Notes under the pieces: model-generated
Database searches by the model: none
The model's input: only the letters and a program-made list of their open reading frames with translations
What the model was told of the DNA's origin: nothing
Translations under genes and position numbers: made by a program
Source: Owenweeksia sp.
Lineage (GTDB): Bacteria; Bacteroidota; Bacteroidia; Flavobacteriales; Schleiferiaceae
Reading direction: 5' to 3'
DNA: 64,000 bases
NCBI GenBank assembly: GCA_002695025.1
Contig: NZNV01000008.1
Coordinates: forward strand, 1-64,000
Part shown: piece by piece, positions 1 through 64,000 of the stretch
Position numbering within the stretch: position 1 is the first letter of the stretch
Layout of the letters: each line of letters begins with the position of its first letter

Positions 1-615
1 GGACTTTACACTACCACCTTTAACGGTTCCGTAGGCAGCCGCTATGAGGTAGAAGTGGAAATCATGGAAGGTAATCCTACCTTTAAGGCCGGAACCTGGC
101 GCTCCAGGCCGGAACCTATGTTACGGGTTTTTGAAATAGACTCTATCCGGGTGCGCGGGCTAAACCGCAACACCGTTCCCCAGGTATTTACTGAAGGCGC
201 TTACGCCCTGATGTATTTCCAGGAACCACCCGGAAGAGGAGATGCCTATCGCGTTACACGCTGGAAGAACGATTCTTTGTTTACCCAGTCCATTTTTATT
301 TTTGATGATTCAAACTTTGACGGCCGTTATATTGGTGATAAAAATGGTATTCCACCGTTCAACTACTTTGGGCCTTTTGATGAAAAGGTGGGACGCAAGG
401 ATAGTGCAGGTATTGAGATTGCCTCCATAAGCCGGGATTATTTTGACTTCCTTAACCTGGTAGGCAACCAAGTCTTCAACGTAGGCAGCACCTTCGATCC
501 ACCTCCGGAAACCATCATCGGCAACATTTACAATGTTTCAAACCCGGAAGAATATGGTTTTGGTTATTTCGGGGCTTCAGCCTTAAGTTCAGGTGGGGCT
601 CGCTACAAACCATAA
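1..615 (+). CDS. DUF4249 family protein, C-terminal part (5' end outside window)
   Basis: The reading frame is open from base 1 to a TAA at 613-615, so only the last 204 residues are present; the first in-window ATG at 64 is internal. The C-terminal pattern (a YFxFL-like segment near 'YFDFLNLVGNQ', then GNIYNVSNPEEYGFGYFGAS) matches the end of DUF4249 proteins of Bacteroidota. These are usually lipoproteins encoded just downstream of a TonB-dependent receptor, so the receptor is probably to the left of the window. The molecular role of the family is not established. Family assignment is from the recognised C-terminal pattern only. Confidence 0.75.
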   Translation, partial: GLYTTTFNGSVGSRYEVEVEIMEGNPTFKAGTWRSRPEPMLRVFEIDSIRVRGLNRNTVPQVFTEGAYALMYFQEPPGRGDAYRVTRWKNDSLFTQSIFIFDDSNFDGRYIGDKNGIPPFNYFGPFDEKVGRKDSAGIEIASISRDYFDFLNLVGNQVFNVGSTFDPPPETIIGNIYNVSNPEEYGFGYFGASALSSGGARYKP

Positions 616-631
616 GTTCTTAAAAACCCTC

Positions 632-639
632 TATTTTTG
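632..639 (+). promoter_or_regulatory. Putative -7 element (TATTTTTG) for the MscS gene
   Basis: Exact match to the Bacteroidota -7 consensus TAnnTTTG, 20 nt before the ATG at 660 and inside the 44-nt gap after the DUF4249 gene. No good TTG was found about 19 nt upstream (only a TTC), so the -33 half is weak. Confidence 0.45.
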
Positions 640-659
640 CACGAAAGGCAAACCAACGT

Positions 660-1970
660 ATGAAAAAATTCAACCTGGAACACTGGGCCAGAGAATGGTT
701 CCTGGAACAGGGCGTAAGCGAACAGGCCGCTTCCTATATGACCCTGGCGCTGGACGTGCTCCTATTGATCATCATCAGCTTTATTGCAGACTTTATTACC
801 CGAAGGATCATACTGGGTTTTGTAAGTTCCTACGTCAAGCGCTCCAAGAGCGAGTATGATGATATTTTCCTGGAAAAGAAAGTATTTACGGGCCTGGCCC
901 ATCTCGTTCCAGCCCTCATCATTTATTACTCCCTGCCGTGGTTGCTGGATGACATTGCCATTCCAGTGGCTCTTTTCCAAAAGCTGGTAAGCATTTATAT
1001 GATCGTGATCTTCCTGATGGTAATTGCCCGGTTTTTACGCTCACTGGAATATATCGGCCTGCGTACTGAACGGTTTGAAGGGAAGCCTATCAGCAGTTAT
1101 ATCCAGGTATTTATTCTAACCACCTATATCATCGGTGGCATACTGATCATCTCCATGATCATTGGTCGCAGTCCGTTGACCATTTTAACCGCCTTTGGTG
1201 CAGCAACTGCGGTAATCCTGCTGATCTTCAGAGACACCATACTGGGCCTGGTGGCCAGCATACAGATAGCAGCCAACGATATGGTGCGGCTGGGGGATTG
1301 GGTGAGCCTGGATAAATATGGTGCTGATGGAGATGTGATCGAGATAAATCTTACCTCGGTGAAAGTACGTAACTGGGATAAAACCATTACCACCGTTCCC
1401 ACCTATTCCTTTATTGCCGATTCGTTCAAAAACTGGCGGGGAATGCAGTCCATGGGCGTAAGACGTATCAAACGTTCCATTAATATTGATATCAGCTCCA
1501 TACAGTTTGTATCTGAAGAGATGCGCGACCGCTTCATGAAATATGAACGGGTAAAGGATTACGTGAAGCAAAGACAGTCCGAAATAGATCAATATAATTC
1601 CGAGGCCAAGGTGGACAAATCAGAGCTGATCAATGGCCGTCACATGACTAATATTGGGGTTTTCAGACGCTATGCACTCAGGTATCTGGAAGAACATCCC
1701 AAGATCGACCAAAAGGAAACCGTCATGGTTAGGCAATTACAGCCCACCGAGGAAGGCCTTCCTATGGAGATATACGCCTTTAGCAACGATATTGCCTGGG
1801 TAAATTATGAGAATATACAGTCGGATATTTTTGATCACCTGATGGCTTCGGTCAGTAAATTTGACCTCCGGATATTCCAGAACCCTTCCGGGGCCGATTT
1901 CAAATCGCTGAATATCAAATCCGAAGGGGACGACCCTTCCACTTCTGAAGCCGGGTCCCAAAAAGAATGA
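660..1970 (+). CDS. Mechanosensitive channel of the MscS superfamily, YbdG-like
   Basis: A 436-residue inner-membrane protein expected to open under membrane tension and release solutes in hypo-osmotic shock. Hydrophobic segments lie at about residues 25-45, 75-95, 105-125 and 150-215; the last carries the pore helix. The soluble beta domain follows, with the VRNWDKTITTVPTYSF stretch and FKNWRG motif seen in E. coli YbdG (miniconductance) rather than in the shorter MscS. Length (YbdG about 415) also fits. The charged C-terminal tail is variable. The 3' end overlaps the convergent glycosyltransferase gene by 56 bp. A second, shorter MscS-type channel is encoded at 26408. Confidence 0.85.
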   Translation: MKKFNLEHWAREWFLEQGVSEQAASYMTLALDVLLLIIISFIADFITRRIILGFVSSYVKRSKSEYDDIFLEKKVFTGLAHLVPALIIYYSLPWLLDDIAIPVALFQKLVSIYMIVIFLMVIARFLRSLEYIGLRTERFEGKPISSYIQVFILTTYIIGGILIISMIIGRSPLTILTAFGAATAVILLIFRDTILGLVASIQIAANDMVRLGDWVSLDKYGADGDVIEINLTSVKVRNWDKTITTVPTYSFIADSFKNWRGMQSMGVRRIKRSINIDISSIQFVSEEMRDRFMKYERVKDYVKQRQSEIDQYNSEAKVDKSELINGRHMTNIGVFRRYALRYLEEHPKIDQKETVMVRQLQPTEEGLPMEIYAFSNDIAWVNYENIQSDIFDHLMASVSKFDLRIFQNPSGADFKSLNIKSEGDDPSTSEAGSQKE

Positions 1971-3030
1971 TCACTCCTGAGATCACGATATAAAAAGGAT
2001 ATAACAGAGCACTTATACTAAATAACCTCAGTAGTTTACGTTGTTCTGAGATCCGCGCGAATTTTTGCACCAGCAGGTAATCCGGCAGGGATTTTATCCC
2101 AACCAGGGCTACGAATACGGCCAGGTATTCCACTGAAAGCACAAGCCCGGCCAGGAAACACATTACCAACAAGGTATTTAAAGCAGCCACCAGGTAAGCT
2201 ATGTATTTTGCCGAGCGTATAGGATAAGCAGGGGTTTTACTTCCCCAGCGTACCCTTTGGTTCAAGAACTCTCTGCCACTGAAAGGGGCCGGTGTATCCA
2301 CACATGAGTCCTCATTGTAGGTTACCGTATGCTTATCTTTCAAAGCCAGCTTCTGGATGAAGAAAACATCGTCACCGCTAGCCCAATTAGTATTCCCGGG
2401 GTGATGATCCAGCCACACTTTTTTACGATAAGCCAGGTTAGCCCCGTTAGCCATAACCGGTATCCCACGGCTTACCAGGGCCGCTCCGCTGGCTTGCAAA
2501 GACAGGAATTCCAATGAAAAAAGTTTTTGTATGGCGCTATGGCCAGCCATGCGAACTATTCCGGCCGCTGCCGCAACTTCCTGATTTTCGAAAGGCTGAA
2601 CGGAACGTTGTACCCACGATGGACCCGGTATACAATCTGCATCCGTTTGTAATATAATATCATGTCCAGCCCTGCTCACACCCGTATACAGAGCATTCTT
2701 TTTACCGCTCTTTTGGTCCATACCGACCAGGCTTACGCACAGATCCGGATAATCTTCCAGCACCTTCGAAGCCAGAGACCCACCACCATCATCCGAATGA
2801 TCATCGACCAAAATCAGTTCTATACGATCTCTGGGATACTCCTGAGAAGCAATGGCCCGGATCAACGCACCAATGTTCTCAAACTCATTCCGGAATGGCA
2901 CCACTACAGAAACGCCTGCCTGGAAATCACAACCGCGTTTTTCACCCTGCTCAAGCCCCGTATACAGCCAGCCAATAAGCAGTGAATACACAAGCGTTAG
3001 GATGAGTACTATCAGAAGAAATATTATCAT
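1915..3030 (-). CDS. Membrane-anchored family 2 glycosyltransferase
   Basis: Predicted GT-A fold inverting glycosyltransferase of 371 residues. One N-terminal transmembrane helix precedes the catalytic domain, which starts with VSVVVPFRNE and contains LVDDHSDD, a DxD-type QTDADC and the RVRWGS motif (the QxxRW region of processive enzymes). Two or three C-terminal membrane helices follow. This is the layout of poly-N-acetylglucosamine-synthase-like transferases, but substrate and product cannot be read from sequence. I start at the ATG at 3030; a TTG at 3042 is in frame but lies in the putative -7 promoter element. It is divergent from ruvC, whose start is 38 bp away. Confidence 0.8.
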   Translation of the reverse strand: MIIFLLIVLILTLVYSLLIGWLYTGLEQGEKRGCDFQAGVSVVVPFRNEFENIGALIRAIASQEYPRDRIELILVDDHSDDGGGSLASKVLEDYPDLCVSLVGMDQKSGKKNALYTGVSRAGHDIILQTDADCIPGPSWVQRSVQPFENQEVAAAAGIVRMAGHSAIQKLFSLEFLSLQASGAALVSRGIPVMANGANLAYRKKVWLDHHPGNTNWASGDDVFFIQKLALKDKHTVTYNEDSCVDTPAPFSGREFLNQRVRWGSKTPAYPIRSAKYIAYLVAALNTLLVMCFLAGLVLSVEYLAVFVALVGIKSLPDYLLVQKFARISEQRKLLRLFSISALLYPFYIVISGVIILFGTRLQKWKGRPLRI

Positions 3031-3039
3031 AGGCGGGGT

Positions 3040-3047
3040 CAAAATTA
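3040..3047 (-). promoter_or_regulatory. Putative -7 element (TAATTTTG) for the glycosyltransferase
   Basis: Exact TAnnTTTG on the minus strand in the 38-bp space between the divergent glycosyltransferase and ruvC genes. Its downstream end is only about 10 nt before the ATG at 3030, so the transcript would have a very short leader. No clear TTG at -33. Confidence 0.4.
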
Positions 3048-3068
3048 ATCCTTTATTTTAGTGCAGTT

Positions 3069-3629
3069 ATGGAAAAGGAGAAAGTGATATTGGGAGTTGA
3101 TCCGGGCACAAATATTCTGGGTTATGGCATCATCAAGGTATCAGGCAAAAAAGTAGAAGTCCTGACGCTGGATGTGATCATGCTCAATAAAATCCCGGAT
3201 CATGCGGTAAAGCTTAAAGCCATTTTTGAAAAAGTAAGCAATTTGATAGAACAATACCTTCCGGATGAAATGGCGGTAGAAGCCCCCTTCTTCGGGAAGA
3301 ATGTACAGAGTATGTTAAAGCTGGGCCGGGCGCAGGGAGTAATTATGGCAGCGGGGTTAAACCGTGGTATCCCCATACAGGAATACTCTCCTCGCAAGAT
3401 CAAACAATCCATAACCGGCAAGGGAGGTGCCAGCAAGGAGCAGGTAGCCGGTATGCTGGAAAGCATTCTTAACACTAAAATTGAGCATCGCTATATGGAT
3501 GCCACCGATGGTCTGGCTGTAGCCTTATGCCACCATTACCAGTTGAGTTCTCCCCTGGGAGGTTCCGGTAAAAGCAAGAGTTGGGATCAGTTTATAAAAA
3601 ATAATCCCGGAAGGATCTCCGGGAGTTGA
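3069..3629 (+). CDS. ruvC: Holliday junction resolvase RuvC
   Basis: Crossover junction endodeoxyribonuclease of 186 residues that cuts Holliday junctions as a dimer in partnership with RuvAB. The catalytic acidic residues are all visible: D11 in GVDPGT, E71 in VEAPFF, and D144 and D147 in MDATDGLA, equivalent to D7, E66, D138 and D141 of E. coli. Length is slightly above the 173 of E. coli because of a Gly/Ser/Lys-rich tail. No ruvA or ruvB lies nearby. It is convergent with the HIT gene, with one base between the stop codons. Confidence 0.95.
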   Translation: MEKEKVILGVDPGTNILGYGIIKVSGKKVEVLTLDVIMLNKIPDHAVKLKAIFEKVSNLIEQYLPDEMAVEAPFFGKNVQSMLKLGRAQGVIMAAGLNRGIPIQEYSPRKIKQSITGKGGASKEQVAGMLESILNTKIEHRYMDATDGLAVALCHHYQLSSPLGGSGKSKSWDQFIKNNPGRISGS

Positions 3630-3630
3630 G

Positions 3631-4023
3631 TTACAATTCTTTTCGAATCTTATCCGCAATACGGGCAAACTCCTCATCCGGGAATTTAAGTTTAGGGCGG
3701 CTAAAATCAATATCACTTACCTGGTTGATAGGGATCAGGTGAATATGCGCATGGGGTACTTCCAGACCCAGCACCGCTACACCTACCCTCTTACAAGGAA
3801 TAGCCTTGCCAATAGCATGAGCTACCTTTTGCGCAAAGGCCCAGAGTCCTTTATATTCCTCAGTACTGATGTCAAAAATATAGTCTACCTCCTTCTTTGG
3901 AATAACAAGGGTATGTCCTTCATGCAGGGGGTTAATGTCCAGAAAGGCAAAATAGTGCTCATCCTCAGCTATTATATAACTAGGAATTTCTCCGTCTACT
4001 ATTTTGGAAAAAATACTACTCAT
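3631..4023 (-). CDS. HIT family protein (histidine triad nucleotide hydrolase)
   Basis: A 130-residue HIT-domain protein. The family hydrolyses nucleoside phosphoramidates and related nucleotides. The signature reads HAHIHLIP with H91, H93 and H95; the N-terminal SIFSKIVDGEIPS and FLDINPLHEGHTLVIPK blocks are typical of the HINT/PKCI branch. It follows greA by 5 nt on the same strand and is probably co-transcribed with it, a common pairing in Bacteroidota. The exact substrate is unknown. Confidence 0.9.
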   Translation of the reverse strand: MSSIFSKIVDGEIPSYIIAEDEHYFAFLDINPLHEGHTLVIPKKEVDYIFDISTEEYKGLWAFAQKVAHAIGKAIPCKRVGVAVLGLEVPHAHIHLIPINQVSDIDFSRPKLKFPDEEFARIADKIRKEL

Positions 4024-4028
4024 GGTGA

Positions 4029-4505
4029 TTAATCCATACCGATTTCCTCGATCTCAAAGGTCATTTTGCCGGCCGGCACCTGTATTTCAACCTGGTCGCC
4101 AACTTTTTTACCCATAAGACCCTTACCAATGGGAGAGTTCACGGAGATCTTACCGGTCTTAATATCCGATTCTGATTCGGAAACCAGTTTATACTTCATT
4201 TTGGCCTTATTGGCCACATTCTTAATAGTAACGGTAGAAAGCACCATAACCTTGGAGGTATCCATTTTGGAACTATCCAGGATACGTGCATTGGCCAGGG
4301 TGTCTTCCAATTTGCTGATCTTCATTTCGAGAAGACCCTGAGCTTCTTTGGCGGCATCATATTCCGCATTTTCAGAAAGGTCTCCCTTATCACGTGCCTC
4401 AGCAATTTGTTGGGAAATGGCAGGACGCTCCACACTTTTCATATGATCCAATTCGTCCTTAAGCTTTTGCAAGCCCTCCTTGGTGAAGTAATTAATGTTT
4501 GCCAT
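4029..4505 (-). CDS. greA: Transcription elongation factor GreA
   Basis: Binds RNA polymerase through the secondary channel and stimulates cleavage of backtracked transcripts. The 158 residues match E. coli GreA exactly in length: an N-terminal coiled coil (about residues 1-75, with SENAEYDAAKE carrying the acidic tip) and a C-terminal FKBP-like domain (SPIGKGLMGKKVGD). I start at the ATG at 4505 (MANINYFTKEG). A further in-frame ATG at 4562 would add 19 residues encoded across a terminator-like hairpin, which is unlikely to be coding. Upstream lie the hairpin (4525-4553) and a candidate promoter (4560-4567), so the hairpin is in the greA leader. Confidence 0.95.
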   Translation of the reverse strand: MANINYFTKEGLQKLKDELDHMKSVERPAISQQIAEARDKGDLSENAEYDAAKEAQGLLEMKISKLEDTLANARILDSSKMDTSKVMVLSTVTIKNVANKAKMKYKLVSESESDIKTGKISVNSPIGKGLMGKKVGDQVEIQVPAGKMTFEIEEIGMD

Positions 4506-4524
4506 ACGATATATATTAAAAAAC

Positions 4525-4553
4525 AGAAAAAGACCACAAAATGGTCTTTTTCT
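4525..4553 (-). terminator. Terminator-like hairpin in the greA leader
   Basis: Perfect 12-bp inverted repeat, arms 4525-4536 and 4542-4553, loop of 5. Read on the minus strand the second arm ends in five T residues and is followed by G and six T residues, the form of an intrinsic terminator. It can end transcripts from the PorV-like gene upstream. It also sits between the putative greA promoter and the greA ATG, so it could act as a leader terminator for greA itself. The plus-strand orientation has a shorter T run. Confidence 0.7.
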
Positions 4554-4559
4554 ATTGCG

Positions 4560-4567
4560 CAAAGATA
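4560..4567 (-). promoter_or_regulatory. Putative -7 element (TATCTTTG) for greA
   Basis: Exact TAnnTTTG on the minus strand between the end of the PorV-like gene (4592) and the greA leader hairpin. No clear TTG at the expected -33 position. A start site about 6 nt downstream would give a leader of about 50 nt containing the whole hairpin. Confidence 0.4.
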
Positions 4568-4591
4568 AAAAAATCTGTTCTACTGTATTCT

Positions 4592-5638
4592 TTACAGCAT
4601 AAATTGTATTCCGATGGAGTGTACCCCATTAAAAGGATTAGTGGCCCGGTATGAATAGTCCAGACCAAACTTGGTTCCGCTATCACCAAGGGGCACTGCC
4701 AGGGTTGCTCCGGCACTCAGTCCGGTAAACACTGAAGTACGTTGCTCGTATACGCGGTTGTCCTGGATGGTGTAACCCACACGAACGCCCACAATCTCCT
4801 TTACCATATACTGGGCACCAACTATATACTGATCCTTTTCAAATGAATTGGATTGGAAGGCAGCCGCAAAGGTGAGCACCTGAGAATCAAAAATAAAATC
4901 ATAGCTACCACCCAAGCTAAGGTTAGTAGGTAATTCAAAGGTAGCACTACGCTCATCATACGCCTGTACATAACCTCCCTGGGGCACAGTAAGGTTTACA
5001 CCTTTGCCATTTCCGGAGTATGAAACCGAAGGTCCCACATTCTTCAGGGTAATACCAAATTTCAGTTGCTTATCCTTACCAGTGATATATTGAACACCGG
5101 CATCAAAGCAAAGCGCATTCACACTCAGGTTATCTGAAGCCTGCGAGAACAGTTTAATGTTCACACCTCCGTAGATACTTTCTGTAAATTTTTGGGCATA
5201 GCTTATACCTATAGTCACGGCACTCGGGTTAATGGTACCTATACCACCATCCGGGTTATCAACGGTGGTACGTTCCCATTCGCCATAATCAAGTCCTACA
5301 AAACTGGCACCGAGTACTCCATTGGAGCCAACTTTCTGATTAAAGCCTGCTGCGCTGATATTAATACCACCGCCTACCAGCCATTGTGTACTGGTAAATG
5401 CAACATCGGTTCGCTTGGTTTGCGCTGTACCGGCAATGTTCAGAAAACTGGCTTCCACACCTTCTACTCCGGCTATATTAACGCCACCCCATCCCGTATT
5501 ACGGGCCCAGGGATTGATCAATAACTCAGAAGCTCCTGCTGATCCTGAACGCTGGGGGTTACCAGCTTGTATTTGGCCTGCTACTAATAATGCAGCCGAT
5601 AAAACGAGTGCTCTTCTAGCGGATTTTTTCATCTTCAA
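4592..5638 (-). CDS. PorV/PorQ-like outer membrane beta-barrel protein
   Basis: A 348-residue exported protein with a basic N-terminus and hydrophobic signal segment (about residues 8-25, ending near IQAGNP). The body is made of short alternating beta strands and ends in the aromatic IGIQFML strand, as in outer membrane barrels. The early SAGASELLINPWARNTGWGG stretch resembles the start of PorV/PorQ proteins, which shuttle or anchor T9SS cargo. It is the last gene of a three-gene minus-strand operon, 12 nt after the 1371-residue protein gene, so it may serve that protein. Whether it is a true PorV or a dedicated paralogue cannot be decided here. Confidence 0.75.
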   Translation of the reverse strand: MKMKKSARRALVLSAALLVAGQIQAGNPQRSGSAGASELLINPWARNTGWGGVNIAGVEGVEASFLNIAGTAQTKRTDVAFTSTQWLVGGGINISAAGFNQKVGSNGVLGASFVGLDYGEWERTTVDNPDGGIGTINPSAVTIGISYAQKFTESIYGGVNIKLFSQASDNLSVNALCFDAGVQYITGKDKQLKFGITLKNVGPSVSYSGNGKGVNLTVPQGGYVQAYDERSATFELPTNLSLGGSYDFIFDSQVLTFAAAFQSNSFEKDQYIVGAQYMVKEIVGVRVGYTIQDNRVYEQRTSVFTGLSAGATLAVPLGDSGTKFGLDYSYRATNPFNGVHSIGIQFML

Positions 5639-5650
5639 ATCTTAGATTTT

Positions 5651-8600
5651 TTAGAATGCATTTAAGTCAACCGGCCTCATGGTACCCATCCACTTAATCA
5701 CTTTTTCTCCAACTGGCCCGGCATCCACGTGAATGAGATATATACCACTGGCAATGGGTACATTGAAATCATTCTTCAGATCCCACTCCACGTAAGTCAG
5801 GTCATTGGCTTTATTAATAGTCCTTATCAAAGTACCGTTAGTCATGAAAATACTGATCTTACAATTTCCAGGAAGATTGGTAATCTTAACGATATTATCC
5901 AACTGACTATCTTCATATTGTGAAGACCCGTTATAAGGGTTTGGTACCACTTTGATCAGATCAAGCGCCTTATTGGCTACTTCCATTACACCCGTTTCAG
6001 GAATATATCCATCGGTAGAAAAAAGATACTGAGGAATACCATTATTAGGACGATCTATCTCCACCTCTTCGTTGAACCCGGTTTTTTGGTAAGGCTTACC
6101 CATTCTCAAGGAAACTTTTGCATCCGTTGGTATATCACTATAGGACTCAAACACATACTCTGGGCTGGAAACCATTGGTAAGCCAATCCAGTACATGCTA
6201 CCGAATACAGTTTGCTGATTACGTACCTTACCCTGATCCATCTGGTTCAGATCCTCCAGTAGTGGGAAGGCAGATATACTGTCGTTCTTATACGTCATAT
6301 CTATTGCCGGATCTGTAGACCTTAATTGAATAGAATCCGCAAAAACATATACTGCGTGCATACCGCCCAGAGCCCAACCATTCAATAGTCTCTGCTCGTT
6401 GGGAGAAGGGTTCCAGATCATATCTCCACCGTTTTCACTCTTTAACCATGAAGACTCACCGAACGCCATACACAGCCTACGGCCGGTCTCTACGTTGATG
6501 GCATAACCTGGGAAATAGCTCCAACCGGTTGCCGCTTCCGGGTTATTTGGATTGGGTACTAATCCTCCATTCCCATCTTTATCCATAGTAGTTCCGGAGC
6601 GCAGTGTAAAGTTAGCTTTACCGCCATCATTACTTTCCGCTACCACACCCAATTCAATCACCGGGCAACGGGTCCATTTACTCTGATCACGGGTAATAAC
6701 GATATCCACGTTACCGATATCAGAAACGGGGTACATATTTCCGAAGTTACCGGTTCTCAAAGGACGCCCGGAGTTAGGGTTATTAGGGTTATAAGCCTCA
6801 CTACTGGCATAAGCTGCCGGTGCCCAGGTTCCATTCAGGAATGTTTCAAACGCTCCCTGTGGATCACTACGGGTAGGATTGGTGTTAGGGAACTTATAAT
6901 CATCATAAGGAGACCTTGATGAGGCACTGAAACCTTGTGTGCCTGCTAAAATCCAGTTCTTTGGAGTTTCAGAATCATCATCCTCAACACCAGTAAGCCA
7001 AGGCTCACCAGGATTATCAAACACTATTTCTCCTCCTATTACACCGTTATTAAAGGTTCCGTCAGGATCACCACTACCCGGTCTGGGCTGGTTCGTAAAC
7101 GTAAGTGAGATACCTAATTCATCAATTATTTGCTCACCGAGAAAGGATATATCATACTCTGATTCGGCATAAACCTCGTCCCCAGCAACATTGGTTAGTG
7201 TCCAGTTTGCATTAGCCGTAGCATCTGAAAAAGTAAGTTTGTACGTTCCCCCTTTAACATTGTATGGGTCTATTACTTTCACATCAAAAGGACCAGATCC
7301 CACAAGGTACTTGATCTCATTATTGACTTTATTGAAGACTATAGACTCTTCCGATTCTTCCGCTATCCTGAGGAAATTACCACTATTACCGGCACCATCC
7401 AGTCTGGTGATACCTACCTCGTCACCATAAGCCGAATTCAGTGTGGTTCCTCCATTCCTGGATTGGATCTTACTTGGAATAGCCAGATAAGGTTTTTGGC
7501 CGTTACCCACCTTTCTACCAGCCAGGAAGGGTTCCTTCTGGGAAGGAGCAGAAAGGTTACGTGGATCGGCCTCCACAAACTGATTCTGCGCATAAGCGAT
7601 CACATAGTAATAGTACTCTTTATGGTTTACCAACCTGCGGTCACCTTGTGCAAATGCATCCTCCGTAAAGCGATAGGTTAATTCAATACCGTTGTTGTTC
7701 GCTTCCACGGTCATATCCTGAGGCACCAAAGCACCGTTTTCCAGGTCCTGATCCAATACGAAATTCACTAATTGACCCACATCATTTTTAAGGTCAGACT
7801 GAGCAACCAAACGGGATTGCTGAGTATTGTATATCTCATCGAGCGCAATATCAGGACCGTTTACTTGGAATATCTGGAATCCTTCGAAACGATAGCTGAA
7901 ATAACCAGCCTTTGTAGCGCTATCAACCTGAGCTGCATTCCAGAGGTCATTACCAGCGCTGTCCTTAGGTACCGCGATCCTTGGGTCTATCTGATCATAA
8001 CCAATAGTAGCCGGGTTAAAAGCATTTTTGATCTTGAAGATCAGTTCACGATCCAGCTCAACAATCTCAATCTCTACCGGAGAACCAGTAGTAGGGCCTT
8101 CCAATATTTCAAAACAGTTGTCAAATAATTGCTGGGCTTTATCATCAGCAAGTATCACATCATTTACAGACGCAAAGAGATCAGAACTGTTAAAGTTACG
8201 TGCCCAAACTACCCCGGTAGTAATGAAGTTAAGTGCTCCCGGAGCCAGACTGAACGGACCTGCAGAGTGCAGACCACGCTTATCAGCATCGTTATCCGGA
8301 GATTCCCACCAACCACCATTGGCAATTGGTTGTGAAGGTTCGTAAGCACCGGTAGTATCGTATGAAAGACCTGGATAGGCAAAAAAGGTTTTATCACCTG
8401 AACCATCAGCAGTATAACCGTCACCATTGGTGGTGATACCCTTACCTGAAGGAGATTCGATCACCAGGTTGTTACCGTTTTTCCAGGTTACCCTTAGGTA
8501 GTTGTAAAATTCTGCTGCCACAGTAGGGTCAGAGGTATTGGCCACACCACCACTACCGGTACGGTTATAATACATGAAACCGGACATGATAATACGTTCA

Positions 8601-9766
8601 TTGATGCCCAGGTTTGGGTTCTCGGCCACACAGCTGTCTCCACGTTTCACTCCATCCACGCAGCCGTCACGATCATTGTCTATCCCATCGTTATAGTCTG
8701 CAAAAGGTCCTTGGAAAAAGTCAAAACCTACGGCAGGCGGGTTTAGGCCGTAACCACGTGGACCAGAGTCATTGGATTTTGCGTTATAACAATATCCTAA
8801 TCCGCGAGCAATATCACAACCTATAATGTCATCATCCGAATTACCCAGATCCGGGTCAAACCAAGTACCGAAGTAGGTAGAGTCCAGCTTAAAGGTAGAC
8901 TTATTGATAATCCGGTAGTTATTAAAGGTCATGTTGTTGATCTCGTCATTGGAGGCAAAGGCAAATGCCTGGGCACGGATTTCAAAACCTAGTGCTCCAG
9001 CCTGGGTCTCAGTATGCTTATTACCTTTATCATTATATACCCACCAAATAGTTTCATCTCCATACAGAAGGTCTGTTTCCTTAGACTGGCATTCGGGGGT
9101 TTCTGTTCCAAAGTAATATCCGGGGTAGTCATACTGCCACTCATAGGCACCGGGAGTACCGCTTGAATCCACTTCAAAGAAAGGTGCCAGTTTATTGCCC
9201 TCAGGACCGTTTCCTGGCCAATCGCGGATAACCAGGGGAACGTTACCTTCATAGCCGGGGAAGCGGTCACCCGCATCACAATCGGGGTTAGTTTTACACT
9301 CCAGCCATTGCCTGTGTATATCCACTTGGTCCTTATAAATAAGCCAGTGACGATCATAGTCGCGACAGGTAGATGCATCAATAGACGCCTGGTCGTCCAG
9401 GGGGCCGGGCCAAAAATCCACACCCCGGGTACGATAGGTCATGGCCGCCAGTTTGAGCTGACCTGCCTGATCTAAACCACCTAGCCAAAGTGAACCGGCA
9501 AACATGGAATGTTTACCACTACCCTTGGGCACTTCATAGCGGGCGTTATCAAGATCCCACCACATATCACCACTACCCAGGATCCTTGCACGAACGTTAT
9601 TGATACTAAGATCCTGATCAGAGATGGAAGCCTGGCAATCTTCAGCCAGTGCCTTCATGGCAGCCTTTTTCTGATTATTACTGTTTTTGGGTGGGTATTC
9701 ACGAGCTGAAAGACTCAAAACACCGCAAACCATTAAAAATGCGAGTATTAAATTCTTTACCTTCAT
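5651..9766 (-). CDS. Very large secreted protein with C-terminal FlgD-like/T9SS-type domain
   Basis: A 1371-residue exported protein; signal peptide at residues 1-22 (MKVKNLILAFLMVCGVLSLS). The body is rich in Asn, Asp, Gly and aromatic residues, with an Asp-rich calcium-site-like segment (DYNDGIDNDRDGCVDG) near residue 360, as in thrombospondin type 3 motifs. The last 100 residues form a FlgD-Ig/T9SS type A-like domain: VPNPYNG, then the strand pattern KISIFMTNGTLIRTI and SGIYLIHVD. Eleven or so residues follow the usual domain end. It lies between a TonB-dependent receptor gene (29 nt upstream) and a PorV-like gene (12 nt downstream). Export by T9SS and display on the surface are inferred; the ligand is unknown. 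Confidence 0.7.
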   Translation of the reverse strand: MKVKNLILAFLMVCGVLSLSAREYPPKNSNNQKKAAMKALAEDCQASISDQDLSINNVRARILGSGDMWWDLDNARYEVPKGSGKHSMFAGSLWLGGLDQAGQLKLAAMTYRTRGVDFWPGPLDDQASIDASTCRDYDRHWLIYKDQVDIHRQWLECKTNPDCDAGDRFPGYEGNVPLVIRDWPGNGPEGNKLAPFFEVDSSGTPGAYEWQYDYPGYYFGTETPECQSKETDLLYGDETIWWVYNDKGNKHTETQAGALGFEIRAQAFAFASNDEINNMTFNNYRIINKSTFKLDSTYFGTWFDPDLGNSDDDIIGCDIARGLGYCYNAKSNDSGPRGYGLNPPAVGFDFFQGPFADYNDGIDNDRDGCVDGVKRGDSCVAENPNLGINERIIMSGFMYYNRTGSGGVANTSDPTVAAEFYNYLRVTWKNGNNLVIESPSGKGITTNGDGYTADGSGDKTFFAYPGLSYDTTGAYEPSQPIANGGWWESPDNDADKRGLHSAGPFSLAPGALNFITTGVVWARNFNSSDLFASVNDVILADDKAQQLFDNCFEILEGPTTGSPVEIEIVELDRELIFKIKNAFNPATIGYDQIDPRIAVPKDSAGNDLWNAAQVDSATKAGYFSYRFEGFQIFQVNGPDIALDEIYNTQQSRLVAQSDLKNDVGQLVNFVLDQDLENGALVPQDMTVEANNNGIELTYRFTEDAFAQGDRRLVNHKEYYYYVIAYAQNQFVEADPRNLSAPSQKEPFLAGRKVGNGQKPYLAIPSKIQSRNGGTTLNSAYGDEVGITRLDGAGNSGNFLRIAEESEESIVFNKVNNEIKYLVGSGPFDVKVIDPYNVKGGTYKLTFSDATANANWTLTNVAGDEVYAESEYDISFLGEQIIDELGISLTFTNQPRPGSGDPDGTFNNGVIGGEIVFDNPGEPWLTGVEDDDSETPKNWILAGTQGFSASSRSPYDDYKFPNTNPTRSDPQGAFETFLNGTWAPAAYASSEAYNPNNPNSGRPLRTGNFGNMYPVSDIGNVDIVITRDQSKWTRCPVIELGVVAESNDGGKANFTLRSGTTMDKDGNGGLVPNPNNPEAATGWSYFPGYAINVETGRRLCMAFGESSWLKSENGGDMIWNPSPNEQRLLNGWALGGMHAVYVFADSIQLRSTDPAIDMTYKNDSISAFPLLEDLNQMDQGKVRNQQTVFGSMYWIGLPMVSSPEYVFESYSDIPTDAKVSLRMGKPYQKTGFNEEVEIDRPNNGIPQYLFSTDGYIPETGVMEVANKALDLIKVVPNPYNGSSQYEDSQLDNIVKITNLPGNCKISIFMTNGTLIRTINKANDLTYVEWDLKNDFNVPIASGIYLIHVDAGPVGEKVIKWMGTMRPVDLNAF

Positions 9767-9795
9767 AAGTCCAATTATATCTTAACTGCGTTTTC

Positions 9796-12700
9796 TTAAA
9801 AGTTATACGAGATTCCCAGGCGCACCCTACGAGGCAATGAATAATTGCTTCGGTTAGCTACCCTCCTGTTATACTGGTCAACAAATGCACGAGCATTGGT
9901 TTGCTGAGCAATCTGACTCTGAGCAGAAGAGGAAGCCAGGTAACCATCATCATCAGGGCTACCTGTATAAGGATATACCCTAACTACGTTTTGTGTGTTG
10001 AAGAGGTTAAGTATTTGCACATAAACCTCCAGGGTTTGATTACGTTTTTCTTTGGAAACCCTGAATACCTTATTGATACGGGCGTCAAAAGTAGTTGACC
10101 AAGGCAAACGGGCACCGTTAATCTGGCCTTCAACCTGAGATATAGAAGAAGGGTTATTAAGGGTAACCGGATATGGATCATCACGCCTGGTATATGGCTG
10201 TCCTGAAAGGGCATTCATAGTAATGTTGATACCAGCATTTTCAAAAACCCTGGAATTACCCCATACCGGACCATTGTAGTTAGCTCCGGAACCATAACGG
10301 TAATCAAACCTAACCAGAATTTGGTGACGGTTGTCAAATGTAAGAGGAAGGATGTACCTGAGGTTGGGTTGCCCGGAGTTGGCCAGGTTAGCACCTGAGT
10401 TGGCGCTTGATCCGGTACCATCCGCAAACTGCAGGGTATAGTTGGCATCCAGCTTAATATTATTGGTTCTACGTAACTCGTACTCCAATGAGAAACCTTT
10501 AACTGTACCAAAATCAAGGTTACCGTAAGCTACATAAGTAATAGGATACGCCTGAGTGAAGGCAACCGTTTGGATAAGGTCTCTCAATTCACGGTAGAAG
10601 GCAGAAATCTTAAGTGCACTTCTATCTGTAAGAGTCTGTTTAAAGCCAAGTTCGTATTCCGTAGTTTTCTGAGGGCGCAGGTCTGGGTTGTTCAGGATAC
10701 CACTCGCTCTTTTGTTGGAGAGGTCAAGGTACTGGAATGGATCCAGTCGGCTCAAACCAGTGGTAGGCCTCTGGGCAAGCACATCATAGTGAGCAATGAA
10801 CAGGGCCTCATCCGTAATCGGGAAGTTGAACGCAATACGGGGCATCACAACGGTTTGAGGATCATAATCCTTAAATGAAGCACTGGTAGGAGTCTGAGCT
10901 GATAATCCCTCATCGTCTTCAGATTGAATCGGAGGGGTTACCAGGAAAGGCTTGATACTACCTGCCGCTGCAGAGGCAAGGCTTTGAGGATTACTCAAAG
11001 GATCCCCGTTCTGATCATACCATTGATTATTGGATGGATCACGGTAACCTACAATACCTGCTGTACCGTAGTCAAAGCTGCTTACGTATACTACATAGTC
11101 GCCACCTACAGATGCTGGGATACCTTCTTCACGAAGATCAGTATTAGGTAAGTCTTTTACGGTATAAACCGGATATAATACATAGGGGTCTTTCAACACC
11201 TGCTGGTTCAGGTCAAAGCGGTCCACACGAACACCTACGTTAAAGGTAAGATCGTTGAATGTGAACTGATCCTGAATGTAACCAGCTATATATATAGGTT
11301 GGAATGCCCCAACAGGACGAGTGAAAATAGTATCATTATCTATAACCTCGGTTTCCTGGAAGAAATCAGTAATTGTTGGCTGACGATCCAGGACATTACC
11401 GGTGTAGTCATAACCATAATATCCTATGAAATTAACACCGTTAGGGTTGATCAACTCATCAGGAGAGAAAAAGTCAAGAGAAAAGAGAGAAGGGTCCAAC
11501 TCGTGGATATTGATCTTCTCACGGCTGTCAATAGCCATATTCAATGCCTTTCTTACGTTACGGTCAAACATGCTTTGAGCGGTAGCATTATAAAGGCGAT
11601 TGTAATTAACGGTATCCTGATACACACCATCCTCAGTAACCAAAATAGGGTTATCCAGATCCAGTTCCTGGATTCCGTCATTCTGCAGGAGGTTCATTCT
11701 CTGCCAAAGACCGGCAGCATCAAGAGCGTAAGCGCGGTCACTCCTTTGCTCATATTCAAAACCTACGATGAGGGAGTGATCCTTAATATCAAAGTTAGTA
11801 GAAGCCGTAACCCTGAACTGGCTGTTGCGTTGCTTATAATAATTGGCTGATCTAACGTTTATCGCATTGAAAGAATGGATAGCGCCCGGACTACCCCACA
11901 AGCCATAGGATGCACGTGGATCCGTACCGTTGATAGGCACCCCGGCACCCTGGATAGCAGCGATGGTTTGAGTAGAAAGACCGGGGTTATCAGCAGCCAG
12001 GTCAAAATAGTTGGAAGTATAATTTCCGGTAATACGGTTATTCTCACCTTGTTCAAAGTCAACTCGTACAGGATTATCTCCAACGTAAGTCCAGCCTTCA
12101 ATTACACCGTTAGCAGTATCCTCTACATTATATACATAGAAGGGTCTTTCAATAACATCAAATTTACCGATGTGCCCGTAGCGGAAAAAGTCTTCCTCAT
12201 AGCGCTCATCAAAGATGCGGGTATTGGTACGGGTATAATCCAACTGGATGTTGTAAAAAGCGTTCTTAATCAGGCTTTCGTTATCAGCTGCAGAACCGAA
12301 TTGCTGCTGGAAGCGCACATAACTACTCCAATCTGAATCAATTTGTCTGAGGTTATTCTTATAGTTAAAGATATGTTGCAGGTAGTTATCACGCTTATCA
12401 TTACTGTAGGTCCAGCGACCTCCTAAAGTAAGGTTCGTGCTTTTGCTGGTTTTTATCTGAATGTTTCCGTTCAGCCTGATCTCATTGCTGTAGCTATTAG
12501 GCCTGAACTGAACATCAGAAAGCTGGTCCTCATTTACATATTCCACTTTATACTGTACACTGTTACCGGAAGGGTCTAACAACAGTGGATTAGTTTCAAT
12601 ATCAAGCAACACATCATCGTTTACCGCTACATAAGGTACCGCTGAAGGAGAGTTTTCCTTTTGATACTCAAATTCACTCGAAAACAGGAAACCTATAATA

Positions 12701-13515
12701 GGTTGGTCCTGCTTGTTCTTATATATAGGACCTCCCATGGTAAAAGCGGCCAGGTTATAATCATAGTCACCAAAGAAATCGGTAGATAAAGCTTCAAAGG
12801 GTGAAGAACTCAGTAATTCCACATTACCAAAGTACTGACCGCTGGGGCCACGTGTAGTAGTACTGATCACACCACCAACGGCATCACCATACTGGGCAGG
12901 AAGACCCCCGGTGATAACTTCCGTCTGCTGGATAGCGGCCTGGGGAATATTGGTACTTCCTCTAACTTTTACACCATCAATAAAGTATACGGTACCTTCA
13001 TCCCGTGCACCACGTATGTTGGTACTTCCATCTGCATTTTGAGTTACACCCGCAGCCTGGGCAGCTACTGAGGTAATATCCCGTACCGCCATATTCTGAA
13101 TATCTTCAGCGGTAGTTACTTTACTGGATTTGGTCTTATCGATCAACGGAGCTTCATAGGTAATAACCACTTCATCCAGTTCAGAGGTAGCCTCTCTCAT
13201 TTTAAAATCCTGCAGAGTAGGCGCGTTGGGCGAAATGATAATATCGGAAAGAGTTATCTTAGTATAACCCAGAAAACTTACCTCTACATTGTATTCACCT
13301 GGTGCAAGCGGGTTGATGTTGTATTTACCATCAAAATCTGTAGATGTTCCGGCAACAATAGAACCAGCATCGTCTTTAACCACAACGTTAACGGATGGTA
13401 AGGTTTCACCGGTTTTGGCATCTGTTACAGTTCCCCTCAAAGAACCTGGCCTGGTCTGCGCAAAAGAATAGAATGACGCGATTGTCAATAATAGCGCTAG
13501 TAGCTTCTTTCCCAT
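9796..13515 (-). CDS. TonB-dependent receptor with N-terminal carboxypeptidase-regulatory-like domain
   Basis: A 1239-residue outer membrane receptor. Signal peptide at residues 1-19, then a carboxypeptidase-D regulatory-like beta domain (about 22-110, SLRGTVTDAKTGETLPSVNV). The plug domain follows (about 130-230, with YFIDGVKVRGS and VISTTTRGPSG), then the 22-strand barrel ending in the aromatic LGISYNF. This is first in an operon with the 1371-residue protein and the PorV-like protein. It lacks a SusD neighbour, so a glycan-specific Sus system is unlikely. The substrate is unknown; it may act with the large protein as a receptor/surface-partner pair. Confidence 0.85.
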   Translation of the reverse strand: MGKKLLALLLTIASFYSFAQTRPGSLRGTVTDAKTGETLPSVNVVVKDDAGSIVAGTSTDFDGKYNINPLAPGEYNVEVSFLGYTKITLSDIIISPNAPTLQDFKMREATSELDEVVITYEAPLIDKTKSSKVTTAEDIQNMAVRDITSVAAQAAGVTQNADGSTNIRGARDEGTVYFIDGVKVRGSTNIPQAAIQQTEVITGGLPAQYGDAVGGVISTTTRGPSGQYFGNVELLSSSPFEALSTDFFGDYDYNLAAFTMGGPIYKNKQDQPIIGFLFSSEFEYQKENSPSAVPYVAVNDDVLLDIETNPLLLDPSGNSVQYKVEYVNEDQLSDVQFRPNSYSNEIRLNGNIQIKTSKSTNLTLGGRWTYSNDKRDNYLQHIFNYKNNLRQIDSDWSSYVRFQQQFGSAADNESLIKNAFYNIQLDYTRTNTRIFDERYEEDFFRYGHIGKFDVIERPFYVYNVEDTANGVIEGWTYVGDNPVRVDFEQGENNRITGNYTSNYFDLAADNPGLSTQTIAAIQGAGVPINGTDPRASYGLWGSPGAIHSFNAINVRSANYYKQRNSQFRVTASTNFDIKDHSLIVGFEYEQRSDRAYALDAAGLWQRMNLLQNDGIQELDLDNPILVTEDGVYQDTVNYNRLYNATAQSMFDRNVRKALNMAIDSREKINIHELDPSLFSLDFFSPDELINPNGVNFIGYYGYDYTGNVLDRQPTITDFFQETEVIDNDTIFTRPVGAFQPIYIAGYIQDQFTFNDLTFNVGVRVDRFDLNQQVLKDPYVLYPVYTVKDLPNTDLREEGIPASVGGDYVVYVSSFDYGTAGIVGYRDPSNNQWYDQNGDPLSNPQSLASAAAGSIKPFLVTPPIQSEDDEGLSAQTPTSASFKDYDPQTVVMPRIAFNFPITDEALFIAHYDVLAQRPTTGLSRLDPFQYLDLSNKRASGILNNPDLRPQKTTEYELGFKQTLTDRSALKISAFYRELRDLIQTVAFTQAYPITYVAYGNLDFGTVKGFSLEYELRRTNNIKLDANYTLQFADGTGSSANSGANLANSGQPNLRYILPLTFDNRHQILVRFDYRYGSGANYNGPVWGNSRVFENAGINITMNALSGQPYTRRDDPYPVTLNNPSSISQVEGQINGARLPWSTTFDARINKVFRVSKEKRNQTLEVYVQILNLFNTQNVVRVYPYTGSPDDDGYLASSSAQSQIAQQTNARAFVDQYNRRVANRSNYSLPRRVRLGISYNF

Positions 13516-13562
13516 ATATCACTATTTAGGTTTAAAAACCCTCGGTTATTTTTAAAAGGGCG

Positions 13563-13594
13563 TAAATATAACATAAATAAATCCTTCTCAACAA
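13563..13594 (-). promoter_or_regulatory. Putative promoter of the receptor/1371-aa/PorV-like operon
   Basis: Minus-strand TATATTTA (13563-13570), one base off TAnnTTTG, preceded after an 18-nt spacer by TTG at 13589-13591 (a second TTG abuts it). Located about 48 nt before the receptor ATG. Confidence 0.45.
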
Positions 13595-13727
13595 TGTGTA
13601 AATCGCAGTAAATGAAAGGGTATGTAAATAAAAACTTGAAAATGAAGTGGTTCATCTTAACATTTCTTTAAGATTTGGAAAACCTCGTAGCTTCGGATAC
13701 GAATCAGCAACCAAATTCAGTTAATAC

Positions 13728-13735
13728 TATCTTTA
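13728..13735 (+). promoter_or_regulatory. Putative -7 element (TATCTTTA) for the Rieske-like lipoprotein
   Basis: One base off TAnnTTTG, 17 nt before the ATG at 13753. It supports that ATG over an in-frame codon at 13675, which lies upstream of this element. No clear -33 TTG. Confidence 0.35.
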
Positions 13736-13752
13736 CAATTCAAAATATTTCT

Positions 13753-14181
13753 ATGCGATTTGTACTCTTATTGACTCTGCTTTCAGCGATGGTTGCACAG
13801 GGATGTAAAAAAAGTAGAACAAGAAACTTTCCCAACGTTCAGGTAGAGCAGTATGTATATCTGAATAACCCTAGCAACTATGACCTTAGCGTGCCTGGAG
13901 GCTGGGTTTATCACGAAGGAGGGTATAAGGGCATTATTATAGTAAGACGTTTCATAAACAATACCCAGGACGATTTTGCTGCTTTTGACCGTGCCTGCCC
14001 GGTACATTATAGTGAGGACTGCAGCCAACTGGTAATTATGGACAACAACGTATATGCGCAATGCAAATGCCATAACGAAAAATATGTGCTTTTTGACGGC
14101 TCTCCTTCTGACGGAGCTACGGAAAGCCTCATCCAGTATCGCACGGACTACCGGGACGGAGTAGTTTACGTTTATAATTAA
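13753..14181 (+). CDS. Rieske-like lipoprotein with atypical cluster motif
   Basis: A 142-residue lipoprotein: signal segment RFVLLLTLLSAMVAQ then lipobox cysteine C18. The domain has the Rieske order of two ligand motifs, but the first is C82-P-V-H85 (CxxH) instead of the usual CxH. The second is C104-K-C-H107 (CxxH), with 18 residues between H85 and C104. Extra cysteines C90 and C106 are in the places of the disulfide pair of Rieske proteins. It may bind a [2Fe-2S] cluster in an unusual geometry or have lost it. No electron-transfer partners are encoded beside it; the next gene, 9 nt on, is a small membrane protein. Confidence 0.65.
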   Translation: MRFVLLLTLLSAMVAQGCKKSRTRNFPNVQVEQYVYLNNPSNYDLSVPGGWVYHEGGYKGIIIVRRFINNTQDDFAAFDRACPVHYSEDCSQLVIMDNNVYAQCKCHNEKYVLFDGSPSDGATESLIQYRTDYRDGVVYVYN

Positions 14182-14190
14182 CCTATTAAA

Positions 14191-14622
14191 ATGAAGATCC
14201 GTTATTCAAAAACCCGATTGCAGTGGAATAAGCACTCCGGTACCTGGATGTTTATTTCAGCAGTTTGTATTACTATTGGCAGCAGATTTATTTGGGCAGA
14301 AGATATTGGAGTAGATATAATCAGTAGCATATTATTAGGATCAGGCCTGGCCTTCTTAATATCATTCTTTTACGAGAACAGCCACCAGTACCTTACTATT
14401 AAGGATGGTTTTATCCAAAAGAACTCGCTCTTACCTCGCAGGCTAAACTTGTCAGAGATAACTTCGGTAAAAAAATTTGCCAGGGATTATACCCTTAAAA
14501 CCCCGGAAAGAGAAATGGTTATTGATACGCAAATCATAGACCCTGAATCTCTGGAGGAATTGGACAGGGTACTCGATAAACTCAGCGTCCCGCTCAAAGA
14601 AATGCTCACGGCCACGGCATAA
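14191..14622 (+). CDS. Small membrane protein of unknown function, two predicted transmembrane helices
   Basis: A 143-residue protein not assigned to a named family. Two hydrophobic helices (about residues 17-36 and 42-60) are followed by a soluble segment beginning YLTIKDGFIQKNSLLPRRL. That segment has the strand-turn-strand look of bacterial PH-type domains. It starts 9 nt after the Rieske-like gene and probably shares its transcript. A strong terminator overlaps the stop codon. Confidence 0.65.
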   Translation: MKIRYSKTRLQWNKHSGTWMFISAVCITIGSRFIWAEDIGVDIISSILLGSGLAFLISFFYENSHQYLTIKDGFIQKNSLLPRRLNLSEITSVKKFARDYTLKTPEREMVIDTQIIDPESLEELDRVLDKLSVPLKEMLTATA

Positions 14623-14651
14623 AAAAGCCCCCGGGATTCGGGGGCTTTTTT
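14621..14651. terminator. Bidirectional intrinsic terminator
   Basis: Perfect 13-bp inverted repeat, arms 14621-14633 and 14639-14651, loop of 5. The six A residues at the start and six T residues at the end give a T tract on either strand. It lies between the convergent small membrane protein gene and atpC, and the first arm overlaps the TAA of the former. Confidence 0.9.
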
Positions 14652-14676
14652 ATTAGGGTTGTGTGTACCGCTGGAT

Positions 14677-14967
14677 TTATTCAGCCAATACGATCACTTT
14701 ATTCTTTTGAACCTCAACCACGCCTCCTTTAATAGCCAGGCGAAGTACGCGATCATTACTCTTATCGGGTTCAATATGACCGCTCAGTTCATTGAACTTC
14801 TTGTAGGAGTCCGGCAGATCTATCTTAACTACACCTTCCTTTAGTGTACTAATCAAGGGTGCATGGTTATCCAATACTTGGAACAGACCCTCTTTTCCGG
14901 GCAGTTGAACAGCATCAGCAGTACCATTGAAGATCACCGTTTCGGGTGTTATAATTTCTAATTGCAT
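14677..14967 (-). CDS. atpC: ATP synthase epsilon subunit, short form
   Basis: Central-stalk subunit of F1-ATPase that couples rotation to the c-ring. The 96 residues contain only the N-terminal beta sandwich (MQLEIITPETVIFNG, GLFQVLDNHAPLIS, IKGGVVEVQKNKVIVL). The C-terminal two-helix domain of the roughly 138-residue E. coli subunit is absent, so the usual epsilon-mediated inhibition of ATP hydrolysis should be lacking. This short form is common in Bacteroidota. It follows atpD after 78 nt; the other atp genes are not in the window. Confidence 0.93.
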   Translation of the reverse strand: MQLEIITPETVIFNGTADAVQLPGKEGLFQVLDNHAPLISTLKEGVVKIDLPDSYKKFNELSGHIEPDKSNDRVLRLAIKGGVVEVQKNKVIVLAE

Positions 14968-15045
14968 ACTGTAGTTTTAACGTTTAAGGTTCAAAGTTCA
15001 GGGTTTAGAAACAGCTCCTTACCTGAAGATTAAACTGTCAAACTA
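14968..15045. other. atpD-atpC spacer with TTCAAAGTTC-type repeat
   Basis: The 78-nt gap holds a repetitive AAGGTTCAAAGTTCAGG motif (about 14983-14999). Similar AAGTTCAAGG and CTTTGAAC pieces occur in the TPP riboswitch leader near 34725-34790. No promoter, terminator or gene is evident here. Confidence 0.4.
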
Positions 15046-16569
<1,524 letters not shown>

Positions 16570-16610
16570 CTATTTAATGTTAACAGAAGGCTGTTTTTCA
16601 AATTCGGGTG

Positions 16611-16618
16611 CAAAAATA
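16611..16618 (-). promoter_or_regulatory. Putative -7 element (TATTTTTG) for atpD-atpC
   Basis: Exact TAnnTTTG on the minus strand, 47 nt before the atpD ATG, in the 179-bp region divergent with ribF. The -33 half is weak (TTC rather than TTG). Confidence 0.45.
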
Positions 16619-16671
16619 GTTGTTTTTATTAAAAGCGAACAGCCCACCCCGGCATTTTATTTTTTCTAATT

Positions 16672-16704
16672 TTGAACATTCTTTCAACAGAAGCTTTACT
16701 TTCG
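16672..16704 (+). promoter_or_regulatory. Putative promoter of ribF
   Basis: TTG at 16672-16674 and, 22 nt later, TACTTTCG at 16697-16704 (one base off TAnnTTTG, with C at position 7). The spacer is slightly long. The same TTCG ending recurs at 34671, 37276 and 41776. Confidence 0.4.
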
Positions 16705-16742
16705 TATCCTATTGATTTTTAATTTTTTAAAACTTCATTTCC

Positions 16743-17681
16743 TTGAAGGTTTATTATTCGCTGGACGATTTCTCCAAACGACCTGCTGCCGTGGTAACTA
16801 CGGGAACTTTTGATGGAGTTCACCTGGGTCATCGTAAAATACTGGACCGCCTTAATTCTGTAGCCCGAAATTTTAAGGGCGAATCTGTATTACTCACCTT
16901 TTTTCCCCATCCGCGTATGGTACTCCAACCGGACATGGAGCTAAAGCTGATCAACTCCCAATCGGAAAAGATCGACCTCCTTAAAAAAACAGGCCTGGAC
17001 CACCTCATTATACACCCTTTCACCCAGGAGTTCAGCCGCACCACCTCCCTGGACTTTGTGCGCAACATCCTGGTCAATACCATAGGCGCCAAAAAACTGG
17101 TCATTGGTTACGATCACCACTTTGGACGTAATCGTGAAGGCAGTTTTGAGCATTTAAAAGAGTTCGGCCCGGTATACGGTTTTGACGTAGAGGAAATCCC
17201 GCCCCAGGACCTGGAGGATGTAACCATCAGCAGCACCAAGATCCGCAAGGCGCTCTCCGAAGGAGACCTTATAACCGCCAATGAATACCTTGGATACAGC
17301 TTCCCGCTTACCGGACGGGTTTCTGAAGGAGAAAAGCTGGGCTCCAAAATGGGCTTTCCAACGGCCAATATACTGGTGGAGGAAACCTATAAACTGATAC
17401 CCGGAGACGGAGTATATGCGGTGGAAGTAATTTTCCCCTCGCACCCTGAAGATCTCTATCTCGGCATGTGCAATATCGGCATACGCCCCACCTTTGGTGG
17501 TAAGTTCAAAACGATAGAGGTACACCTCTTTGATTTTGATCAGAATATATACGGAGAACAGATCTCCGTTCGTTTTAAAGACCGCCTGAGAGGTGAAGTT
17601 AAATTTGCCGGTCCGGATGAACTCCGGCAACAGTTGGCTAAAGACGCTGAGGATGCACGCAAGATACTGGAGCTTACTTAG
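16743..17681 (+). CDS. ribF: Bifunctional riboflavin kinase / FAD synthetase
   Basis: Converts riboflavin to FMN and FMN to FAD. The 312 residues show the N-terminal adenylyltransferase domain with GTFDGVHLGHR (about 21-31) and SSTKIR (about 162), then the C-terminal kinase domain with GFPTANI and GDGVYAV. Start is a TTG at 16743; no in-frame ATG lies before the GTFDGVH motif, so a non-ATG start is required. The LRR gene downstream overlaps its end by 29 bp. No FMN riboswitch is visible upstream. Confidence 0.95.
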   Translation: MKVYYSLDDFSKRPAAVVTTGTFDGVHLGHRKILDRLNSVARNFKGESVLLTFFPHPRMVLQPDMELKLINSQSEKIDLLKKTGLDHLIIHPFTQEFSRTTSLDFVRNILVNTIGAKKLVIGYDHHFGRNREGSFEHLKEFGPVYGFDVEEIPPQDLEDVTISSTKIRKALSEGDLITANEYLGYSFPLTGRVSEGEKLGSKMGFPTANILVEETYKLIPGDGVYAVEVIFPSHPEDLYLGMCNIGIRPTFGGKFKTIEVHLFDFDQNIYGEQISVRFKDRLRGEVKFAGPDELRQQLAKDAEDARKILELT

Positions 17682-18213
17682 TTTTCTTCTTCCCGTAGCG
17701 CTTTACGCGCAAGAGTACGATAATCTTGCAGAAGCTCTAAAGGAACCGCATAAGGTTATTCACCTGGACCTGCACCACGAGCGACTGAAGGAGTTCCCGG
17801 CTGAAATTGTTCTGTTCCGGAACCTGGAAACCCTGGACCTGAGTAAAAACAAGATTGATAGCCTGCCGATGTTAATCTTAAACCTTCCCAGGCTGAAAAA
17901 AATAGACCTTAGCCGTAATAAATTCACACACCTGCCGGAAATACTGAGCCGTTTACCTAACCTTACTGAACTGAAGATGGCGCGCAACCCGGTAGAAGAG
18001 ATACCTGGTTACATTGTTCAATTCAAAAAGCTTGAAACCCTTGACCTTTGGGACAGTGACCTCAAAACTATTCATCCTGATATTATCAAGCTCAACTCCC
18101 TTAAACTCCTGGATGTTCGCGCTACATACCTTAAAAGCAAGGAGCTGGAATGGCTGGAAATAGCCCGTCCTGACCTGAAGGTAGAAAGCACCTACGGCTG
18201 CAACTGTGATTAA
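17653..18213 (+). CDS. Secreted leucine-rich repeat protein
   Basis: A 186-residue exported protein: signal peptide MHARYWSLLSFLLPVALYAQ, then about five leucine-rich repeats of 23 residues (for example NLETLDLSKNKIDSLP, RLKKIDLSRNKFTHLP, NLTELKMARNPVEEIP). It ends in a small Cys-containing cap (YGCNCD). LRR arcs usually bind proteins, but the partner is unknown. I choose the ATG at 17653 because it opens a clean signal peptide; an in-frame GTG at 17593 would place that signal internally. It overlaps ribF by 29 bp and the convergent era gene by 4 bp. Confidence 0.75.
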   Translation: MHARYWSLLSFLLPVALYAQEYDNLAEALKEPHKVIHLDLHHERLKEFPAEIVLFRNLETLDLSKNKIDSLPMLILNLPRLKKIDLSRNKFTHLPEILSRLPNLTELKMARNPVEEIPGYIVQFKKLETLDLWDSDLKTIHPDIIKLNSLKLLDVRATYLKSKELEWLEIARPDLKVESTYGCNCD

Positions 18214-19091
18214 TTACGGTACCCGAAGCGTTTCAGCTGATTTTCATCCTGGCGCCAGTTCTTCCGGACCTTTACGTGAAGATCCAGGAAAACCTTTTTC
18301 TTGAAAAAAGCCTCCATACGCTTTCGGGCGTCCGTTCCGGTCTTCTTGATCATTTTACCCTGGTGACCGATAATGATTCCCTTCTGGGTCTCACGCTCCA
18401 CGTATATTACAGAGCGGATGTGAATAATATCATCCGCTTCCTTGAACTCTTCCACTTCCACCTCTACGGAATAAGGGATCTCTTTCTTATAATTGAGCAG
18501 GATCTGCTCACGAATCATCTCTGAAGTGAAAAAGCGTTCATTGCGATCACTTAATGACTCCTTATCAAAATAAGGGGGCGATTCCGGCAAGAGCTCGATA
18601 AGGCGCTGTTTAAGCTCGTCAACGTTGAATTTATGAAGAGCCGCCACCGGGTAAACCTCCGCATTGGGGAACTGCTGTTTCCAATAATCCAAAAGTTCCG
18701 GTAACTGATCCTGCTGGATAAGGTCTATTTTATTTATAAGCACCAATAAAGGTTGTTGCACCTCTTTCAGCCGCTCAAAGAGCTTTTCATCCTTTAGCGC
18801 CTTCTCACCCGGCTCAGTCATATAGAGGAAAACATCCGCATCTTCAAAAATAGTCTGCACAAAATCCATCATGCTTTCCTGCAGGGCATAGGCGGGCTGT
18901 ATCACTCCCGGGGTATCCGAAAATATGATCTGGTAATCTTCCTCGTTGAGGATACCCAAAATACGGTGGCGGGTAGTTTGTGCCTTAGGTGTAGCTATAG
19001 ATAAACTCTCTCCCAGGAGAGCATTCATTAAAGTGGATTTCCCTACGTTGGGATTACCGATGATATTGACAAAACCAGATCTGTGCGCCAT
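18210..19091 (-). CDS. era: GTPase Era
   Basis: Essential GTPase that binds the 3' end of 16S rRNA and helps mature the 30S subunit. The G1 motif GNPNVGKST is at residues 12-20, with SDTPGV (G3), NKID (G4) and a C-terminal KH RNA-binding domain marked by GIIIGHQGKMIKK. The 293 residues match the family (E. coli 301). A -7 element lies 38 nt upstream. It shares 4 bp with the stop of the convergent LRR gene. Confidence 0.96.
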   Translation of the reverse strand: MAHRSGFVNIIGNPNVGKSTLMNALLGESLSIATPKAQTTRHRILGILNEEDYQIIFSDTPGVIQPAYALQESMMDFVQTIFEDADVFLYMTEPGEKALKDEKLFERLKEVQQPLLVLINKIDLIQQDQLPELLDYWKQQFPNAEVYPVAALHKFNVDELKQRLIELLPESPPYFDKESLSDRNERFFTSEMIREQILLNYKKEIPYSVEVEVEEFKEADDIIHIRSVIYVERETQKGIIIGHQGKMIKKTGTDARKRMEAFFKKKVFLDLHVKVRKNWRQDENQLKRFGYRN

Positions 19092-19129
19092 AACTTGTTA
19101 TTGTACCATTTTTGTGCCGGCTGAAGGTG

Positions 19130-19137
19130 CAAAAATA
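19130..19137 (-). promoter_or_regulatory. Putative -7 element (TATTTTTG) for era
   Basis: Exact TAnnTTTG on the minus strand, 38 nt before the era ATG, just downstream of the tRNA terminator. No TTG at -33 because the terminator stem occupies that place. Confidence 0.4.
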
Positions 19138-19139
19138 GA

Positions 19140-19164
19140 AAAAGCCGCACACTGTGCGGCTTTT
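19140..19164 (-). terminator. Intrinsic terminator of the initiator tRNA gene
   Basis: Perfect 11-bp inverted repeat, arms 19140-19150 and 19154-19164, loop of 3. It begins 9 nt after the tRNA 3' end on the minus strand and is followed by a T-rich stretch. Confidence 0.85.
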
Positions 19165-19173
19165 AATCTATTG

Positions 19174-19246
<73 letters not shown>

Positions 19247-19258
19247 TTATTGGGACGG

Positions 19259-19290
19259 CAAATATAAGCGCTTTTTGAGAACTGCCAAAA
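19259..19290 (-). promoter_or_regulatory. Promoter of the initiator tRNA gene
   Basis: Minus-strand TTTTG with TTG at 19286-19288, a 19-nt spacer, and exact TATATTTG at 19259-19266. It ends 12 nt before the tRNA 5' end. This is one of the best matches to the Bacteroidota promoter consensus in the window. Confidence 0.7.
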
Positions 19291-19390
19291 TTCCTTTGCC
19301 TATAATCTATAGCATCAAACTTCAAAACTCCTTACCCAACTAAAAAGCAACTTTCCTCGTTAATACTCATACGAACCCTAATTACTAAGA

Positions 19391-19480
19391 ATGAGAAGAT
19401 TGAGAATGATCGGAGAGATAATGCTGTATCTTCTTCTATGCCTGATACTGGCTGGTAGCTTCTTGAATTTTACCGTTTAG
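19391..19480 (+). CDS. Microprotein A, 29 residues, single membrane helix
   Basis: Short frame ATG 19391 to TAG 19478-19480 in a region otherwise without a gene. The product has a basic start (MRRLRMIGEIM) and a hydrophobic helix ending in GSFLNFTV. It aligns without gaps to microprotein B (19559): the conserved residues are G, E, Y, L, I, L, G, S, F, L and N, 11 of 22. Six of these 11 use different codons, including AGC versus TCC for Ser, which points to selection on protein. No known family recognised and no consensus promoter found. It could be a membrane-inserting regulatory peptide or toxin-like peptide; function unknown. Confidence 0.6.
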   Translation: MRRLRMIGEIMLYLLLCLILAGSFLNFTV

Positions 19481-19558
19481 CAGCCCCGGCTCATTATCTT
19501 CCAACGAACATAATCCGGGAAGGACAGTTGTTTTTAGCATATCCAAATAACACTTGAC

Positions 19559-19651
19559 ATGCTGAAAACATTTAAAGCCTTCGGAGAACTACTGATTTAC
19601 CTGACATTCTGGTTTATACTGATCGGTTCCTTCCTGAACCTTTCCATTTAA
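19559..19651 (+). CDS. Microprotein B, 30 residues, single membrane helix, paralogue of A
   Basis: Frame ATG 19559 to TAA 19649-19651. Start MLKTFKAFGELLIYL, then an aromatic-rich hydrophobic helix ending in GSFLNLSI. It is 78 nt downstream of microprotein A on the same strand and shares its GE...YL...IL.GSFLN pattern. The stop codon overlaps by 4 bp the end of the convergent response-regulator gene. The repeated architecture with silent codon differences argues against chance. Function unknown; the neighbouring two-component operon is a possible but unproven partner. Confidence 0.6.
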   Translation: MLKTFKAFGELLIYLTFWFILIGSFLNLSI

Positions 19652-20046
19652 GTATCCTTCAGGTACGTTTCAATAATAAATTGAATATTATTGTAAATGA
19701 GCGGCTTGGTAATAAATCCTTTTACCACATCATAATTATTGGCCCTTTGCTGATCTTCCTTATTCAGTGAGCTGCTCATGGCAAAGATGAGAGAGTTCTT
19801 ATGACTGAAATGCTCCACATATCGATCCAGGAACTCAAATCCATCCAAAAGAGGCATGTAGATATCCAGTAAAATTACATCCGGAAAACTCTGACCCTTT
19901 TTATCAAGTTCATCAAGGTGCTTCAACGCATCCTCACCATCCGGGAACAACTTCACCTCAGCTTCTGAATAATTGCGCAGAATGATGTTCTTCAGCACAA
20001 AGCTGTTAACGTGGTCATTATCAACAATCATCAGACCTAAAGGCAT
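19648..20046 (-). CDS. Stand-alone receiver-domain response regulator (CheY-like)
   Basis: A 132-residue protein made only of a receiver domain. The acidic pair is D9/D11, the phosphorylated aspartate D61 lies in VILLDIYMP, and the switch Ser and Lys are in FAMSSS and ITKPL. With no output domain it probably works by protein contact or as a phosphate sink. It starts 3 nt after the AraC-type regulator and is third in the operon behind the kinase. Confidence 0.88.
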   Translation of the reverse strand: MPLGLMIVDNDHVNSFVLKNIILRNYSEAEVKLFPDGEDALKHLDELDKKGQSFPDVILLDIYMPLLDGFEFLDRYVEHFSHKNSLIFAMSSSLNKEDQQRANNYDVVKGFITKPLIYNNIQFIIETYLKDT

Positions 20047-20049
20047 AGC

Positions 20050-20790
20050 TTATATTTCAGCGGTTTTAGAAGGAGCAATACCATACTTTTCTTTGTAGGC
20101 CTTACCGAAATAACTCATGCTCTTGAACCCCAAAGCATAGGAGACTTCGAAGATGGATTTGTCTCCTTTTTCCAGCATGTGTTTAGCTTTGGTAAGCCTG
20201 AAATCGTTCAGGTATTTAATCGGGGTCATACCGGTCAGCCTTTTGATCTCGCGCTCCAGTTTGGAAGGTGTCATATTCATCATCTCCGCAATTTCAGGAA
20301 TGGAAAAGTTACGGAACTTAAAATGATTTACCAGGAGTGCTTCCATGTGGGACAAGAGCGGATCCTTTACTCCAAACTCGTGGTGTATGGGTGCAGACTT
20401 ATCGTAAACGTTGCGAAGCACCTCCCGGGAGTGCAAAAGGTTGTTTATACGGGAAAGAAGTATGTCAAACTTAAAAGGTTTAACGATGTAATCATCTGCC
20501 CCAAAGTTGAAGCCTTCTATTTTGCGTTCATCTTCTCCCAGCGCGGTAAGCAATATGATAGGAATATGGCGGGTGCTCTTATTCTGTTTGAGTTCATCTA
20601 CCAACTCATAGCCGGAGGCTTCCGGCATCATAATATCACTGATAATAATGTCAGGGACATCCAGTTTGGCCCGGTCAATTCCATCACGGCCATTGGTGGC
20701 CGTGACTATTTCAAAATGATCCTCGAGAAGCGTTACCATAGTGGCAAGCAACTTCTCGTTGTCTTCAACAATCAGTAGTTTCTTTTTCAT
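20050..20790 (-). CDS. Response regulator with AraC-type DNA-binding domain
   Basis: A 246-residue transcription factor. Receiver domain at residues 1-120 with D52 in IIISDIMMP and the switch Lys in YIVKPF. An AraC/XylS helix-turn-helix domain follows (about 140-246), with the second HTH in SIFEVSYALGFKSMSYFGKAYKEKYG. It is 14 nt downstream of the histidine kinase gene, the likely cognate sensor. Targets are unknown; a 15-bp palindrome just upstream of the kinase gene could be an autoregulatory site. Confidence 0.9.
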   Translation of the reverse strand: MKKKLLIVEDNEKLLATMVTLLEDHFEIVTATNGRDGIDRAKLDVPDIIISDIMMPEASGYELVDELKQNKSTRHIPIILLTALGEDERKIEGFNFGADDYIVKPFKFDILLSRINNLLHSREVLRNVYDKSAPIHHEFGVKDPLLSHMEALLVNHFKFRNFSIPEIAEMMNMTPSKLEREIKRLTGMTPIKYLNDFRLTKAKHMLEKGDKSIFEVSYALGFKSMSYFGKAYKEKYGIAPSKTAEI

Positions 20791-20804
20791 GACTTATAGC
20801 TTGG

Positions 20805-21923
20805 TTATTTCGGAAGGCTAACGGTAAAGGTACTCCCCTTGCCGGGATTACTGATTAATCCTACCTTTCCTGTATGTAAATCTACAAATTCCTTAACAAT
20901 GGCCAGTCCCACTCCGGTACCCTGCACATTGCCCACATTCTTGGCACGATAAAAAGACCGGAATATAGATGACTGCTCTTCCTCGGGTATTCCAATACCG
21001 TAATCCTTTACAATAATATCTACCTTATCCTGGCCAAATTCAACACTAATATCCACTTTTCCTTTTTTATCCGAAAACTTACATGCATTTCCTACCAGGT
21101 TTCCTATTACAAAACGAAGTAGTGTATAATCTGCCTTTATCTTTTGCGGATTGCCTTTGTGGGTAAAACTTATCCTGGCTTCCGGGTACGCCTTGCGAAT
21201 GTTCTGATCCACTACCTCCTCTATAAGTTCGGTAATATCTATTAACTCTGGGCGGAAAGAGGTTTGACCAGTAGTGAGCTTTTTGAGCTCCAGCATATCC
21301 GCGATCATATTATTCAACCGATCCACTTCTTCTTCTATGGATCCAATAGCATTTTCGAGTACTTTTTCGCTACGTTTTATGCGCAGTATCTCTATATTGG
21401 CCTGGATCACCGCCAGCGGAGTTTTAAACTCATGGCTCGCCACTGAATATAAATTGGATTTAAAACGTGATATCTCCTGCTCCTTGGACAAAGCTTCCAT
21501 AAGATCATCGGTGAGATGTACACTCTCAGTGATGTCACGTGTGCTCGTTAAAAGTGTGTAATCCTTTTGGGGATCGCGACCGAAGTAGGTAAAAGTGGTT
21601 TCCAGCCAGCGAAGGCGGCCTTCGCCATGTTCTACCTGGTAACGTATACGTGCTTCAGGGTGATCAAAAAAACGTTTCAGCGTGCTGAAGTCCATTTCAT
21701 TGATAAAATCTGCCGAGAGGAAATCGGTAAGTTTTTTCCCGATGATCTCATCCGGCTTATATCCCAATATAGCCTTACTGGAAGGAGTGGCAAAGCGTAT
21801 CGTATTCTCAGAATCGTGAATGCACACCATATCGGTGGTGTGTTCAGCGATGAGTTCAAACACCTTGTCAAATGCAGTCATTTCTTCGGGATTAACCGGT
21901 CGAAAGTAATTATCTGAATCCAT
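20805..21923 (-). CDS. Soluble PAS-domain sensor histidine kinase
   Basis: A 372-residue kinase without a transmembrane segment. A PAS/PAC sensor domain spans about residues 20-135 (AILGYKPDEIIGKKL, STRDITE). It is followed by the dimerisation/phosphoacceptor box SVASHEFKTPL with H164, then the ATPase domain with N box (LVGNACKFSDKKG), G1 (DYGIGIPEEE) and G2 (GTGVGLAIVKEF). The signal is probably intracellular. First gene of the three-gene operon with both response regulators. Confidence 0.9.
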   Translation of the reverse strand: MDSDNYFRPVNPEEMTAFDKVFELIAEHTTDMVCIHDSENTIRFATPSSKAILGYKPDEIIGKKLTDFLSADFINEMDFSTLKRFFDHPEARIRYQVEHGEGRLRWLETTFTYFGRDPQKDYTLLTSTRDITESVHLTDDLMEALSKEQEISRFKSNLYSVASHEFKTPLAVIQANIEILRIKRSEKVLENAIGSIEEEVDRLNNMIADMLELKKLTTGQTSFRPELIDITELIEEVVDQNIRKAYPEARISFTHKGNPQKIKADYTLLRFVIGNLVGNACKFSDKKGKVDISVEFGQDKVDIIVKDYGIGIPEEEQSSIFRSFYRAKNVGNVQGTGVGLAIVKEFVDLHTGKVGLISNPGKGSTFTVSLPK

Positions 21924-21940
21924 ATTTCAGAATTATTACG

Positions 21941-21955
21941 ATAACAGACTGTTAT
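21941..21955. promoter_or_regulatory. 15-bp palindrome upstream of the histidine kinase operon
   Basis: Perfect inverted repeat ATAACAG-A-CTGTTAT, centred 25 bp upstream of the kinase ATG. Size and symmetry suit a dimeric regulator. It has no T tract and a one-base centre, so it is not a terminator hairpin. Confidence 0.4.
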
Positions 21956-21987
21956 ATATTTATAATTTTTTGAGGCTTATTTAAACA

Positions 21988-22014
21988 AAAACCGCCTCAA
22001 AAAGAGGCGGTTTT
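21988..22014 (-). terminator. Intrinsic terminator of ahcY
   Basis: Perfect 11-bp inverted repeat, arms 21988-21998 and 22004-22014, loop of 5, located 21 nt after the ahcY stop. On the minus strand the second arm ends in four T residues and continues TGTTT. Confidence 0.8.
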
Positions 22015-22035
22015 ACAATCTTAAAAAAGAACAAA

Positions 22036-23352
22036 TTAATACCGATAATATTCTGGTTTAAAAGGACCTTCCTGTTCAACACCAATATATTCGGCTTGTT
22101 CAGGGGTCAGTCTCTCAAGTTCCACCCCGATCTTAGCCAAGTGCAGTTCTGCCACTTTCTCATCCAGGTGTTTGGGAAGAGTATAAACCTGGTTTTCATA
22201 CTGATCTCCTCTAACCCACAGCTCAATCTGGGCCAGCGTTTGATTGGTAAAAGAGTTAGACATTACGAAACTGGGGTGACCGGTAGCACAACCCAGGTTC
22301 ACCAGACGCCCTTGTGCCAGAAGAATCACATCGCGGCCATTCACCGTATACTTGTCCACCTGTGGTTTGATCTCCACATGGGTATTCCCATGATTTTTCT
22401 TAAGCCAGGCAACGTCAATCTCGTTATCAAAGTGGCCAATATTACACACAATGGCCTTATCCTTCATATTCTCGAAGTGTGAACCACGGATAATATCCTT
22501 ATTACCGGTGGCGGTAACAATGATGTCCGCCTCAGGAATGGCATTGTCCATACGCTTCACTTCATAGCCATCCATGGCGGCCTGCAAAGCACAGATCGGA
22601 TCTATCTCGGTAACAATAACCCGGGAACCGGCTCCACGCAGTGAAGCAGCCGTACCTTTACCCACATCACCGTAACCGGCTACAACAGCCACTTTACCGG
22701 CCATCATTACGTCCGTAGCCCTGCGGATAGCGTCCACTGCAGATTCGCGACAACCGTATTTATTATCAAACTTGGATTTGGTAACAGAATCATTCACGTT
22801 GATAGCCGGCATGGGAAGAGTTCCCTTCTTCATACGTTCGTACAGCCTGTGCACACCGGTGGTAGTTTCTTCCGAAAGGCCTTTAACACCTTCCGCCAGT
22901 TCAGGATAGCGATCCAGCACCATATTGGTAAGGTCACCACCATCATCAAGGATCATATTCAAAGGAGTACGCTCCTCCCCAAAAAACAAGGTTTGCTCAA
23001 TACACCAGTCAAATTCCTCTTCGGTCATACCCTTCCAGGCATAAACCGGGACACCGGCAGCGGCTATAGCAGCAGCGGCATGATCCTGAGTAGAATAGAT
23101 GTTACAGGAAGACCAGGTAACATCAGCACCTAATTCAACAAGTGTTTCAATAAGTACAGCTGTTTGGATGGTCATATGGAGGCAGCCGGCAATACGTGCT
23201 CCCTTGAGTGGCTTATCCTTTCCGTACTCTTCACGAAGGGACATCAGACCCGGCATTTCAGCCTCGGCCAGTTCTATCTCTCTTCTACCCCATTCAGCAA
23301 GACTAATATCTTTAACTTTGTAAGGAATATACTTTTCTACCGTTTCGTTCAT
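22036..23352 (-). CDS. ahcY: Adenosylhomocysteinase (S-adenosylhomocysteine hydrolase)
   Basis: Hydrolyses S-adenosylhomocysteine to adenosine and homocysteine, using bound NAD, in the activated methyl cycle. The 438 residues include the substrate blocks [16 protein letters not shown] and [15 protein letters not shown], the Rossmann motif GYGDVGKG, and the C-terminal KPEYYRY, all typical. It is transcribed alone from a good promoter at 23393-23421. I see no SAH or SAM riboswitch in the 40-nt leader. Confidence 0.97.
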
Positions 23353-23392
23353 TGCGTAAATAAAATAATTGAATATATTTTTTTGCGGTTTG

Positions 23393-23421
23393 CAAAGTTA
23401 CTGTAAGTTGCTTACACACAA
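23393..23421 (-). promoter_or_regulatory. Promoter of ahcY
   Basis: Minus-strand TTG at 23419-23421, an 18-nt spacer, and exact TAACTTTG at 23393-23400, 40 nt before the ahcY ATG. Divergent from the phosphopantetheinyl transferase gene. Confidence 0.65.
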
Positions 23422-23439
23422 AACTTTTTAAAAAGATTA

Positions 23440-24075
23440 ATGCCCCTCTACAAAGCCAAGTCATTTAATGGTCACCTGCATTATATTTTGTGGGAGATCC
23501 ACGAAACGGAAGATGAATTACGCAAGGATATCACCCTGCATCCCTCGGACCGTTTGCGGATGGAAAAGCTGACTCACCCTGAAAAGATCCGTGAATTCCT
23601 GGCCCTACGCTGCTGTCTGAAATATTACTTTGGCGAAAACCCTGAAGTGTTTTATACCGCAGAGGGAAAACCCTACCTGGAAAACGGCCCCCCGATTTCC
23701 TTTACCCATACCGCAGGTTTTGCCGGTTTGGTAGTAGGCAAAAAGCTACCTGTAGGACTGGACCTGGAGGTACACCGGGATAGCATAGAGCGGATTGCGC
23801 CTAAGTTCTTGCGGGATGACGAAAAAACTACTATTGACCACAACAACCGGACAGCCCATATCACCTATTATTGGGGCGCCAAGGAGGTATTGGTAAAAAT
23901 TGAAGGCAACCGCAGGCTTCACTTTAGAAAACAGTTGCGCATTTCCCCCTTTATTTATCGGGATTACGCTCACACCACGGCTGTTTTCAGCGGAGAATCA
24001 AGCCGGGCTAAATACCAGTTGTATTTTGAGAAACACCAAAACCTGTATCTCACCTACGGCTGGAAAGTGAATTGA
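23440..24075 (+). CDS. 4'-phosphopantetheinyl transferase superfamily protein
   Basis: Transfers the phosphopantetheine arm of CoA to carrier proteins. The 211 residues show the metal-binding GLDLE (D108, E110) and WGAKE (W145, K148, E149) motifs of the Sfp-type family, at the expected spacing. In Bacteroidota this gene often lies between ahcY and the GGGP synthase gene, as here. The target carrier protein cannot be told; no polyketide or peptide synthetase genes are in the window. Confidence 0.85.
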   Translation: MPLYKAKSFNGHLHYILWEIHETEDELRKDITLHPSDRLRMEKLTHPEKIREFLALRCCLKYYFGENPEVFYTAEGKPYLENGPPISFTHTAGFAGLVVGKKLPVGLDLEVHRDSIERIAPKFLRDDEKTTIDHNNRTAHITYYWGAKEVLVKIEGNRRLHFRKQLRISPFIYRDYAHTTAVFSGESSRAKYQLYFEKHQNLYLTYGWKVN

Positions 24076-24107
24076 ATTTTAATTTCCATAATTAGCACGA
24101 GGTTTAG

Positions 24108-24115
24108 TAGGTTTG
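24108..24115 (+). promoter_or_regulatory. Putative -7 element (TAGGTTTG) for the GGGP synthase operon
   Basis: Exact TAnnTTTG in the 50-bp gap after the phosphopantetheinyl transferase gene, 10 nt before the ATG at 24126. No clear -33 TTG. The leader would be only a few nucleotides long. Confidence 0.35.
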
Positions 24116-24125
24116 CGCTGTAATC

Positions 24126-24869
24126 ATGGATCGCCAGGTTTTACATATAATTTCCCAGGCCAGACAGAAGAATAAAAAGCTTCTCGCAGTACTGATAGAC
24201 CCGGATACACCGGGCGATGAGCAATTGCTGGAGATTATTGAGCATGTGAACATGTCCGGTGCTGACCTGATATTTGTGGGAGGCAGCCTGCTCACCCATG
24301 ATTCGCTGGACCAATGCCTGAAGGTGATTAAATCCAACACCAAGGCTCCCGTGATACTTTTTCCAGGCAGCGTAATGCAGATATCCCCACAAGCGGACGC
24401 TATCCTTTTTCTCTCTTTGATCTCGGGTAGAAACCCAGAACTTCTAATCGGGAACCAGGTGATTGCCGCACCCTACATCAGGCAGAGTGGCCTGGAGGTT
24501 TTACCCACTGGTTATATGCTGATAGACAGCGGCCGCCCAACCACGGCCAGCTACATGAGCAACAGTTTACCTATTCCCCACCACAAATCGGAAATTGCCG
24601 CCTGCACCGCAATGGCCGGTGAAATGCTGGGGCTCAAGCTTATTTATATGGACGGTGGCAGCGGTGCTGACAAGCACGTGAGTACAGACATGATAGAGGA
24701 GGTTCGCAAATCCGTGGATGCCCCTATAATTATTGGCGGAGGTATCCGCAACGCTGAAGCCGCACAGGATATTTGCCGCGCAGGTGCAGATGTAATTGTG
24801 GTGGGCAATGCTACTGAAAGCAACCCCGCCATTCTCAAGGAAATAGCAGAAGCTATCCATAATCTTTAA
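24126..24869 (+). CDS. Geranylgeranylglyceryl phosphate synthase (bacterial type)
   Basis: A 247-residue TIM-barrel prenyltransferase of the GGGPS/PcrB family, which joins a polyprenyl diphosphate to sn-glycerol-1-phosphate, the first step of archaeal-type ether lipids. Visible blocks are LAVLIDPDTP (N-terminal phosphate region), VGGSLLT, VILFPGS, MDGGSG, IIIGGGIRN and VVGNATE. Homologues occur in many Bacteroidota although their final product is poorly known. It heads an operon with thiamine-binding protein, pnuC and nadR-like genes, 11 nt before the next start. Confidence 0.9.
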   Translation: MDRQVLHIISQARQKNKKLLAVLIDPDTPGDEQLLEIIEHVNMSGADLIFVGGSLLTHDSLDQCLKVIKSNTKAPVILFPGSVMQISPQADAILFLSLISGRNPELLIGNQVIAAPYIRQSGLEVLPTGYMLIDSGRPTTASYMSNSLPIPHHKSEIAACTAMAGEMLGLKLIYMDGGSGADKHVSTDMIEEVRKSVDAPIIIGGGIRNAEAAQDICRAGADVIVVGNATESNPAILKEIAEAIHNL

Positions 24870-24880
24870 AAACCAACGTT

Positions 24881-25147
24881 TTGAATATTTCATTGGAAAT
24901 ATCCATGTACCCGCTTACCGAAGGGTATATTGAGGCTATTGACAACTTTCTAACCGGCCTGCACCATATAGACGGTATACAAGTACAAACCAACCCTATG
25001 AGCACCCAGGTATTTGGCGATTCCGCCCTGGTTTTTAGCGCAGTGCAAAAGGGTATCGAAAAAGTATATACGGAATTGGATCAATGTCCTTTTGTGATCA
25101 AGGTCCTGAATAAGGATGTTTCCGGGATGGAAATCAAGGACTATTGA
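24881..25147 (+). CDS. Thiamine-binding protein, MTH1187/YkoF family
   Basis: An 88-residue ferredoxin-like-fold protein of the MTH1187/YkoF family, whose members bind thiamine in the cytoplasm. The first strand reads ISLEISMYPL and the domain ends VIKVLNKDVSG. The start is a TTG at 24881; the next ATG (24905) would cut off the first strand. It overlaps pnuC by 4 bp. Its presence beside a PnuC transporter raises the question whether that transporter handles thiamine or nicotinamide riboside. Confidence 0.7.
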   Translation: MNISLEISMYPLTEGYIEAIDNFLTGLHHIDGIQVQTNPMSTQVFGDSALVFSAVQKGIEKVYTELDQCPFVIKVLNKDVSGMEIKDY

Positions 25148-25689
25148 AAAACCCTCTGAAAATATTGGAAATACTGGGTGTAGTTACAGGCTTACTATAC
25201 ACCTGGTTTCTCATAGAAGGCCAGGAGATATGTTGGCTGTTTGCCTTGGCCAGCTCCGGCATTTACCTGTACCTCTGTTTTCAGAAGCGCATTTATGCCG
25301 AATCGCTATTACAGGCATTTTACATTTTTACCGCTGTTTACGGCTGGATACACTGGAATGAAACAGATGGAGTTGTGGGCAAGCCATTGCCCTGGCAATG
25401 GCACAGCATGATCATCCTCAGCGGAACCGGCATGCTCTTTATCACCGGGTACTTGCTGAGCCGCCTCACAGATGCCGCCCAACCCTATACAGACTCCTTT
25501 ACCACGGTATTTAGTGTTTTTGCCACTCTCCTGATGATTAACCTTATCCCGGAAAACTGGTTGTACTGGATTGTAATAGACGCTGTATCCATATACCTGT
25601 ACGTAAAAAGAGGGCTCTATTTCACGGCAGGTCTTTTTGTATTGTATACGTTCCTTTCCATAAAAGGTGCCTTGGAATGGATGCTTTGA
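25144..25689 (+). CDS. PnuC-family vitamin-precursor transporter
   Basis: A 181-residue inner-membrane protein with about seven hydrophobic helices, length typical of PnuC. The helix LIPENWLYWIVIDAVSIYLYVKRG carries the NWxxW..D signature of the family, which transports nicotinamide riboside (PnuC) or thiamine (PnuT) by facilitated diffusion followed by phosphorylation. Start is TTG at 25144, overlapping the previous stop (TTGA). The downstream kinase gene overlaps by 13 bp and favours nicotinamide riboside; the upstream thiamine-binding gene favours thiamine. Confidence 0.85.
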   Translation: MKNPLKILEILGVVTGLLYTWFLIEGQEICWLFALASSGIYLYLCFQKRIYAESLLQAFYIFTAVYGWIHWNETDGVVGKPLPWQWHSMIILSGTGMLFITGYLLSRLTDAAQPYTDSFTTVFSVFATLLMINLIPENWLYWIVIDAVSIYLYVKRGLYFTAGLFVLYTFLSIKGALEWML

Positions 25690-26213
25690 AAAAAACTGTG
25701 CTCAGCGGGCCGGAAAGCAGCGGGAAATCATGGCTTAGTGAAAAACTGGCCTTACATTTTAAAGCAGAATACATCCCTGAGTACGCACGTATATATCTCC
25801 AAAAACACGGTACCAGCTATGATGAGGACATCGTTCTTCAAATAGCACAGGAGCATCAAAAATTCCAGCAGCAAGGAATGGCCAGGGCGCAGAATAAAGT
25901 TTTCCTGGATACCGATATGGTCAATTTCAGAGTGTGGTTTTGGGTGGCCTTTGGCAAAACTGATCCCTGGATAGAAAAAGCCATAGAAGAGGAATCGGAC
26001 CACCGCTACCTGGTCCTTTACCCAGACCTGCCCTGGGAGGAAGACCCTTTACGTGAACACCCCGAAGAAAGGCAATATCTTTTTGAGCGTCATCTTAGTG
26101 AAGTGGTAAGCCTGGGAAGGCCATACCGCGTGATCCGTGGTTATGGGGAACAACGGCTCAGCAATGCCATTGAGGCCACCATGGATTTATGGAGTTCACC
26201 CAAAGCCCATTAA
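25677..26213 (+). CDS. NadR-type ATPase, probable ribosylnicotinamide kinase
   Basis: A 178-residue P-loop protein with GPESSGKS at residues 11-18, FKAEYIPEYAR and FLDTDMV, matching the C-terminal kinase domain of NadR. There is no N-terminal NMN adenylyltransferase or DNA-binding domain. It would trap imported nicotinamide riboside as NMN. It overlaps pnuC by 13 bp, giving a transporter-kinase pair. A thiamine-related kinase role is less likely but not excluded. Confidence 0.8.
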   Translation: MDALKKTVLSGPESSGKSWLSEKLALHFKAEYIPEYARIYLQKHGTSYDEDIVLQIAQEHQKFQQQGMARAQNKVFLDTDMVNFRVWFWVAFGKTDPWIEKAIEEESDHRYLVLYPDLPWEEDPLREHPEERQYLFERHLSEVVSLGRPYRVIRGYGEQRLSNAIEATMDLWSSPKAH

Positions 26214-26407
26214 ACCCTAAAAATTCGGGGTTGCCCTTTTTATGATTGCTTGACGCTCATAAGCTTCCCTGCACTTGCCGCTGAAACTCTTCTGAGTATT
26301 TTAAAATGCTTCTGAACTGCGCCCGCTGGATGAACTTCATCTTTGCTGCAAAGTTTATCTTTGAGATGGTCTTGAGCCCGGACCCATAAACCGAAAGAAA
26401 GATACAG
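26214..26407 (+). promoter_or_regulatory. Intergenic region with putative promoter (26356-26363) and 13-bp palindrome (26341-26353)
   Basis: No gene in these 194 bp. An exact TATCTTTG at 26356-26363 is the likely -7 element of the MscS gene, with a 44-nt leader. Immediately upstream is the perfect palindrome CTTTGC-T-GCAAAG (26341-26353), which may be an operator. No strong terminator follows the nadR-like gene. Confidence 0.4.
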
Positions 26408-27343
26408 ATGGGAAATTATTCAAAACTCATTACCAGCACCCTGATCGTTTTTATACTCCTCTTCCTGGAACCTATACTAGGAAGCTTTACGAGTACGGAT
26501 TTCCTGGATCATTCACATTGGCCCGTTATCAAACGAAATTTACTGATAGCCATTGCAGCCTGGGTGCTTATTGAAGTGACCAGCCTCCTCAAGCGCCAGA
26601 TCCTCAAAAGGTATGACCTGGCCCAGGAAGATAACCTGGACGCCCGAAAGCTCCACACCCAGCTTAACCTGCTGGAAAAGGTAGTCATCTTTGTGATTAT
26701 TCTCATTGCCGTGGCTTTCATCATGCTTTCGATAGATGGCATCCGCCAGATCGGTATTGGGATCTTTGCTTCAGCAGGAGTGGCCGGCATCATCATCGGC
26801 TTATCGGCTCAAAAAGTGGTAGGCGCCCTGCTGGCCGGGATACAGATAGCCATTACTCAACCCTTCCGGCTGGATGATGCGGTGGTAGTGGAAGGTGAAT
26901 GGGGATGGATCGAAGAGATCAACCTCACTTATGTGGTGGTACGGATATGGGACAAGAGGCGGCTGGTATTGCCCTCCACTTACTTCCTGGAAAAGCCTTT
27001 TCAAAACTGGACCCGAACTACGGCTGATATCACCGGAACTGTTTTCCTTTACACGGATTACAACGTTCCTTTTAACAAGCTTCGCGAGGAACTTACCCGG
27101 CTACTGGAAGGCACACCACTGTGGGATAAAAAAGTGAACGTATTGCAGGTAACCGATTCCAAAGAAGCTACGGTAGAGGTCCGCATCCTGGTAAGTGCCC
27201 GCAATTCACCTACCGCCTGGGACCTAAGAGTATACATCCGCGAAAAGATGATCGAATTTATCCAGAAAAACTACCCGGACAGCCTGCCGCGTACCCGGGT
27301 AAGCCTGTTAAACCATGAGCGCGAAGGCAGAAGGGATAACTAA
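26408..27343 (+). CDS. MscS-type mechanosensitive channel, small form
   Basis: A 311-residue inner-membrane channel. Hydrophobic helices are at about residues 8-24, 38-57 and 92-112. The pore helix region (IGIGIFASAGVAGIIIGLSAQKVVGALLAG) has the Gly/Ala-rich pattern of MscS TM3. The beta domain follows with VVVEGEWGWIEEINLTYVVVRIWD and PFQNWTR. Length is near E. coli MscS (286). Expected role is tension-gated solute release; it is distinct from the longer YbdG-like channel at 660. Confidence 0.88.
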   Translation: MGNYSKLITSTLIVFILLFLEPILGSFTSTDFLDHSHWPVIKRNLLIAIAAWVLIEVTSLLKRQILKRYDLAQEDNLDARKLHTQLNLLEKVVIFVIILIAVAFIMLSIDGIRQIGIGIFASAGVAGIIIGLSAQKVVGALLAGIQIAITQPFRLDDAVVVEGEWGWIEEINLTYVVVRIWDKRRLVLPSTYFLEKPFQNWTRTTADITGTVFLYTDYNVPFNKLREELTRLLEGTPLWDKKVNVLQVTDSKEATVEVRILVSARNSPTAWDLRVYIREKMIEFIQKNYPDSLPRTRVSLLNHEREGRRDN

Positions 27344-27377
27344 TTCGCACCATGAGTGATCCGTTTTCAGCAATGTG

Positions 27378-27407
27378 TTGAAGAAGTATGGCTTTGCCCT
27401 ATCTTTA
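27378..27407 (+). promoter_or_regulatory. Putative promoter of the DUF1801-like gene
   Basis: TTG at 27378-27380, a 19-nt spacer, and TATCTTTA at 27400-27407 (one base off consensus), 4 nt before the ATG at 27412. The leader would be near zero. Confidence 0.45.
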
Positions 27408-27411
27408 TCAT

Positions 27412-27804
27412 ATGACACCGGAAATACAAGACTACAACCAATCTCTTTCCCGCGAAGAACAGGAGATCTGTAATCGCCTGGCCCAGGAAATTGACCAAAA
27501 CCTTTCCGAAGCGGAAAGTAAGATCTGGCATGGCCACCCGGTTTGGTTCCTGGAAGAAAACCCGATAGTAGGATACAGTCAACAGAAAAAAGGAATACGC
27601 CTGATGTTTTGGAGCGGAGCAAGCTTTGAAGAGGAGGAGTTGAATGTTCGAGGTCCGAAATTCAAGGATGCTTCCGTCTTTTATACCCATCCGGATCAGA
27701 TCAACAACAGCAACCTACAGAAATGGCTACGAAAATCAAGGGATATACAATGGGATTACAAGAACATTGTAAAGCGTAAAGGTATACTGGAACGCTTAAA
27801 ATAA
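27412..27804 (+). CDS. DUF1801-like protein
   Basis: A 130-residue cytosolic protein resembling DUF1801/YdhG-type proteins: amphipathic start (IQDYNQSLSREEQEICNRLAQ), then SKIWHGHPVWFL and later PKFKDASVFY. The fold is small alpha/beta; the biochemical role is not established. I start at the ATG at 27412 because an upstream in-frame codon at 27388 lies inside the putative promoter. Confidence 0.65.
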   Translation: MTPEIQDYNQSLSREEQEICNRLAQEIDQNLSEAESKIWHGHPVWFLEENPIVGYSQQKKGIRLMFWSGASFEEEELNVRGPKFKDASVFYTHPDQINNSNLQKWLRKSRDIQWDYKNIVKRKGILERLK

Positions 27805-27824
27805 AGCGTCTGGGTATCCTCTGA

Positions 27825-27850
27825 AAAATGATTGAAAATGGTATCATTTT
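27825..27850 (+). terminator. Weak terminator-like hairpin
   Basis: 8-bp inverted repeat, arms 27825-27832 and 27843-27850, loop of 10, 21 nt after the DUF1801-like stop. The second arm ends in four T residues; the stem is AT-rich. The rest of the 277-bp gap up to 28081 holds only the promoter at 28013. Confidence 0.4.
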
Positions 27851-28012
27851 CTTAATTAACAATTTCAATGGTTTAACCCACATAGCCTTATTATCGCTAA
27901 GAAGGCAACCTCACCTATTTTCCAGGTTTTTTACAAAAAATCACCCCGATTACAAGTAGTTAAATATCTGTATGGATTATTAAAAGAATAGGTGCTACTA
28001 AAATTCAATCCT

Positions 28013-28020
28013 TATATTTG
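28013..28020 (+). promoter_or_regulatory. Putative -7 element (TATATTTG) for the 28082 secreted-protein operon
   Basis: Exact TAnnTTTG, 61 nt before the ATG at 28082. No TTG at the expected -33 place. Confidence 0.45.
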
Positions 28021-28081
28021 AGCATTCAAACCTGAGTTATTAACGGTTGTAATTCGATTTTTTGTTGTGTGACCTTGACCT

Positions 28082-28531
28082 ATGATTCCAAACCTATTTA
28101 AAAAATTATTACTCCTTCACCTCCTGTGCTTTCCCTTGATTTGTTTCTCACAGAAAGGCTTTTCTGAAAACTGGGAAACTATAACACAACATGAATACGC
28201 TCAGATAGAGGCCAGAAGGATCAACTGCCCGGATTCGTCCAACGGGGTCTTTTACCGCAACATTGTTTTCAGGATACGGAACCTTTCCTCCTCACCCATC
28301 AGGGTGTCGTGGAATTATAAGCCCTGGATAAATGGGGAACCCATCAAGGTAGATGTATCTGACACCGGCAAGCTTAATAATTTTCACCTGCAAGTCGGAG
28401 AAACTGTTGAAGGCAGATGTGGAGAACAGCGTCTTTGTGAATACCAGTCTTTTATAGACAAGCCTGAAGTTCCCGCACTTACCGGTTTTGAACTGGTTAA
28501 TTTCAGCGTAACCCTGAATCCGGACGAATGA
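28082..28531 (+). CDS. Secreted protein of unknown function
   Basis: A 149-residue exported protein, no family recognised. Signal peptide at residues 1-23 (hydrophobic LLLLHLLCFPLICFS), then a domain that looks beta-rich (IVFRIRNLSSSPIRVSWNYKPW, LVNFSVTLNP) with four cysteines that may form two disulfides. Its stop overlaps the start of the T9SS type B protein gene by 4 bp (ATGA), so the two are translated together and may work together. Confidence 0.65.
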   Translation: MIPNLFKKLLLLHLLCFPLICFSQKGFSENWETITQHEYAQIEARRINCPDSSNGVFYRNIVFRIRNLSSSPIRVSWNYKPWINGEPIKVDVSDTGKLNNFHLQVGETVEGRCGEQRLCEYQSFIDKPEVPALTGFELVNFSVTLNPDE

Positions 28532-30771
28532 AAACCGGGCATTACTTCAGTATACTTTTCCTGCTGATTGGCAGCCTGGCTTTTTCACAAGGCCTGAACA
28601 TCAGCATCATCTCACCCAAACAGGATACAGCTATATGCCCCGGAGAGACTCTTAATCTGGAGGCGGTCACGGCCTTTCTGATTACGGATTTTGATAACCA
28701 GGCCATAGGAACAGGCTGGAGCTCCTCACAAGCCAACCCGGTGTACACCAATCCCTGCGGGCCGGGACCCAAAAACTGGCACCTATGGGTGGGCACCACT
28801 CCTTCTGCCAGCCGTACTTTGGTAACCAACCCGTATGACCTCACTGATGGTAATGCTTGTTATGTACAATTCTGGATGCGTTACGGCCTGGAACCCGGCC
28901 TTGGTCCCTGTGAAGATCCTGATGAACCCAATGAAGGAGTCCACCTCCAATACAGCACTAACGGGGGGGCCACCTGGCTCGACTTTTCGGGACCTTCTGT
29001 TCTGCCGGTTGGCAACCTGAACACCACACCTCCTTTTTATACCCAAACTCCGGGCTCCGGTGGCTACTGGGTACCCATACTTACCGCTGCCTCCCAGTTA
29101 ACCAGCACTCTTTATCACTGGAATTTATACCGTTGCCCAATTCCCCAGGCGGCTATTTCTCCCAATACCCAGTTCAGGTGGGCACAACTGGCTAATAGTG
29201 CAGCCGGCTTTGACGCATGGGGTATAGATGAGGTGATCATTGGCTGCGACCCCGGCAGCATTTTATGGAATACCGGCAACACTACCACAACGGACACGGT
29301 AACACCAACAACAAGCACCACCTATTGGGTAAGTGTTACAGACAGTAATATGAAAGTGGCGTATGATACCGTTCATGTAATTGTAGGATCGGTTTACGAC
29401 ATCCATGACACGGTATATAAATGCGAGGGTGATTTCTACCCGCTTCCCACCGGTAATAATGTGACAAATCCAGGAACTTATATTTCACAGGTTACCAGCC
29501 AGTATGGATGCGATTCCGTAGTACACACCTACCTGTACAATAACCCGGTTTATCAAAACACCATTATAGATACAATATGCAGCGGGGACGTTTACATTTT
29601 ACCGGATGGAAGCCAGGCCCAGCAAAGCGGTTTGTATATCGATACGTTGCCTACTTTTCATGGCTGTGATTCAGCGATCATCACCAGGCTCACCATACTC
29701 CCCTCCAGCTATATCACCACTGAAGTATACCTGTGCCAGGGGCAACCCTACACGCTTCCGGGAGGAATAACCGTTACCCAGTCAGGAGTATACCTGGACA
29801 CCCTGCTAGCTCAAAATGGTTGCGACTCCATTATAGAGACTACACTCAACTACTGGCCTACTTATAACATTACAAAGGATACTGCTATTTGCTATGGCAA
29901 CGAATACCTGCTTCCGGACAACAGTGTTGTGAATGCCTCCGGGAGTTATACTGTTCATCTTTTTACGGACAAAGGTTGCGACAGCATCATTACCACCAAC
30001 CTAATTGTAAACCTCGCCCTGAGTACTGAGGCGGTTTTTGAGAATTACAATTGTTTTGACAGTACCTGGGTAGGTGCTTATAGCATAGGCGGACAACCCC
30101 CTTACCGCTACAGGTGGTCCAACGGGAGCTTAAACCAGGGCATACCGGAACCTCAGACTGGCTCCATGTGGGTAGAGGTGACAGACAGTTTTGGCTGCCA
30201 GGCCATGGATACTATTATCATCCCACAGCGCGTGGATTATGATTTTTTCAGCCTGATACCTGATACGCTATGGTATACAGACGAACCGGTAAAGATCAGC
30301 GTCAGCACCACTGCCCCGGTGAAGAAATGGTATTGGCTGGTTGACAGCACAGTTGAGATCGGTTCCCAGTCGTTTTACTTCCATTTCACGCAAGCTGGTT
30401 GGCATCGCATGGATTGCCGCATCACCACTTTTGATACCTGCACCCGCGATACCTCCTTTTTCATTTACCTGAAACCAAAATACGACTACTCCATGCCCAA
30501 TGCCTTTACGCCTGATGGGGACGGACTAAATGACACTTACTATCCCATATTGAACCCGGAGAGTGACATCAATTACATTCTCAGGATCTACAACCGCTGG
30601 GGCGAGTTGGTTTTTACGGGGCATAATGAGGGCTGGAACGGGCTTATCCGGGGCACAGGTTCGGAGGCTGGAGCAGGTGTATACATCTACATCATCTCCA
30701 CGGATAACCCTACCAACGGCACGTCCGCACACGGCAAACCGGACCGGGGTCATCTTACACTTATCCGTTAA
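28528..30771 (+). CDS. Large surface protein with gliding-motility C-terminal (T9SS type B) domain
   Basis: A 747-residue exported protein. Signal peptide at 1-20; a long N-terminal domain with GSG/Trp-rich beta segments (about 30-245). Then come four tandem repeats of about 48 residues (about 290-495), each with the pattern CxGxxYxLPxG ... GCDSxxxTxL. A PKD-like segment precedes the C-terminal CHU_C/T9SS type B domain (PNAFTPDGDGLNDTYYP ... YNRWGELVF ... GVYIYII). Likely exported by T9SS as an adhesin or matrix protein. The ATG overlaps the stop of the small secreted-protein gene. Confidence 0.85.
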   Translation: MKTGHYFSILFLLIGSLAFSQGLNISIISPKQDTAICPGETLNLEAVTAFLITDFDNQAIGTGWSSSQANPVYTNPCGPGPKNWHLWVGTTPSASRTLVTNPYDLTDGNACYVQFWMRYGLEPGLGPCEDPDEPNEGVHLQYSTNGGATWLDFSGPSVLPVGNLNTTPPFYTQTPGSGGYWVPILTAASQLTSTLYHWNLYRCPIPQAAISPNTQFRWAQLANSAAGFDAWGIDEVIIGCDPGSILWNTGNTTTTDTVTPTTSTTYWVSVTDSNMKVAYDTVHVIVGSVYDIHDTVYKCEGDFYPLPTGNNVTNPGTYISQVTSQYGCDSVVHTYLYNNPVYQNTIIDTICSGDVYILPDGSQAQQSGLYIDTLPTFHGCDSAIITRLTILPSSYITTEVYLCQGQPYTLPGGITVTQSGVYLDTLLAQNGCDSIIETTLNYWPTYNITKDTAICYGNEYLLPDNSVVNASGSYTVHLFTDKGCDSIITTNLIVNLALSTEAVFENYNCFDSTWVGAYSIGGQPPYRYRWSNGSLNQGIPEPQTGSMWVEVTDSFGCQAMDTIIIPQRVDYDFFSLIPDTLWYTDEPVKISVSTTAPVKKWYWLVDSTVEIGSQSFYFHFTQAGWHRMDCRITTFDTCTRDTSFFIYLKPKYDYSMPNAFTPDGDGLNDTYYPILNPESDINYILRIYNRWGELVFTGHNEGWNGLIRGTGSEAGAGVYIYIISTDNPTNGTSAHGKPDRGHLTLIR

Positions 30772-30795
30772 ACCCTTCTCAAATGCGGTATGCAA

Positions 30796-30803
30796 TACTT
30801 TTG
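30796..30803 (+). promoter_or_regulatory. Putative -7 element (TACTTTTG) for the Kelch protein
   Basis: Exact TAnnTTTG, 36 nt before the ATG at 30840, inside the 68-bp gap. No clear -33 TTG. Confidence 0.4.
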
Positions 30804-30839
30804 ACAAAGTAAGGTTTTCTTATAATTCAATACCCGTGT

Positions 30840-32060
30840 ATGGTCCATCTTAACGTGCGAAAATCTTTAGCAACGGCATTATGCATTCTTCAATATGGCA
30901 CGTGGGCCCAAACCTGGCAACGGTTAACCGATTTTCCAGGCTTCCACCGGGATGATGGTGTAAGTTTTATTATTGACAACACCGCTTTTTGTGGTACCGG
31001 TCTTACTCCCTGGTTTGCCCCATTGGCAGATTTTGAGGCCTTTGATCTAAGTACAGAAAGCTGGTCGTCCATAGCACCCATTCCAGCGGGTAATGAACGT
31101 CAATATGCCAGCGCTTTTTCGCTAAACGGTAAAGGTTATGTTTTTGGTGGAATCGGAAACAAGCCTTTCAATGATCTTTGGCAATATGACCCTCAAACGG
31201 ACATCTGGCAGCAGATGAAACACTTGCCGGACAGCGGACGCTCGGGATCCACCAGCTTTGTTTTAAACGGATACGCTTACATCTGCGGAGGGCGCAGTTC
31301 CTCTTCCATAGCTCTGGCAGAAATATGGGTTTATGATCCGCTTTCCAATGACTGGTCCCAAAAAACCAACCTTACCTTTGGCGCACGATGGCGAGCCTGC
31401 TCCGCCACCATCAACAACACGGCCTATCTCCTTTTTGGACAGGATGAAAACCATCATTTTCACAACGAACTCTATAGCTATGAGCCATCCTCCGATACCT
31501 GGTCCATAGCAGGCTACTTCCCCGGCCCCGGACGAACCCATGCTGCCATGCAAGCCATCAACGGCCACCTGGTAGTCTTTGGGGGTCGCGATTCTCTGAA
31601 TAATTACGATGACACCCTTTGGAGTTTCAACCCCACTGACGGTTCATGGAAAGCCCTGAACAACTCCCCTTTCCATGGCCGCAAGGGAGGAATGACCTTT
31701 ACCAACGGCACAGATTTTTATTATACTACCGGAATAGATTCTTCCAATACCAGACTTCAAGAAAGCTGGAAATGCTCCAGCCCGGTTATTGGTATAGAAA
31801 AATTCACAACCCCATCCTTTAAACTGTACCCAAACCCCGCAACAGATGTTGTGAACCTGGATTTACCGGGTCACACTACCGCACAAAAAACAGAGTATAA
31901 ACTATACGGCCTGGAGGGAAATCTGTTAATTGAAGGCACAACATTTGAAGGATCTGTTTCCATAAGACTGGACTCACTTAGACCGGGAATCTACATAGTG
32001 CAGGTAAAAGACGCCACTGGTAGCAGCCACACCCATACCCTAAAAGTGATTAGCCTCTGA
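30840..32060 (+). CDS. Kelch-repeat secreted protein with T9SS type A sorting domain
   Basis: A 406-residue exported protein. Signal region at residues 1-23 (ending near GTWAQT), then about six Kelch motifs (for example GYVFGGIGN ... LWQYDPQTDIWQQM; AYICGGRS ... IWVYDPLSNDWSQK; LVVFGGRDS ... LWSFNPTDGSWKAL) forming a beta propeller. The last 75 residues are a T9SS type A sorting domain (FKLYPNPATDVVNLDLPG ... GIYIVQVKD). Probable surface binding protein; ligand unknown. Confidence 0.87.
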   Translation: MVHLNVRKSLATALCILQYGTWAQTWQRLTDFPGFHRDDGVSFIIDNTAFCGTGLTPWFAPLADFEAFDLSTESWSSIAPIPAGNERQYASAFSLNGKGYVFGGIGNKPFNDLWQYDPQTDIWQQMKHLPDSGRSGSTSFVLNGYAYICGGRSSSSIALAEIWVYDPLSNDWSQKTNLTFGARWRACSATINNTAYLLFGQDENHHFHNELYSYEPSSDTWSIAGYFPGPGRTHAAMQAINGHLVVFGGRDSLNNYDDTLWSFNPTDGSWKALNNSPFHGRKGGMTFTNGTDFYYTTGIDSSNTRLQESWKCSSPVIGIEKFTTPSFKLYPNPATDVVNLDLPGHTTAQKTEYKLYGLEGNLLIEGTTFEGSVSIRLDSLRPGIYIVQVKDATGSSHTHTLKVISL

Positions 32061-32073
32061 TTTTTAAATCTTT

Positions 32074-32081
32074 TAGATTTG
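32074..32081 (+). promoter_or_regulatory. Putative -7 element (TAGATTTG) for the MBL-fold gene
   Basis: Exact TAnnTTTG only 8 nt before the ATG at 32090, implying a near-leaderless transcript. It overlaps the inverted repeat AAATCT-TTT-AGATTT. No -33 TTG. Confidence 0.35.
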
Positions 32082-32089
32082 ATCCAGGA

Positions 32090-33145
32090 ATGAGAAAAAG
32101 ATTTTCGGGCATAATACTGAGCTTCACGCTACTGTTATGCCTCCCCACCATAGCACAACCCCTTAAAAATCAGGTATCCGAAGAACTGGAAATAACCCGG
32201 CTCACCCCCTCTGTTTACCTGCACACCAGCAATGCCTGCAATGGGATTATTCTGGTGAATAATGGGCAGGCTATTATTGTTTCAACTCCCCCTTCCGACT
32301 CTGCCACCCAACAACTGCTCCATTGGGTAAAAGACAGTCTGAAAGCCAGAATTGTGGCCTATGTAATAGATCGCTGGCACCCAGACGCCATGGGCGGCCT
32401 GGGTACCGTTAACCTGAATGATATTAAATCCTATGCCTATTCTAAAACACGTCAGATGGCTATGGTTAAAGGACTACCCATTCCGGAGATCAGCTTCGAT
32501 CCCAAGATCACTTTAAAGGCCGGAAACAAAACTTTGATCTGCTACTTTTTGGGTGAGGCACATACCCATGACGGCATTGTAGCATGGATACCCTCGGATA
32601 AGGTACTCTTTGGCGGCAATGCAGTGCGGAGTATGAACGGCTGGGTAGGCAATATTGCCGATGCCAACTTAACGGAGTGGCCCAAAACCATAAGACGTAT
32701 TAAAAGCATATTCCGCAACGCGGAAATAGTGGTTCCGGGACATGGGCCCTATGGCGGCCAAGAGCTCATCGACTATACCCTTGAACTTTACGATTTCACC
32801 AAAGACCAGAAAAACCCGTATAATCTCTCCACAGACTCCATGAAAGTGCGGGACCTGGCCCACCAGTTCGACCTTCGTGCCATGACCAGGGAGGACCTAC
32901 ACGACAATCGCGTAGCCTATACCAATGGGAAGATCAGCTTTCCCAGGAACGAAATGCAGGTGGAGATATACACCCCTTATTTTACCTACGATATGCACGA
33001 CCGGCAAATGATGGTACCCGAGGGTTTTATGCGCATCAGCCGAACCAACCAAACGGAGAGTTTTAATTTTAAGGAGCTAAAGCTGAACCTGCGTAACGAT
33101 GCGGTGGGAATGACGATGGTCATTAAGTCTATTGAGAACCTATAA
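32090..33145 (+). CDS. Exported metallo-beta-lactamase-fold protein (B1-like) with altered zinc ligands
   Basis: A 351-residue protein with a signal peptide (about 1-22). Residues 35-225 follow the subclass B1 layout: RWHPDAMGG in the HxHxD place (R95, H97, D99), GEAHTHD (H158), FGGN (N177), WVGNIADANLTEWPKTI, and PGHGP (H218). Relative to B1 enzymes the first His is Arg and the zinc-2 Cys is Asn, so two of six metal ligands are changed. A canonical two-zinc beta-lactamase is unlikely; one metal site or another substrate is possible. About 100 C-terminal residues are extra and unassigned. Confidence 0.7.
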   Translation: MRKRFSGIILSFTLLLCLPTIAQPLKNQVSEELEITRLTPSVYLHTSNACNGIILVNNGQAIIVSTPPSDSATQQLLHWVKDSLKARIVAYVIDRWHPDAMGGLGTVNLNDIKSYAYSKTRQMAMVKGLPIPEISFDPKITLKAGNKTLICYFLGEAHTHDGIVAWIPSDKVLFGGNAVRSMNGWVGNIADANLTEWPKTIRRIKSIFRNAEIVVPGHGPYGGQELIDYTLELYDFTKDQKNPYNLSTDSMKVRDLAHQFDLRAMTREDLHDNRVAYTNGKISFPRNEMQVEIYTPYFTYDMHDRQMMVPEGFMRISRTNQTESFNFKELKLNLRNDAVGMTMVIKSIENL

Positions 33146-33265
33146 CTGATCCCAGTTTCTCCCCGCCTTAGTGGTTACTATGCTTACTCTCTCGCCAATT
33201 CCGAGGTTTTGAGAATTACACACCTTTTACAAAACCAAAACTTTAACCCGGCCTGGGTTTCAGTT

Positions 33266-33286
33266 ATTTCCTTGAGAAAAGGAAAT
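33266..33286. other. 8-bp inverted repeat in the 33146-33407 intergenic region
   Basis: Arms 33266-33273 and 33279-33286, loop of 5, perfect match, 120 nt after the MBL-fold stop. There is no T tract on the plus strand. The rest of the 262-bp gap has only the -7 element at 33338 and a 15-codon frame that I do not call. Confidence 0.35.
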
Positions 33287-33337
33287 ATTGCGCCTTACCT
33301 AACTTAATTCACAGAAAAATGAACGATGTATTTGGAC

Positions 33338-33345
33338 TAAATTTG
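33338..33345 (+). promoter_or_regulatory. Putative -7 element (TAAATTTG) for the 33408 barrel protein
   Basis: Exact TAnnTTTG, 62 nt upstream of the ATG at 33408. No convincing TTG at -33. Confidence 0.4.
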
Positions 33346-33407
33346 GGCGCGATCACGAGTTTTTAACTCTCCAGGCCTTTGTTCAAATTAAACCTCCCTC
33401 AACCTAA

Positions 33408-34634
33408 ATGAAAAGATACCATCTCCTACTTCTGTTATATCTTATGAGTCCCCTCTCCCCATACGCCCAGATAGTTTACGAAAGTGGGTACTTAATTGAT
33501 GAGACCGGGCAAAGAACAGAATGCCTTATAAAGAATATAGACTGGAAAAATACGCCCTTAAGCTTTAAATACAAATTGAACCTGGAAGCTGATATCCACG
33601 AGGCTACCCTTCAAAATACCCGGGAATTCGGAATATATGGTCAATCACGCTTCATAAAAGCCACGGTTGATATTGATAAGTCTATAGAGAACACTAACAA
33701 CCTACGTTTTGACAGGAGTCCGGACTTTGAGACCGAGCAATTGTTCCTCCAGGTAATTATTGATGGTGACGTTTCTTTATTCTACTATCATGGCGAAGGA
33801 CTAATTCGCTTTTTCTACCAACCATCAGACTCCTTGATAACCCAACTGGTATACAAACCTTACCTAAAAAGCCTGGGTGAAATAGCCTACAATAATTACT
33901 ACAAACAGCAGCTATACCTCAACCTGAAGTGTAAAGCTATTACCACGCGTGATGCAGAAAACCTTTTCTACACCAGGGAGTCGCTCAAGCGCCTCTTCAT
34001 TAAATACCACAAGTGTAAAGGACTGAATTACAAGGATTATGACCAGCAAAAGAAAAAAGACCTGTTCAATCTTACTTTAAGACCCGGTCTTTATGGAAAC
34101 CACCTTAACATGGAAAATTCATACTACCGGTCCCAAAAGGTTGACTTCGGAGACAAGTATGGTATACGCCTGGGGTTAGAGGCAGAATTCATCCTCCCCT
34201 TTCACAAGAATAAATGGGCTATTACCATAGAAGCAGCCTACCAGCAATTACAAGCTGAAAAAAACACATTTTTTTTCAATGCAAAGGGCAAAACACTTAC
34301 TTACACCCTGGATTATAATCATTTAGAAGTACCTGTCGGCATAAGGCATTATCTCTACCTTACTCATGATTCCAAGATACTCCTAAATGTTGCTTATAGT
34401 TTCAACTTCAGCAGCAACTCAGGTATCTCCATAACAGAAGGTGACGGGAGCGAATTCAATTTCATAAAGATAAACTCCCCACCCACCTTGTGTTTTGGTG
34501 CTGGGTATAAATTCAGAGACCGCTACAGTATAGAATTCAGATATGCACTTAGCAGGGACCTGGTGAACGGATACGATTTCTGGACCTCTGAGTACACCTA
34601 TTTTGCAGCCACTCTTGGTTATACTTTATTTTAA
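33408..34634 (+). CDS. Outer membrane beta-barrel protein of unknown function
   Basis: A 408-residue exported protein with a signal peptide (about 1-20, ending SPYAQ). The N-terminal half (to about 215) holds beta strands and a Lys-rich helix region. The C-terminal half reads as a barrel: alternating strands from LFNLTLRPGLYG to the terminal YFAATLGYTLF. The pattern resembles uncharacterised PorT-like barrels with an N-terminal extension found in Bacteroidota. Nothing in the neighbourhood fixes a role. Confidence 0.65.
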   Translation: MKRYHLLLLLYLMSPLSPYAQIVYESGYLIDETGQRTECLIKNIDWKNTPLSFKYKLNLEADIHEATLQNTREFGIYGQSRFIKATVDIDKSIENTNNLRFDRSPDFETEQLFLQVIIDGDVSLFYYHGEGLIRFFYQPSDSLITQLVYKPYLKSLGEIAYNNYYKQQLYLNLKCKAITTRDAENLFYTRESLKRLFIKYHKCKGLNYKDYDQQKKKDLFNLTLRPGLYGNHLNMENSYYRSQKVDFGDKYGIRLGLEAEFILPFHKNKWAITIEAAYQQLQAEKNTFFFNAKGKTLTYTLDYNHLEVPVGIRHYLYLTHDSKILLNVAYSFNFSSNSGISITEGDGSEFNFIKINSPPTLCFGAGYKFRDRYSIEFRYALSRDLVNGYDFWTSEYTYFAATLGYTLF

Positions 34635-34647
34635 GGCCTTTCAACTC

Positions 34648-34678
34648 TTGCTATCTCCGATTTCCCCCCTTACCTTCG
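34648..34678 (+). promoter_or_regulatory. Promoter of the TPP riboswitch transcript
   Basis: TTG at 34648-34650, a 20-nt spacer, and TACCTTCG at 34671-34678 (one base off TAnnTTTG). A start about 6 nt later falls just before the riboswitch, as expected. Confidence 0.6.
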
Positions 34679-34690
34679 CGCCCGAAATCT

Positions 34691-34838
34691 CATAGGGGTG
34701 CCCCCGTTAGTTGAAGGTTTTAAAGTCGAAAGTTCAAGGTTAACACCAACAGGCTTTCAAACTTATACTTTGAACATTTAACCAAAGGCGGCTGAGATCA
34801 TACCCAATGAACCTGGGCGGGTAATGCTGCCAAGGGAA
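34691..34838 (+). promoter_or_regulatory. TPP (THI-element) riboswitch
   Basis: The conserved core is present in order: CATAGGGGTGCC at 34691, GGCTGAGATCATACCC at 34790-34804, GAACCTGGGCGGGTAATGC at 34809-34827, then AGGGAA. These are the pyrimidine- and pyrophosphate-sensing arms of the thiamine pyrophosphate aptamer. The segment between GGGTGCC and GCTGAGA is about 85 nt, so the variable P3a arm is enlarged. It sits in the leader of a TonB-dependent receptor gene, predicting repression of that gene by TPP. Confidence 0.93.
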
Positions 34839-34890
34839 AATTGAAATCACTGAACTAATAATCCAAGCGGATAATGCCCCTTTTATTCGT

Positions 34891-34910
34891 AATAAAAACT
34901 CGTTTTTATT
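34891..34910 (+). promoter_or_regulatory. AT-rich hairpin abutting the start codon (candidate expression platform)
   Basis: 9-bp inverted repeat, arms 34891-34899 and 34902-34910 (8 pairs with a loop of 4), ending directly at the ATG at 34911. It could cover the translation start region and be the switching element of the TPP riboswitch. It is too AT-rich to be a confident terminator. Confidence 0.45.
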
Positions 34911-37259
34911 ATGAGAAGTATCCTATTCTCCGCTGCCCTGCTTATCACTGGTTGGTGTGCAGCACAAACCGTTACCGGAACGGTAGTCAACAATTCCGGT
35001 GAAACCCTGGAGGGTGTTAACATTTCCACGTCCTCAGGTCGATCAGGTGCAGTAAGCACTTCCACCGGAAGCTTTACCCTTAATTTTACCCAGCCGGGTA
35101 AGTATGTCCTTCGCTTTTCGTACGTGAGTCACGAAAGTCGCACTGAAAACATAACTCTGAGCGAAGGTGAAAATCTTGACCTCGGCCGTATTGTACTCAC
35201 TGAAATACAGCAGGAGCTGGAACAGGTGAATGTAACGGCTACACGGGTAAAAGCCAATGGTCCCCTGGTATACCAGAATGTGGACGAGGAAACCATTGAA
35301 GACAACAACACCGGCCAGGACATTCCCTACATCCTCAACCAAGCTACTTCGGTGGTAACCACCAGCGATGCGGGAGCCGGAGTGGGGTATACGGGAATGC
35401 GCATACGGGGTAGCGACCAAACGCGCATCAATGTTACCATTAACGGCATACCGGTGAATGATGCTGAAAGCCATGGCGTATTCTGGGTAAATACCCCGGA
35501 CCTGGCATCTTCAACCAGCAGCATACAGATCCAGCGCGGGGTGGGAACCTCCACCAACGGATCCGGTTCTTTTGGTGCCAACATCAACCTCCAAACGGAT
35601 GAACTATCCCGCACACCTTACGCCAAAGCTCACCTGGGCTACGGTTCTTTTGACACGGAACGTGCTACCCTGGAGGTAGGTTCCGGTCTGCTAAACGGCC
35701 ATTGGGCCTTCCAGGGCCGCCTGTCCCAGATCCGCTCCGAAGGATATATTGACCGTGCCCGTAGCAACCTGCGCTCCTACTTCATGAGCGGTGGATACCT
35801 GGGAGATAATTTCAGTATTAAAGCTGTAGTATTTGGCGGTAACGAAGAGACGTATCAGGCTTGGTACGGCCTGGACTCTGCCACCTATTTCGCTGCGGTA
35901 GACAAGAACGAAGAACCCACCTATAATTATGCCGGGGAAGTATATGACGACAATTCCAACCTCACTGGTTATTATGATGACCAGGTAGACCACTACACGC
36001 AGAACCACTACCAACTCCATTACAATCAGGTTCTGAGTAAATCCACTTCCCTTAACCTCTCCGCTCATTATACCAAAGGCAGTGGCTACTATGAAGAATA
36101 CCAGAACAGCGACTCCCTGGCCACTTACGGCATCACCAGCACACCCCAGGTATATGGAGATGTGGTGCGCAGGCTATGGCTGGACAATGATTTTTACGGT
36201 ATAGTGGGTAACATAGATTATAAAAAGAACAAGCTGAACCTCATTGTTGGAGGAGGCGCCAATTATTACGATGGCATTCATTTTGGCGAGTTGGTATGGG
36301 CCCGTTATGCTGGGAATACCCAGCCATACGATCGTTTTTACCTGAGTTATGGCGACAAGGCAGACGCGAACGTATACACCAAGCTTTATTACGACTTCAC
36401 CTCTAAACTTCAGGCCTTTGTGGACCTGCAATACCGCCTGGTAAACCTTTCCGGGAAAGGGGATGATGAAAACAACCGTCAGATCGATTTTTCTGGTGAG
36501 TTCCACTTCTTCAACCCCAAGGCTGGTATCAGCTATACCTTTAACAATACTGTTATGGCCTATGCTTCATACGCCATTGCCAATCGTGAACCCAACCGCC
36601 AGGATTTCATTGAGAACGAAGAAACACCTAAAGCCGAAAAACTCAATGACCTGGAAGCAGGAGCGCGTTTTAAGCTGGGAAGGCTCAACCTAAACGTCAA
36701 TTACTTCCTGATGCAGTACCGTGACCAGCTGGTACTTACCGGGCAATTGAACAACGTAGGTTACCCCATCCGCAGGAACGTAGGTGAAAGTTTCCGCACG
36801 GGAGTAGAAATCGAAGCCCAGGCTTCTTTCCTCAACAACACTTTGGTATGGATGCCTAATCTAACGCTGAGCACCCACCAGAACAGGGATTATATAGGTG
36901 ATGATCTGACCAATTATGGCAATACGCCTATTGCCTACTCACCAAACCTTATAGGTGGTTCGGTATTGAAATATACCGGGGTAAAGAATTTTGAAATTGC
37001 CCTTCAAAACAAATATGTAGGCGAGCAGTACTTGGACAATACCGGCAACGAGCGTTATTTACTGCCTTCGTACTTCCTTACAGATCTTCGTTTAGCGTAC
37101 AAGCTCCGCATTTTAAATATGGAGCGCTGCCAGCTGCAGTTAAGTGTGTACAACCTCACCAATGAGCGTTATATTTCCAATGGTTATGTATACGGAACAC
37201 CGTACTATTACGCCCAGGCAGGGATCAACTATATGGCAGGACTACGCATAGAATTGTAA
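34911..37259 (+). CDS. TonB-dependent receptor, predicted thiamine/TPP uptake
   Basis: A 782-residue outer membrane receptor. Signal peptide at 1-19, carboxypeptidase-regulatory-like domain (about 20-100, VTGTVVNNSGETLEGVNIS), plug domain (about 115-230, MRIRGSDQTRINVTINGIPVND), then the barrel ending MAGLRIEL. The TPP riboswitch in its leader indicates that its ligand is thiamine, TPP or a precursor; riboswitch-linked receptors of this kind are known in Bacteroidota. No inner-membrane thiamine gene follows; the nearest candidate is the PnuC-family protein 9 kb upstream. A terminator follows the gene. Confidence 0.88.
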   Translation: MRSILFSAALLITGWCAAQTVTGTVVNNSGETLEGVNISTSSGRSGAVSTSTGSFTLNFTQPGKYVLRFSYVSHESRTENITLSEGENLDLGRIVLTEIQQELEQVNVTATRVKANGPLVYQNVDEETIEDNNTGQDIPYILNQATSVVTTSDAGAGVGYTGMRIRGSDQTRINVTINGIPVNDAESHGVFWVNTPDLASSTSSIQIQRGVGTSTNGSGSFGANINLQTDELSRTPYAKAHLGYGSFDTERATLEVGSGLLNGHWAFQGRLSQIRSEGYIDRARSNLRSYFMSGGYLGDNFSIKAVVFGGNEETYQAWYGLDSATYFAAVDKNEEPTYNYAGEVYDDNSNLTGYYDDQVDHYTQNHYQLHYNQVLSKSTSLNLSAHYTKGSGYYEEYQNSDSLATYGITSTPQVYGDVVRRLWLDNDFYGIVGNIDYKKNKLNLIVGGGANYYDGIHFGELVWARYAGNTQPYDRFYLSYGDKADANVYTKLYYDFTSKLQAFVDLQYRLVNLSGKGDDENNRQIDFSGEFHFFNPKAGISYTFNNTVMAYASYAIANREPNRQDFIENEETPKAEKLNDLEAGARFKLGRLNLNVNYFLMQYRDQLVLTGQLNNVGYPIRRNVGESFRTGVEIEAQASFLNNTLVWMPNLTLSTHQNRDYIGDDLTNYGNTPIAYSPNLIGGSVLKYTGVKNFEIALQNKYVGEQYLDNTGNERYLLPSYFLTDLRLAYKLRILNMERCQLQLSVYNLTNERYISNGYVYGTPYYYAQAGINYMAGLRIEL

Positions 37260-37283
37260 AGCAAAACAGAATTTATAATTTCG
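37254..37283 (+). promoter_or_regulatory. Putative promoter of the second receptor
   Basis: TTG at 37254-37256, a 19-nt spacer, and TAATTTCG at 37276-37283 (one base off consensus). The -33 half overlaps the end of the thiamine receptor gene. Transcription would begin at about the first base of the terminator hairpin. Confidence 0.4.
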
Positions 37284-37288
37284 CCAAG

Positions 37289-37316
37289 CCCTGGAACCTG
37301 CGTTCCAGGGTTTTTT
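37289..37316 (+). terminator. Intrinsic terminator after the thiamine receptor
   Basis: Perfect 9-bp GC-rich stem, arms 37289-37297 and 37302-37310, tetraloop, followed by six T residues (37311-37316). Begins 30 nt after the stop codon and ends 14 nt before the next ATG. Confidence 0.9.
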
Positions 37317-37330
37317 AATTCCAACCTCAC

Positions 37331-39274
37331 ATGAAAAATATTATTCTGGGGATCTGTCTTCTTAGCTCATCCTTTGTATGCGGGCAAAACCGCTTGCTGG
37401 ACACCGCACTGGTTTCTGCCTCGAGGCTCAACACCAACCTGCAAAGCTCCAACCGCAATGTACAGGTTATTGAAGGTGATGAAATTGCGAATGCACCTGC
37501 CAATACCGTAGCTGAACTGCTCGATTTTGTGGTGGGTATTGATGCGCGCCAGCGGGGCATGTTTGGCACCCAAACCGATCTGAGCATACGGGGCGGAACT
37601 TTTGAGCAGGTGCTGGTGCTCATTAATGGGGTACGCCTCAATGATGCCCAAACCGGGCACCACCTGATGAACCTGCCCGTTCAGAAATCAGATATTGAGC
37701 GCATAGAAGTACTGTTGGGCGGTGGCTCCTATATTTTTGGCGGCAATGCCTTCAGCGGAGCCATCAATATCATCACCAAAAATGCCAGCGAGGATAAAGC
37801 CTCGGTAAAAGCAAAAGCAGGCTCCTTCAACGCATACCAGGCCTCCTTTTCCCAGCAACTGGTAGGAGAAAAGCATCAAACCCGTCTTTCCATAAGCTCT
37901 TCGGGTTCTGAAGGGTTTAAACACAATACTGATTTCAACCAGACCAACCTATATGGGGAGAGCATCATCCAACTCGATGCGAAGCAACTGAACCTTTCCG
38001 GAGGTTATACCTGGCAGAACTTTGGCGCCCAGAATTTTTATTCAGACAACTTCCCGGAACAATACGAAAAAACACGAACGCTCTTTGTCAATGCCGGACT
38101 TAAATCCGGCAACCAGGTACGGGTTGACCGGCAGGTGTACTGGCGCAGGAACTGGGACGAGTTTCAACTGTACCGTGAAGGACCGGACTTTTACCAATAC
38201 ACCAACGGCCTTTTTATAAAGGGTAGCGATACAGCCGCTTCCTTTTACACCGGCCACAATTACCACCGCTCGGATGTAGCAGGAGGAAAAGTGGAAGCAG
38301 AGTTCAGTACCGCATGGGGGAAAACTTCGTTGGGCGGTGAATACCGTTACGAAGAAGTGGTGAGTAACAACCTTGGCGAAGCATTAGAAGCTCCCATTCC
38401 AATTAACGGCAAACGCGGAGCCTATAATCTGGGTGCCAGCCGCCACAGCATTTCCTTCTCCGGGCAGCAGTATAAAAAAATAGGGCGTTTTGATCTTTCC
38501 GCTGCTTTGATGGTCAACTACACCACACCTTACAAGCCAGGATTTTACCCTGCCCTCACCGCGGGTTACAACATCAATCGCAACCACAAATTATACGGTT
38601 CTTTTAATCGTTCTTTTCGCCTTCCTTCCTATACAGACCTTTACTACCGGCTGGGTGGTGCCGAGGGCAGCAAGGATCTTCGCCCGGAAAATGCGCTGAA
38701 TTACGAACTGGGTTATAAATTCCTCTCGGAAAAACACTTTTTCAATGTAAGCTTGTACCGCAGGCAAGGCACTGATATTATTGACTGGATAAAAGCTTGC
38801 GACACCTGCAACCTGGTGGCCAGCAACACCTCAACCGTAAACTTTAACGGAGTGGATATGAACTACCGCATAAAGGGAACGGGCTTCCAGAAGCGGTTGA
38901 GAATGGACTTTCTGGAAGTAGGCTATAGTTTTAGCATTACCGATGATGAAGACCCGGAATACGAGTCGTTATACGTATTTGACTTTCTCCGCCATAAAGC
39001 GGTTATACGCAGCCAGCACAGCCTTTTGAAAGGCTTAAAGCTCAGCTACTCATGCAGCTACCAGCAACGCAACGGTAGCTATACCGATGCCTCCAAGGGG
39101 GAGCTTATTGAATTCCCTTCTGTATTCCTGGTGGATGCCCAACTCCTGTATACCTGGCGGAATTTTGGCTTTTCCCTTTCCGGGCAAAACCTCTTGAACA
39201 AGACCTATTATGATCGCGGCAACGTGGAATTGCCCGGAGCCTGGCTATGGGCTGGGATTGAAGTAAGCCTTTAA
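37331..39274 (+). CDS. TonB-dependent receptor, BtuB-like size class
   Basis: A 647-residue outer membrane receptor with signal peptide (1-18), no carboxypeptidase-like domain, a plug (about 25-150, DLSIRGGTFEQVLVLINGVRLND and SGAINIITKN) and a 22-strand barrel ending AGIEVSL. Its size and direct plug start resemble cobalamin/siderophore receptors, but the ligand is not shown by the context. It is separated from the thiamine receptor by a strong terminator and appears to have its own promoter. Its stop lies 3 nt from the stop of the convergent MazG-like gene. Confidence 0.82.
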   Translation: MKNIILGICLLSSSFVCGQNRLLDTALVSASRLNTNLQSSNRNVQVIEGDEIANAPANTVAELLDFVVGIDARQRGMFGTQTDLSIRGGTFEQVLVLINGVRLNDAQTGHHLMNLPVQKSDIERIEVLLGGGSYIFGGNAFSGAINIITKNASEDKASVKAKAGSFNAYQASFSQQLVGEKHQTRLSISSSGSEGFKHNTDFNQTNLYGESIIQLDAKQLNLSGGYTWQNFGAQNFYSDNFPEQYEKTRTLFVNAGLKSGNQVRVDRQVYWRRNWDEFQLYREGPDFYQYTNGLFIKGSDTAASFYTGHNYHRSDVAGGKVEAEFSTAWGKTSLGGEYRYEEVVSNNLGEALEAPIPINGKRGAYNLGASRHSISFSGQQYKKIGRFDLSAALMVNYTTPYKPGFYPALTAGYNINRNHKLYGSFNRSFRLPSYTDLYYRLGGAEGSKDLRPENALNYELGYKFLSEKHFFNVSLYRRQGTDIIDWIKACDTCNLVASNTSTVNFNGVDMNYRIKGTGFQKRLRMDFLEVGYSFSITDDEDPEYESLYVFDFLRHKAVIRSQHSLLKGLKLSYSCSYQQRNGSYTDASKGELIEFPSVFLVDAQLLYTWRNFGFSLSGQNLLNKTYYDRGNVELPGAWLWAGIEVSL

Positions 39275-39284
39275 GGCTTACTTC
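39260..39284. terminator. Palindrome spanning both stop codons of convergent genes
   Basis: Perfect 10-bp inverted repeat, arms 39260-39269 and 39275-39284, loop of 5. It covers the receptor TAA (39272-39274) and the MazG-like stop. No T tract follows on either strand, so it may be a stabilising 3' hairpin more than a classic terminator. Confidence 0.45.
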
Positions 39285-39610
39285 AGCTTCTCGTTATTGT
39301 GATGGCGGTCGTGATCGCGTTTGGTTTTCTTTTCCATGCGCTTGTCAAAAGCATCCTGCAGATCCACCCCGGTCTGATTGGCGAGACATACCGTTACAAA
39401 AAGCACATCGGCCAGCTCTTCACCCAAATCCTTGGCTTTATCACTTTCCTTTTCACTTTGCTCTCCGTACCTGCGGGCAATGATACGTGCCACTTCACCT
39501 ACCTCTTCGGTTAGCTGGGCCATATTGGTCAGTTCGTTGAAATAGCGCACCCCGTGATCCTTGATCCAGCGGTCCACAATCTCCTGCACTTCTGAAATTC
39601 CCTTGCTCAT
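39278..39610 (-). CDS. MazG-like nucleotide pyrophosphohydrolase
   Basis: A 110-residue all-alpha NTP-PPase. The metal-binding pairs are visible as EEVGE (about 35-39) and EELAD (about 64-68). Members hydrolyse (d)NTPs to monophosphates as house-cleaning enzymes. The His/Lys/Asp-rich tail is unusual but probably disordered. The ATG overlaps the dtd stop by one base, so the two are co-translated. Confidence 0.88.
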   Translation of the reverse strand: MSKGISEVQEIVDRWIKDHGVRYFNELTNMAQLTEEVGEVARIIARRYGEQSEKESDKAKDLGEELADVLFVTVCLANQTGVDLQDAFDKRMEKKTKRDHDRHHNNEKLK

Positions 39611-40056
39611 TATTCTTTGTTTTTACTGTCTATCCAAATGGTTACCGGGCCGTCATTAACCAGCTCCACTTTCATATCGGCCCCGAATTCACCGGTTTGT
39701 ACAGGACGGTGTTTGCGGCATTCTTCTACAAAAGCTTCATACAGAGGTATAGCTACATCCGGTTTGGCGGCCTTTATGAAACTGGGCCGGTTTCCTTTTT
39801 TCACGGAAGCATGTAAGGTAAACTGGCTTACCACCAACAGTTCGCCCTCTACATCCTGCACCGAAAGGTTCATCTGGCCCTGTGCATCGCTGAAAATACG
39901 CATACCCGTAACTTTACGCGCCAACCACTCTACATCCTCCCGGCTGTCGGCCTCCTCTATGCCCAGCAATATCAGCAAGCCCTGGTCTATGGCCCCTACA
40001 GTATGGTCATTAATATGCACCGCAGCGGACTTCACCCTTTGTAACAGGGCCCGCAT
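39610..40056 (-). CDS. dtd: D-aminoacyl-tRNA deacylase
   Basis: Removes D-amino acids wrongly attached to tRNA. The 148 residues contain the catalytic SQFTL block and the NDGPVTIWID block with the Gly-cisPro motif used for chiral proofreading. It overlaps by one base both its upstream (P4 phosphatase) and downstream (MazG-like) genes, so the three form one operon. Confidence 0.95.
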   Translation of the reverse strand: MRALLQRVKSAAVHINDHTVGAIDQGLLILLGIEEADSREDVEWLARKVTGMRIFSDAQGQMNLSVQDVEGELLVVSQFTLHASVKKGNRPSFIKAAKPDVAIPLYEAFVEECRKHRPVQTGEFGADMKVELVNDGPVTIWIDSKNKE

Positions 40057-40814
40057 TACAGGGAAGCGGGTTTGAGAGCCGCCTTTCTTTTGGCGGCTTT
40101 TTCCTTCTCCGACATGCTGTAGTCATTATCATAGGCTTTATCCAGGAAACCACCGTACATGGGGTTGGGAAGCATAATGAAATGTTGACGCACCGTATCC
40201 CGGTCCCAGGCCGTTTCCTGCGTAAAATCGGTAAGCTGATCGCCTACCAGCAAAAGCACCCGGTAATCTTTCTTTACCGCTTCCCGCCTTTCGGTCTTAT
40301 CACTGGTGCTGGTTTTCAGCATGAGGTGTTTTTCATCTGCCTGTGGGAATCCTGCCTCGGCCAAATTCCTTTGGGTGGGTTCCAGCAGTTCATGGGCCCG
40401 GTTGGTGATGTAAAAGACTTCCACTCCCAGGCTATCGGCCATTTGTGTAAAGGCCAAAGCTCCGGGTAAAGGTTCAGCTGTGGCTTCACCAACCCACCTG
40501 GACCAGCTATCGGGGTTGTATGACTCTCCATTCTGGATAAGCCAGGCTTCGTAAGGACTGTTGTCCAGCACCGTTTCATCTACATCCAGGATCACGGCAG
40601 CCGGAATGCTATCTCCAGTTTCCTGCAAGTATTTTTGCAAGAGTTCACCCGCGCGTATATACGCCTGTTGATATTGGGCTTTCATCTCATCACCGTTCTG
40701 GTACCAAAGGGTAGCATTTACCAGGTCATCGGAGTAATTCACGCGGGGTTCTTCCGGTGCTTTACAGGCTACGGCCAAGATAAGTAGTGTGAGACTAAGT
40801 TGTACTATTTTCAT
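40056..40814 (-). CDS. 5'-nucleotidase, lipoprotein e(P4) family
   Basis: A 252-residue HAD-superfamily acid phosphatase anchored by a lipid: signal then lipobox LAVAC with C17. The catalytic motif is DVDET (D77, D79). Members such as Haemophilus e(P4) remove phosphate from NMN and other nucleotides in the periplasm, feeding nicotinamide riboside uptake. That would fit the PnuC/NadR genes at 25-26 kb, though they are distant. It overlaps dtd by one base. Confidence 0.88.
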   Translation of the reverse strand: MKIVQLSLTLLILAVACKAPEEPRVNYSDDLVNATLWYQNGDEMKAQYQQAYIRAGELLQKYLQETGDSIPAAVILDVDETVLDNSPYEAWLIQNGESYNPDSWSRWVGEATAEPLPGALAFTQMADSLGVEVFYITNRAHELLEPTQRNLAEAGFPQADEKHLMLKTSTSDKTERREAVKKDYRVLLLVGDQLTDFTQETAWDRDTVRQHFIMLPNPMYGGFLDKAYDNDYSMSEKEKAAKRKAALKPASL

Positions 40815-40821
40815 GGTTTAT

Positions 40822-41769
40822 TTAGTTGTATTGATCGGTTCTGTAGGTATCATCTTCGTCCAAACCTTCCACCAGGGCTACGTAGCTCTCATAGCGACTT
40901 AAAGGCAATCGGGCATTTTCAACCGCTTCTTTAACCGCACAGCCCGGTTCTTCCAGGTGCAGGCAGTTATGAAAACGGCATTCAGACTTTAGCCGGAATA
41001 TTTCCGGAAAATAATCCCCGATCTCCTCCTTTTCCATATCCACCAGTCCGAAGCCGCGAATACCGGGGGTATCTATGATATACCCGCCAAAGCCAAGCTC
41101 ATGCATCTCGGCAAAGGTAGTGGTGTGCTGCCCCTGGAGATGGGTATCTGAAATACGCTCCGTCTTAAGATCAAGGCCAGGCTCCAGATAATTGATAAGG
41201 GTGGATTTACCGACCCCTGAATGCCCGCTTAGCAAACTGGTCTTATCCTTCAGCATCTCCCGGAAAGCCTCCATACCGTGCCCGTTGGCAGCGGAAGTAG
41301 TGAGAACCTTATAACCGGCATCACGGTATACGATACTCAGGTACTCCAGCTCATCCAACATCTCATCACTGTACAGGTCGTACTTATTAAAAACCAATAC
41401 CCCAGGTATATCATAAGCCTCTGCGGTAAGCAGGAAACGGTCAATAAAACGGGGATAGGTTTTGGGAAATTCCAGGGTAGCGATGAGTATGGCCTGATCC
41501 AGGTTGGCGGCAATTACATGGGTACGTTTGGAAAGGTTTACGGATTTACGGACAATGTAATTCCTGCGGTCGTGGATGGCCGTAATCACCCCTTTATCCC
41601 CTTCCCCTTCCTCCGGTTCAAAATCAACCACGTCCCCAACGGAAACGGGATTGGTACTTTTAATACCTTCCAGGCGAATGCGCCCTTTAATACGGCACTC
41701 CCACAATTTATCTTCAGAGCGCACATGGTACCAGCTACCAGTAGATTTTATGACCGTTCCTTCTTTCAT
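40822..41769 (-). CDS. rsgA: Ribosome small subunit-dependent GTPase A
   Basis: Circularly permuted GTPase that assists late 30S maturation. The 315 residues show an N-terminal OB fold (GTVIKSTGSWYHV), the permuted order NKYD (G4) before GHSGVGKSTLIN (G1) and DTPGIRGFG (G3), and a C-terminal zinc knuckle (C-x5-C-x-H-x5-C). I start at the ATG at 41769 since this opens the OB fold; an in-frame codon at 41808 would lie upstream of the putative promoter. It precedes the P4 phosphatase gene by 7 nt. Confidence 0.95.
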   Translation of the reverse strand: MKEGTVIKSTGSWYHVRSEDKLWECRIKGRIRLEGIKSTNPVSVGDVVDFEPEEGEGDKGVITAIHDRRNYIVRKSVNLSKRTHVIAANLDQAILIATLEFPKTYPRFIDRFLLTAEAYDIPGVLVFNKYDLYSDEMLDELEYLSIVYRDAGYKVLTTSAANGHGMEAFREMLKDKTSLLSGHSGVGKSTLINYLEPGLDLKTERISDTHLQGQHTTTFAEMHELGFGGYIIDTPGIRGFGLVDMEKEEIGDYFPEIFRLKSECRFHNCLHLEEPGCAVKEAVENARLPLSRYESYVALVEGLDEDDTYRTDQYN

Positions 41770-41775
41770 GAGAGG

Positions 41776-41783
41776 CGAAATTA
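41776..41783 (-). promoter_or_regulatory. Putative -7 element (TAATTTCG) for rsgA
   Basis: One base off TAnnTTTG, ending 6 nt before the rsgA ATG, so transcription would start at or beside the start codon. No clear TTG at -33. Confidence 0.35.
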
Positions 41784-41902
41784 TCCAATTCCAGCCAAGC
41801 AGAAACATCCCTTGCCTTTAAATTACCGTAACGGAAGGGGTATACTGGCATGCTCCTTACATTTCCCGTACTTTAGCAAAACCTATAATCCGCAAGTATA
41901 GT

Positions 41903-42814
41903 ATGTCCATTGAAGTACAGAATGTAACCAAGCTCTACGGAGAGCAGAAAGCCCTGGATGACGTTAGTTTTTCCATTGGAACGGGCGAGATAGTTGGGTT
42001 TTTAGGGCCCAACGGAGCCGGAAAATCCACGATGATGAAGATACTCACCTGCTACATTCCGCAGAGTGAAGGAACGGCCAGAGTTTGTGGTATTGATACC
42101 CAGGATGACAGCATTACCATCCGCAAAAAAGTGGGCTACCTGCCGGAACACAATCCTCTTTATCTGGAAATGTACGTAAAGGAGTACTTGGCTTTTATGG
42201 CCGGTGTGCATAAGGTAAGTAAAGACCGTATCCCGGAGATGATCCGGAAGACCGGGCTGGAGCCAGAAAAGCATAAGAAGCTCGGGCAACTCTCTAAGGG
42301 TTACCGGCAAAGGGCCGGTCTGGCAGCCGCTCTGCTTCATGATCCCGAAGTGCTGATACTGGATGAGCCCACCACTGGTCTGGATCCTAACCAACTGGTA
42401 GAGATCCGAAACCTTATCAAGGAAATAGGCCAGGCCAAAACGGTAATGCTGTCCACCCATATTATGCAGGAGGTGGAACTACTCTGCAACCGGGTGATCA
42501 TTATCAACAATGGTAAGATCGTTACGGACAGCTCCACCAAAGTGCTTACAGAACTACTGGATGACCGTGTATTTATAGTGGAGTTTGACAAAACTACTAC
42601 GGCCTCCCAACTCAAAAAGCTGGAAGGCATAAGACTGGCAGAAGACCAGGGCGATGGACGAAAATGGCAACTTACCGCTCTAAAAGAGCATGACATCCGC
42701 AATACCGTTTTCAAATATGCCGTGTCCCAGGAAATGGTCGTGCTGGAACTCCGACAAAAGGATCAGAAGCTTGAAAATGTATTCCAGAAATTAACCCAGA
42801 AGCATGAGGCTTAA
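41903..42814 (+). CDS. gldA: Gliding motility ABC transporter ATP-binding protein GldA
   Basis: A 303-residue ABC ATPase. Walker A GPNGAGKST (35-43), signature LSKGYRQR (about 128), Walker B VLILDEPTTGLDP and the H-loop STHIM are intact, and the C-terminal 85 residues match the GldA extension. In Flavobacterium GldA works with the membrane proteins GldF and GldG in gliding; neither is in this window. A weak -7 like TACTTTAG lies at 41869-41876. The next gene overlaps by 11 bp. Confidence 0.88.
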   Translation: MSIEVQNVTKLYGEQKALDDVSFSIGTGEIVGFLGPNGAGKSTMMKILTCYIPQSEGTARVCGIDTQDDSITIRKKVGYLPEHNPLYLEMYVKEYLAFMAGVHKVSKDRIPEMIRKTGLEPEKHKKLGQLSKGYRQRAGLAAALLHDPEVLILDEPTTGLDPNQLVEIRNLIKEIGQAKTVMLSTHIMQEVELLCNRVIIINNGKIVTDSSTKVLTELLDDRVFIVEFDKTTTASQLKKLEGIRLAEDQGDGRKWQLTALKEHDIRNTVFKYAVSQEMVVLELRQKDQKLENVFQKLTQKHEA

Positions 42815-43583
42815 GCCGTTCCTTTTCATTTTGATCATCACCTCCAGCTGCTACCAGGGAGGCCAGGAATTAGGGAAAGCACTGAAGCAGCTGCAGGAAT
42901 CAAATAAAAAGGAGGAAGCTGTTCAAAAGGAAAAGCCCGTGCTTAATGGCACGATTACCCAGGAAAACAAGCAGATTGGCACGAGTGCAGAACTTAAGTA
43001 CGAGGATGGCAAAAAGAACGGTCTGAGCCGGGCGTACTACCCGGATGGCTCGATCTGGAAAGAGTCGTATTACCAAAACGATGTTTTACACGGCACCGCC
43101 AAAGTATACGATCGCCAGGGCAGGCTGGAGCGCGAAGTAAACTATGATCAAGGCAAAAAGCATGGTATCTATACGCGCTATTTTAAAAGTGGCAAAGCCA
43201 GTATGGTGATCAATTATGACCATAACCTGCCCCTTCCTGGCTATCTTGAAAAAGACTACCTGGGCAAACCCGTACCCAATCCTGAAATAAAGGTAAAACA
43301 CCTTAACCATCTGAGTGAAAATAACACCTACACCCTGGAATTTAACCTGGAACCTGACAAAGGGGGTGCAACCTTCTACCTTTTGCCCAACGATAGTTTA
43401 TGGAACTCCCAAACAAGCCTCCGTCCCTTTCAGCTACCGCACGGGCAGCGATCGGTAACCTTTAAGGTTGAGCCCGGCTATTACTTGGACGCATCTATGC
43501 ACGTTTTTGCTGTTTTTCCAAACCGACAAGGCAATGAAGTGGCTGTAAAGCGTAGCATTACCAATTTGAGGTTGCAGAATTAG
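42804..43583 (+). CDS. Lipoprotein with YwqK/MORN-like repeats
   Basis: A 259-residue lipoprotein with lipobox ITSSC (C16). After a Lys/Glu-rich linker come three or more 22-residue repeats of the YwqK/MORN-like type (for example DGKKNGLSRAYYPDGSIWKESYY, LHGTAKVYDRQGRLEREVNY, KHGIYTRYFKSGKASMVINY). A beta-rich C-terminal domain follows. Such repeats are often labelled 'antitoxin' in annotation, but nothing here supports a toxin-antitoxin role. It overlaps gldA by 11 bp. Confidence 0.7.
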   Translation: MRLKPFLFILIITSSCYQGGQELGKALKQLQESNKKEEAVQKEKPVLNGTITQENKQIGTSAELKYEDGKKNGLSRAYYPDGSIWKESYYQNDVLHGTAKVYDRQGRLEREVNYDQGKKHGIYTRYFKSGKASMVINYDHNLPLPGYLEKDYLGKPVPNPEIKVKHLNHLSENNTYTLEFNLEPDKGGATFYLLPNDSLWNSQTSLRPFQLPHGQRSVTFKVEPGYYLDASMHVFAVFPNRQGNEVAVKRSITNLRLQN

Positions 43584-43646
43584 AAATCAGGGTAAAAAGG
43601 AAGTAAACCGAAAGATTCAGGTAGTTGACAAATTCACCACTCTTAA

Positions 43647-43989
43647 GATCAACTTACATCCAGCGCTTACATAATACTGATTAGCACAGTAGCTTCATTT
43701 GCTCAAAAAGCCAGTGATGACTTTAGCGGAAAATGGAAAACTGCCCAGGGTAAATATTGTGGTTATCTCTAAAAAGGAAGACTCTTTTGTAGGCACGTCA
43801 GAAAATAAAAAGTACACTATCCTGAAGGATGTAACTTTTAAAGATGGGAATTGGGAAGGCACCATTTCAAAACCGGGTAGCAGCAGCGAAGCAGACTGTG
43901 AATTAACACTTACGGATGAAGGTCTTGAGGTGGTTGCTCATAAAGGTTTTATCAGCAAAACTATTGTCTGGACAAAAGTACCGGAATAA
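43647..43989 (+). pseudogene. Broken small secreted-protein gene (DUF2147-like remnant)
   Basis: Two frames each carry part of one protein. The first (open from 43647) reads a hydrophobic signal-like IILISTVASFAQ and then DDFSGKWKTAQG, and hits a stop at 43770-43772. The second, shifted by one base near 43750, continues VVISKKEDSFVG and runs to TAA at 43987-43989, ending KTIVWTKVPE. Joined, they look like a DUF2147-type secreted protein. No start codon is found before the signal segment either. An ATG-less, frameshifted gene indicates decay; a sequencing error at 43750 would not explain the missing start. Confidence 0.6.
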
Positions 43990-44001
43990 CAGCTTTAAGT
44001 T

Positions 44002-44040
44002 TACCACTTTGCGAAACCTGAAAGATTTTGCAAAGTGGTA
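44002..44040. terminator. Long-stem hairpin between convergent genes
   Basis: Perfect 11-bp inverted repeat, arms 44002-44012 and 44030-44040, loop of 17. It lies between the broken gene and the DUF2141 gene (stop at 44044). T-rich bases follow on the plus strand (TTTCTAC); the long loop makes it a weak terminator. Confidence 0.45.
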
Positions 44041-44043
44041 TTT

Positions 44044-44469
44044 CTACAAATACCGCATCTTAATGGTTATACGCTTAGACTCTCCCTCTTTCACCGTAAA
44101 CTTAAAGTCATCAAAAGTGGGGCGTGACATTCCTGAAAGGTAGAAGTCTGAAAAGCCAAAACCCTCTACCGGGATATGAACCCAGTTGTAATCCATTTTT
44201 TGATTACTGTTCTCATCATCATAAACCGAAAGACCATAAGTACCTGGCTCTAAAGACAAACTAAAGCTCAGTTTTCCATTACTGAATTTAGTCTTGGAAA
44301 AGCTCATCTTTTTCACCGGCTTTTCCTCTTTAAAATTTTCATTGCTGGTGAAAACCCCTAGCATTAACTTCCCCTTTGAGTTTTCCACGCCAGTGACCGT
44401 TACATGAATATTCTGGCTAAAAGCAGGAAGTGAAACTGCCAAAAAAAGGACTGCGATTAACTTTTTCAT
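44044..44469 (-). CDS. DUF2141 domain secreted protein
   Basis: A 141-residue exported protein with signal peptide (1-18, ending PAFSQ). The domain shows the DUF2141 blocks GKLMLGVF, LEPGTYGLSVYDDENSNQKMD and the final ESKRITIKMRY. The Asp/Asn-rich DENSNQKMD loop looks able to bind calcium. The function of the family is unknown. Confidence 0.85.
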   Translation of the reverse strand: MKKLIAVLFLAVSLPAFSQNIHVTVTGVENSKGKLMLGVFTSNENFKEEKPVKKMSFSKTKFSNGKLSFSLSLEPGTYGLSVYDDENSNQKMDYNWVHIPVEGFGFSDFYLSGMSRPTFDDFKFTVKEGESKRITIKMRYL

Positions 44470-44521
44470 AAACCGGAATTATGTGGAAGTAACGGCCATT
44501 TGCAACAATAAGTTTGCGCGC

Positions 44522-45826
44522 CTACTTTTTTCGGAGATACACCTGTATCGGCACACCCTTAAAATCAAACTGGTCACGCATTTTATTTTCCAGGAAACGC
44601 TTATAAGGCTCCTTTACATATTGCGGTAAATTGGCAAAAAACGCAAAGGAAGGTGTTACAGTAGGTAGCTGTGTGCAAAATTTGATCTTGATGTATTTTC
44701 CTTTAATAGAAGGCGGAGGATTACTTTCTATAATGGGCAGCATTATATCATTCAGCTTACTGGTACTGATGCGGGAACTCCGCCTTTCGTACACCCTCAT
44801 AGCCTCTTCCACCGCCTGGAAGATGCGTTGCTTGTTGAGAGCCGAGATAAAGATCACCGGAATATCGGTAAAGGGTTCCAGTTTTTTCAGGATATACTTC
44901 TTGAACTGATCAGCCGTTTTGGTGTCCTTTTCGATCAAGTCCCATTTGTTAACCAGGAGAACCACACCTTTCTTGTTTTTTTCAATCAAACTGAAAATGG
45001 ACAGGTCCTGGCCCTCAAAACCACGATCCGCATCAATAATAAGCAGGCACACATCTGCACTTTCTATAGCCCGTACCGAGCGCATCACCGAATAAAATTC
45101 CAGGTTTTCATGCACTTTGGACTTCTTACGCAAGCCCGCTGTATCTACCAGTAAAAAATCCTTACCGTATAATTTATAACGGGTATTGATGGCATCACGG
45201 GTAGTACCGGCAATATCGGTTACGATATTCCTCTCTTCACCGGTAAGAGCATTGATAAAAGAGGATTTACCCACGTTGGGGCGGCCCACCACCGCAATAC
45301 GCGGAAGATCCAGGTCTTCCTCGTCCTTCTCTTCCGGAAGGGCTGCTACCAGTTCATCCAGTAATTCACCGGTGCCTGAACCGTTGATGGCGGAAATATT
45401 ATACATGTCCCCCAGCCCCAGGCTGTAAAACTCAGCACTCATGGTTTGACGCATGGCATTATCTACCTTATTGGCTACGAGGAAAACCTTCTTCTTGGTT
45501 CTTCGCAAGAGCGAAGCTACTTCTTTGTCCATAGATGTAACGCCCATCTCGGCATCCACCACAAAGAGGATCACCTGGGCTTCTTCGATGGCAATTTCCA
45601 CCTGCTTGCGGATTTCACCTTCAAAAATATCATCCGAACCCGTGATATACCCCCCGGTATCAATTACGGAGAACTCACGCCCTATCCAATCAGCACGGCC
45701 ATAAATACGGTCGCGGGTAACACCGGACACAGAATCTACGATGGCTTCCCGCTTTTCGGTAAGACGATTAAAGAGGGTGGATTTACCCACATTGGGGCGA
45801 CCTACAATGGCTACTATATTGGACAC
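44522..45826 (-). CDS. der: Ribosome biogenesis GTPase Der (EngA)
   Basis: Double GTPase needed for 50S assembly. Of 434 residues, two G domains each start with GRPNVGKS (near 8 and about 185), followed by the C-terminal KH-like domain ([11 protein letters not shown], then [12 protein letters not shown]). Start is taken as GTG at 45826 ([12 protein letters not shown]). An in-frame ATG at 45862 adds 12 residues but lies upstream of a consensus -7 element, so a transcript from that promoter could not include it. Confidence 0.95.
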
Positions 45827-45844
45827 AGAATCAACTTTAAGCGG

Positions 45845-45852
45845 CAAAAATA
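45845..45852 (-). promoter_or_regulatory. Putative -7 element (TATTTTTG) for der
   Basis: Exact TAnnTTTG, 18 nt before the GTG at 45826 and downstream of the alternative ATG at 45862, which decides the start. No clear -33 TTG. Confidence 0.45.
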
Positions 45853-45923
45853 GGCAATGCACGGGAGAGCATCATTATAAAGACCTTATCCTTCAAAAAT
45901 CATAGCCTTATAACCGGCCGAAA

Positions 45924-45953
45924 TAAAAAAGACCTCCCTTTTAAGGAGGCCTT
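45924..45953 (-). terminator. Intrinsic terminator of the LuxR-type regulator gene
   Basis: 9-bp stem with one G-U pair, arms 45929-45937 and 45945-45953, loop of 7. On the minus strand it is followed by further T residues. It begins 20 nt after the regulator's stop. Confidence 0.8.
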
Positions 45954-45973
45954 GTTAATAGTGTAGGTAATGC

Positions 45974-46594
45974 CTATTTATTACGATTGAGTATCTCAGG
46001 GTAATTGGTGGAAAAATTGATCAGGTCCACAACTGATTTAGCCCCGATCTTATTGAGTAACCTCAGTTTATAGGTACTAACGGTTTTGTCACTGATCTCC
46101 AACTCTTCGGATATTTCCTTATTGGATTTACCGCTGGAAAGCAGCTTTAATACTTCAATTTCCCGCTGACTCAACTTAATGGGCTTGTTCTTGCGCTTGT
46201 TGTTGAGGATATCCTCGCTGAATATCTGTTCTCCTTCAATTACGCGGTTAATGGAGCGGATGAGTTTCTTGGGCTCATCGTCCTTGATCACGTAACCGCT
46301 GGCCCCCATCTGCATGGCTGTTTTGCCATAAATATCTTCCGGGTGCATGGTTAGCACGATGATCTTAAGATCCGGAGCCATCTCCTTGATCTTACGAATG
46401 GCCGTAATACCGTTCATTTTGGGCATATCAAGGTCCAAAAGCAAAACGTCTGCCTCATGGTTCTGGATCATTTCAATAAGTTCATCCCCATCCGAGGCTT
46501 CGGCCACCAGCTGCATATTATCCTCGTATCCAATGAACAGCTGAAGCCCCTTTCGGACTACCGCATGGTCATCGGCCAGTAAAATTTTAATCAT
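45974..46594 (-). CDS. NarL/LuxR-family response regulator
   Basis: A 206-residue transcription factor: receiver domain (1-120) with D8/D9, phosphoacceptor D54 in LLLDLDMP and switch Lys in YVIKDD, then a LuxR helix-turn-helix (about 140-200, LSQREIEVLKLLSSGKSNKEISEELEISDKTVSTYK). No kinase gene is adjacent, so its partner is elsewhere. It has its own terminator and a candidate promoter at 46648. Confidence 0.92.
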   Translation of the reverse strand: MIKILLADDHAVVRKGLQLFIGYEDNMQLVAEASDGDELIEMIQNHEADVLLLDLDMPKMNGITAIRKIKEMAPDLKIIVLTMHPEDIYGKTAMQMGASGYVIKDDEPKKLIRSINRVIEGEQIFSEDILNNKRKNKPIKLSQREIEVLKLLSSGKSNKEISEELEISDKTVSTYKLRLLNKIGAKSVVDLINFSTNYPEILNRNK

Positions 46595-46647
46595 CGCAGT
46601 GCTATTTGAAAAACGTTAAATATGAAAGCTCAGGTCAGTTACTTTAA

Positions 46648-46655
46648 CAAATGTA
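46648..46655 (-). promoter_or_regulatory. Putative -7 element (TACATTTG) for the LuxR-type regulator
   Basis: Exact TAnnTTTG, 53 nt before the ATG at 46594. No TTG at -33. Confidence 0.4.
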
Positions 46656-46713
46656 TATATTAATTGTCAGACGTTATTGACAGGCTTCTTCAATTTTTGT
46701 TTGCCATTAAGAA

Positions 46714-47505
46714 CTAATTCTTTAAATGTGAGGGGATTTCACAAACCGGAATAGGGTTCATTTTATGCTGGTTTATACGATTATACCGTAAATAAATATC
46801 ATAAACCTCCCGTTCCCTACCCGTAAAATCGGAGGGGTTTTTATGGTTTTCCTTCTGCTTCATGGCCCACTCCAATTCTGGGTAAGAAGCGCCTATCTGA
46901 TCCTCATCCGAACGATCATCACCCCACAAGCCATCTGTAGGAGGAGCCTTTATTATTTCGTCAATAACCTCCAGCTCTTCAGCCAACTTATAAACTTCGG
47001 TTTTCAAAAGGTCAGCTATAGGGCTTATATCCACACCGCCATCACCGTATTTGGTATAAAAACCCACGCCAAAATCCTCCACTTTATTACCCGTTCCGGC
47101 TACAATATACCGGTTGAGAGCCGCAAAATAATAGAGGGTGGTCATCCGTAAACGTGCGCGGCTGTTTACCAGTGACATGGCCTTCTCATCTGAATCAGCA
47201 GCCTGTGGAAGCTCACCTATAAAAAGGTCAAAAACCCGGGTAAGATCTACTGATGCCGTCATCACATTACCGTGAACCTTCTGTAGTTCATCAATATGCT
47301 TCAGGGCACGGCTTACCTGTGCTTTATTCTGATGGATCGGCATCTCCACACACAGCACCGGGTATCCCGTAAGAGCAACCAATTTGGAGGTTACAGCAGA
47401 ATCAATACCTCCGCTTACACCCACTACAAAACCCTTTTGCCCGGATTCTTCCAGGTAGGATTTAAGCCAGTTTACGATATGGTCAATAACTTGCCTGGTC
47501 TTCAT
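46714..47505 (-). CDS. nadE: NAD synthase, ammonia-type
   Basis: Amidates deamido-NAD to NAD. The 263 residues carry the PP-loop SGGIDS (31-36) and the NKVEDFGVGFYTKYGDGGVD block. There is no N-terminal glutaminase domain, so it uses ammonia. It follows the small barrel-protein gene by 11 nt and is near gldB, an arrangement seen in other flavobacteria. Confidence 0.94.
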   Translation of the reverse strand: MKTRQVIDHIVNWLKSYLEESGQKGFVVGVSGGIDSAVTSKLVALTGYPVLCVEMPIHQNKAQVSRALKHIDELQKVHGNVMTASVDLTRVFDLFIGELPQAADSDEKAMSLVNSRARLRMTTLYYFAALNRYIVAGTGNKVEDFGVGFYTKYGDGGVDISPIADLLKTEVYKLAEELEVIDEIIKAPPTDGLWGDDRSDEDQIGASYPELEWAMKQKENHKNPSDFTGREREVYDIYLRYNRINQHKMNPIPVCEIPSHLKN

Positions 47506-47516
47506 GAATTTTTGGT

Positions 47517-48140
47517 CTAGAATAATACTCCGATAGACAGCGCCACATAATCAAAGCGGTAGGAGCGATTGCTCCTCAGGGAAGGGTCATCACTATTCAG
47601 GTTATCAACCAGGTTGCGGTGGTACGCTATTTCAGCAATCAGCGAGGTAGACCCTCCGAAACTGTATTCGGCACCTCCGCCAAACTTAAACGTAAGCCCC
47701 AATGGATTTACGTAGGAGTCCAGCTCGCTACCGGGGGCAATATCCGGTTCAAAATCAATGGTTTCACTGGTCTTGATCATAATACCTCCACCAAAACGGG
47801 CAAAGTAAGTGAAGTAACCAAATTCACGAGTACACATTTTAAGTGCTATGGGTATTTGCACATACCCTGCGTTATACTTGCGGCTGGTATCGTTAATATC
47901 CATGGTACCACCACTGCTGAGTATATCCACTCCGGTGGAAATGGCATAATGCTCTGCAAAGAAATAATCAGCCAATAAGCCAAAACCAAATTTAACCGCC
48001 AGGTTTGTTTCAACATCCGGCTGGCTGGTTGAAATATAATTGATGGATGGAGTGGCGTGCACACCCAGTCGCAAATTCTGAGCGTTTATCTTTGTAACCG
48101 CCAGCACACATAAAATAAAAAATACCTTGTTTAGCTTCAA
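47517..48140 (-). CDS. Small outer membrane beta-barrel protein (PorT-like superfamily)
   Basis: A 207-residue exported protein with signal peptide (1-20, ending KINAQ) followed by about eight amphipathic strands, from LRLGVHATPSINYI to FDYVALSIGVLF. Size and pattern fit the PorT-like 8-strand barrels; a true PorT role in T9SS cannot be claimed. The start is a TTG at 48140, since no ATG lies before or within the signal peptide. It is divergent from gldB and upstream of nadE. Confidence 0.7.
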   Translation of the reverse strand: MKLNKVFFILCVLAVTKINAQNLRLGVHATPSINYISTSQPDVETNLAVKFGFGLLADYFFAEHYAISTGVDILSSGGTMDINDTSRKYNAGYVQIPIALKMCTREFGYFTYFARFGGGIMIKTSETIDFEPDIAPGSELDSYVNPLGLTFKFGGGAEYSFGGSTSLIAEIAYHRNLVDNLNSDDPSLRSNRSYRFDYVALSIGVLF

Positions 48141-48170
48141 AATTGTTGGTTTTAGGGTGTAAAATTAAAG

Positions 48171-48187
48171 TACTTGCATTACAAGTA
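48171..48187. promoter_or_regulatory. Inverted repeat in the gldB/barrel-gene divergent region
   Basis: TACTTG-CATTA-CAAGTA, 6-bp arms with a 5-bp centre, within the 56-bp divergent space and 9 bp before the gldB ATG. Possible operator. Confidence 0.3.
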
Positions 48188-48196
48188 ACATGCTTT

Positions 48197-49183
48197 ATGA
48201 TAAAAAGAGTTTTTTGGACGATAAGTTCACTATTCCTTTTAACGGCCTGCGAACATGACCCGCTGGACCCAGACGTTAGTGATATTGAGATCAGTACGCA
48301 GTTCCAAAGGTTTGATCAGGCCTTTTTCTCCCTGGATACTGCGGGCTTCCAGGAGCAGCTGGATGAACTGAAGATCCAGTACCCCATTTTCTTCCAATCA
48401 GGCGCCACGGATCAGTTCTGGCGTTACCAACGGTCCGACAAGCGCCAGCTGGAGCTCTACCAGGAAACGCAGCAGGTATGGGGTGATATGAAGGAAGCTA
48501 ACGCAAAACTGGACAATGCCATGAAGCACTTCTACCATTATTACGAAGGTCACCCGGAAATTGATTTCTACACCTACATCTCCAACCTTGATTTTGAGTT
48601 CCCGGTATTGTATGCCCCGGAAAATGAGGTGTGCTTTGCCGCTCTTGACCTTTACCTGGGCCAGAATCAGCCTTATTATTCACATTTACCGGCCTACCTG
48701 GCCTTTAAAAGAAACCCTGTTTTCCTGGTACGCGATTGCATAGAAGCCCTGGCTATGGCCAACATACCTCCGCTGGAAGAACAAAACTCCTACTCTTTGC
48801 TGGACGCCATGATCTACCACGGGAAAATACTCTACTTCCTGGAAGCTATGATGCCGCATGAACCCGATGAGGTCATTGCACAGTATATTCACCAGAACCT
48901 GGAATTTTGCCAGGCCAATGAGAAAAACATCTGGGCTTACTTTATAGAGAACAACATGCTTTTCTCCAAAAGAGATGATGACATACGCAGGTTTATAGCA
49001 CCCGCTCCATTCTCCAAATTCCGCATGAAGTTTGACAACCAGACCCCCGGCCAGATAGGCCATTGGGTAGGCTGGCAAATTGTACGCAGCTACTGCAATA
49101 ATAATTCTGATATAAGCCTTCAGGAGATGTTGTCTGAAACGGATGGTCGCAAATTTCTCAAGCTCAGCGGATACAAACCCTAA
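48197..49183 (+). CDS. gldB: Gliding motility lipoprotein GldB
   Basis: A 328-residue lipoprotein (lipobox LLTAC, C18) required for gliding in Flavobacterium. The TQFQRFDQAFFSLD start of the mature part and the MIYHGKILYFLEAMMP and MLFSKRDDDIRRFIAPAPFS blocks match GldB. The ATG at 48197 opens the lipoprotein signal directly; an in-frame upstream codon at 48143 is rejected. gldC follows after 59 nt, the known gldB-gldC pairing. Confidence 0.9.
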   Translation: MIKRVFWTISSLFLLTACEHDPLDPDVSDIEISTQFQRFDQAFFSLDTAGFQEQLDELKIQYPIFFQSGATDQFWRYQRSDKRQLELYQETQQVWGDMKEANAKLDNAMKHFYHYYEGHPEIDFYTYISNLDFEFPVLYAPENEVCFAALDLYLGQNQPYYSHLPAYLAFKRNPVFLVRDCIEALAMANIPPLEEQNSYSLLDAMIYHGKILYFLEAMMPHEPDEVIAQYIHQNLEFCQANEKNIWAYFIENNMLFSKRDDDIRRFIAPAPFSKFRMKFDNQTPGQIGHWVGWQIVRSYCNNNSDISLQEMLSETDGRKFLKLSGYKP

Positions 49184-49208
49184 ACCATGTCAATCAACAC
49201 GGAAGCCT

Positions 49209-49216
49209 TACTTTTG
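49209..49216 (+). promoter_or_regulatory. Putative -7 element (TACTTTTG) for gldC
   Basis: Exact TAnnTTTG, 26 nt before the gldC ATG, so gldC may also be transcribed independently of gldB. No -33 TTG. Confidence 0.4.
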
Positions 49217-49242
49217 TAATTCTTAAAAACGGAATCAACAAC

Positions 49243-49578
49243 ATGGTTAAGCATCACTCCGAGATTACCTTTAAAATAGGGCTGGATGAAAATAAAGTAC
49301 CCGAAACCATTGAATGGAATGCTGAAGATGGCGGCATGAAACACGCACCCGCCAAAGCGCTCCTGCTTTCGGTATGGGATAAAAAAAACGGGGATACTCT
49401 AAAAATAGATCTTTGGACCAAAGACCTCCTGGCCGATGAGATGAAGCGCTTTGTCCACCAAACACTTATGGCCATGGCAGATACACTGGAGCGGGCCACC
49501 AATGAGTCCGAAGCAGCTAATGATATGCGCAACTTTGGCAAAGAGCTGGGCAAAAAAATGGATCTTTTCGATAAATAG
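49243..49578 (+). CDS. gldC: Gliding motility protein GldC
   Basis: A 111-residue cytoplasmic protein. The ITFKIGLDENKVPETIEWNA start and the EAANDMRNFGKELGKKMDLF end are characteristic of GldC, which is encoded next to gldB in flavobacteria and improves gliding. Its biochemical role is unknown. Its stop is one base from that of the convergent engB gene. Confidence 0.92.
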   Translation: MVKHHSEITFKIGLDENKVPETIEWNAEDGGMKHAPAKALLLSVWDKKNGDTLKIDLWTKDLLADEMKRFVHQTLMAMADTLERATNESEAANDMRNFGKELGKKMDLFDK

Positions 49579-49579
49579 T

Positions 49580-50188
49580 TTACTCTGCGATACCCAGCTG
49601 GCGGTTAATTTCACCAATATAACCGAGAAGCTCTTGCTTTCCAGCTCCGGTTTCCGCAGAGGTAGCAAAACTTACGGGCACCTCCTCCCAACGCTCAAGC
49701 ATCTTCTTCCGGTAGTCTTTGAGGTTGGCGTTGAGCTTATTACCCGTGAGTTTATCAATCTTGGTAAACACCATACTGAAGGGCACGCCCAGCTCCCCCA
49801 ACCACTCCATAAACTCCAGGTCTATTTTCTGCGGCTCATGGCGTGAGTCAATCAGTACAAAAACATTGGTAAGGTTCTCCCGCTTTTCCATGTAATCCAC
49901 GATCAAAAGCTGGAATTTCTCCTTGGCCTTTTTACTCACCTTGGCGTAACCATAACCAGGCAAATCCACAAGCCACCATTGATCATTTACATTAAAGTGA
50001 TTGATAAGTTGGGTCTTTCCCGGCCGGGAAGATGTTTTAGCCAGACCTTTGTGGTCCATCAACATATTGATCAAACTGCTTTTACCCACATTACTGCGGC
50101 CTATAAAAGCATACTCCGGCCACTTGGTTTCCGGGCATTGGCCGATTTTTGCACTGCTTTTGGAAAATTCCGCTTTCTGGATCTTCAT
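49580..50188 (-). CDS. engB: Ribosome biogenesis GTPase YsxC/EngB
   Basis: Single-domain GTPase involved in 50S assembly. Of 202 residues, G1 is GRSNVGKSS, G3 DLPGYG, G4 TKID. I start at the ATG at 50188 (MKIQKAEFSKS); an upstream in-frame codon at 50239 is not needed and lies before the putative -7 element at 50193-50200. With that promoter the mRNA would be nearly leaderless. Confidence 0.94.
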   Translation of the reverse strand: MKIQKAEFSKSSAKIGQCPETKWPEYAFIGRSNVGKSSLINMLMDHKGLAKTSSRPGKTQLINHFNVNDQWWLVDLPGYGYAKVSKKAKEKFQLLIVDYMEKRENLTNVFVLIDSRHEPQKIDLEFMEWLGELGVPFSMVFTKIDKLTGNKLNANLKDYRKKMLERWEEVPVSFATSAETGAGKQELLGYIGEINRQLGIAE

Positions 50189-50192
50189 GTGG

Positions 50193-50200
50193 CAAAGGTA
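50193..50200 (-). promoter_or_regulatory. Putative -7 element (TACCTTTG) for engB
   Basis: Exact TAnnTTTG, ending 4 nt before the ATG at 50188. No suitable -33 TTG. If used, the transcript starts at or within a few bases of the ATG. Confidence 0.4.
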
Positions 50201-50288
50201 GCTTTTCAAAACAGCTTTGCCGGAAACTCTGAATACCAAACGTCAAATTCCCGAGAGGTAAGCCCAAGCCTTAAATTTTGGCGGATCA

Positions 50289-50307
50289 CCCTTCGACTCC
50301 GCTCAGG
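50289..50307. repeat. CTTCGACTCCGCTCAGG-type element
   Basis: The core TTCGACTCCGCTCAG is a sequence I recall as a dispersed intergenic element in several bacterial genomes. No second copy is in this window, so its repeat nature is not shown here. The surrounding 50189-50503 stretch holds no gene that I can support. Confidence 0.3.
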
Positions 50308-50540
50308 ACACCCGCACCAAACACAACCTCCAACAAGCTTTTCTTAAGCAAGATCAGGACGCCAATTAAGTAACCTTCAACTTTACAACCTTAAGACCAA
50401 ATACTCTCCCACTTTCCCCCACCCGTTTTAGCCCTCAAGGGCACTTTCCCGTATCCCGCCACTGCAAAGAAATTGGTGAACATTTATACGAAAGAAGGAG
50501 TTTGTGGGTTATCCTTAAAGTGGTAAAAGTTATCAACAAA

Positions 50541-50565
50541 GTGGAGTAAGGTGGGAAATTGTGGG
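50541..50565 (+). promoter_or_regulatory. Candidate MraZ operator: three GTGG boxes at 10-bp spacing
   Basis: GTGGA at 50541, GTGGG at 50551 and GTGGG at 50561, spaced exactly one helical turn apart. In E. coli MraZ binds TGGGN repeats separated by 5 bp just upstream of its own gene, the same arrangement. The boxes lie immediately upstream of the -7 element at 50576 and would overlap the -33 region, so binding should repress the dcw promoter. More distant GTGGG and GTGGT copies are at 50504 and 50520. Confidence 0.7.
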
Positions 50566-50575
50566 TCATTTTCTA

Positions 50576-50583
50576 TACTTTTG
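50576..50583 (+). promoter_or_regulatory. Putative -7 element (TACTTTTG) of the dcw promoter
   Basis: Exact TAnnTTTG, 25 nt before the mraZ ATG and 10 nt after the last MraZ box. The nearest TTG (50559-50561) is only 14 nt upstream, shorter than usual, which may reflect a regulated promoter. Confidence 0.5.
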
Positions 50584-50608
50584 AGTCCAAGACCAGCTAA
50601 AAGCTAAT

Positions 50609-51082
50609 ATGCTGAACCTGATAGGAGTACACGAATGTAAAATGGATGCCAAGGGCCGGGTAATGATACCCTCCGCTCTGAAGAGGCAGCTATTGCCCGT
50701 ACTCGAAAAAGGGTTTGTAGTAAAGCGGAGCGTATTCCAGAAATGCCTTGAACTCTACCCCATGGAGGAATGGGAGAAGGTGATGAACAAGGTGAATAAG
50801 CTCAACCGCTTCGTAAAGAAGAATAATGATTTCATAAGGATGTTTACCGCTGGCGTGCGGGTGCTGGAGATGGATTCCAACGGCCGCCTTAACATTCCTA
50901 AGGACCTGATGAACTTCGCTGGCCTGAAATCGGAGTTGGTACTTTCCTCCTCCGTAGGCATGATAGAAGTGTGGAATAAAGATGCTTATGAAGCCAGCAT
51001 CAATGATCCCGAAGTGGACTTTGGGGCGCTGGCCGAAGATGTTATGGGTAGCCTTAACGACCCGGACGATGGAGTATCATAA
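50609..51082 (+). CDS. mraZ: Transcriptional regulator MraZ
   Basis: A 157-residue AbrB-like double-domain DNA-binding protein, first gene of the dcw cluster. Two SpoVT/AbrB-type halves are seen: HECKMDAKGRVMIPSALK (about 8-25) and LEMDSNGRLNIPKDL (about 88-102). MraZ represses its own operon by binding repeated TGGG boxes; matching boxes lie at 50541-50565. The next gene, rsmH, overlaps it by 14 bp. Confidence 0.95.
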   Translation: MLNLIGVHECKMDAKGRVMIPSALKRQLLPVLEKGFVVKRSVFQKCLELYPMEEWEKVMNKVNKLNRFVKKNNDFIRMFTAGVRVLEMDSNGRLNIPKDLMNFAGLKSELVLSSSVGMIEVWNKDAYEASINDPEVDFGALAEDVMGSLNDPDDGVS

Positions 51083-51980
51083 GCCCGTTCTTTTACATCA
51101 ATGTATAAACCTGCTGCAACTCAAGCCCGATGGCATCTACGTAGATGCCACCTTTGGAGGAGGAGGACACAGCCGTGAGATCGTAAAGCACCTGGATACT
51201 GGCCACCTGTATGGCTTTGACCAGGATGAAGATGCCCAGGCCAATGCGCTGGATGATGATCATTTTACCCTCATCTCCTCTAATTTCCGCCACCTGAAGA
51301 ACAGCCTGCGCTTTAAAGGCGTACGTCAGATAGATGGGCTATTGGCCGATCTTGGGATCTCATCACACCAGATTGATGAAGCCAGCCGTGGATTTAGTCT
51401 GCGTTATGAAGGACCGCTAGACATGCGAATGAACCGCTCCCGTCCGCTGGACGCCAAACAGGTGGTAAATACCTACTCTGAAAGTGAACTCACCCGCATT
51501 TTCCGGGATTACGGAGAACTGGTAAAACCTCACTTCCTGGCTCGGGCCATTGCCAATGCCCGCAGTTCATCTCCGATAGAAACCACGGAAGAGCTGAAAA
51601 ACACCTTGGAGCGTTACGCTCCCCGCAATAAACACGGGCAGTTCTGGGCCAAAGTATTCCAGGCCATTCGCATAGAGGTAAATGACGAGATGGGTGCCCT
51701 CCACGAACTTTTGAACCAGGCAGCAGAAATATTAAAACCCGGTGGCCGGCTGGTGGTAATGTCATACCACTCGTTGGAAGACAGACCCGTAAAGAACTTC
51801 TTCCGCACCGGAAACTTTGAAGGCAAGCCGGAAAAGGATTTTTACGGCAACCTTATCCGGCCCCTGGAACCCGTTACCCGCAAACCAATTGTACCAGACC
51901 CAACCGAAACAAATGAAAACCCAAGAGCCCGAAGCGCTAAACTGAGGGCTGCAGAAAAGATAGATGATGTCCAACAGTAA
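51069..51980 (+). CDS. rsmH: 16S rRNA (cytosine1402-N4)-methyltransferase
   Basis: SAM-dependent methyltransferase that modifies C1402 in the decoding centre. The 303 residues start MEYHKPVLLHQ and include the SAM motif DATFGGGGHS, ADLGISSHQID, FSLRYEGPLDMRM and VMSYHSLEDRPVK blocks. I use the ATG at 51069, overlapping mraZ by 14 bp; a longer in-frame extension to 50982 has no conserved content. Confidence 0.96.
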   Translation: MEYHKPVLLHQCINLLQLKPDGIYVDATFGGGGHSREIVKHLDTGHLYGFDQDEDAQANALDDDHFTLISSNFRHLKNSLRFKGVRQIDGLLADLGISSHQIDEASRGFSLRYEGPLDMRMNRSRPLDAKQVVNTYSESELTRIFRDYGELVKPHFLARAIANARSSSPIETTEELKNTLERYAPRNKHGQFWAKVFQAIRIEVNDEMGALHELLNQAAEILKPGGRLVVMSYHSLEDRPVKNFFRTGNFEGKPEKDFYGNLIRPLEPVTRKPIVPDPTETNENPRARSAKLRAAEKIDDVQQ

Positions 51981-52311
51981 GGCAAAAGCCACTTTTAAAA
52001 ACCCCCTGAGCTCGGTATTTACCGGTCGCTTCCTGGTGAGCAAGGGCTGGGAAAAAAACTGGCCTTTTATACTCTACCTGAGCTTACTGGCCCTGATCAT
52101 GATCGCCAGCAGCCATAGCGCTGACCAAAAGGTACACGAAATAGCACGCCTGCGTTCGGAAATGAAAGAACTCAATTCCGAATTTATTGACACCCGCTCC
52201 CGGCTGATGCTGGAAAGCATGGAAAGCAAGGTAGTGGAACGCGCCAGCCAATTAGGGCTGGAAAGGTCTGAACACCCACCTATTAAGATAAAAGATACAA
52301 GCGAGGAATGA
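51964..52311 (+). CDS. ftsL: FtsL-like cell division protein
   Basis: A 115-residue bitopic protein placed between rsmH and ftsI, the usual ftsL slot. One membrane helix (about 34-52, FILYLSLLALIMIASS) is followed by a coiled coil (about 55-95, VHEIARLRSEMKELNSEF). Sequence similarity to proteobacterial FtsL is low, so the name rests on topology, size and position. It overlaps rsmH by 17 bp and ftsI by 4 bp. Confidence 0.85.
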   Translation: MMSNSKAKATFKNPLSSVFTGRFLVSKGWEKNWPFILYLSLLALIMIASSHSADQKVHEIARLRSEMKELNSEFIDTRSRLMLESMESKVVERASQLGLERSEHPPIKIKDTSEE

Positions 52312-54290
52312 ACGTGGATAAATCAATATTGAACCGTTCCTACCTGGCCATGCTGCCCTTCTTCCTGATGGCACTGCTGATCCTATTCAAGCTCTTCATG
52401 ATCCAGTATGTAGAAGGACCCGAACTGAGGGCTGAAGCAGAGAATGAGGTGGTCCGTGAGATCAACATCAAGGCCGACCGCGGAAACATCTATAGTTCGG
52501 ACGGCAAGCTACTGGCTACCTCCATGCCTGTGTACGACCTGTACATGGACCCGGTTACCGTGGACGAAGAAGATTTTTTTACTGAATTACCCGGACTATC
52601 CAAGGCATTGGCCCGTAAATTCCCGGAGCGAAGTACTGCACAATGGGAAAATTACATTCGCAGCAAACGCAAAGAAGGTAGCCGCTACGTAAAGCTGGCC
52701 CAGGACATAAGCTATACCGAGCTTCAAAATGTTCGCCAGTTTCCCATTTTCAACCTGGGGCGCTTTAAAGGCGGGCTCATTTATGAGCAGAAGAACTACC
52801 GGAAAATGCCACTTGGCAAGATTGCAGAGCGCACTATTGGCTATGACCGGCTGAACGCCCAAACCGGCATTGAGGGCGCCTTCAGCTCCTTCCTGTCCGG
52901 CACCGATGGCCTGCGTCTGAAACAAAAGGTTAGCAACGGCAACTGGAAACCCTTGAGCGACCATTACGAGATTGAACCCCGTGATGGTCTGGACGTGATA
53001 ACCACCATCAACACCCGTATGCAGGATGTGGTACACCATGAACTACTGAGGGCTTTGGAGCGCTTTGAAGCCGATCACGGTTGTGCAGTGGTTATGGAAG
53101 TGGAAACCGGGGCCATCCGCGCTATTGCCAACCTGGGACGTACCGAGCAGGGTACCTATTTTGAAAAAAGGAATTATGCCGTTTGGGAAGACACGGAGCC
53201 CGGCTCCACCTTTAAGCTGGCTTCGGTAATGATAGCCCTGGAAGACGGTGTGGCCGACACCAACACTCTCGTGGATACCGAGAATGGCATATTCTCGATC
53301 TACGAAAAGAAGGTAAAGGACAGCAACTACCGCAACGGAAAGGGAGGCTACGGAAAGGTAAGCGTAAAACGGGCCTTTGAGGTGTCCAGTAACGTGGGTA
53401 TCGTAAAGCTGATTTACAACAATTACCAGAAGAATCCCAATAAATTCATTGACCGCCTCTACAACATCGGCATTCACAAAAAACTGGACCTACCCATAAA
53501 AGGAGAGGGAACCCCGGAAATACCTAAACCCGGTGACCCCTACTGGAGCGGCATCAGCCTACCCTGGATTGCTTTTGGCTACCAGGTAAGCTTTACTCCT
53601 TTGCAGATCCTGAGCCTGTACAATGCTATCGCCAACGATGGCAAAATGGTAAAACCCCGCTTTGTGGAGGAAATACGCCAGCACGGCCGTACCGTAGAGG
53701 ACAACCCCGTTAAAGTGATCAATCCCGCTATTTGCTCCAAAGAGACCCTGGCTAAGCTGCAGGACCTTCTCAAGGGTGTGGTGGAGCAAGGTACCGCCAC
53801 CAATATTCAAAGTGATCTGGTAAGCATGGCCGGAAAAACCGGAACCTGCCAGCTCAACTACTGGAAGCAGAACACCTATGATTACCAGGCCAGTTTTGCC
53901 GGCTATTTCCCTGCTGACAACCCGAAGTATTCCTGCATAGTAGTAATCAACAAACCCAATTACCACCAGGGCTATTACGGTTCTACCGTAGCTGCTCCGG
54001 TGTTTAAAGCTATTGCCGAAAACATTTACCTGGACACCCCCAGGGAGTGGCAGCCTGAAAAACAAAATGGCAATCCCCTATCTCTCTCTGCCAAAAAGCA
54101 ACTCACAGACCTTAGTGCCGTAAAAGCTATTCCTGATCTCACCGGAATGGATGGATCAGAAGTAGTACCCGCACTGGAGAACCTGGGATATAAACTCAAG
54201 ATTGAAGGAGTAGGAAAGGTACAATGGCAATACCCTCCGGCCGGAAGCAAGGTTTCCACCAATCGTGTAATTGAATTAAAAATGGGCTAG
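52308..54290 (+). CDS. ftsI: Septal peptidoglycan transpeptidase FtsI (PBP3) with PASTA domain
   Basis: A 660-residue class B penicillin-binding protein that crosslinks septal peptidoglycan. N-terminal membrane helix (about 10-30), dimerisation domain (ADRGNIYSSDGKLLA), then the transpeptidase with the SxxK motif in GSTFK, SSN in FEVSSNVGIV and AGKTGT. A C-terminal PASTA domain (about 600-660, IPDLTGMDGSEVVPALENLGY) is unlike E. coli FtsI but usual in Bacteroidota. It overlaps ftsL by 4 bp. Confidence 0.95.
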   Translation: MNVDKSILNRSYLAMLPFFLMALLILFKLFMIQYVEGPELRAEAENEVVREINIKADRGNIYSSDGKLLATSMPVYDLYMDPVTVDEEDFFTELPGLSKALARKFPERSTAQWENYIRSKRKEGSRYVKLAQDISYTELQNVRQFPIFNLGRFKGGLIYEQKNYRKMPLGKIAERTIGYDRLNAQTGIEGAFSSFLSGTDGLRLKQKVSNGNWKPLSDHYEIEPRDGLDVITTINTRMQDVVHHELLRALERFEADHGCAVVMEVETGAIRAIANLGRTEQGTYFEKRNYAVWEDTEPGSTFKLASVMIALEDGVADTNTLVDTENGIFSIYEKKVKDSNYRNGKGGYGKVSVKRAFEVSSNVGIVKLIYNNYQKNPNKFIDRLYNIGIHKKLDLPIKGEGTPEIPKPGDPYWSGISLPWIAFGYQVSFTPLQILSLYNAIANDGKMVKPRFVEEIRQHGRTVEDNPVKVINPAICSKETLAKLQDLLKGVVEQGTATNIQSDLVSMAGKTGTCQLNYWKQNTYDYQASFAGYFPADNPKYSCIVVINKPNYHQGYYGSTVAAPVFKAIAENIYLDTPREWQPEKQNGNPLSLSAKKQLTDLSAVKAIPDLTGMDGSEVVPALENLGYKLKIEGVGKVQWQYPPAGSKVSTNRVIELKMG

Positions 54291-54298
54291 TGGCAGAC

Positions 54299-55762
54299 AT
54301 GAAACTGTTAAAGGACATACTCTACAAGACCCCGATACTGGACACCATCGGCAATACCAACCTGGCTGTTTCGGCTATTCATTTCGATTCCCGTAAAATA
54401 AGCAAGGAAAGTCTTTTTGTGGCTATTTCAGGTACCGTAGCCGATGGCCATCAATTTATTGAGCAGGCTATTGAGAAGGGTGCCCGTTCCATTATTTGCG
54501 AACACCTACCCGAAAACCGGCACGAGAAAGTCACCTACATCCAGGTAAAGGACAGCCACCTGGCTATGGGCATCATTGCATCCAATTTTTACGATAACCC
54601 TTCGGAAAAATTAAAACTGGTAGCCATTACCGGCACCAATGGCAAAACCACCACCTCTACCCTGTTGCACCAGCTTTTTACCAATCTGGGCTACAAAGCA
54701 GGATTACTTTCTACGGTAAACATCAAGATTGGCCGGGACATATTGCCCGCCACCCATACCACTCCGGACCCCATCAGCCTGAATGCACACCTGCGTAAGA
54801 TGGTAGATGCCGGGTGCCACTATTGCTTTATGGAGGCCAGCAGCCACGGCATCGAGCAGCGCAGGACTGCCGGTTTAAAATTTGAAGGGGCGGTATTTAC
54901 CAATATTTCCCGTGATCACCTGGACTACCACAAGACTTTTGACGATTATATACTCGCCAAAAAACGCCTGTTTGATGAACTACCCTCTTCCGCGTTTGCA
55001 CTGGTAAATGCGGATGACCGTCATGGCAAAACCATGGTTCACCACACCAAAGGAAAAGTATACACCTTCGGACTGCGTACCGACACCGACTTTAAAGCCA
55101 AGATCCTGGAACATCAGTTCAACGGCATGCTGCTCAACCTGGGCAAGCACGAACTATGGACCAAGCTGATCGGCACTTTTAACGCCTACAACCTGGCAGC
55201 GGTATACGCTGTAGGTGTGCTTTTGAAACAGGACGAACTTCAGATCGTCACTGCCATCAGCAGCCTGAACCCGGTAGAGGGCCGTTTCCAGTACTTCCAG
55301 TCGCCAGACGGCATTACCACCATCGTGGATTATGCCCACACTCCGGATGCATTGCAAAACGTATTGGAGACCATTCAAAAGATCAGGGGCGGCAATGAAA
55401 CCCTTTTCACGATTGTTGGCTGCGGAGGCGACCGCGATAAAGGCAAAAGACCGGAGATGGCGAAGATCGCCACCGAACACAGTGACCAGGTAATATTCAC
55501 TTCAGACAACCCCCGTACGGAAGACCCTGAAACCATTATCAAGGAAATGGAGGCCGGGGTGGAAATGCACCTTAGCAAAAAATACCTCAGTATAACCAAC
55601 CGCAAGGAGGCCATTAAGACTGCCACCCGTATGGCACGCAAAGGAGACATCATCCTCATAGCCGGCAAAGGCCACGAAAAATACCAGGAGATCAACGGGG
55701 AGCGCTTCCCTTTTGACGACATGCAAATAGCCCGTGAATTCTTAACGCCAACTGCCAACTGA
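54299..55762 (+). CDS. murE: UDP-MurNAc-tripeptide synthetase MurE
   Basis: Adds the third amino acid to UDP-MurNAc-L-Ala-D-Glu. Of 487 residues, the ATP-binding GTNGKTTTS is near 115, and the DNPR motif (in SDNPRTEDP) indicates meso-diaminopimelate as substrate rather than lysine. I start at the ATG at 54299 ([10 protein letters not shown], the usual MurE beginning); a GTG at 54290 overlapping the ftsI stop would add three residues. It overlaps mraY by one base. Confidence 0.95.
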
Positions 55763-57000
55763 TGCTGTACTACCTTTTTACATACCTCGATAATGCCTAC
55801 GACCTGCCGGGAGCAGGAGTATTTCAGTTCATCACCTTCCGGGCGGCTATGGCTATTATCTTCTCGCTGATCATCTGCATGGTCTTTGGCAAAAGCATTA
55901 TCCGCTACCTGCACGCCAAACAGGTTGGTGAAACCATTCGCGACTTAGGCTTGGAAGGACAGGCGCAAAAAGCTGGCACACCCACCATGGGTGGACTAAT
56001 GATCCTTTCAGGAATACTGATCCCTGTATTACTCTTCGCCAAACTGGAGAACATCTACATCATCCTCCTGTTGATCACCACGGTATGGACGGGAATGATC
56101 GGCTTTATAGACGATTACATCAAAGTCTTTAAAAAGAACAAAGAGGGCTTGGCTGGTAAGTTTAAGATTGCGGGGCAAATTGGCCTGGGCCTTATCGTGG
56201 GTACTATCCTGTACATCCATCCTGAGGTGACCGTTAAAGACCGTATTACCGACCAGGCACAACTGGAAGAACTGCAGGTGGAGCAAAATGACCGTTTACC
56301 CGTATACGGTGAAGCCGAAAAGTCAACCACCACCACCATCCCCTTTTTCAAGGATAACGAATTCGACTACGCCATTCTCCTCAAGTGGATCGGGCCCGAA
56401 TACCGCGACTGGGCCTGGATCATATTCATCCCCATCGTTATCTTCATCATCACAGCCGTATCCAACGGGGCCAACCTCACCGATGGTATTGACGGCCTCG
56501 CCACAGGCACCTCAGCCATTATAGGGATCACGTTGGGCATCTTTGCCTATGTATCGGGCAGTATCATTTTTGCGGACTACCTGAACATTATGTACATCCC
56601 CAATACGGGTGAGCTGGTGATCTTCATTGCCGCCTTTGTAGGGGCCTGTGTGGGCTTCCTCTGGTACAACGCCTACCCGGCCCAGGTTTTTATGGGCGAT
56701 ACGGGCAGCCTGAGCCTGGGCGGCATCATTGCTGTATTTGCAATTGCCATCCGCAAGGAACTTTTGATACCCATTGTATGCGGAATTTTTGTGGTGGAAA
56801 ACCTCTCTGTAGTGCTACAGGTGAGCTACTTCAAATACACCAAAAGAAAATTCGGAGAAGGCAGGCGTATTTTTAAAATGTCGCCCCTGCACCACCATTA
56901 CCAGAAGCTTGGATTTAATGAGAGCAAGATCGTTACCCGTTTCTGGATCATAGGCATCTTCCTGGCTGTATTAACCTTCGTAACCCTGAAACTGCGCTAA
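55762..57000 (+). CDS. mraY: Phospho-MurNAc-pentapeptide translocase MraY
   Basis: Integral membrane enzyme that makes lipid I from UDP-MurNAc-pentapeptide and undecaprenyl phosphate. The 412 residues with about ten helices contain GTPTMGG, the aspartate-rich FIDDYIK and [10 protein letters not shown] motifs and [13 protein letters not shown]. It is longer than E. coli MraY (360) because of a periplasmic-side insertion around residues 155-200, as in other Bacteroidota. Start overlaps the murE stop (TGATG). Confidence 0.96.
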
Positions 57001-58344
57001 GTGAGCACCAAAGAACACATAGTAGTTTTAGGCGGTGGCGAAAGCGGCTATGGTGCAGCTTTATTGGCCAAACGAAATGGATACCCGGTATTCCTTTCGG
57101 ATGGCGGCACTTTGAAAGACAAGTATAAACAACGCCTGCAAGCCGAGAACATCAGCTTTGAAGAAGGTGGGCATACCGAAGAAAAAGTACTGCAAGCCGG
57201 CCTGGTGATCAAGAGCCCAGGCATCCCTGAAAAAGCGACCATCGTAAAGAGCATTCGGGCTAAAAATATCCCACTCATCTCTGAGGTGGAATGGGCCTAC
57301 CGGTTTTGCAAAGGCAAAGTGATAGCCATTACCGGGAGCAACGGCAAGACCACCACCACCATGCTTACCCATCACATTTTGAAGAATGCCCAACTGGACG
57401 TGGCTATGGTAGGCAATATAGGCGACAGCTTTGCCGCCTCGGTGGCCGAAAAGGACCATGACTACTACGTGCTGGAGGTGAGCAGCTTCCAGTTGGATGA
57501 TATTACATCATTCAAACCTCACATAGCCATATTGACCAATATCACTCCTGATCACCTGGACCGCTATGACTACAAAATGGAGAACTACGCCCGCAGCAAG
57601 TTTGCCATTGGGCGCTACCAGGATGAGAAGGACTACTTCATCTACACTCTGGATGACCCCGAAACCCTGAACTATTTCGAAGAACATAAGCCGCATAGCC
57701 ACATGCTGCCCATTAGCCTGGAAAAGCAAGTGGAAGAGGGCGCATTTACGGACGAACAAAACAACATTCAAATAAACCTTAAAAACCAAGAAGCAATGAG
57801 CATTAATGAATTGGCCCTGCAGGGAAAGCACAATGCCTACAACAGTATGGCTGCCGGACTAGCCGGCAAACTACTCGGCATTCGCAAGGAAGTGATCCGC
57901 GAGAGCCTGGCCGGATTTGAAAGTATTGAACACCGCCTGGAGCCGGTACTGCAGGTATACGGTATTGAGTTCATCAATGACAGCAAGGCCACCAACGTAA
58001 ACTCCACCTGGTACGCGCTGGAAAGCATGCAAAAGCCTACCATCTGGATAGTAGGCGGTGTGGATAAAGGGAATGACTACAGCCAGCTGCACAAACTGGT
58101 GAAGGAGAAAGTAAAGGCCATCGTGTGCCTGGGCGTGGACAACACCAAGCTACACGCTGAATTTGAGGAAATGGTTCCCTTTATGATCGATGCAGCAGAC
58201 ATGGACGAAGCCGTGCGTATCAGCTACAAGCTGGGTACCAAGGATGACGCAGTACTGCTGAGCCCCTGCTGTGCGAGCTTTGACCTTTTCGAAAATTACG
58301 AAGACCGGGGACGCCAGTTTAAAGCTGCCGTAAGAAGGTTGTAA
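57001..58344 (+). CDS. murD: UDP-MurNAc-L-alanine:D-glutamate ligase MurD
   Basis: Adds D-glutamate to UDP-MurNAc-L-Ala. The 447 residues show the N-terminal UDP-binding GGGESGYGAALLAK, the P-loop GSNGKTTTT (about 115-123), NITPDHLDRYD and the C-terminal NDSKATN and LSPCCASFDLFENYEDRG blocks. Start is a GTG directly after the mraY stop, with no gap. Confidence 0.95.
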   Translation: MSTKEHIVVLGGGESGYGAALLAKRNGYPVFLSDGGTLKDKYKQRLQAENISFEEGGHTEEKVLQAGLVIKSPGIPEKATIVKSIRAKNIPLISEVEWAYRFCKGKVIAITGSNGKTTTTMLTHHILKNAQLDVAMVGNIGDSFAASVAEKDHDYYVLEVSSFQLDDITSFKPHIAILTNITPDHLDRYDYKMENYARSKFAIGRYQDEKDYFIYTLDDPETLNYFEEHKPHSHMLPISLEKQVEEGAFTDEQNNIQINLKNQEAMSINELALQGKHNAYNSMAAGLAGKLLGIRKEVIRESLAGFESIEHRLEPVLQVYGIEFINDSKATNVNSTWYALESMQKPTIWIVGGVDKGNDYSQLHKLVKEKVKAIVCLGVDNTKLHAEFEEMVPFMIDAADMDEAVRISYKLGTKDDAVLLSPCCASFDLFENYEDRGRQFKAAVRRL

Positions 58345-58346
58345 GA

Positions 58347-59525
58347 ATGGCTAAGATGCTAACCTACATAAAAGGTGATAAAACCCTATGGGTGATTGCG
58401 ATCATCCTGGCGCTGTTTTCCATGATGCCGGTGTATAGCGCCAGCAGCAATATTGCCTTTATGTACGGTAGCGGCAACACTTTCAGCATGCTGGCCAAGC
58501 ATGCCGTGCACCTCTCATTAGGACTGATCCTGATGTACGCAGCACACAACATGAATTACCGGCACTTCGGAGCCATATCCGTGATATTGATGCCCGTGGC
58601 CCTGCTGCTTCTGGTTTATACTTTATTCCAGGGCCACACGGTATCCAACGCCACACGGTGGATCCGAATACCCTTTCTGGGCTGGACTTTCCAGACCTCG
58701 GCATTTGCCAGCGTGGTATTGATGATCTACATCTCACGCTACCTGGCCAAGACACCCTCCGAAAAGATCCGTAGTTTTAAACAATCTTTTGCCGCACTAC
58801 TACTGCCTATTTTTGCGGTATGTGGACTCATCCTGCCGTCCAACTTCAGTACTGCAGCCCTGATCTTTGCCATCAGCATGCTGGTGCTTTTTATCGGTGG
58901 GTATCCCATTAAGAACCTCCTCTACATTGCCGGGGGAGGTATTGCTGCTCTTGGGCTTTTTATAGTACTCACCCTGGCCTTCCCCAATATGAGCAACCGG
59001 GTATCTACCTGGAAAGCACGTATTGAAAATTACAACAGTGGCGATAAGGCCGACAATTACCAGGTACACAAAGCCAAAATGGCCATTGCCGAAGGACAGA
59101 TCATCGGCAAAGGTCCCGGTAAAAGTGTACAGAAAAACTTTTTACCTCAGTCCAATTCGGATTTCATTTATGCCGTAATCGTAGAAGAATTCGGACTGAT
59201 AGGAGGCGTATTGGTCATCTTCTTTTACGTACTCTTTATGATCCGGATATTGATCATTGCCACCAAATCACCTACTAAATTCGGGACCCTGGTTGCCATT
59301 GGCACCGGCCTCGGGATCATAGTACAGGCTTTTGTAAACCTGGGCGTAGCCGTAAACCTATTACCCGTAACCGGACAAACCCTTCCGTTGATCAGTGCCG
59401 GAGGTTCTTCCATCTGGATGACCTGTGTAGCCATAGGCATTATCCTCAGTGTGAGTCGCGGTATTCCCGAAGAATCGGATGAAGAAGCAAACGTTGAACC
59501 TGTAAACACCTTTGCTCATGCCTGA
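58347..59525 (+). CDS. ftsW: Septal peptidoglycan glycosyltransferase FtsW
   Basis: SEDS-family polymerase that makes septal glycan strands with FtsI. The 392 residues have about ten membrane helices; the conserved NATRWI segment, the LQSNFSTA-like PSNFSTA and the GPGKSVQKNFLPQSNSDFIYAVIVEEFG loop, and GGSSIWMT near the end are present. It begins 2 nt after murD and overlaps murG by 8 bp. Confidence 0.94.
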   Translation: MAKMLTYIKGDKTLWVIAIILALFSMMPVYSASSNIAFMYGSGNTFSMLAKHAVHLSLGLILMYAAHNMNYRHFGAISVILMPVALLLLVYTLFQGHTVSNATRWIRIPFLGWTFQTSAFASVVLMIYISRYLAKTPSEKIRSFKQSFAALLLPIFAVCGLILPSNFSTAALIFAISMLVLFIGGYPIKNLLYIAGGGIAALGLFIVLTLAFPNMSNRVSTWKARIENYNSGDKADNYQVHKAKMAIAEGQIIGKGPGKSVQKNFLPQSNSDFIYAVIVEEFGLIGGVLVIFFYVLFMIRILIIATKSPTKFGTLVAIGTGLGIIVQAFVNLGVAVNLLPVTGQTLPLISAGGSSIWMTCVAIGIILSVSRGIPEESDEEANVEPVNTFAHA

Positions 59526-60624
59526 GTACCAATTCATGATCAGTGGTGGTGGCACCGGAGGGCATATCTTTCCGGCCGTAGCCATTGCGGATGAACTGAA
59601 AAAACGCTATCCAGATGCCCAATTCCTTTTTGTGGGAGCACGGGACAGGATGGAAATGGAACGTGTACCCCAGGCCGGCTACAATATTGAAGGTTTATGG
59701 ATCAGCGGTATTCAGCGCAAGCTCACCGCCTCCAATCTCCTGTTCCCCTTTAAGCTATTTTCCAGCATCACACGGTGCCAAAAACTGATACGAAAGTTCA
59801 AGCCAGATGTGGTGATCGGAACCGGAGGTTTTGCCAGCGGGCCCCTGTTGTATGTAGCATCACGGAAGAACAAACCCTGCCTCATACAGGAACAGAATTC
59901 CTTTCCGGGTATCACCAACAAGCTTCTGGCCCCCAGAGTGAATACTATTTGCGTAGCCTATGATAAGATGGAGCGCTTTTTCCCGCAGGATAAGATCGTT
60001 TTTACCGGCAATCCTATCCGTAGCAGTGTCCATGCCCCTTTAGCCTCCAAACAAGCCTGTTACGATGAACTCGGGCTAAACCCCAACCGTAAAACCTTAT
60101 TGGTACTCGGAGGAAGTTTAGGCGCCCGAAAGATCAACCAACTGGTTGAGAACAACCTGAACGCTATCCTGGAGATGAATATGAATCTGCTCTGGCAAAG
60201 CGGCAAACTCTATATCGATGAGTTGCTGGGCAAACATGGTTCCCGCCAGAACGACCAGCTACAGATCAAACCCTTTTTACAGAATATGCAGGGCGCCTAC
60301 GCCATTGCCGATGGGGTGATCAGCCGGGCCGGTGCTGGAACCCTTTCTGAGCTGGCGGTATTGCAAAAGCCCTCTTTACTGATCCCCTCGCCCAACGTGG
60401 CCGAAGACCATCAAACCAAAAATGCCATGGCTCTGGTGGAAAAGGGTGCGGCATTGATATTTCGCGAAACGGACCCTGAATCCCAACTTCTTGAAAAGTT
60501 GAAATTACTGATGGATGGACGGGAGCAGGAAAAACTGCAAAAAAATATTCAAGCCCTGGCTAAACCCAAGGCTGCAGAGCACATTGTGGACGAAATAGAA
60601 AAACTGTTGCCCCATGCTGAATAA
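59518..60624 (+). CDS. murG: UDP-GlcNAc:lipid I GlcNAc-transferase MurG
   Basis: Adds GlcNAc to lipid I to give lipid II at the inner face of the membrane. The 368 residues contain GGGTGGHIFPA (near the start), GTGGFASGPLL, the second Gly-rich LGGSLGARKIN and the ISRAGAGTLSELAVLQKPSLLIPSP block. I use the ATG at 59518, which precedes the first beta strand; it overlaps ftsW by 8 bp and murC overlaps its end by 11 bp. Confidence 0.96.
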   Translation: MPEYQFMISGGGTGGHIFPAVAIADELKKRYPDAQFLFVGARDRMEMERVPQAGYNIEGLWISGIQRKLTASNLLFPFKLFSSITRCQKLIRKFKPDVVIGTGGFASGPLLYVASRKNKPCLIQEQNSFPGITNKLLAPRVNTICVAYDKMERFFPQDKIVFTGNPIRSSVHAPLASKQACYDELGLNPNRKTLLVLGGSLGARKINQLVENNLNAILEMNMNLLWQSGKLYIDELLGKHGSRQNDQLQIKPFLQNMQGAYAIADGVISRAGAGTLSELAVLQKPSLLIPSPNVAEDHQTKNAMALVEKGAALIFRETDPESQLLEKLKLLMDGREQEKLQKNIQALAKPKAAEHIVDEIEKLLPHAE

Positions 60625-61963
60625 GGAAAATATATACCTGGTAGGCATTGGTGGCATCGGCATGAGTGCCCTGGCGCGGTATTTTAAAAACCTGGGCCGG
60701 AACGTAGCCGGTTATGACCGCGTACGAACCCCACTTTGCAAACAATTGGAAAGTGAAGGCATGGATATCCACTATGAAGATGATGTGGAACAGATCCCGG
60801 AACCTTTCCGTAAAAAAGCACACACCACCGTTATTTACACTCCTGCCATTCCTGCGGAACATGCCGAGCTGAACTTATTCCAAAAGAAAGGTTTTGATCT
60901 TGTAAAGCGGGCCCATGTGTTGGGGATGATCGCCCAAACCCATATCTGCCTGGCCGTAGCCGGCACGCACGGGAAAACCACCACCTCCACCCTGCTGGCC
61001 CACCTCTTCCGCAATGCCGGACAGGAGGTTACGGCCTTCCTGGGAGGGATCTCGGTAAACTACCAGACCAATTTCTGGGGTGGCGATTCGAAAGACGGCA
61101 TCCTCATTGCCGAGGCCGATGAGTTTGACCGCAGCTTTTTACAGTTAAAACCAGAAGGAGCCCTGATTACCTCTATGGACGCTGATCACCTGGATATTTA
61201 CGGAGATGGCGAAGAACTGCAAAAAACCTTTCGCGCCTTTGCAGGCAGCATTCAGAAAACAGCTCTGGTTGAAGATCGCCTGGATCTTCCCGGCAAGAAA
61301 TACGGTTTTTCCGAAACAGCCGATTATCAAGCCACTAACATCCGCATAGAGGAACACAATTACCGCTTTGACCTGGTGGCACCCCATGGTACCATCCCCG
61401 ATATCCGAAGCGGACTTCCCGGTCGCCATAATGTAGAAAATGCTACCGGTGCAGCGGCACTGGCGCTCGAATACGGGCTAAATGCCGAGGAAGTAAAGCA
61501 AGGCATAGAAAATTTTAAAGGTGTAAAGCGCAGGTTTGAGTACCATATCAAAACCTCCAGGCTGGTATATATTGACGATTACGCCCACCATCCTACCGAA
61601 ATCAATGCGCTGATCGGGTCCGTCCGGGAACTGTACCCTGACCATACCATTACCGGCATTTTCCAACCTCACCTCTACTCCCGCACACGCGACTTTATGG
61701 ACGGTTTTGCGGAAAGCCTGGGCCAGGTTGACGAACTTATACTCATGGACATTTATCCTGCCCGTGAAAAACCTATTCCGGGCATCACGTCCAACACTTT
61801 GCTGGAGAAGATCAACGGACCCGAAAAGTCCTTGCTCTCTACCACCGATATACTCACTCATTTCCGTGAGACCCGCTTAAAGGACCGGGTAGTATTAACC
61901 ATCGGTGCCGGTGATATTGACCAATTGGTAAACCCCTTAAAAATGGTATTACTGAATGGCTAA
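60614..61963 (+). CDS. murC: UDP-MurNAc:L-alanine ligase MurC
   Basis: Adds L-alanine to UDP-MurNAc, the first step of stem-peptide synthesis. The 449 residues contain VGIGGIGMSALA, the P-loop AGTHGKTTTS (about 115-124), EADEFDRSF, DADHLDIYGD and DDYAHHPTEI. It overlaps murG by 11 bp and ftsQ by 8 bp. Confidence 0.96.
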   Translation: MLNKENIYLVGIGGIGMSALARYFKNLGRNVAGYDRVRTPLCKQLESEGMDIHYEDDVEQIPEPFRKKAHTTVIYTPAIPAEHAELNLFQKKGFDLVKRAHVLGMIAQTHICLAVAGTHGKTTTSTLLAHLFRNAGQEVTAFLGGISVNYQTNFWGGDSKDGILIAEADEFDRSFLQLKPEGALITSMDADHLDIYGDGEELQKTFRAFAGSIQKTALVEDRLDLPGKKYGFSETADYQATNIRIEEHNYRFDLVAPHGTIPDIRSGLPGRHNVENATGAAALALEYGLNAEEVKQGIENFKGVKRRFEYHIKTSRLVYIDDYAHHPTEINALIGSVRELYPDHTITGIFQPHLYSRTRDFMDGFAESLGQVDELILMDIYPAREKPIPGITSNTLLEKINGPEKSLLSTTDILTHFRETRLKDRVVLTIGAGDIDQLVNPLKMVLLNG

Positions 61964-62687
61964 GTTTAAGAATATACTGTTCTGGGGGGGTGGTATACTG
62001 CTCTTGCTGGTGATATTTGCATTCTCAGGAAATCGCCATAAATCTCTGAAGACCAAAGGTGTTACTATCAATATCGACTATTCCCATGATCTGTACTTTG
62101 TTACCCAGGAAGATATACAACAAATAGTATGGGATGAATACCCGTTTTTTGACAGCTTGTTCCTGCAAGAAATTAACATTCCCCTGTTAGAAGAAAGCCT
62201 TGATAATCACCCCTCTATCCGTAAAGCAGAGGTATATTCGAAGCTGGATGGTAGTTTGCGGATTGATGTATACCAAAAGCAACCGGTTGCACGGATACAA
62301 AACTCAGGTGCAGCCTTTTACATAGATGAACAGGGAGATAGCATGGCGCTGTCACCACGTTTTTCAGCCAAGGTTCCATTGGTAACGGGGCGGATTGATG
62401 CAGAAGCCCATAAAAAGATCTACCATTTTTTTAAGGATTTACAGTCGGACGATTTTTATAAAGACTTTTTCAGCGCTCTTAAATTAGACAAGCAAGGAGA
62501 ATGGATCTTGTATCCTAAACCCGGAAATCACACGGTGCTGGCGGGTACACCCGAACACCTGGAGAGCAAGCTCAAAAAGCTGAAAAGTTTTTATCAAAAT
62601 ATGGGTACGGCACAAAACATTGCCCGTTTAAAAACGATAGACCTGAAGTATAAGGATCAGGTAATTTGTAGAAATATTAGCGAATGA
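61956..62687 (+). CDS. ftsQ: Cell division protein FtsQ
   Basis: A 243-residue bitopic divisome protein. One N-terminal membrane helix (about 5-23, ILFWGGGILLLLVIFAFS), a POTRA-like domain (about 35-105, VTQEDIQQIV and HPSIRKAEVYSKLDGSLRIDVYQKQPVARI) and a beta domain. Position between murC and ftsA supports the call more than the divergent sequence does. It overlaps both neighbours by 8 and 4 bp. Confidence 0.9.
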   Translation: MAKFKNILFWGGGILLLLVIFAFSGNRHKSLKTKGVTINIDYSHDLYFVTQEDIQQIVWDEYPFFDSLFLQEINIPLLEESLDNHPSIRKAEVYSKLDGSLRIDVYQKQPVARIQNSGAAFYIDEQGDSMALSPRFSAKVPLVTGRIDAEAHKKIYHFFKDLQSDDFYKDFFSALKLDKQGEWILYPKPGNHTVLAGTPEHLESKLKKLKSFYQNMGTAQNIARLKTIDLKYKDQVICRNISE

Positions 62688-64000
62688 ATCCCGAAAAAAT
62701 AGCCGTTGGGCTGGATATAGGAACCACCAAGATCGTTGCCATGATTGGCCGTAAGAACGAGTACGGCAAGCTGGAGATCCTGGGTATGGGGAAAGCTAAA
62801 TCACTGGGTGTACACCGTGGTGTGGTTACCAATATCACCCAAACCATTGAGAGTATCAAGCTGGCCATTGAAGAGGCCGAAAACGAATCAGACCTTGCCA
62901 TTAAAAGTGTGGTGGTAGGCATTGCAGGCCAGCACATCCGCAGCCTGCAACACAGCGATTACATCATTCGCCAGAATTCGGATGATGTGATTGAAGACAA
63001 GGATATTGACAACCTCATCCAGAACGTTCACAACCTGGTAATGCTACCTGGTGAGGAAATTATACACGTACTCCCCCAGGAATACAAAGTTGACGGACAA
63101 GCCGAGATCCGTGAACCCCGCGGCATGTACGGCAGTCGCCTGGAAGCTAACTTCCACATTGTGGTAGGGCAGATCAGCTCCATCAAGAACATTGGCCGCT
63201 GCGTAAAAAGCAGCAACCTCAACGTGGCTGATATTACTCTGGAGCCATTGGCTTCTGCTGAAGCAGTACTCTCCCAGGAGGAAAAAGAGGCCGGAGTGGT
63301 ACTGGTGGATATTGGTGGCGGCACCACCGATGTAGCCATCTTCAAGGACGGCATCATCCGCCACACCGCGGTCATTCCATTTGGAGGCAATGTGATCACG
63401 GAAGACATCAAGGAAGGCTGCTCCATCATTGAGAAGCAGGCCGAACTATTGAAGATCAAGTTCGGCTCAGCCTGGCCCGGTGAAAACAAAGAGAACGAAA
63501 TTGTGAGCATCCCTGGCCTGCGTGGCCGTGAGCCTAAAGAGATATCCCTGAAAAACCTCTCCAAGATCATCCACGCCCGTGTGGTGGAGATCATTGAACA
63601 GGTGTACCTGGAGATCAAGAACTACGGCTACGATGAGAACAAGAAAAAACTGATTGCCGGTATCGTGTTAACCGGTGGTGGCAGTCAATTGAAACACATT
63701 AAGCAGTTGGTGGAATTTGTTACCGGTATGGATACCCGCATCGGCTTTCCTAATGAGCACCTTGCCAGTGAAAGTGATGACGAATTCAGTTCACCGGCTT
63801 ATGCCACCGCTGTGGGGCTGGTATTAAAAGGGGTGAGCAAGAACCAGACGGATGAAATATCTGTGGTAGACCCCAATAATTCCAACCACCCACAAACCTT
63901 TAAACAACCCAGTATCCCCGAACCTGAACCGGAAGCTCCTAAGGCCGAAGAGAAGGAAGAGGATATAAACCCAGATAACACCGATAAACCCGAAGAAAAT
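62684..64000 (+). CDS. ftsA: Cell division protein FtsA (3' end outside window)
   Basis: Actin-like ATPase that tethers FtsZ to the membrane. The 439 codons present begin MNPEKIAVGLDIGTTKIVAMIG (ATP phosphate-1 loop) and include the 1C domain, VLVDIGGGTTDVAIF (phosphate-2) and VLTGGGSQL (adenosine loop). After about residue 385 comes a Pro/Glu-rich linker that runs off the window, so the usual C-terminal amphipathic helix is not seen. It overlaps ftsQ by 4 bp. ftsZ is expected next. Confidence 0.94.
   Translation, partial: MNPEKIAVGLDIGTTKIVAMIGRKNEYGKLEILGMGKAKSLGVHRGVVTNITQTIESIKLAIEEAENESDLAIKSVVVGIAGQHIRSLQHSDYIIRQNSDDVIEDKDIDNLIQNVHNLVMLPGEEIIHVLPQEYKVDGQAEIREPRGMYGSRLEANFHIVVGQISSIKNIGRCVKSSNLNVADITLEPLASAEAVLSQEEKEAGVVLVDIGGGTTDVAIFKDGIIRHTAVIPFGGNVITEDIKEGCSIIEKQAELLKIKFGSAWPGENKENEIVSIPGLRGREPKEISLKNLSKIIHARVVEIIEQVYLEIKNYGYDENKKKLIAGIVLTGGGSQLKHIKQLVEFVTGMDTRIGFPNEHLASESDDEFSSPAYATAVGLVLKGVSKNQTDEISVVDPNNSNHPQTFKQPSIPEPEPEAPKAEEKEEDINPDNTDKPEEN

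Follow-up and report, generated by a model that had tools for sequence, protein, structure and literature searches.

The locus described here raises the question of why the gene of a TonB-dependent receptor should stand directly before the genes of a very large secreted protein and of an outer-membrane barrel related to PorV, and whether the three products serve one function. It lies in a stretch of 64,000 nucleotides of an Owenweeksia sp. contig, which we call the window. The three genes are referred to below as TBDR (the receptor), BIG (the large secreted protein) and POR (the barrel).

Barrels of the PorV family are known from the type IX secretion system (T9SS). In the portions of the literature available to us, PorV is described as anchoring PorU and PorQ as anchoring PorZ (PMC5562754), and both PorZ and PorU are described as retaining their C-terminal domains (CTDs) (PMC11285876). 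Type A cargoes use PorV and type B CTDs are served by dedicated barrels, according to the available text of PMC12618676, and a review proposed that cognate PorV-like barrels shield CTDs from cleavage (PMC10202324).

Gene organization of the locus

The three genes are separated by 29 nt (TBDR-BIG) and 12 nt (BIG-POR). Coordinates, strand, lengths and gaps all agreed with those given in a preliminary description of the locus, and they are collected in Table 1 with the neighbours on the 3ʹ side.

Table 1. Features of the TBDR-BIG-POR locus, in positions of the window.
Feature	Position	Strand	Remarks
TBDR, TonB-dependent receptor	9796..13515	-	1239 aa; signal peptide (by eye), CarboxypepD_reg, Plug, beta-barrel
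BIG, large secreted protein	5651..9766	-	1371 aa; signal peptide (by eye)
BIG, residues ~44-554	8105..9637	-	Sandwich domain resembling the N-terminal part of sugar phosphorylases/hydrolases
BIG, residues 1262-1371	5651..5983	-	PorZ-like T9SS-type C-terminal domain and conserved tail (Asp at -5, terminal Phe/Tyr)
POR, PorV/PorQ-family outer-membrane barrel	4592..5638	-	348 aa, TTG start; own clade
Terminator-like hairpin in the POR/greA interval	4522..4556	-	16 pairs, T tail
greA	4029..4502	-	3ʹ-side neighbour, outside the proposed machine
HIT-family gene	3631..4023	-	3ʹ-side neighbour, outside the proposed machine

A scan of the region found 12 terminator-like sites against 10.2 in shuffled sequences, and the site between POR and greA had the most pairs among them. 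Because this hairpin with its T tail sits between POR and greA, TBDR, BIG and POR probably form one transcript, and the hairpin is its likely end, which we take as a hint only. Promoter-like sites in the same region numbered 18, below the 22.5 found in shuffles.

The receptor has no adjacent SusD

TBDR contains CarboxypepD_reg, Plug and barrel domains, all above the Pfam cut-offs. It scored 42.2 against PF07715 (cut-off 23.9) and 50.4 against PF00593 (cut-off 27), which identified it as a TonB-dependent receptor. The SusC/RagA model TIGR04056 (cut-off 368 bits), passed by other genes of the same genome, gave no match to TBDR at E ≤ 1, which rules it out as a member of the SusC family. A search for SusD (PF07980) found no match on the contig of the window (C11) and four matches elsewhere in the genome, on C7, C9, C10 and C13, and TBDR was thereby excluded as half of a SusCD pair. 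No SusD stands beside the receptor, in line with the preliminary description. A regular expression for the TonB box matched in just 4 of 70 TBDRs, and the aligned region was only partly conserved.

POR forms its own clade in the PorV family

The barrel had been called PorV/PorQ-like from the sequence. Its scores against Pfam PorV (31.7, cut-off 27) and against the PorV_fam model NF033709 (146.8 bits, cut-off 90) place it in that family. It remained well under the cut-offs of the equivalog models, with 59.6 against 250 for PorV (NF033710), 75.7 against 220 for PorQ (NF033711) and 19.8 against 325 for PorV2.

An earlier quick tree of the PorV family had very long branches. We then relied on a more carefully built tree with 62 members of the PorV family, which was unrooted and subsampled: it omitted six rows that were long or odd, 12 of the 21 cassette rows from Bacteroidia and some of the rows from other classes. 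In this tree the POR clade had support of 100/100, PorV of 100/100 and PorQ of 100/99, and the PORs of the cassettes all fell on one side of a branch, outside the PorV and PorQ clades. As to the labels of the tree, the NCBIfam equivalog cut-offs were exceeded by both PorQ rows and by all but one of the five PorV rows, and the genes of those four PorV rows adjoin PorU. Taken together, the equivalog scores and the separate clade rule out POR as an orthologue of PorV or PorQ.

Pairwise distances among BIG proteins correlated with those of POR (r = 0.90) and of TBDR (0.87), compared with 0.73 for greA and HIT taken together; part of this stronger correlation within the cassette may be noise, because the greA and HIT control is shorter. 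The partial correlation of BIG and POR given greA and HIT was 0.80.

The preliminary description had proposed that a dedicated barrel gives the surface partner its own exporter or anchor. The dedication held, as POR forms an orthologous clade of its own; the role needs rewording, since a shuttle or an anchor, by analogy with PorQ for PorZ, seems more probable than an exporter acting by itself, as far as the available text of the relevant papers goes (PMC5562754, PMC12618676).

BIG carries a PorZ-like C-terminal domain with a conserved tail

The signal peptide of BIG has no lipobox, as judged by eye. No Pfam family scored above its cut-off against the protein, and the best E-value of a PDB sequence search was 0.16. 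Among homologues it is conserved along its whole length. The preliminary description had asked for a structure prediction of BIG alone, and we modelled it as two halves, residues 21-760 (mean pLDDT 85.1, pTM 0.84) and 740-1371 (pLDDT 87.2, pTM 0.84; mostly beta). The sandwich domain at about residues 44-554 is followed by further beta domains, of which about 556-735 appears Fn3-like by eye from the sequence, then by the CTD (1262-1363) and a tail (1362-1371).

The nearest structure to the N-terminal half was 9ju0 (Z 18.7, rmsd 3.1, 251 aligned), which matched the sandwich, followed at Z of about 18 to 15 by entries of cellodextrin phosphorylase, glucoamylase, GH116, GH94 and GH65. The sandwich part of such sugar-active enzymes is called the super-beta-sandwich, and the helical catalytic barrel comes after it. 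In GH65, GH94, GH116 and their kin such a barrel would be expected; in BIG none was seen in either half model, where the rest of the protein is mainly beta. Foldseek TM-scores for the whole N-terminal model were low, 0.24 at best, and a single domain accounts for the match. The shared fold by itself shows no function for BIG. An Asp-rich segment (residues 357-379), which had been read as calcium-type, did not hold up as a feature of the family: of 33 aligned homologues, 20 had fewer than 12 residues of it left, and a DGxDN-like motif was present in the region in 10 of the 33.

The CTD is an Ig-like domain. PorZ (5m11) was the clear best match, with Z 10.6, rmsd 2.5, 91 aligned residues and 26% identity. 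PorU (6za2; Z 8.6, rmsd 2.8, 89 aligned) tied with an Ig domain of Vpr, a non-T9SS peptidase (Z 7.9), and the CTDs of mirolase, RemA and NucA (Z 7.6, 6.7 and 6.6) were at the level of fibronectin domains and not distinctive. With the C-terminal half as query in Foldseek, PorZ was the sole match below E 0.001, and FlgD was also among the matches, in keeping with the FlgD/T9SS-like domain first described. By its resemblance to solved CTDs, PorZ foremost, the domain counts as a T9SS CTD if the term is taken broadly.

By profile scores BIG is not a PorZ, as it reached 25.1 bits, in the CTD only, against a cut-off of 260 for the PorZ model NF052228. It is also below the cut-off of 23 for type A domains (TIGR04183), with 16.8 bits for the whole protein and 19.1 for the C-terminal half; the score of an ordinary cargo from this genome was 38.3. 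Two of 10 other BIG homologues exceeded this cut-off (24.0 and 24.2). Among the 58 homologues of sequence set A3 (59 were listed; L075 was left out), matches at E ≤ 0.1 were found in 55 for the PorZ model, 54 for TIGR04183 and 42 for PorU, and the resemblance to PorZ and PorU was limited to the CTD. Because four PorU proteins exceeded the TIGR04183 cut-off, this model cannot separate cleaved from uncleaved CTDs; with two BIG homologues passing as well, the cut-off fails as a divider of BIG from cleaved cargo.

About 11 residues had been noted after the domain. In the model about 10 residues extend beyond the last strand, and about nine extra residues form a conserved tail. Of 76 homologues, 64 had 32 residues from an SGxY motif to the C-terminus and seven had 31, 33 or 39; in the other five the motif was not found. 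The corresponding distance was 23 residues in six of nine type A ends, these nine having been chosen by a pattern that itself restricts their length. The terminal residue was Phe or Tyr in 72 of the 76 homologues, and Asp occupied position -5 in 74. According to the available text of PMC11285876, PorZ has one extra C-terminal residue and PorU three, so the tail of BIG is longer than either.

The three genes are conserved as a unit

A match to BIG at E ≤ 0.001 was found in 75 of 99 relatives, a few of them partial. Named genomes were scanned with BIG peptides as the only bait; 105 stretches were confirmed, and the best 80 were kept, whose titles include Flavobacteriales, Bacteroidales, Chitinophagales, Saprospiraceae and Sphingobacteriales. 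Among these best 80 of 105, TBDR was present upstream of BIG in 77 loci and POR downstream in 75. A contig edge explains the missing TBDR in L012 and L065 and the missing POR in L013, L061, L064 and L074; the only exception of another kind among the 80 was L024, where BIG stood in a long contig without TBDR and POR. On the same strand greA was found in 65 of the 80 and the HIT gene in 60. A 2-hydroxyacid dehydrogenase gene occurred in 38, with family identity verified for greA, HIT and one of the 38 dehydrogenases. In all 52 loci that hold the five genes, the order was TBDR-BIG-POR-greA-HIT on one strand. The preliminary description had stated that separation of the three genes in relatives would speak against it; since TBDR-BIG-POR is a conserved unit, that objection fails.

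A profile built from 33 BIG sequences was then run against 392 genomes of the phylum at E ≤ 1e-80. At least 52 genomes matched, 44 of them outside the class, where the match often spanned the N-terminal half only. We read out 20 of these 44. BIG and POR were together in 20 of 20, and TBDR was upstream in 20, where the TBDR of L156 was seen in L135 on the same contig and that of L153 is cut by the contig end. Because the neighbours in other classes mostly differ from the greA-HIT surroundings, TBDR-BIG-POR is the unit. The BIG tail in other classes ended in Phe or Tyr in 17 of 19 (17 of 20 when L154 is included). A further BIG relative, L240, has POR and a CTD-like protein in the position of TBDR, and its terminal residue is neither Phe nor Tyr; that of L252 is Phe.

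At 16 greA loci from genomes without a BIG match, no match to BIG or POR was found, in stretches of which L174 offers 0.7 kb of sequence ahead of greA, L184 spans 5 kb and L181 shows the surroundings of a weaker greA match. In L179 and L185 the 2-hydroxyacid dehydrogenase gene directly precedes greA, and in L176 two small genes precede greA and a TBDR match lies on the opposite strand. These three loci look like empty sites. The absence of BIG and POR from such genomes is most simply read as a loss of the unit.

Receptor-cargo-barrel triads with other cargo proteins

The number of PorV-family matches per genome ranged widely: 16 in G124, 15 in G116, 13 in G264, 6 in the genome of the window, 3 in G061 and 2 in G105. 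The first three genomes together have 44 such genes, of which 20 stand in triads of a TBDR, a CTD protein and a barrel. Three others lie directly behind a TBDR, five follow a CTD protein without a TBDR, and 16 have neither partner, counting among these G264 C4:222393, for which no locus was read. A TBDR is thus directly in the same run for 23 of the 44 genes. Plug matches in G124, G116 and G264 number 48, 32 and 16 (96 in total), and by our own estimate for about 10,500 genes, about one of the 44 would be expected by chance to have a TBDR at most two genes upstream. Of the 20 triads, four are BIG cassettes; in the remaining 16 the cargo protein is a different one, and most of these cargo proteins have a C-terminus resembling GKFAIIK.

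SusD matches were 38 in G061, 7 in G124, 4 in the genome of the window and none in G116 and G264. These counts suggest an inverse relation between triads and SusD genes, to be read as one of five genomes with kinship ignored. In the genome of the window, a second receptor-barrel pair was seen near G000:C11:224369 (L115), and the quick tree placed its barrel in a group with the L228 and L236 barrels.

A proposed uptake unit and its alternatives

SprA (TIGR04189) was found in 319 of the 392 genomes and in all 52 BIG-positive genomes, with kinship ignored; the overlap was compared by eye, and none of the 52 was among the 20 of 73 SprA-negative genomes checked. On the CTD fold and this co-occurrence, BIG looks like T9SS-type cargo and not like a periplasmic protein.

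We tentatively propose, with confidence just short of even, that TBDR-BIG-POR is a three-part uptake unit of the outer membrane, in which BIG, delivered by the T9SS and anchored by a barrel, would be the surface partner of a TonB importer. We infer its working as follows. Sec would export BIG by its signal peptide, and BIG would pass the T9SS translocon SprA by means of its CTD. POR would then take the CTD from the translocon and hold it uncleaved together with the tail, as PorQ does PorZ, and BIG would thereby be held at the surface of the cell with neither a lipid nor an A-LPS anchor. The exposed portion of BIG, sandwich domain included, may be placed over or beside TBDR as its capture partner, and TonB would energise import through TBDR. 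Our first guess for the ligand is a glycan or glycoconjugate.

The unit might instead be a machine of envelope biogenesis or housekeeping, for example for maintenance or recycling of surface glycans, with TBDR as its TonB-driven partner and no nutrient import. Such a role would suit a gene that mostly occurs as one full-length copy per genome, is carried by genomes of about 1.5-2 Mb, is conserved over its entire length and keeps a fixed place beside greA-HIT, with the dehydrogenase gene in the 38 loci mentioned above. However, there are families that retain greA-HIT without the BIG unit, so the unit is not needed by the whole phylum; moreover TBDR has the usual domains of an importer, and the other triads occur in multiple copies, like uptake loci. 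We consider a housekeeping role unlikely. Simple conservation of an old gene order, by which TBDR, BIG and POR would be mere neighbours, is highly improbable: greA and HIT, unrelated in function, do hold the same place, but loci in other classes keep the three genes together amid different neighbours, no POR match was found at the greA locus where BIG is absent, and the same plan recurs in the 16 triads whose cargo is a protein other than BIG.

BIG could also be an ordinary T9SS cargo. POR would then be a spare shuttle, PorU may remove the CTD, BIG would be released or fixed by A-LPS, and the receptor would be a co-regulated neighbour. We judge this quite improbable, although the CTD is related to type A domains, as seen in the TIGR04183 matches of 54 of 58 homologues at E ≤ 0.1 and in the two of 10 above its cut-off, and type A cargoes are described as users of PorV in the available text of PMC12618676. 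The CTD of BIG is closest to the uncleaved domain of PorZ and is followed by a conserved extra tail, an ordinary cargo from this genome scores 38.3 with the same model, and POR, a clade of its own, is retained next to BIG.

Relation to known systems

The preferred reading, a three-part uptake unit, shares elements with several known systems. Like PorQ-PorZ and PorV-PorU, it combines a PorV-family barrel with a large CTD protein, and the PorZ CTD has the fold nearest to that of BIG; it differs in that POR is a separate clade, the similarity of BIG is limited to the CTD, and a TBDR is added to the pair. With the PorP/SprF-like shuttles it shares a dedicated barrel gene directly downstream of the cargo gene, but these have a type B CTD and another barrel model, and the arrangement is described without a TBDR in the available part of PMC12618676. 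SusCD and RagAB likewise give a TBDR a private surface partner and occur in many copies in some lineages, whereas TBDR here has no SusC match or adjacent SusD, and its partner BIG is probably delivered by the T9SS. The proposed unit would work like SusCD, with a barrel-held T9SS cargo in place of the surface lipoprotein.

In BamG-BamH of the BAM complex of Bacteroidota, a surface protein is also held by a FadL-like barrel (PMC12578637, as available in part). BamH is, however, a lipoprotein, and the available parts of PMC12611786 and PMC12578637 describe no triad of TBDR, CTD protein and PorV-like barrel. As the BAM subunits given there are a FadL-like barrel and surface lipoproteins, we rejected the triplet as a part of this complex. 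In open-access literature, partly available as excerpts and with subscription papers and preprints outside its scope, none of the papers listed dealt with a TBDR joined to a T9SS cargo and to a dedicated barrel of the PorV family.

Possible origin and meaning of the unit

A wider proposal, possible but rather doubtful, is that the unit represents a third way of building a TonB uptake complex, ancestral to the phylum, in which the lid is a T9SS cargo whose uncleaved CTD is parked permanently in a dedicated PorV-like barrel. The plan would have multiplied into many paralogous triads where lineages are poor in SusD genes or have none, and would have been largely replaced by lipoprotein-based SusCD in derived Bacteroidia. 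If this were true, the PorV family would consist largely of private anchors, with PorV and PorQ as two special cases.

The unit joins TonB import, type IX secretion and PorV-type shuttles, three machines which have been studied separately, and the triplet offers a natural test of why some T9SS CTDs remain uncleaved. A plan of surface uptake other than SusCD may be in use in some classes of the phylum.

BIG genes and PorV-family barrels outside the usual cassette

Besides BIG, the large secreted protein of the receptor-BIG-POR cassette, two proteins of the window genome (loci L116 and L117) matched the profile built from BIG sequences, in its N-terminal part. The L117 protein had a type A sorting domain of the ordinary kind at its end, which scored 38.3 bits. 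The roughly 10 kb flanking the BIG gene of L024 on each side contained no match to the TonB-dependent receptor or to POR, the PorV/PorQ-family barrel. At L240, POR lay 3' of the BIG relative, and the position of the receptor was taken by a 1126-aa CTD-like protein.

Copies and relatives of BIG and the second receptor-barrel set
Locus	Positions	Feature	Remark
L041	15203-19354	Second BIG 3' of cassette	Single 1383-aa open frame
L078	15423-23623	Second BIG 3' of cassette	In four pieces
L116	8411-10081	BIG-profile match, N-terminal part	Window genome
L117	9716-12205	BIG-profile match, N-terminal part	Window genome
L024	9941-14164	BIG gene	1407 aa
L240	3447-7809	BIG relative, POR 3' of it	Without receptor
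L115	8139-14652	Second receptor-barrel set	Window contig (G000:C11), about 223-230 kb; also in L228, L236

The second set was ordered as secreted protein, receptor, PorV-family barrel and further protein in all three loci, and this last protein ended in an NHL repeat (Pfam) in L115 and L228. In the quick tree, which had very long branches, the three barrels formed one group. PorV-family barrels were also paired in tandem in three other-class genomes (L233, L239, L255); the first and second members fell into two separate groups of the same tree.

In three genomes without a BIG match (L176, L179, L185), a 2-hydroxyacid dehydrogenase gene preceded greA-HIT, the usual 3' neighbours of the cassette, an arrangement that resembles an empty site.
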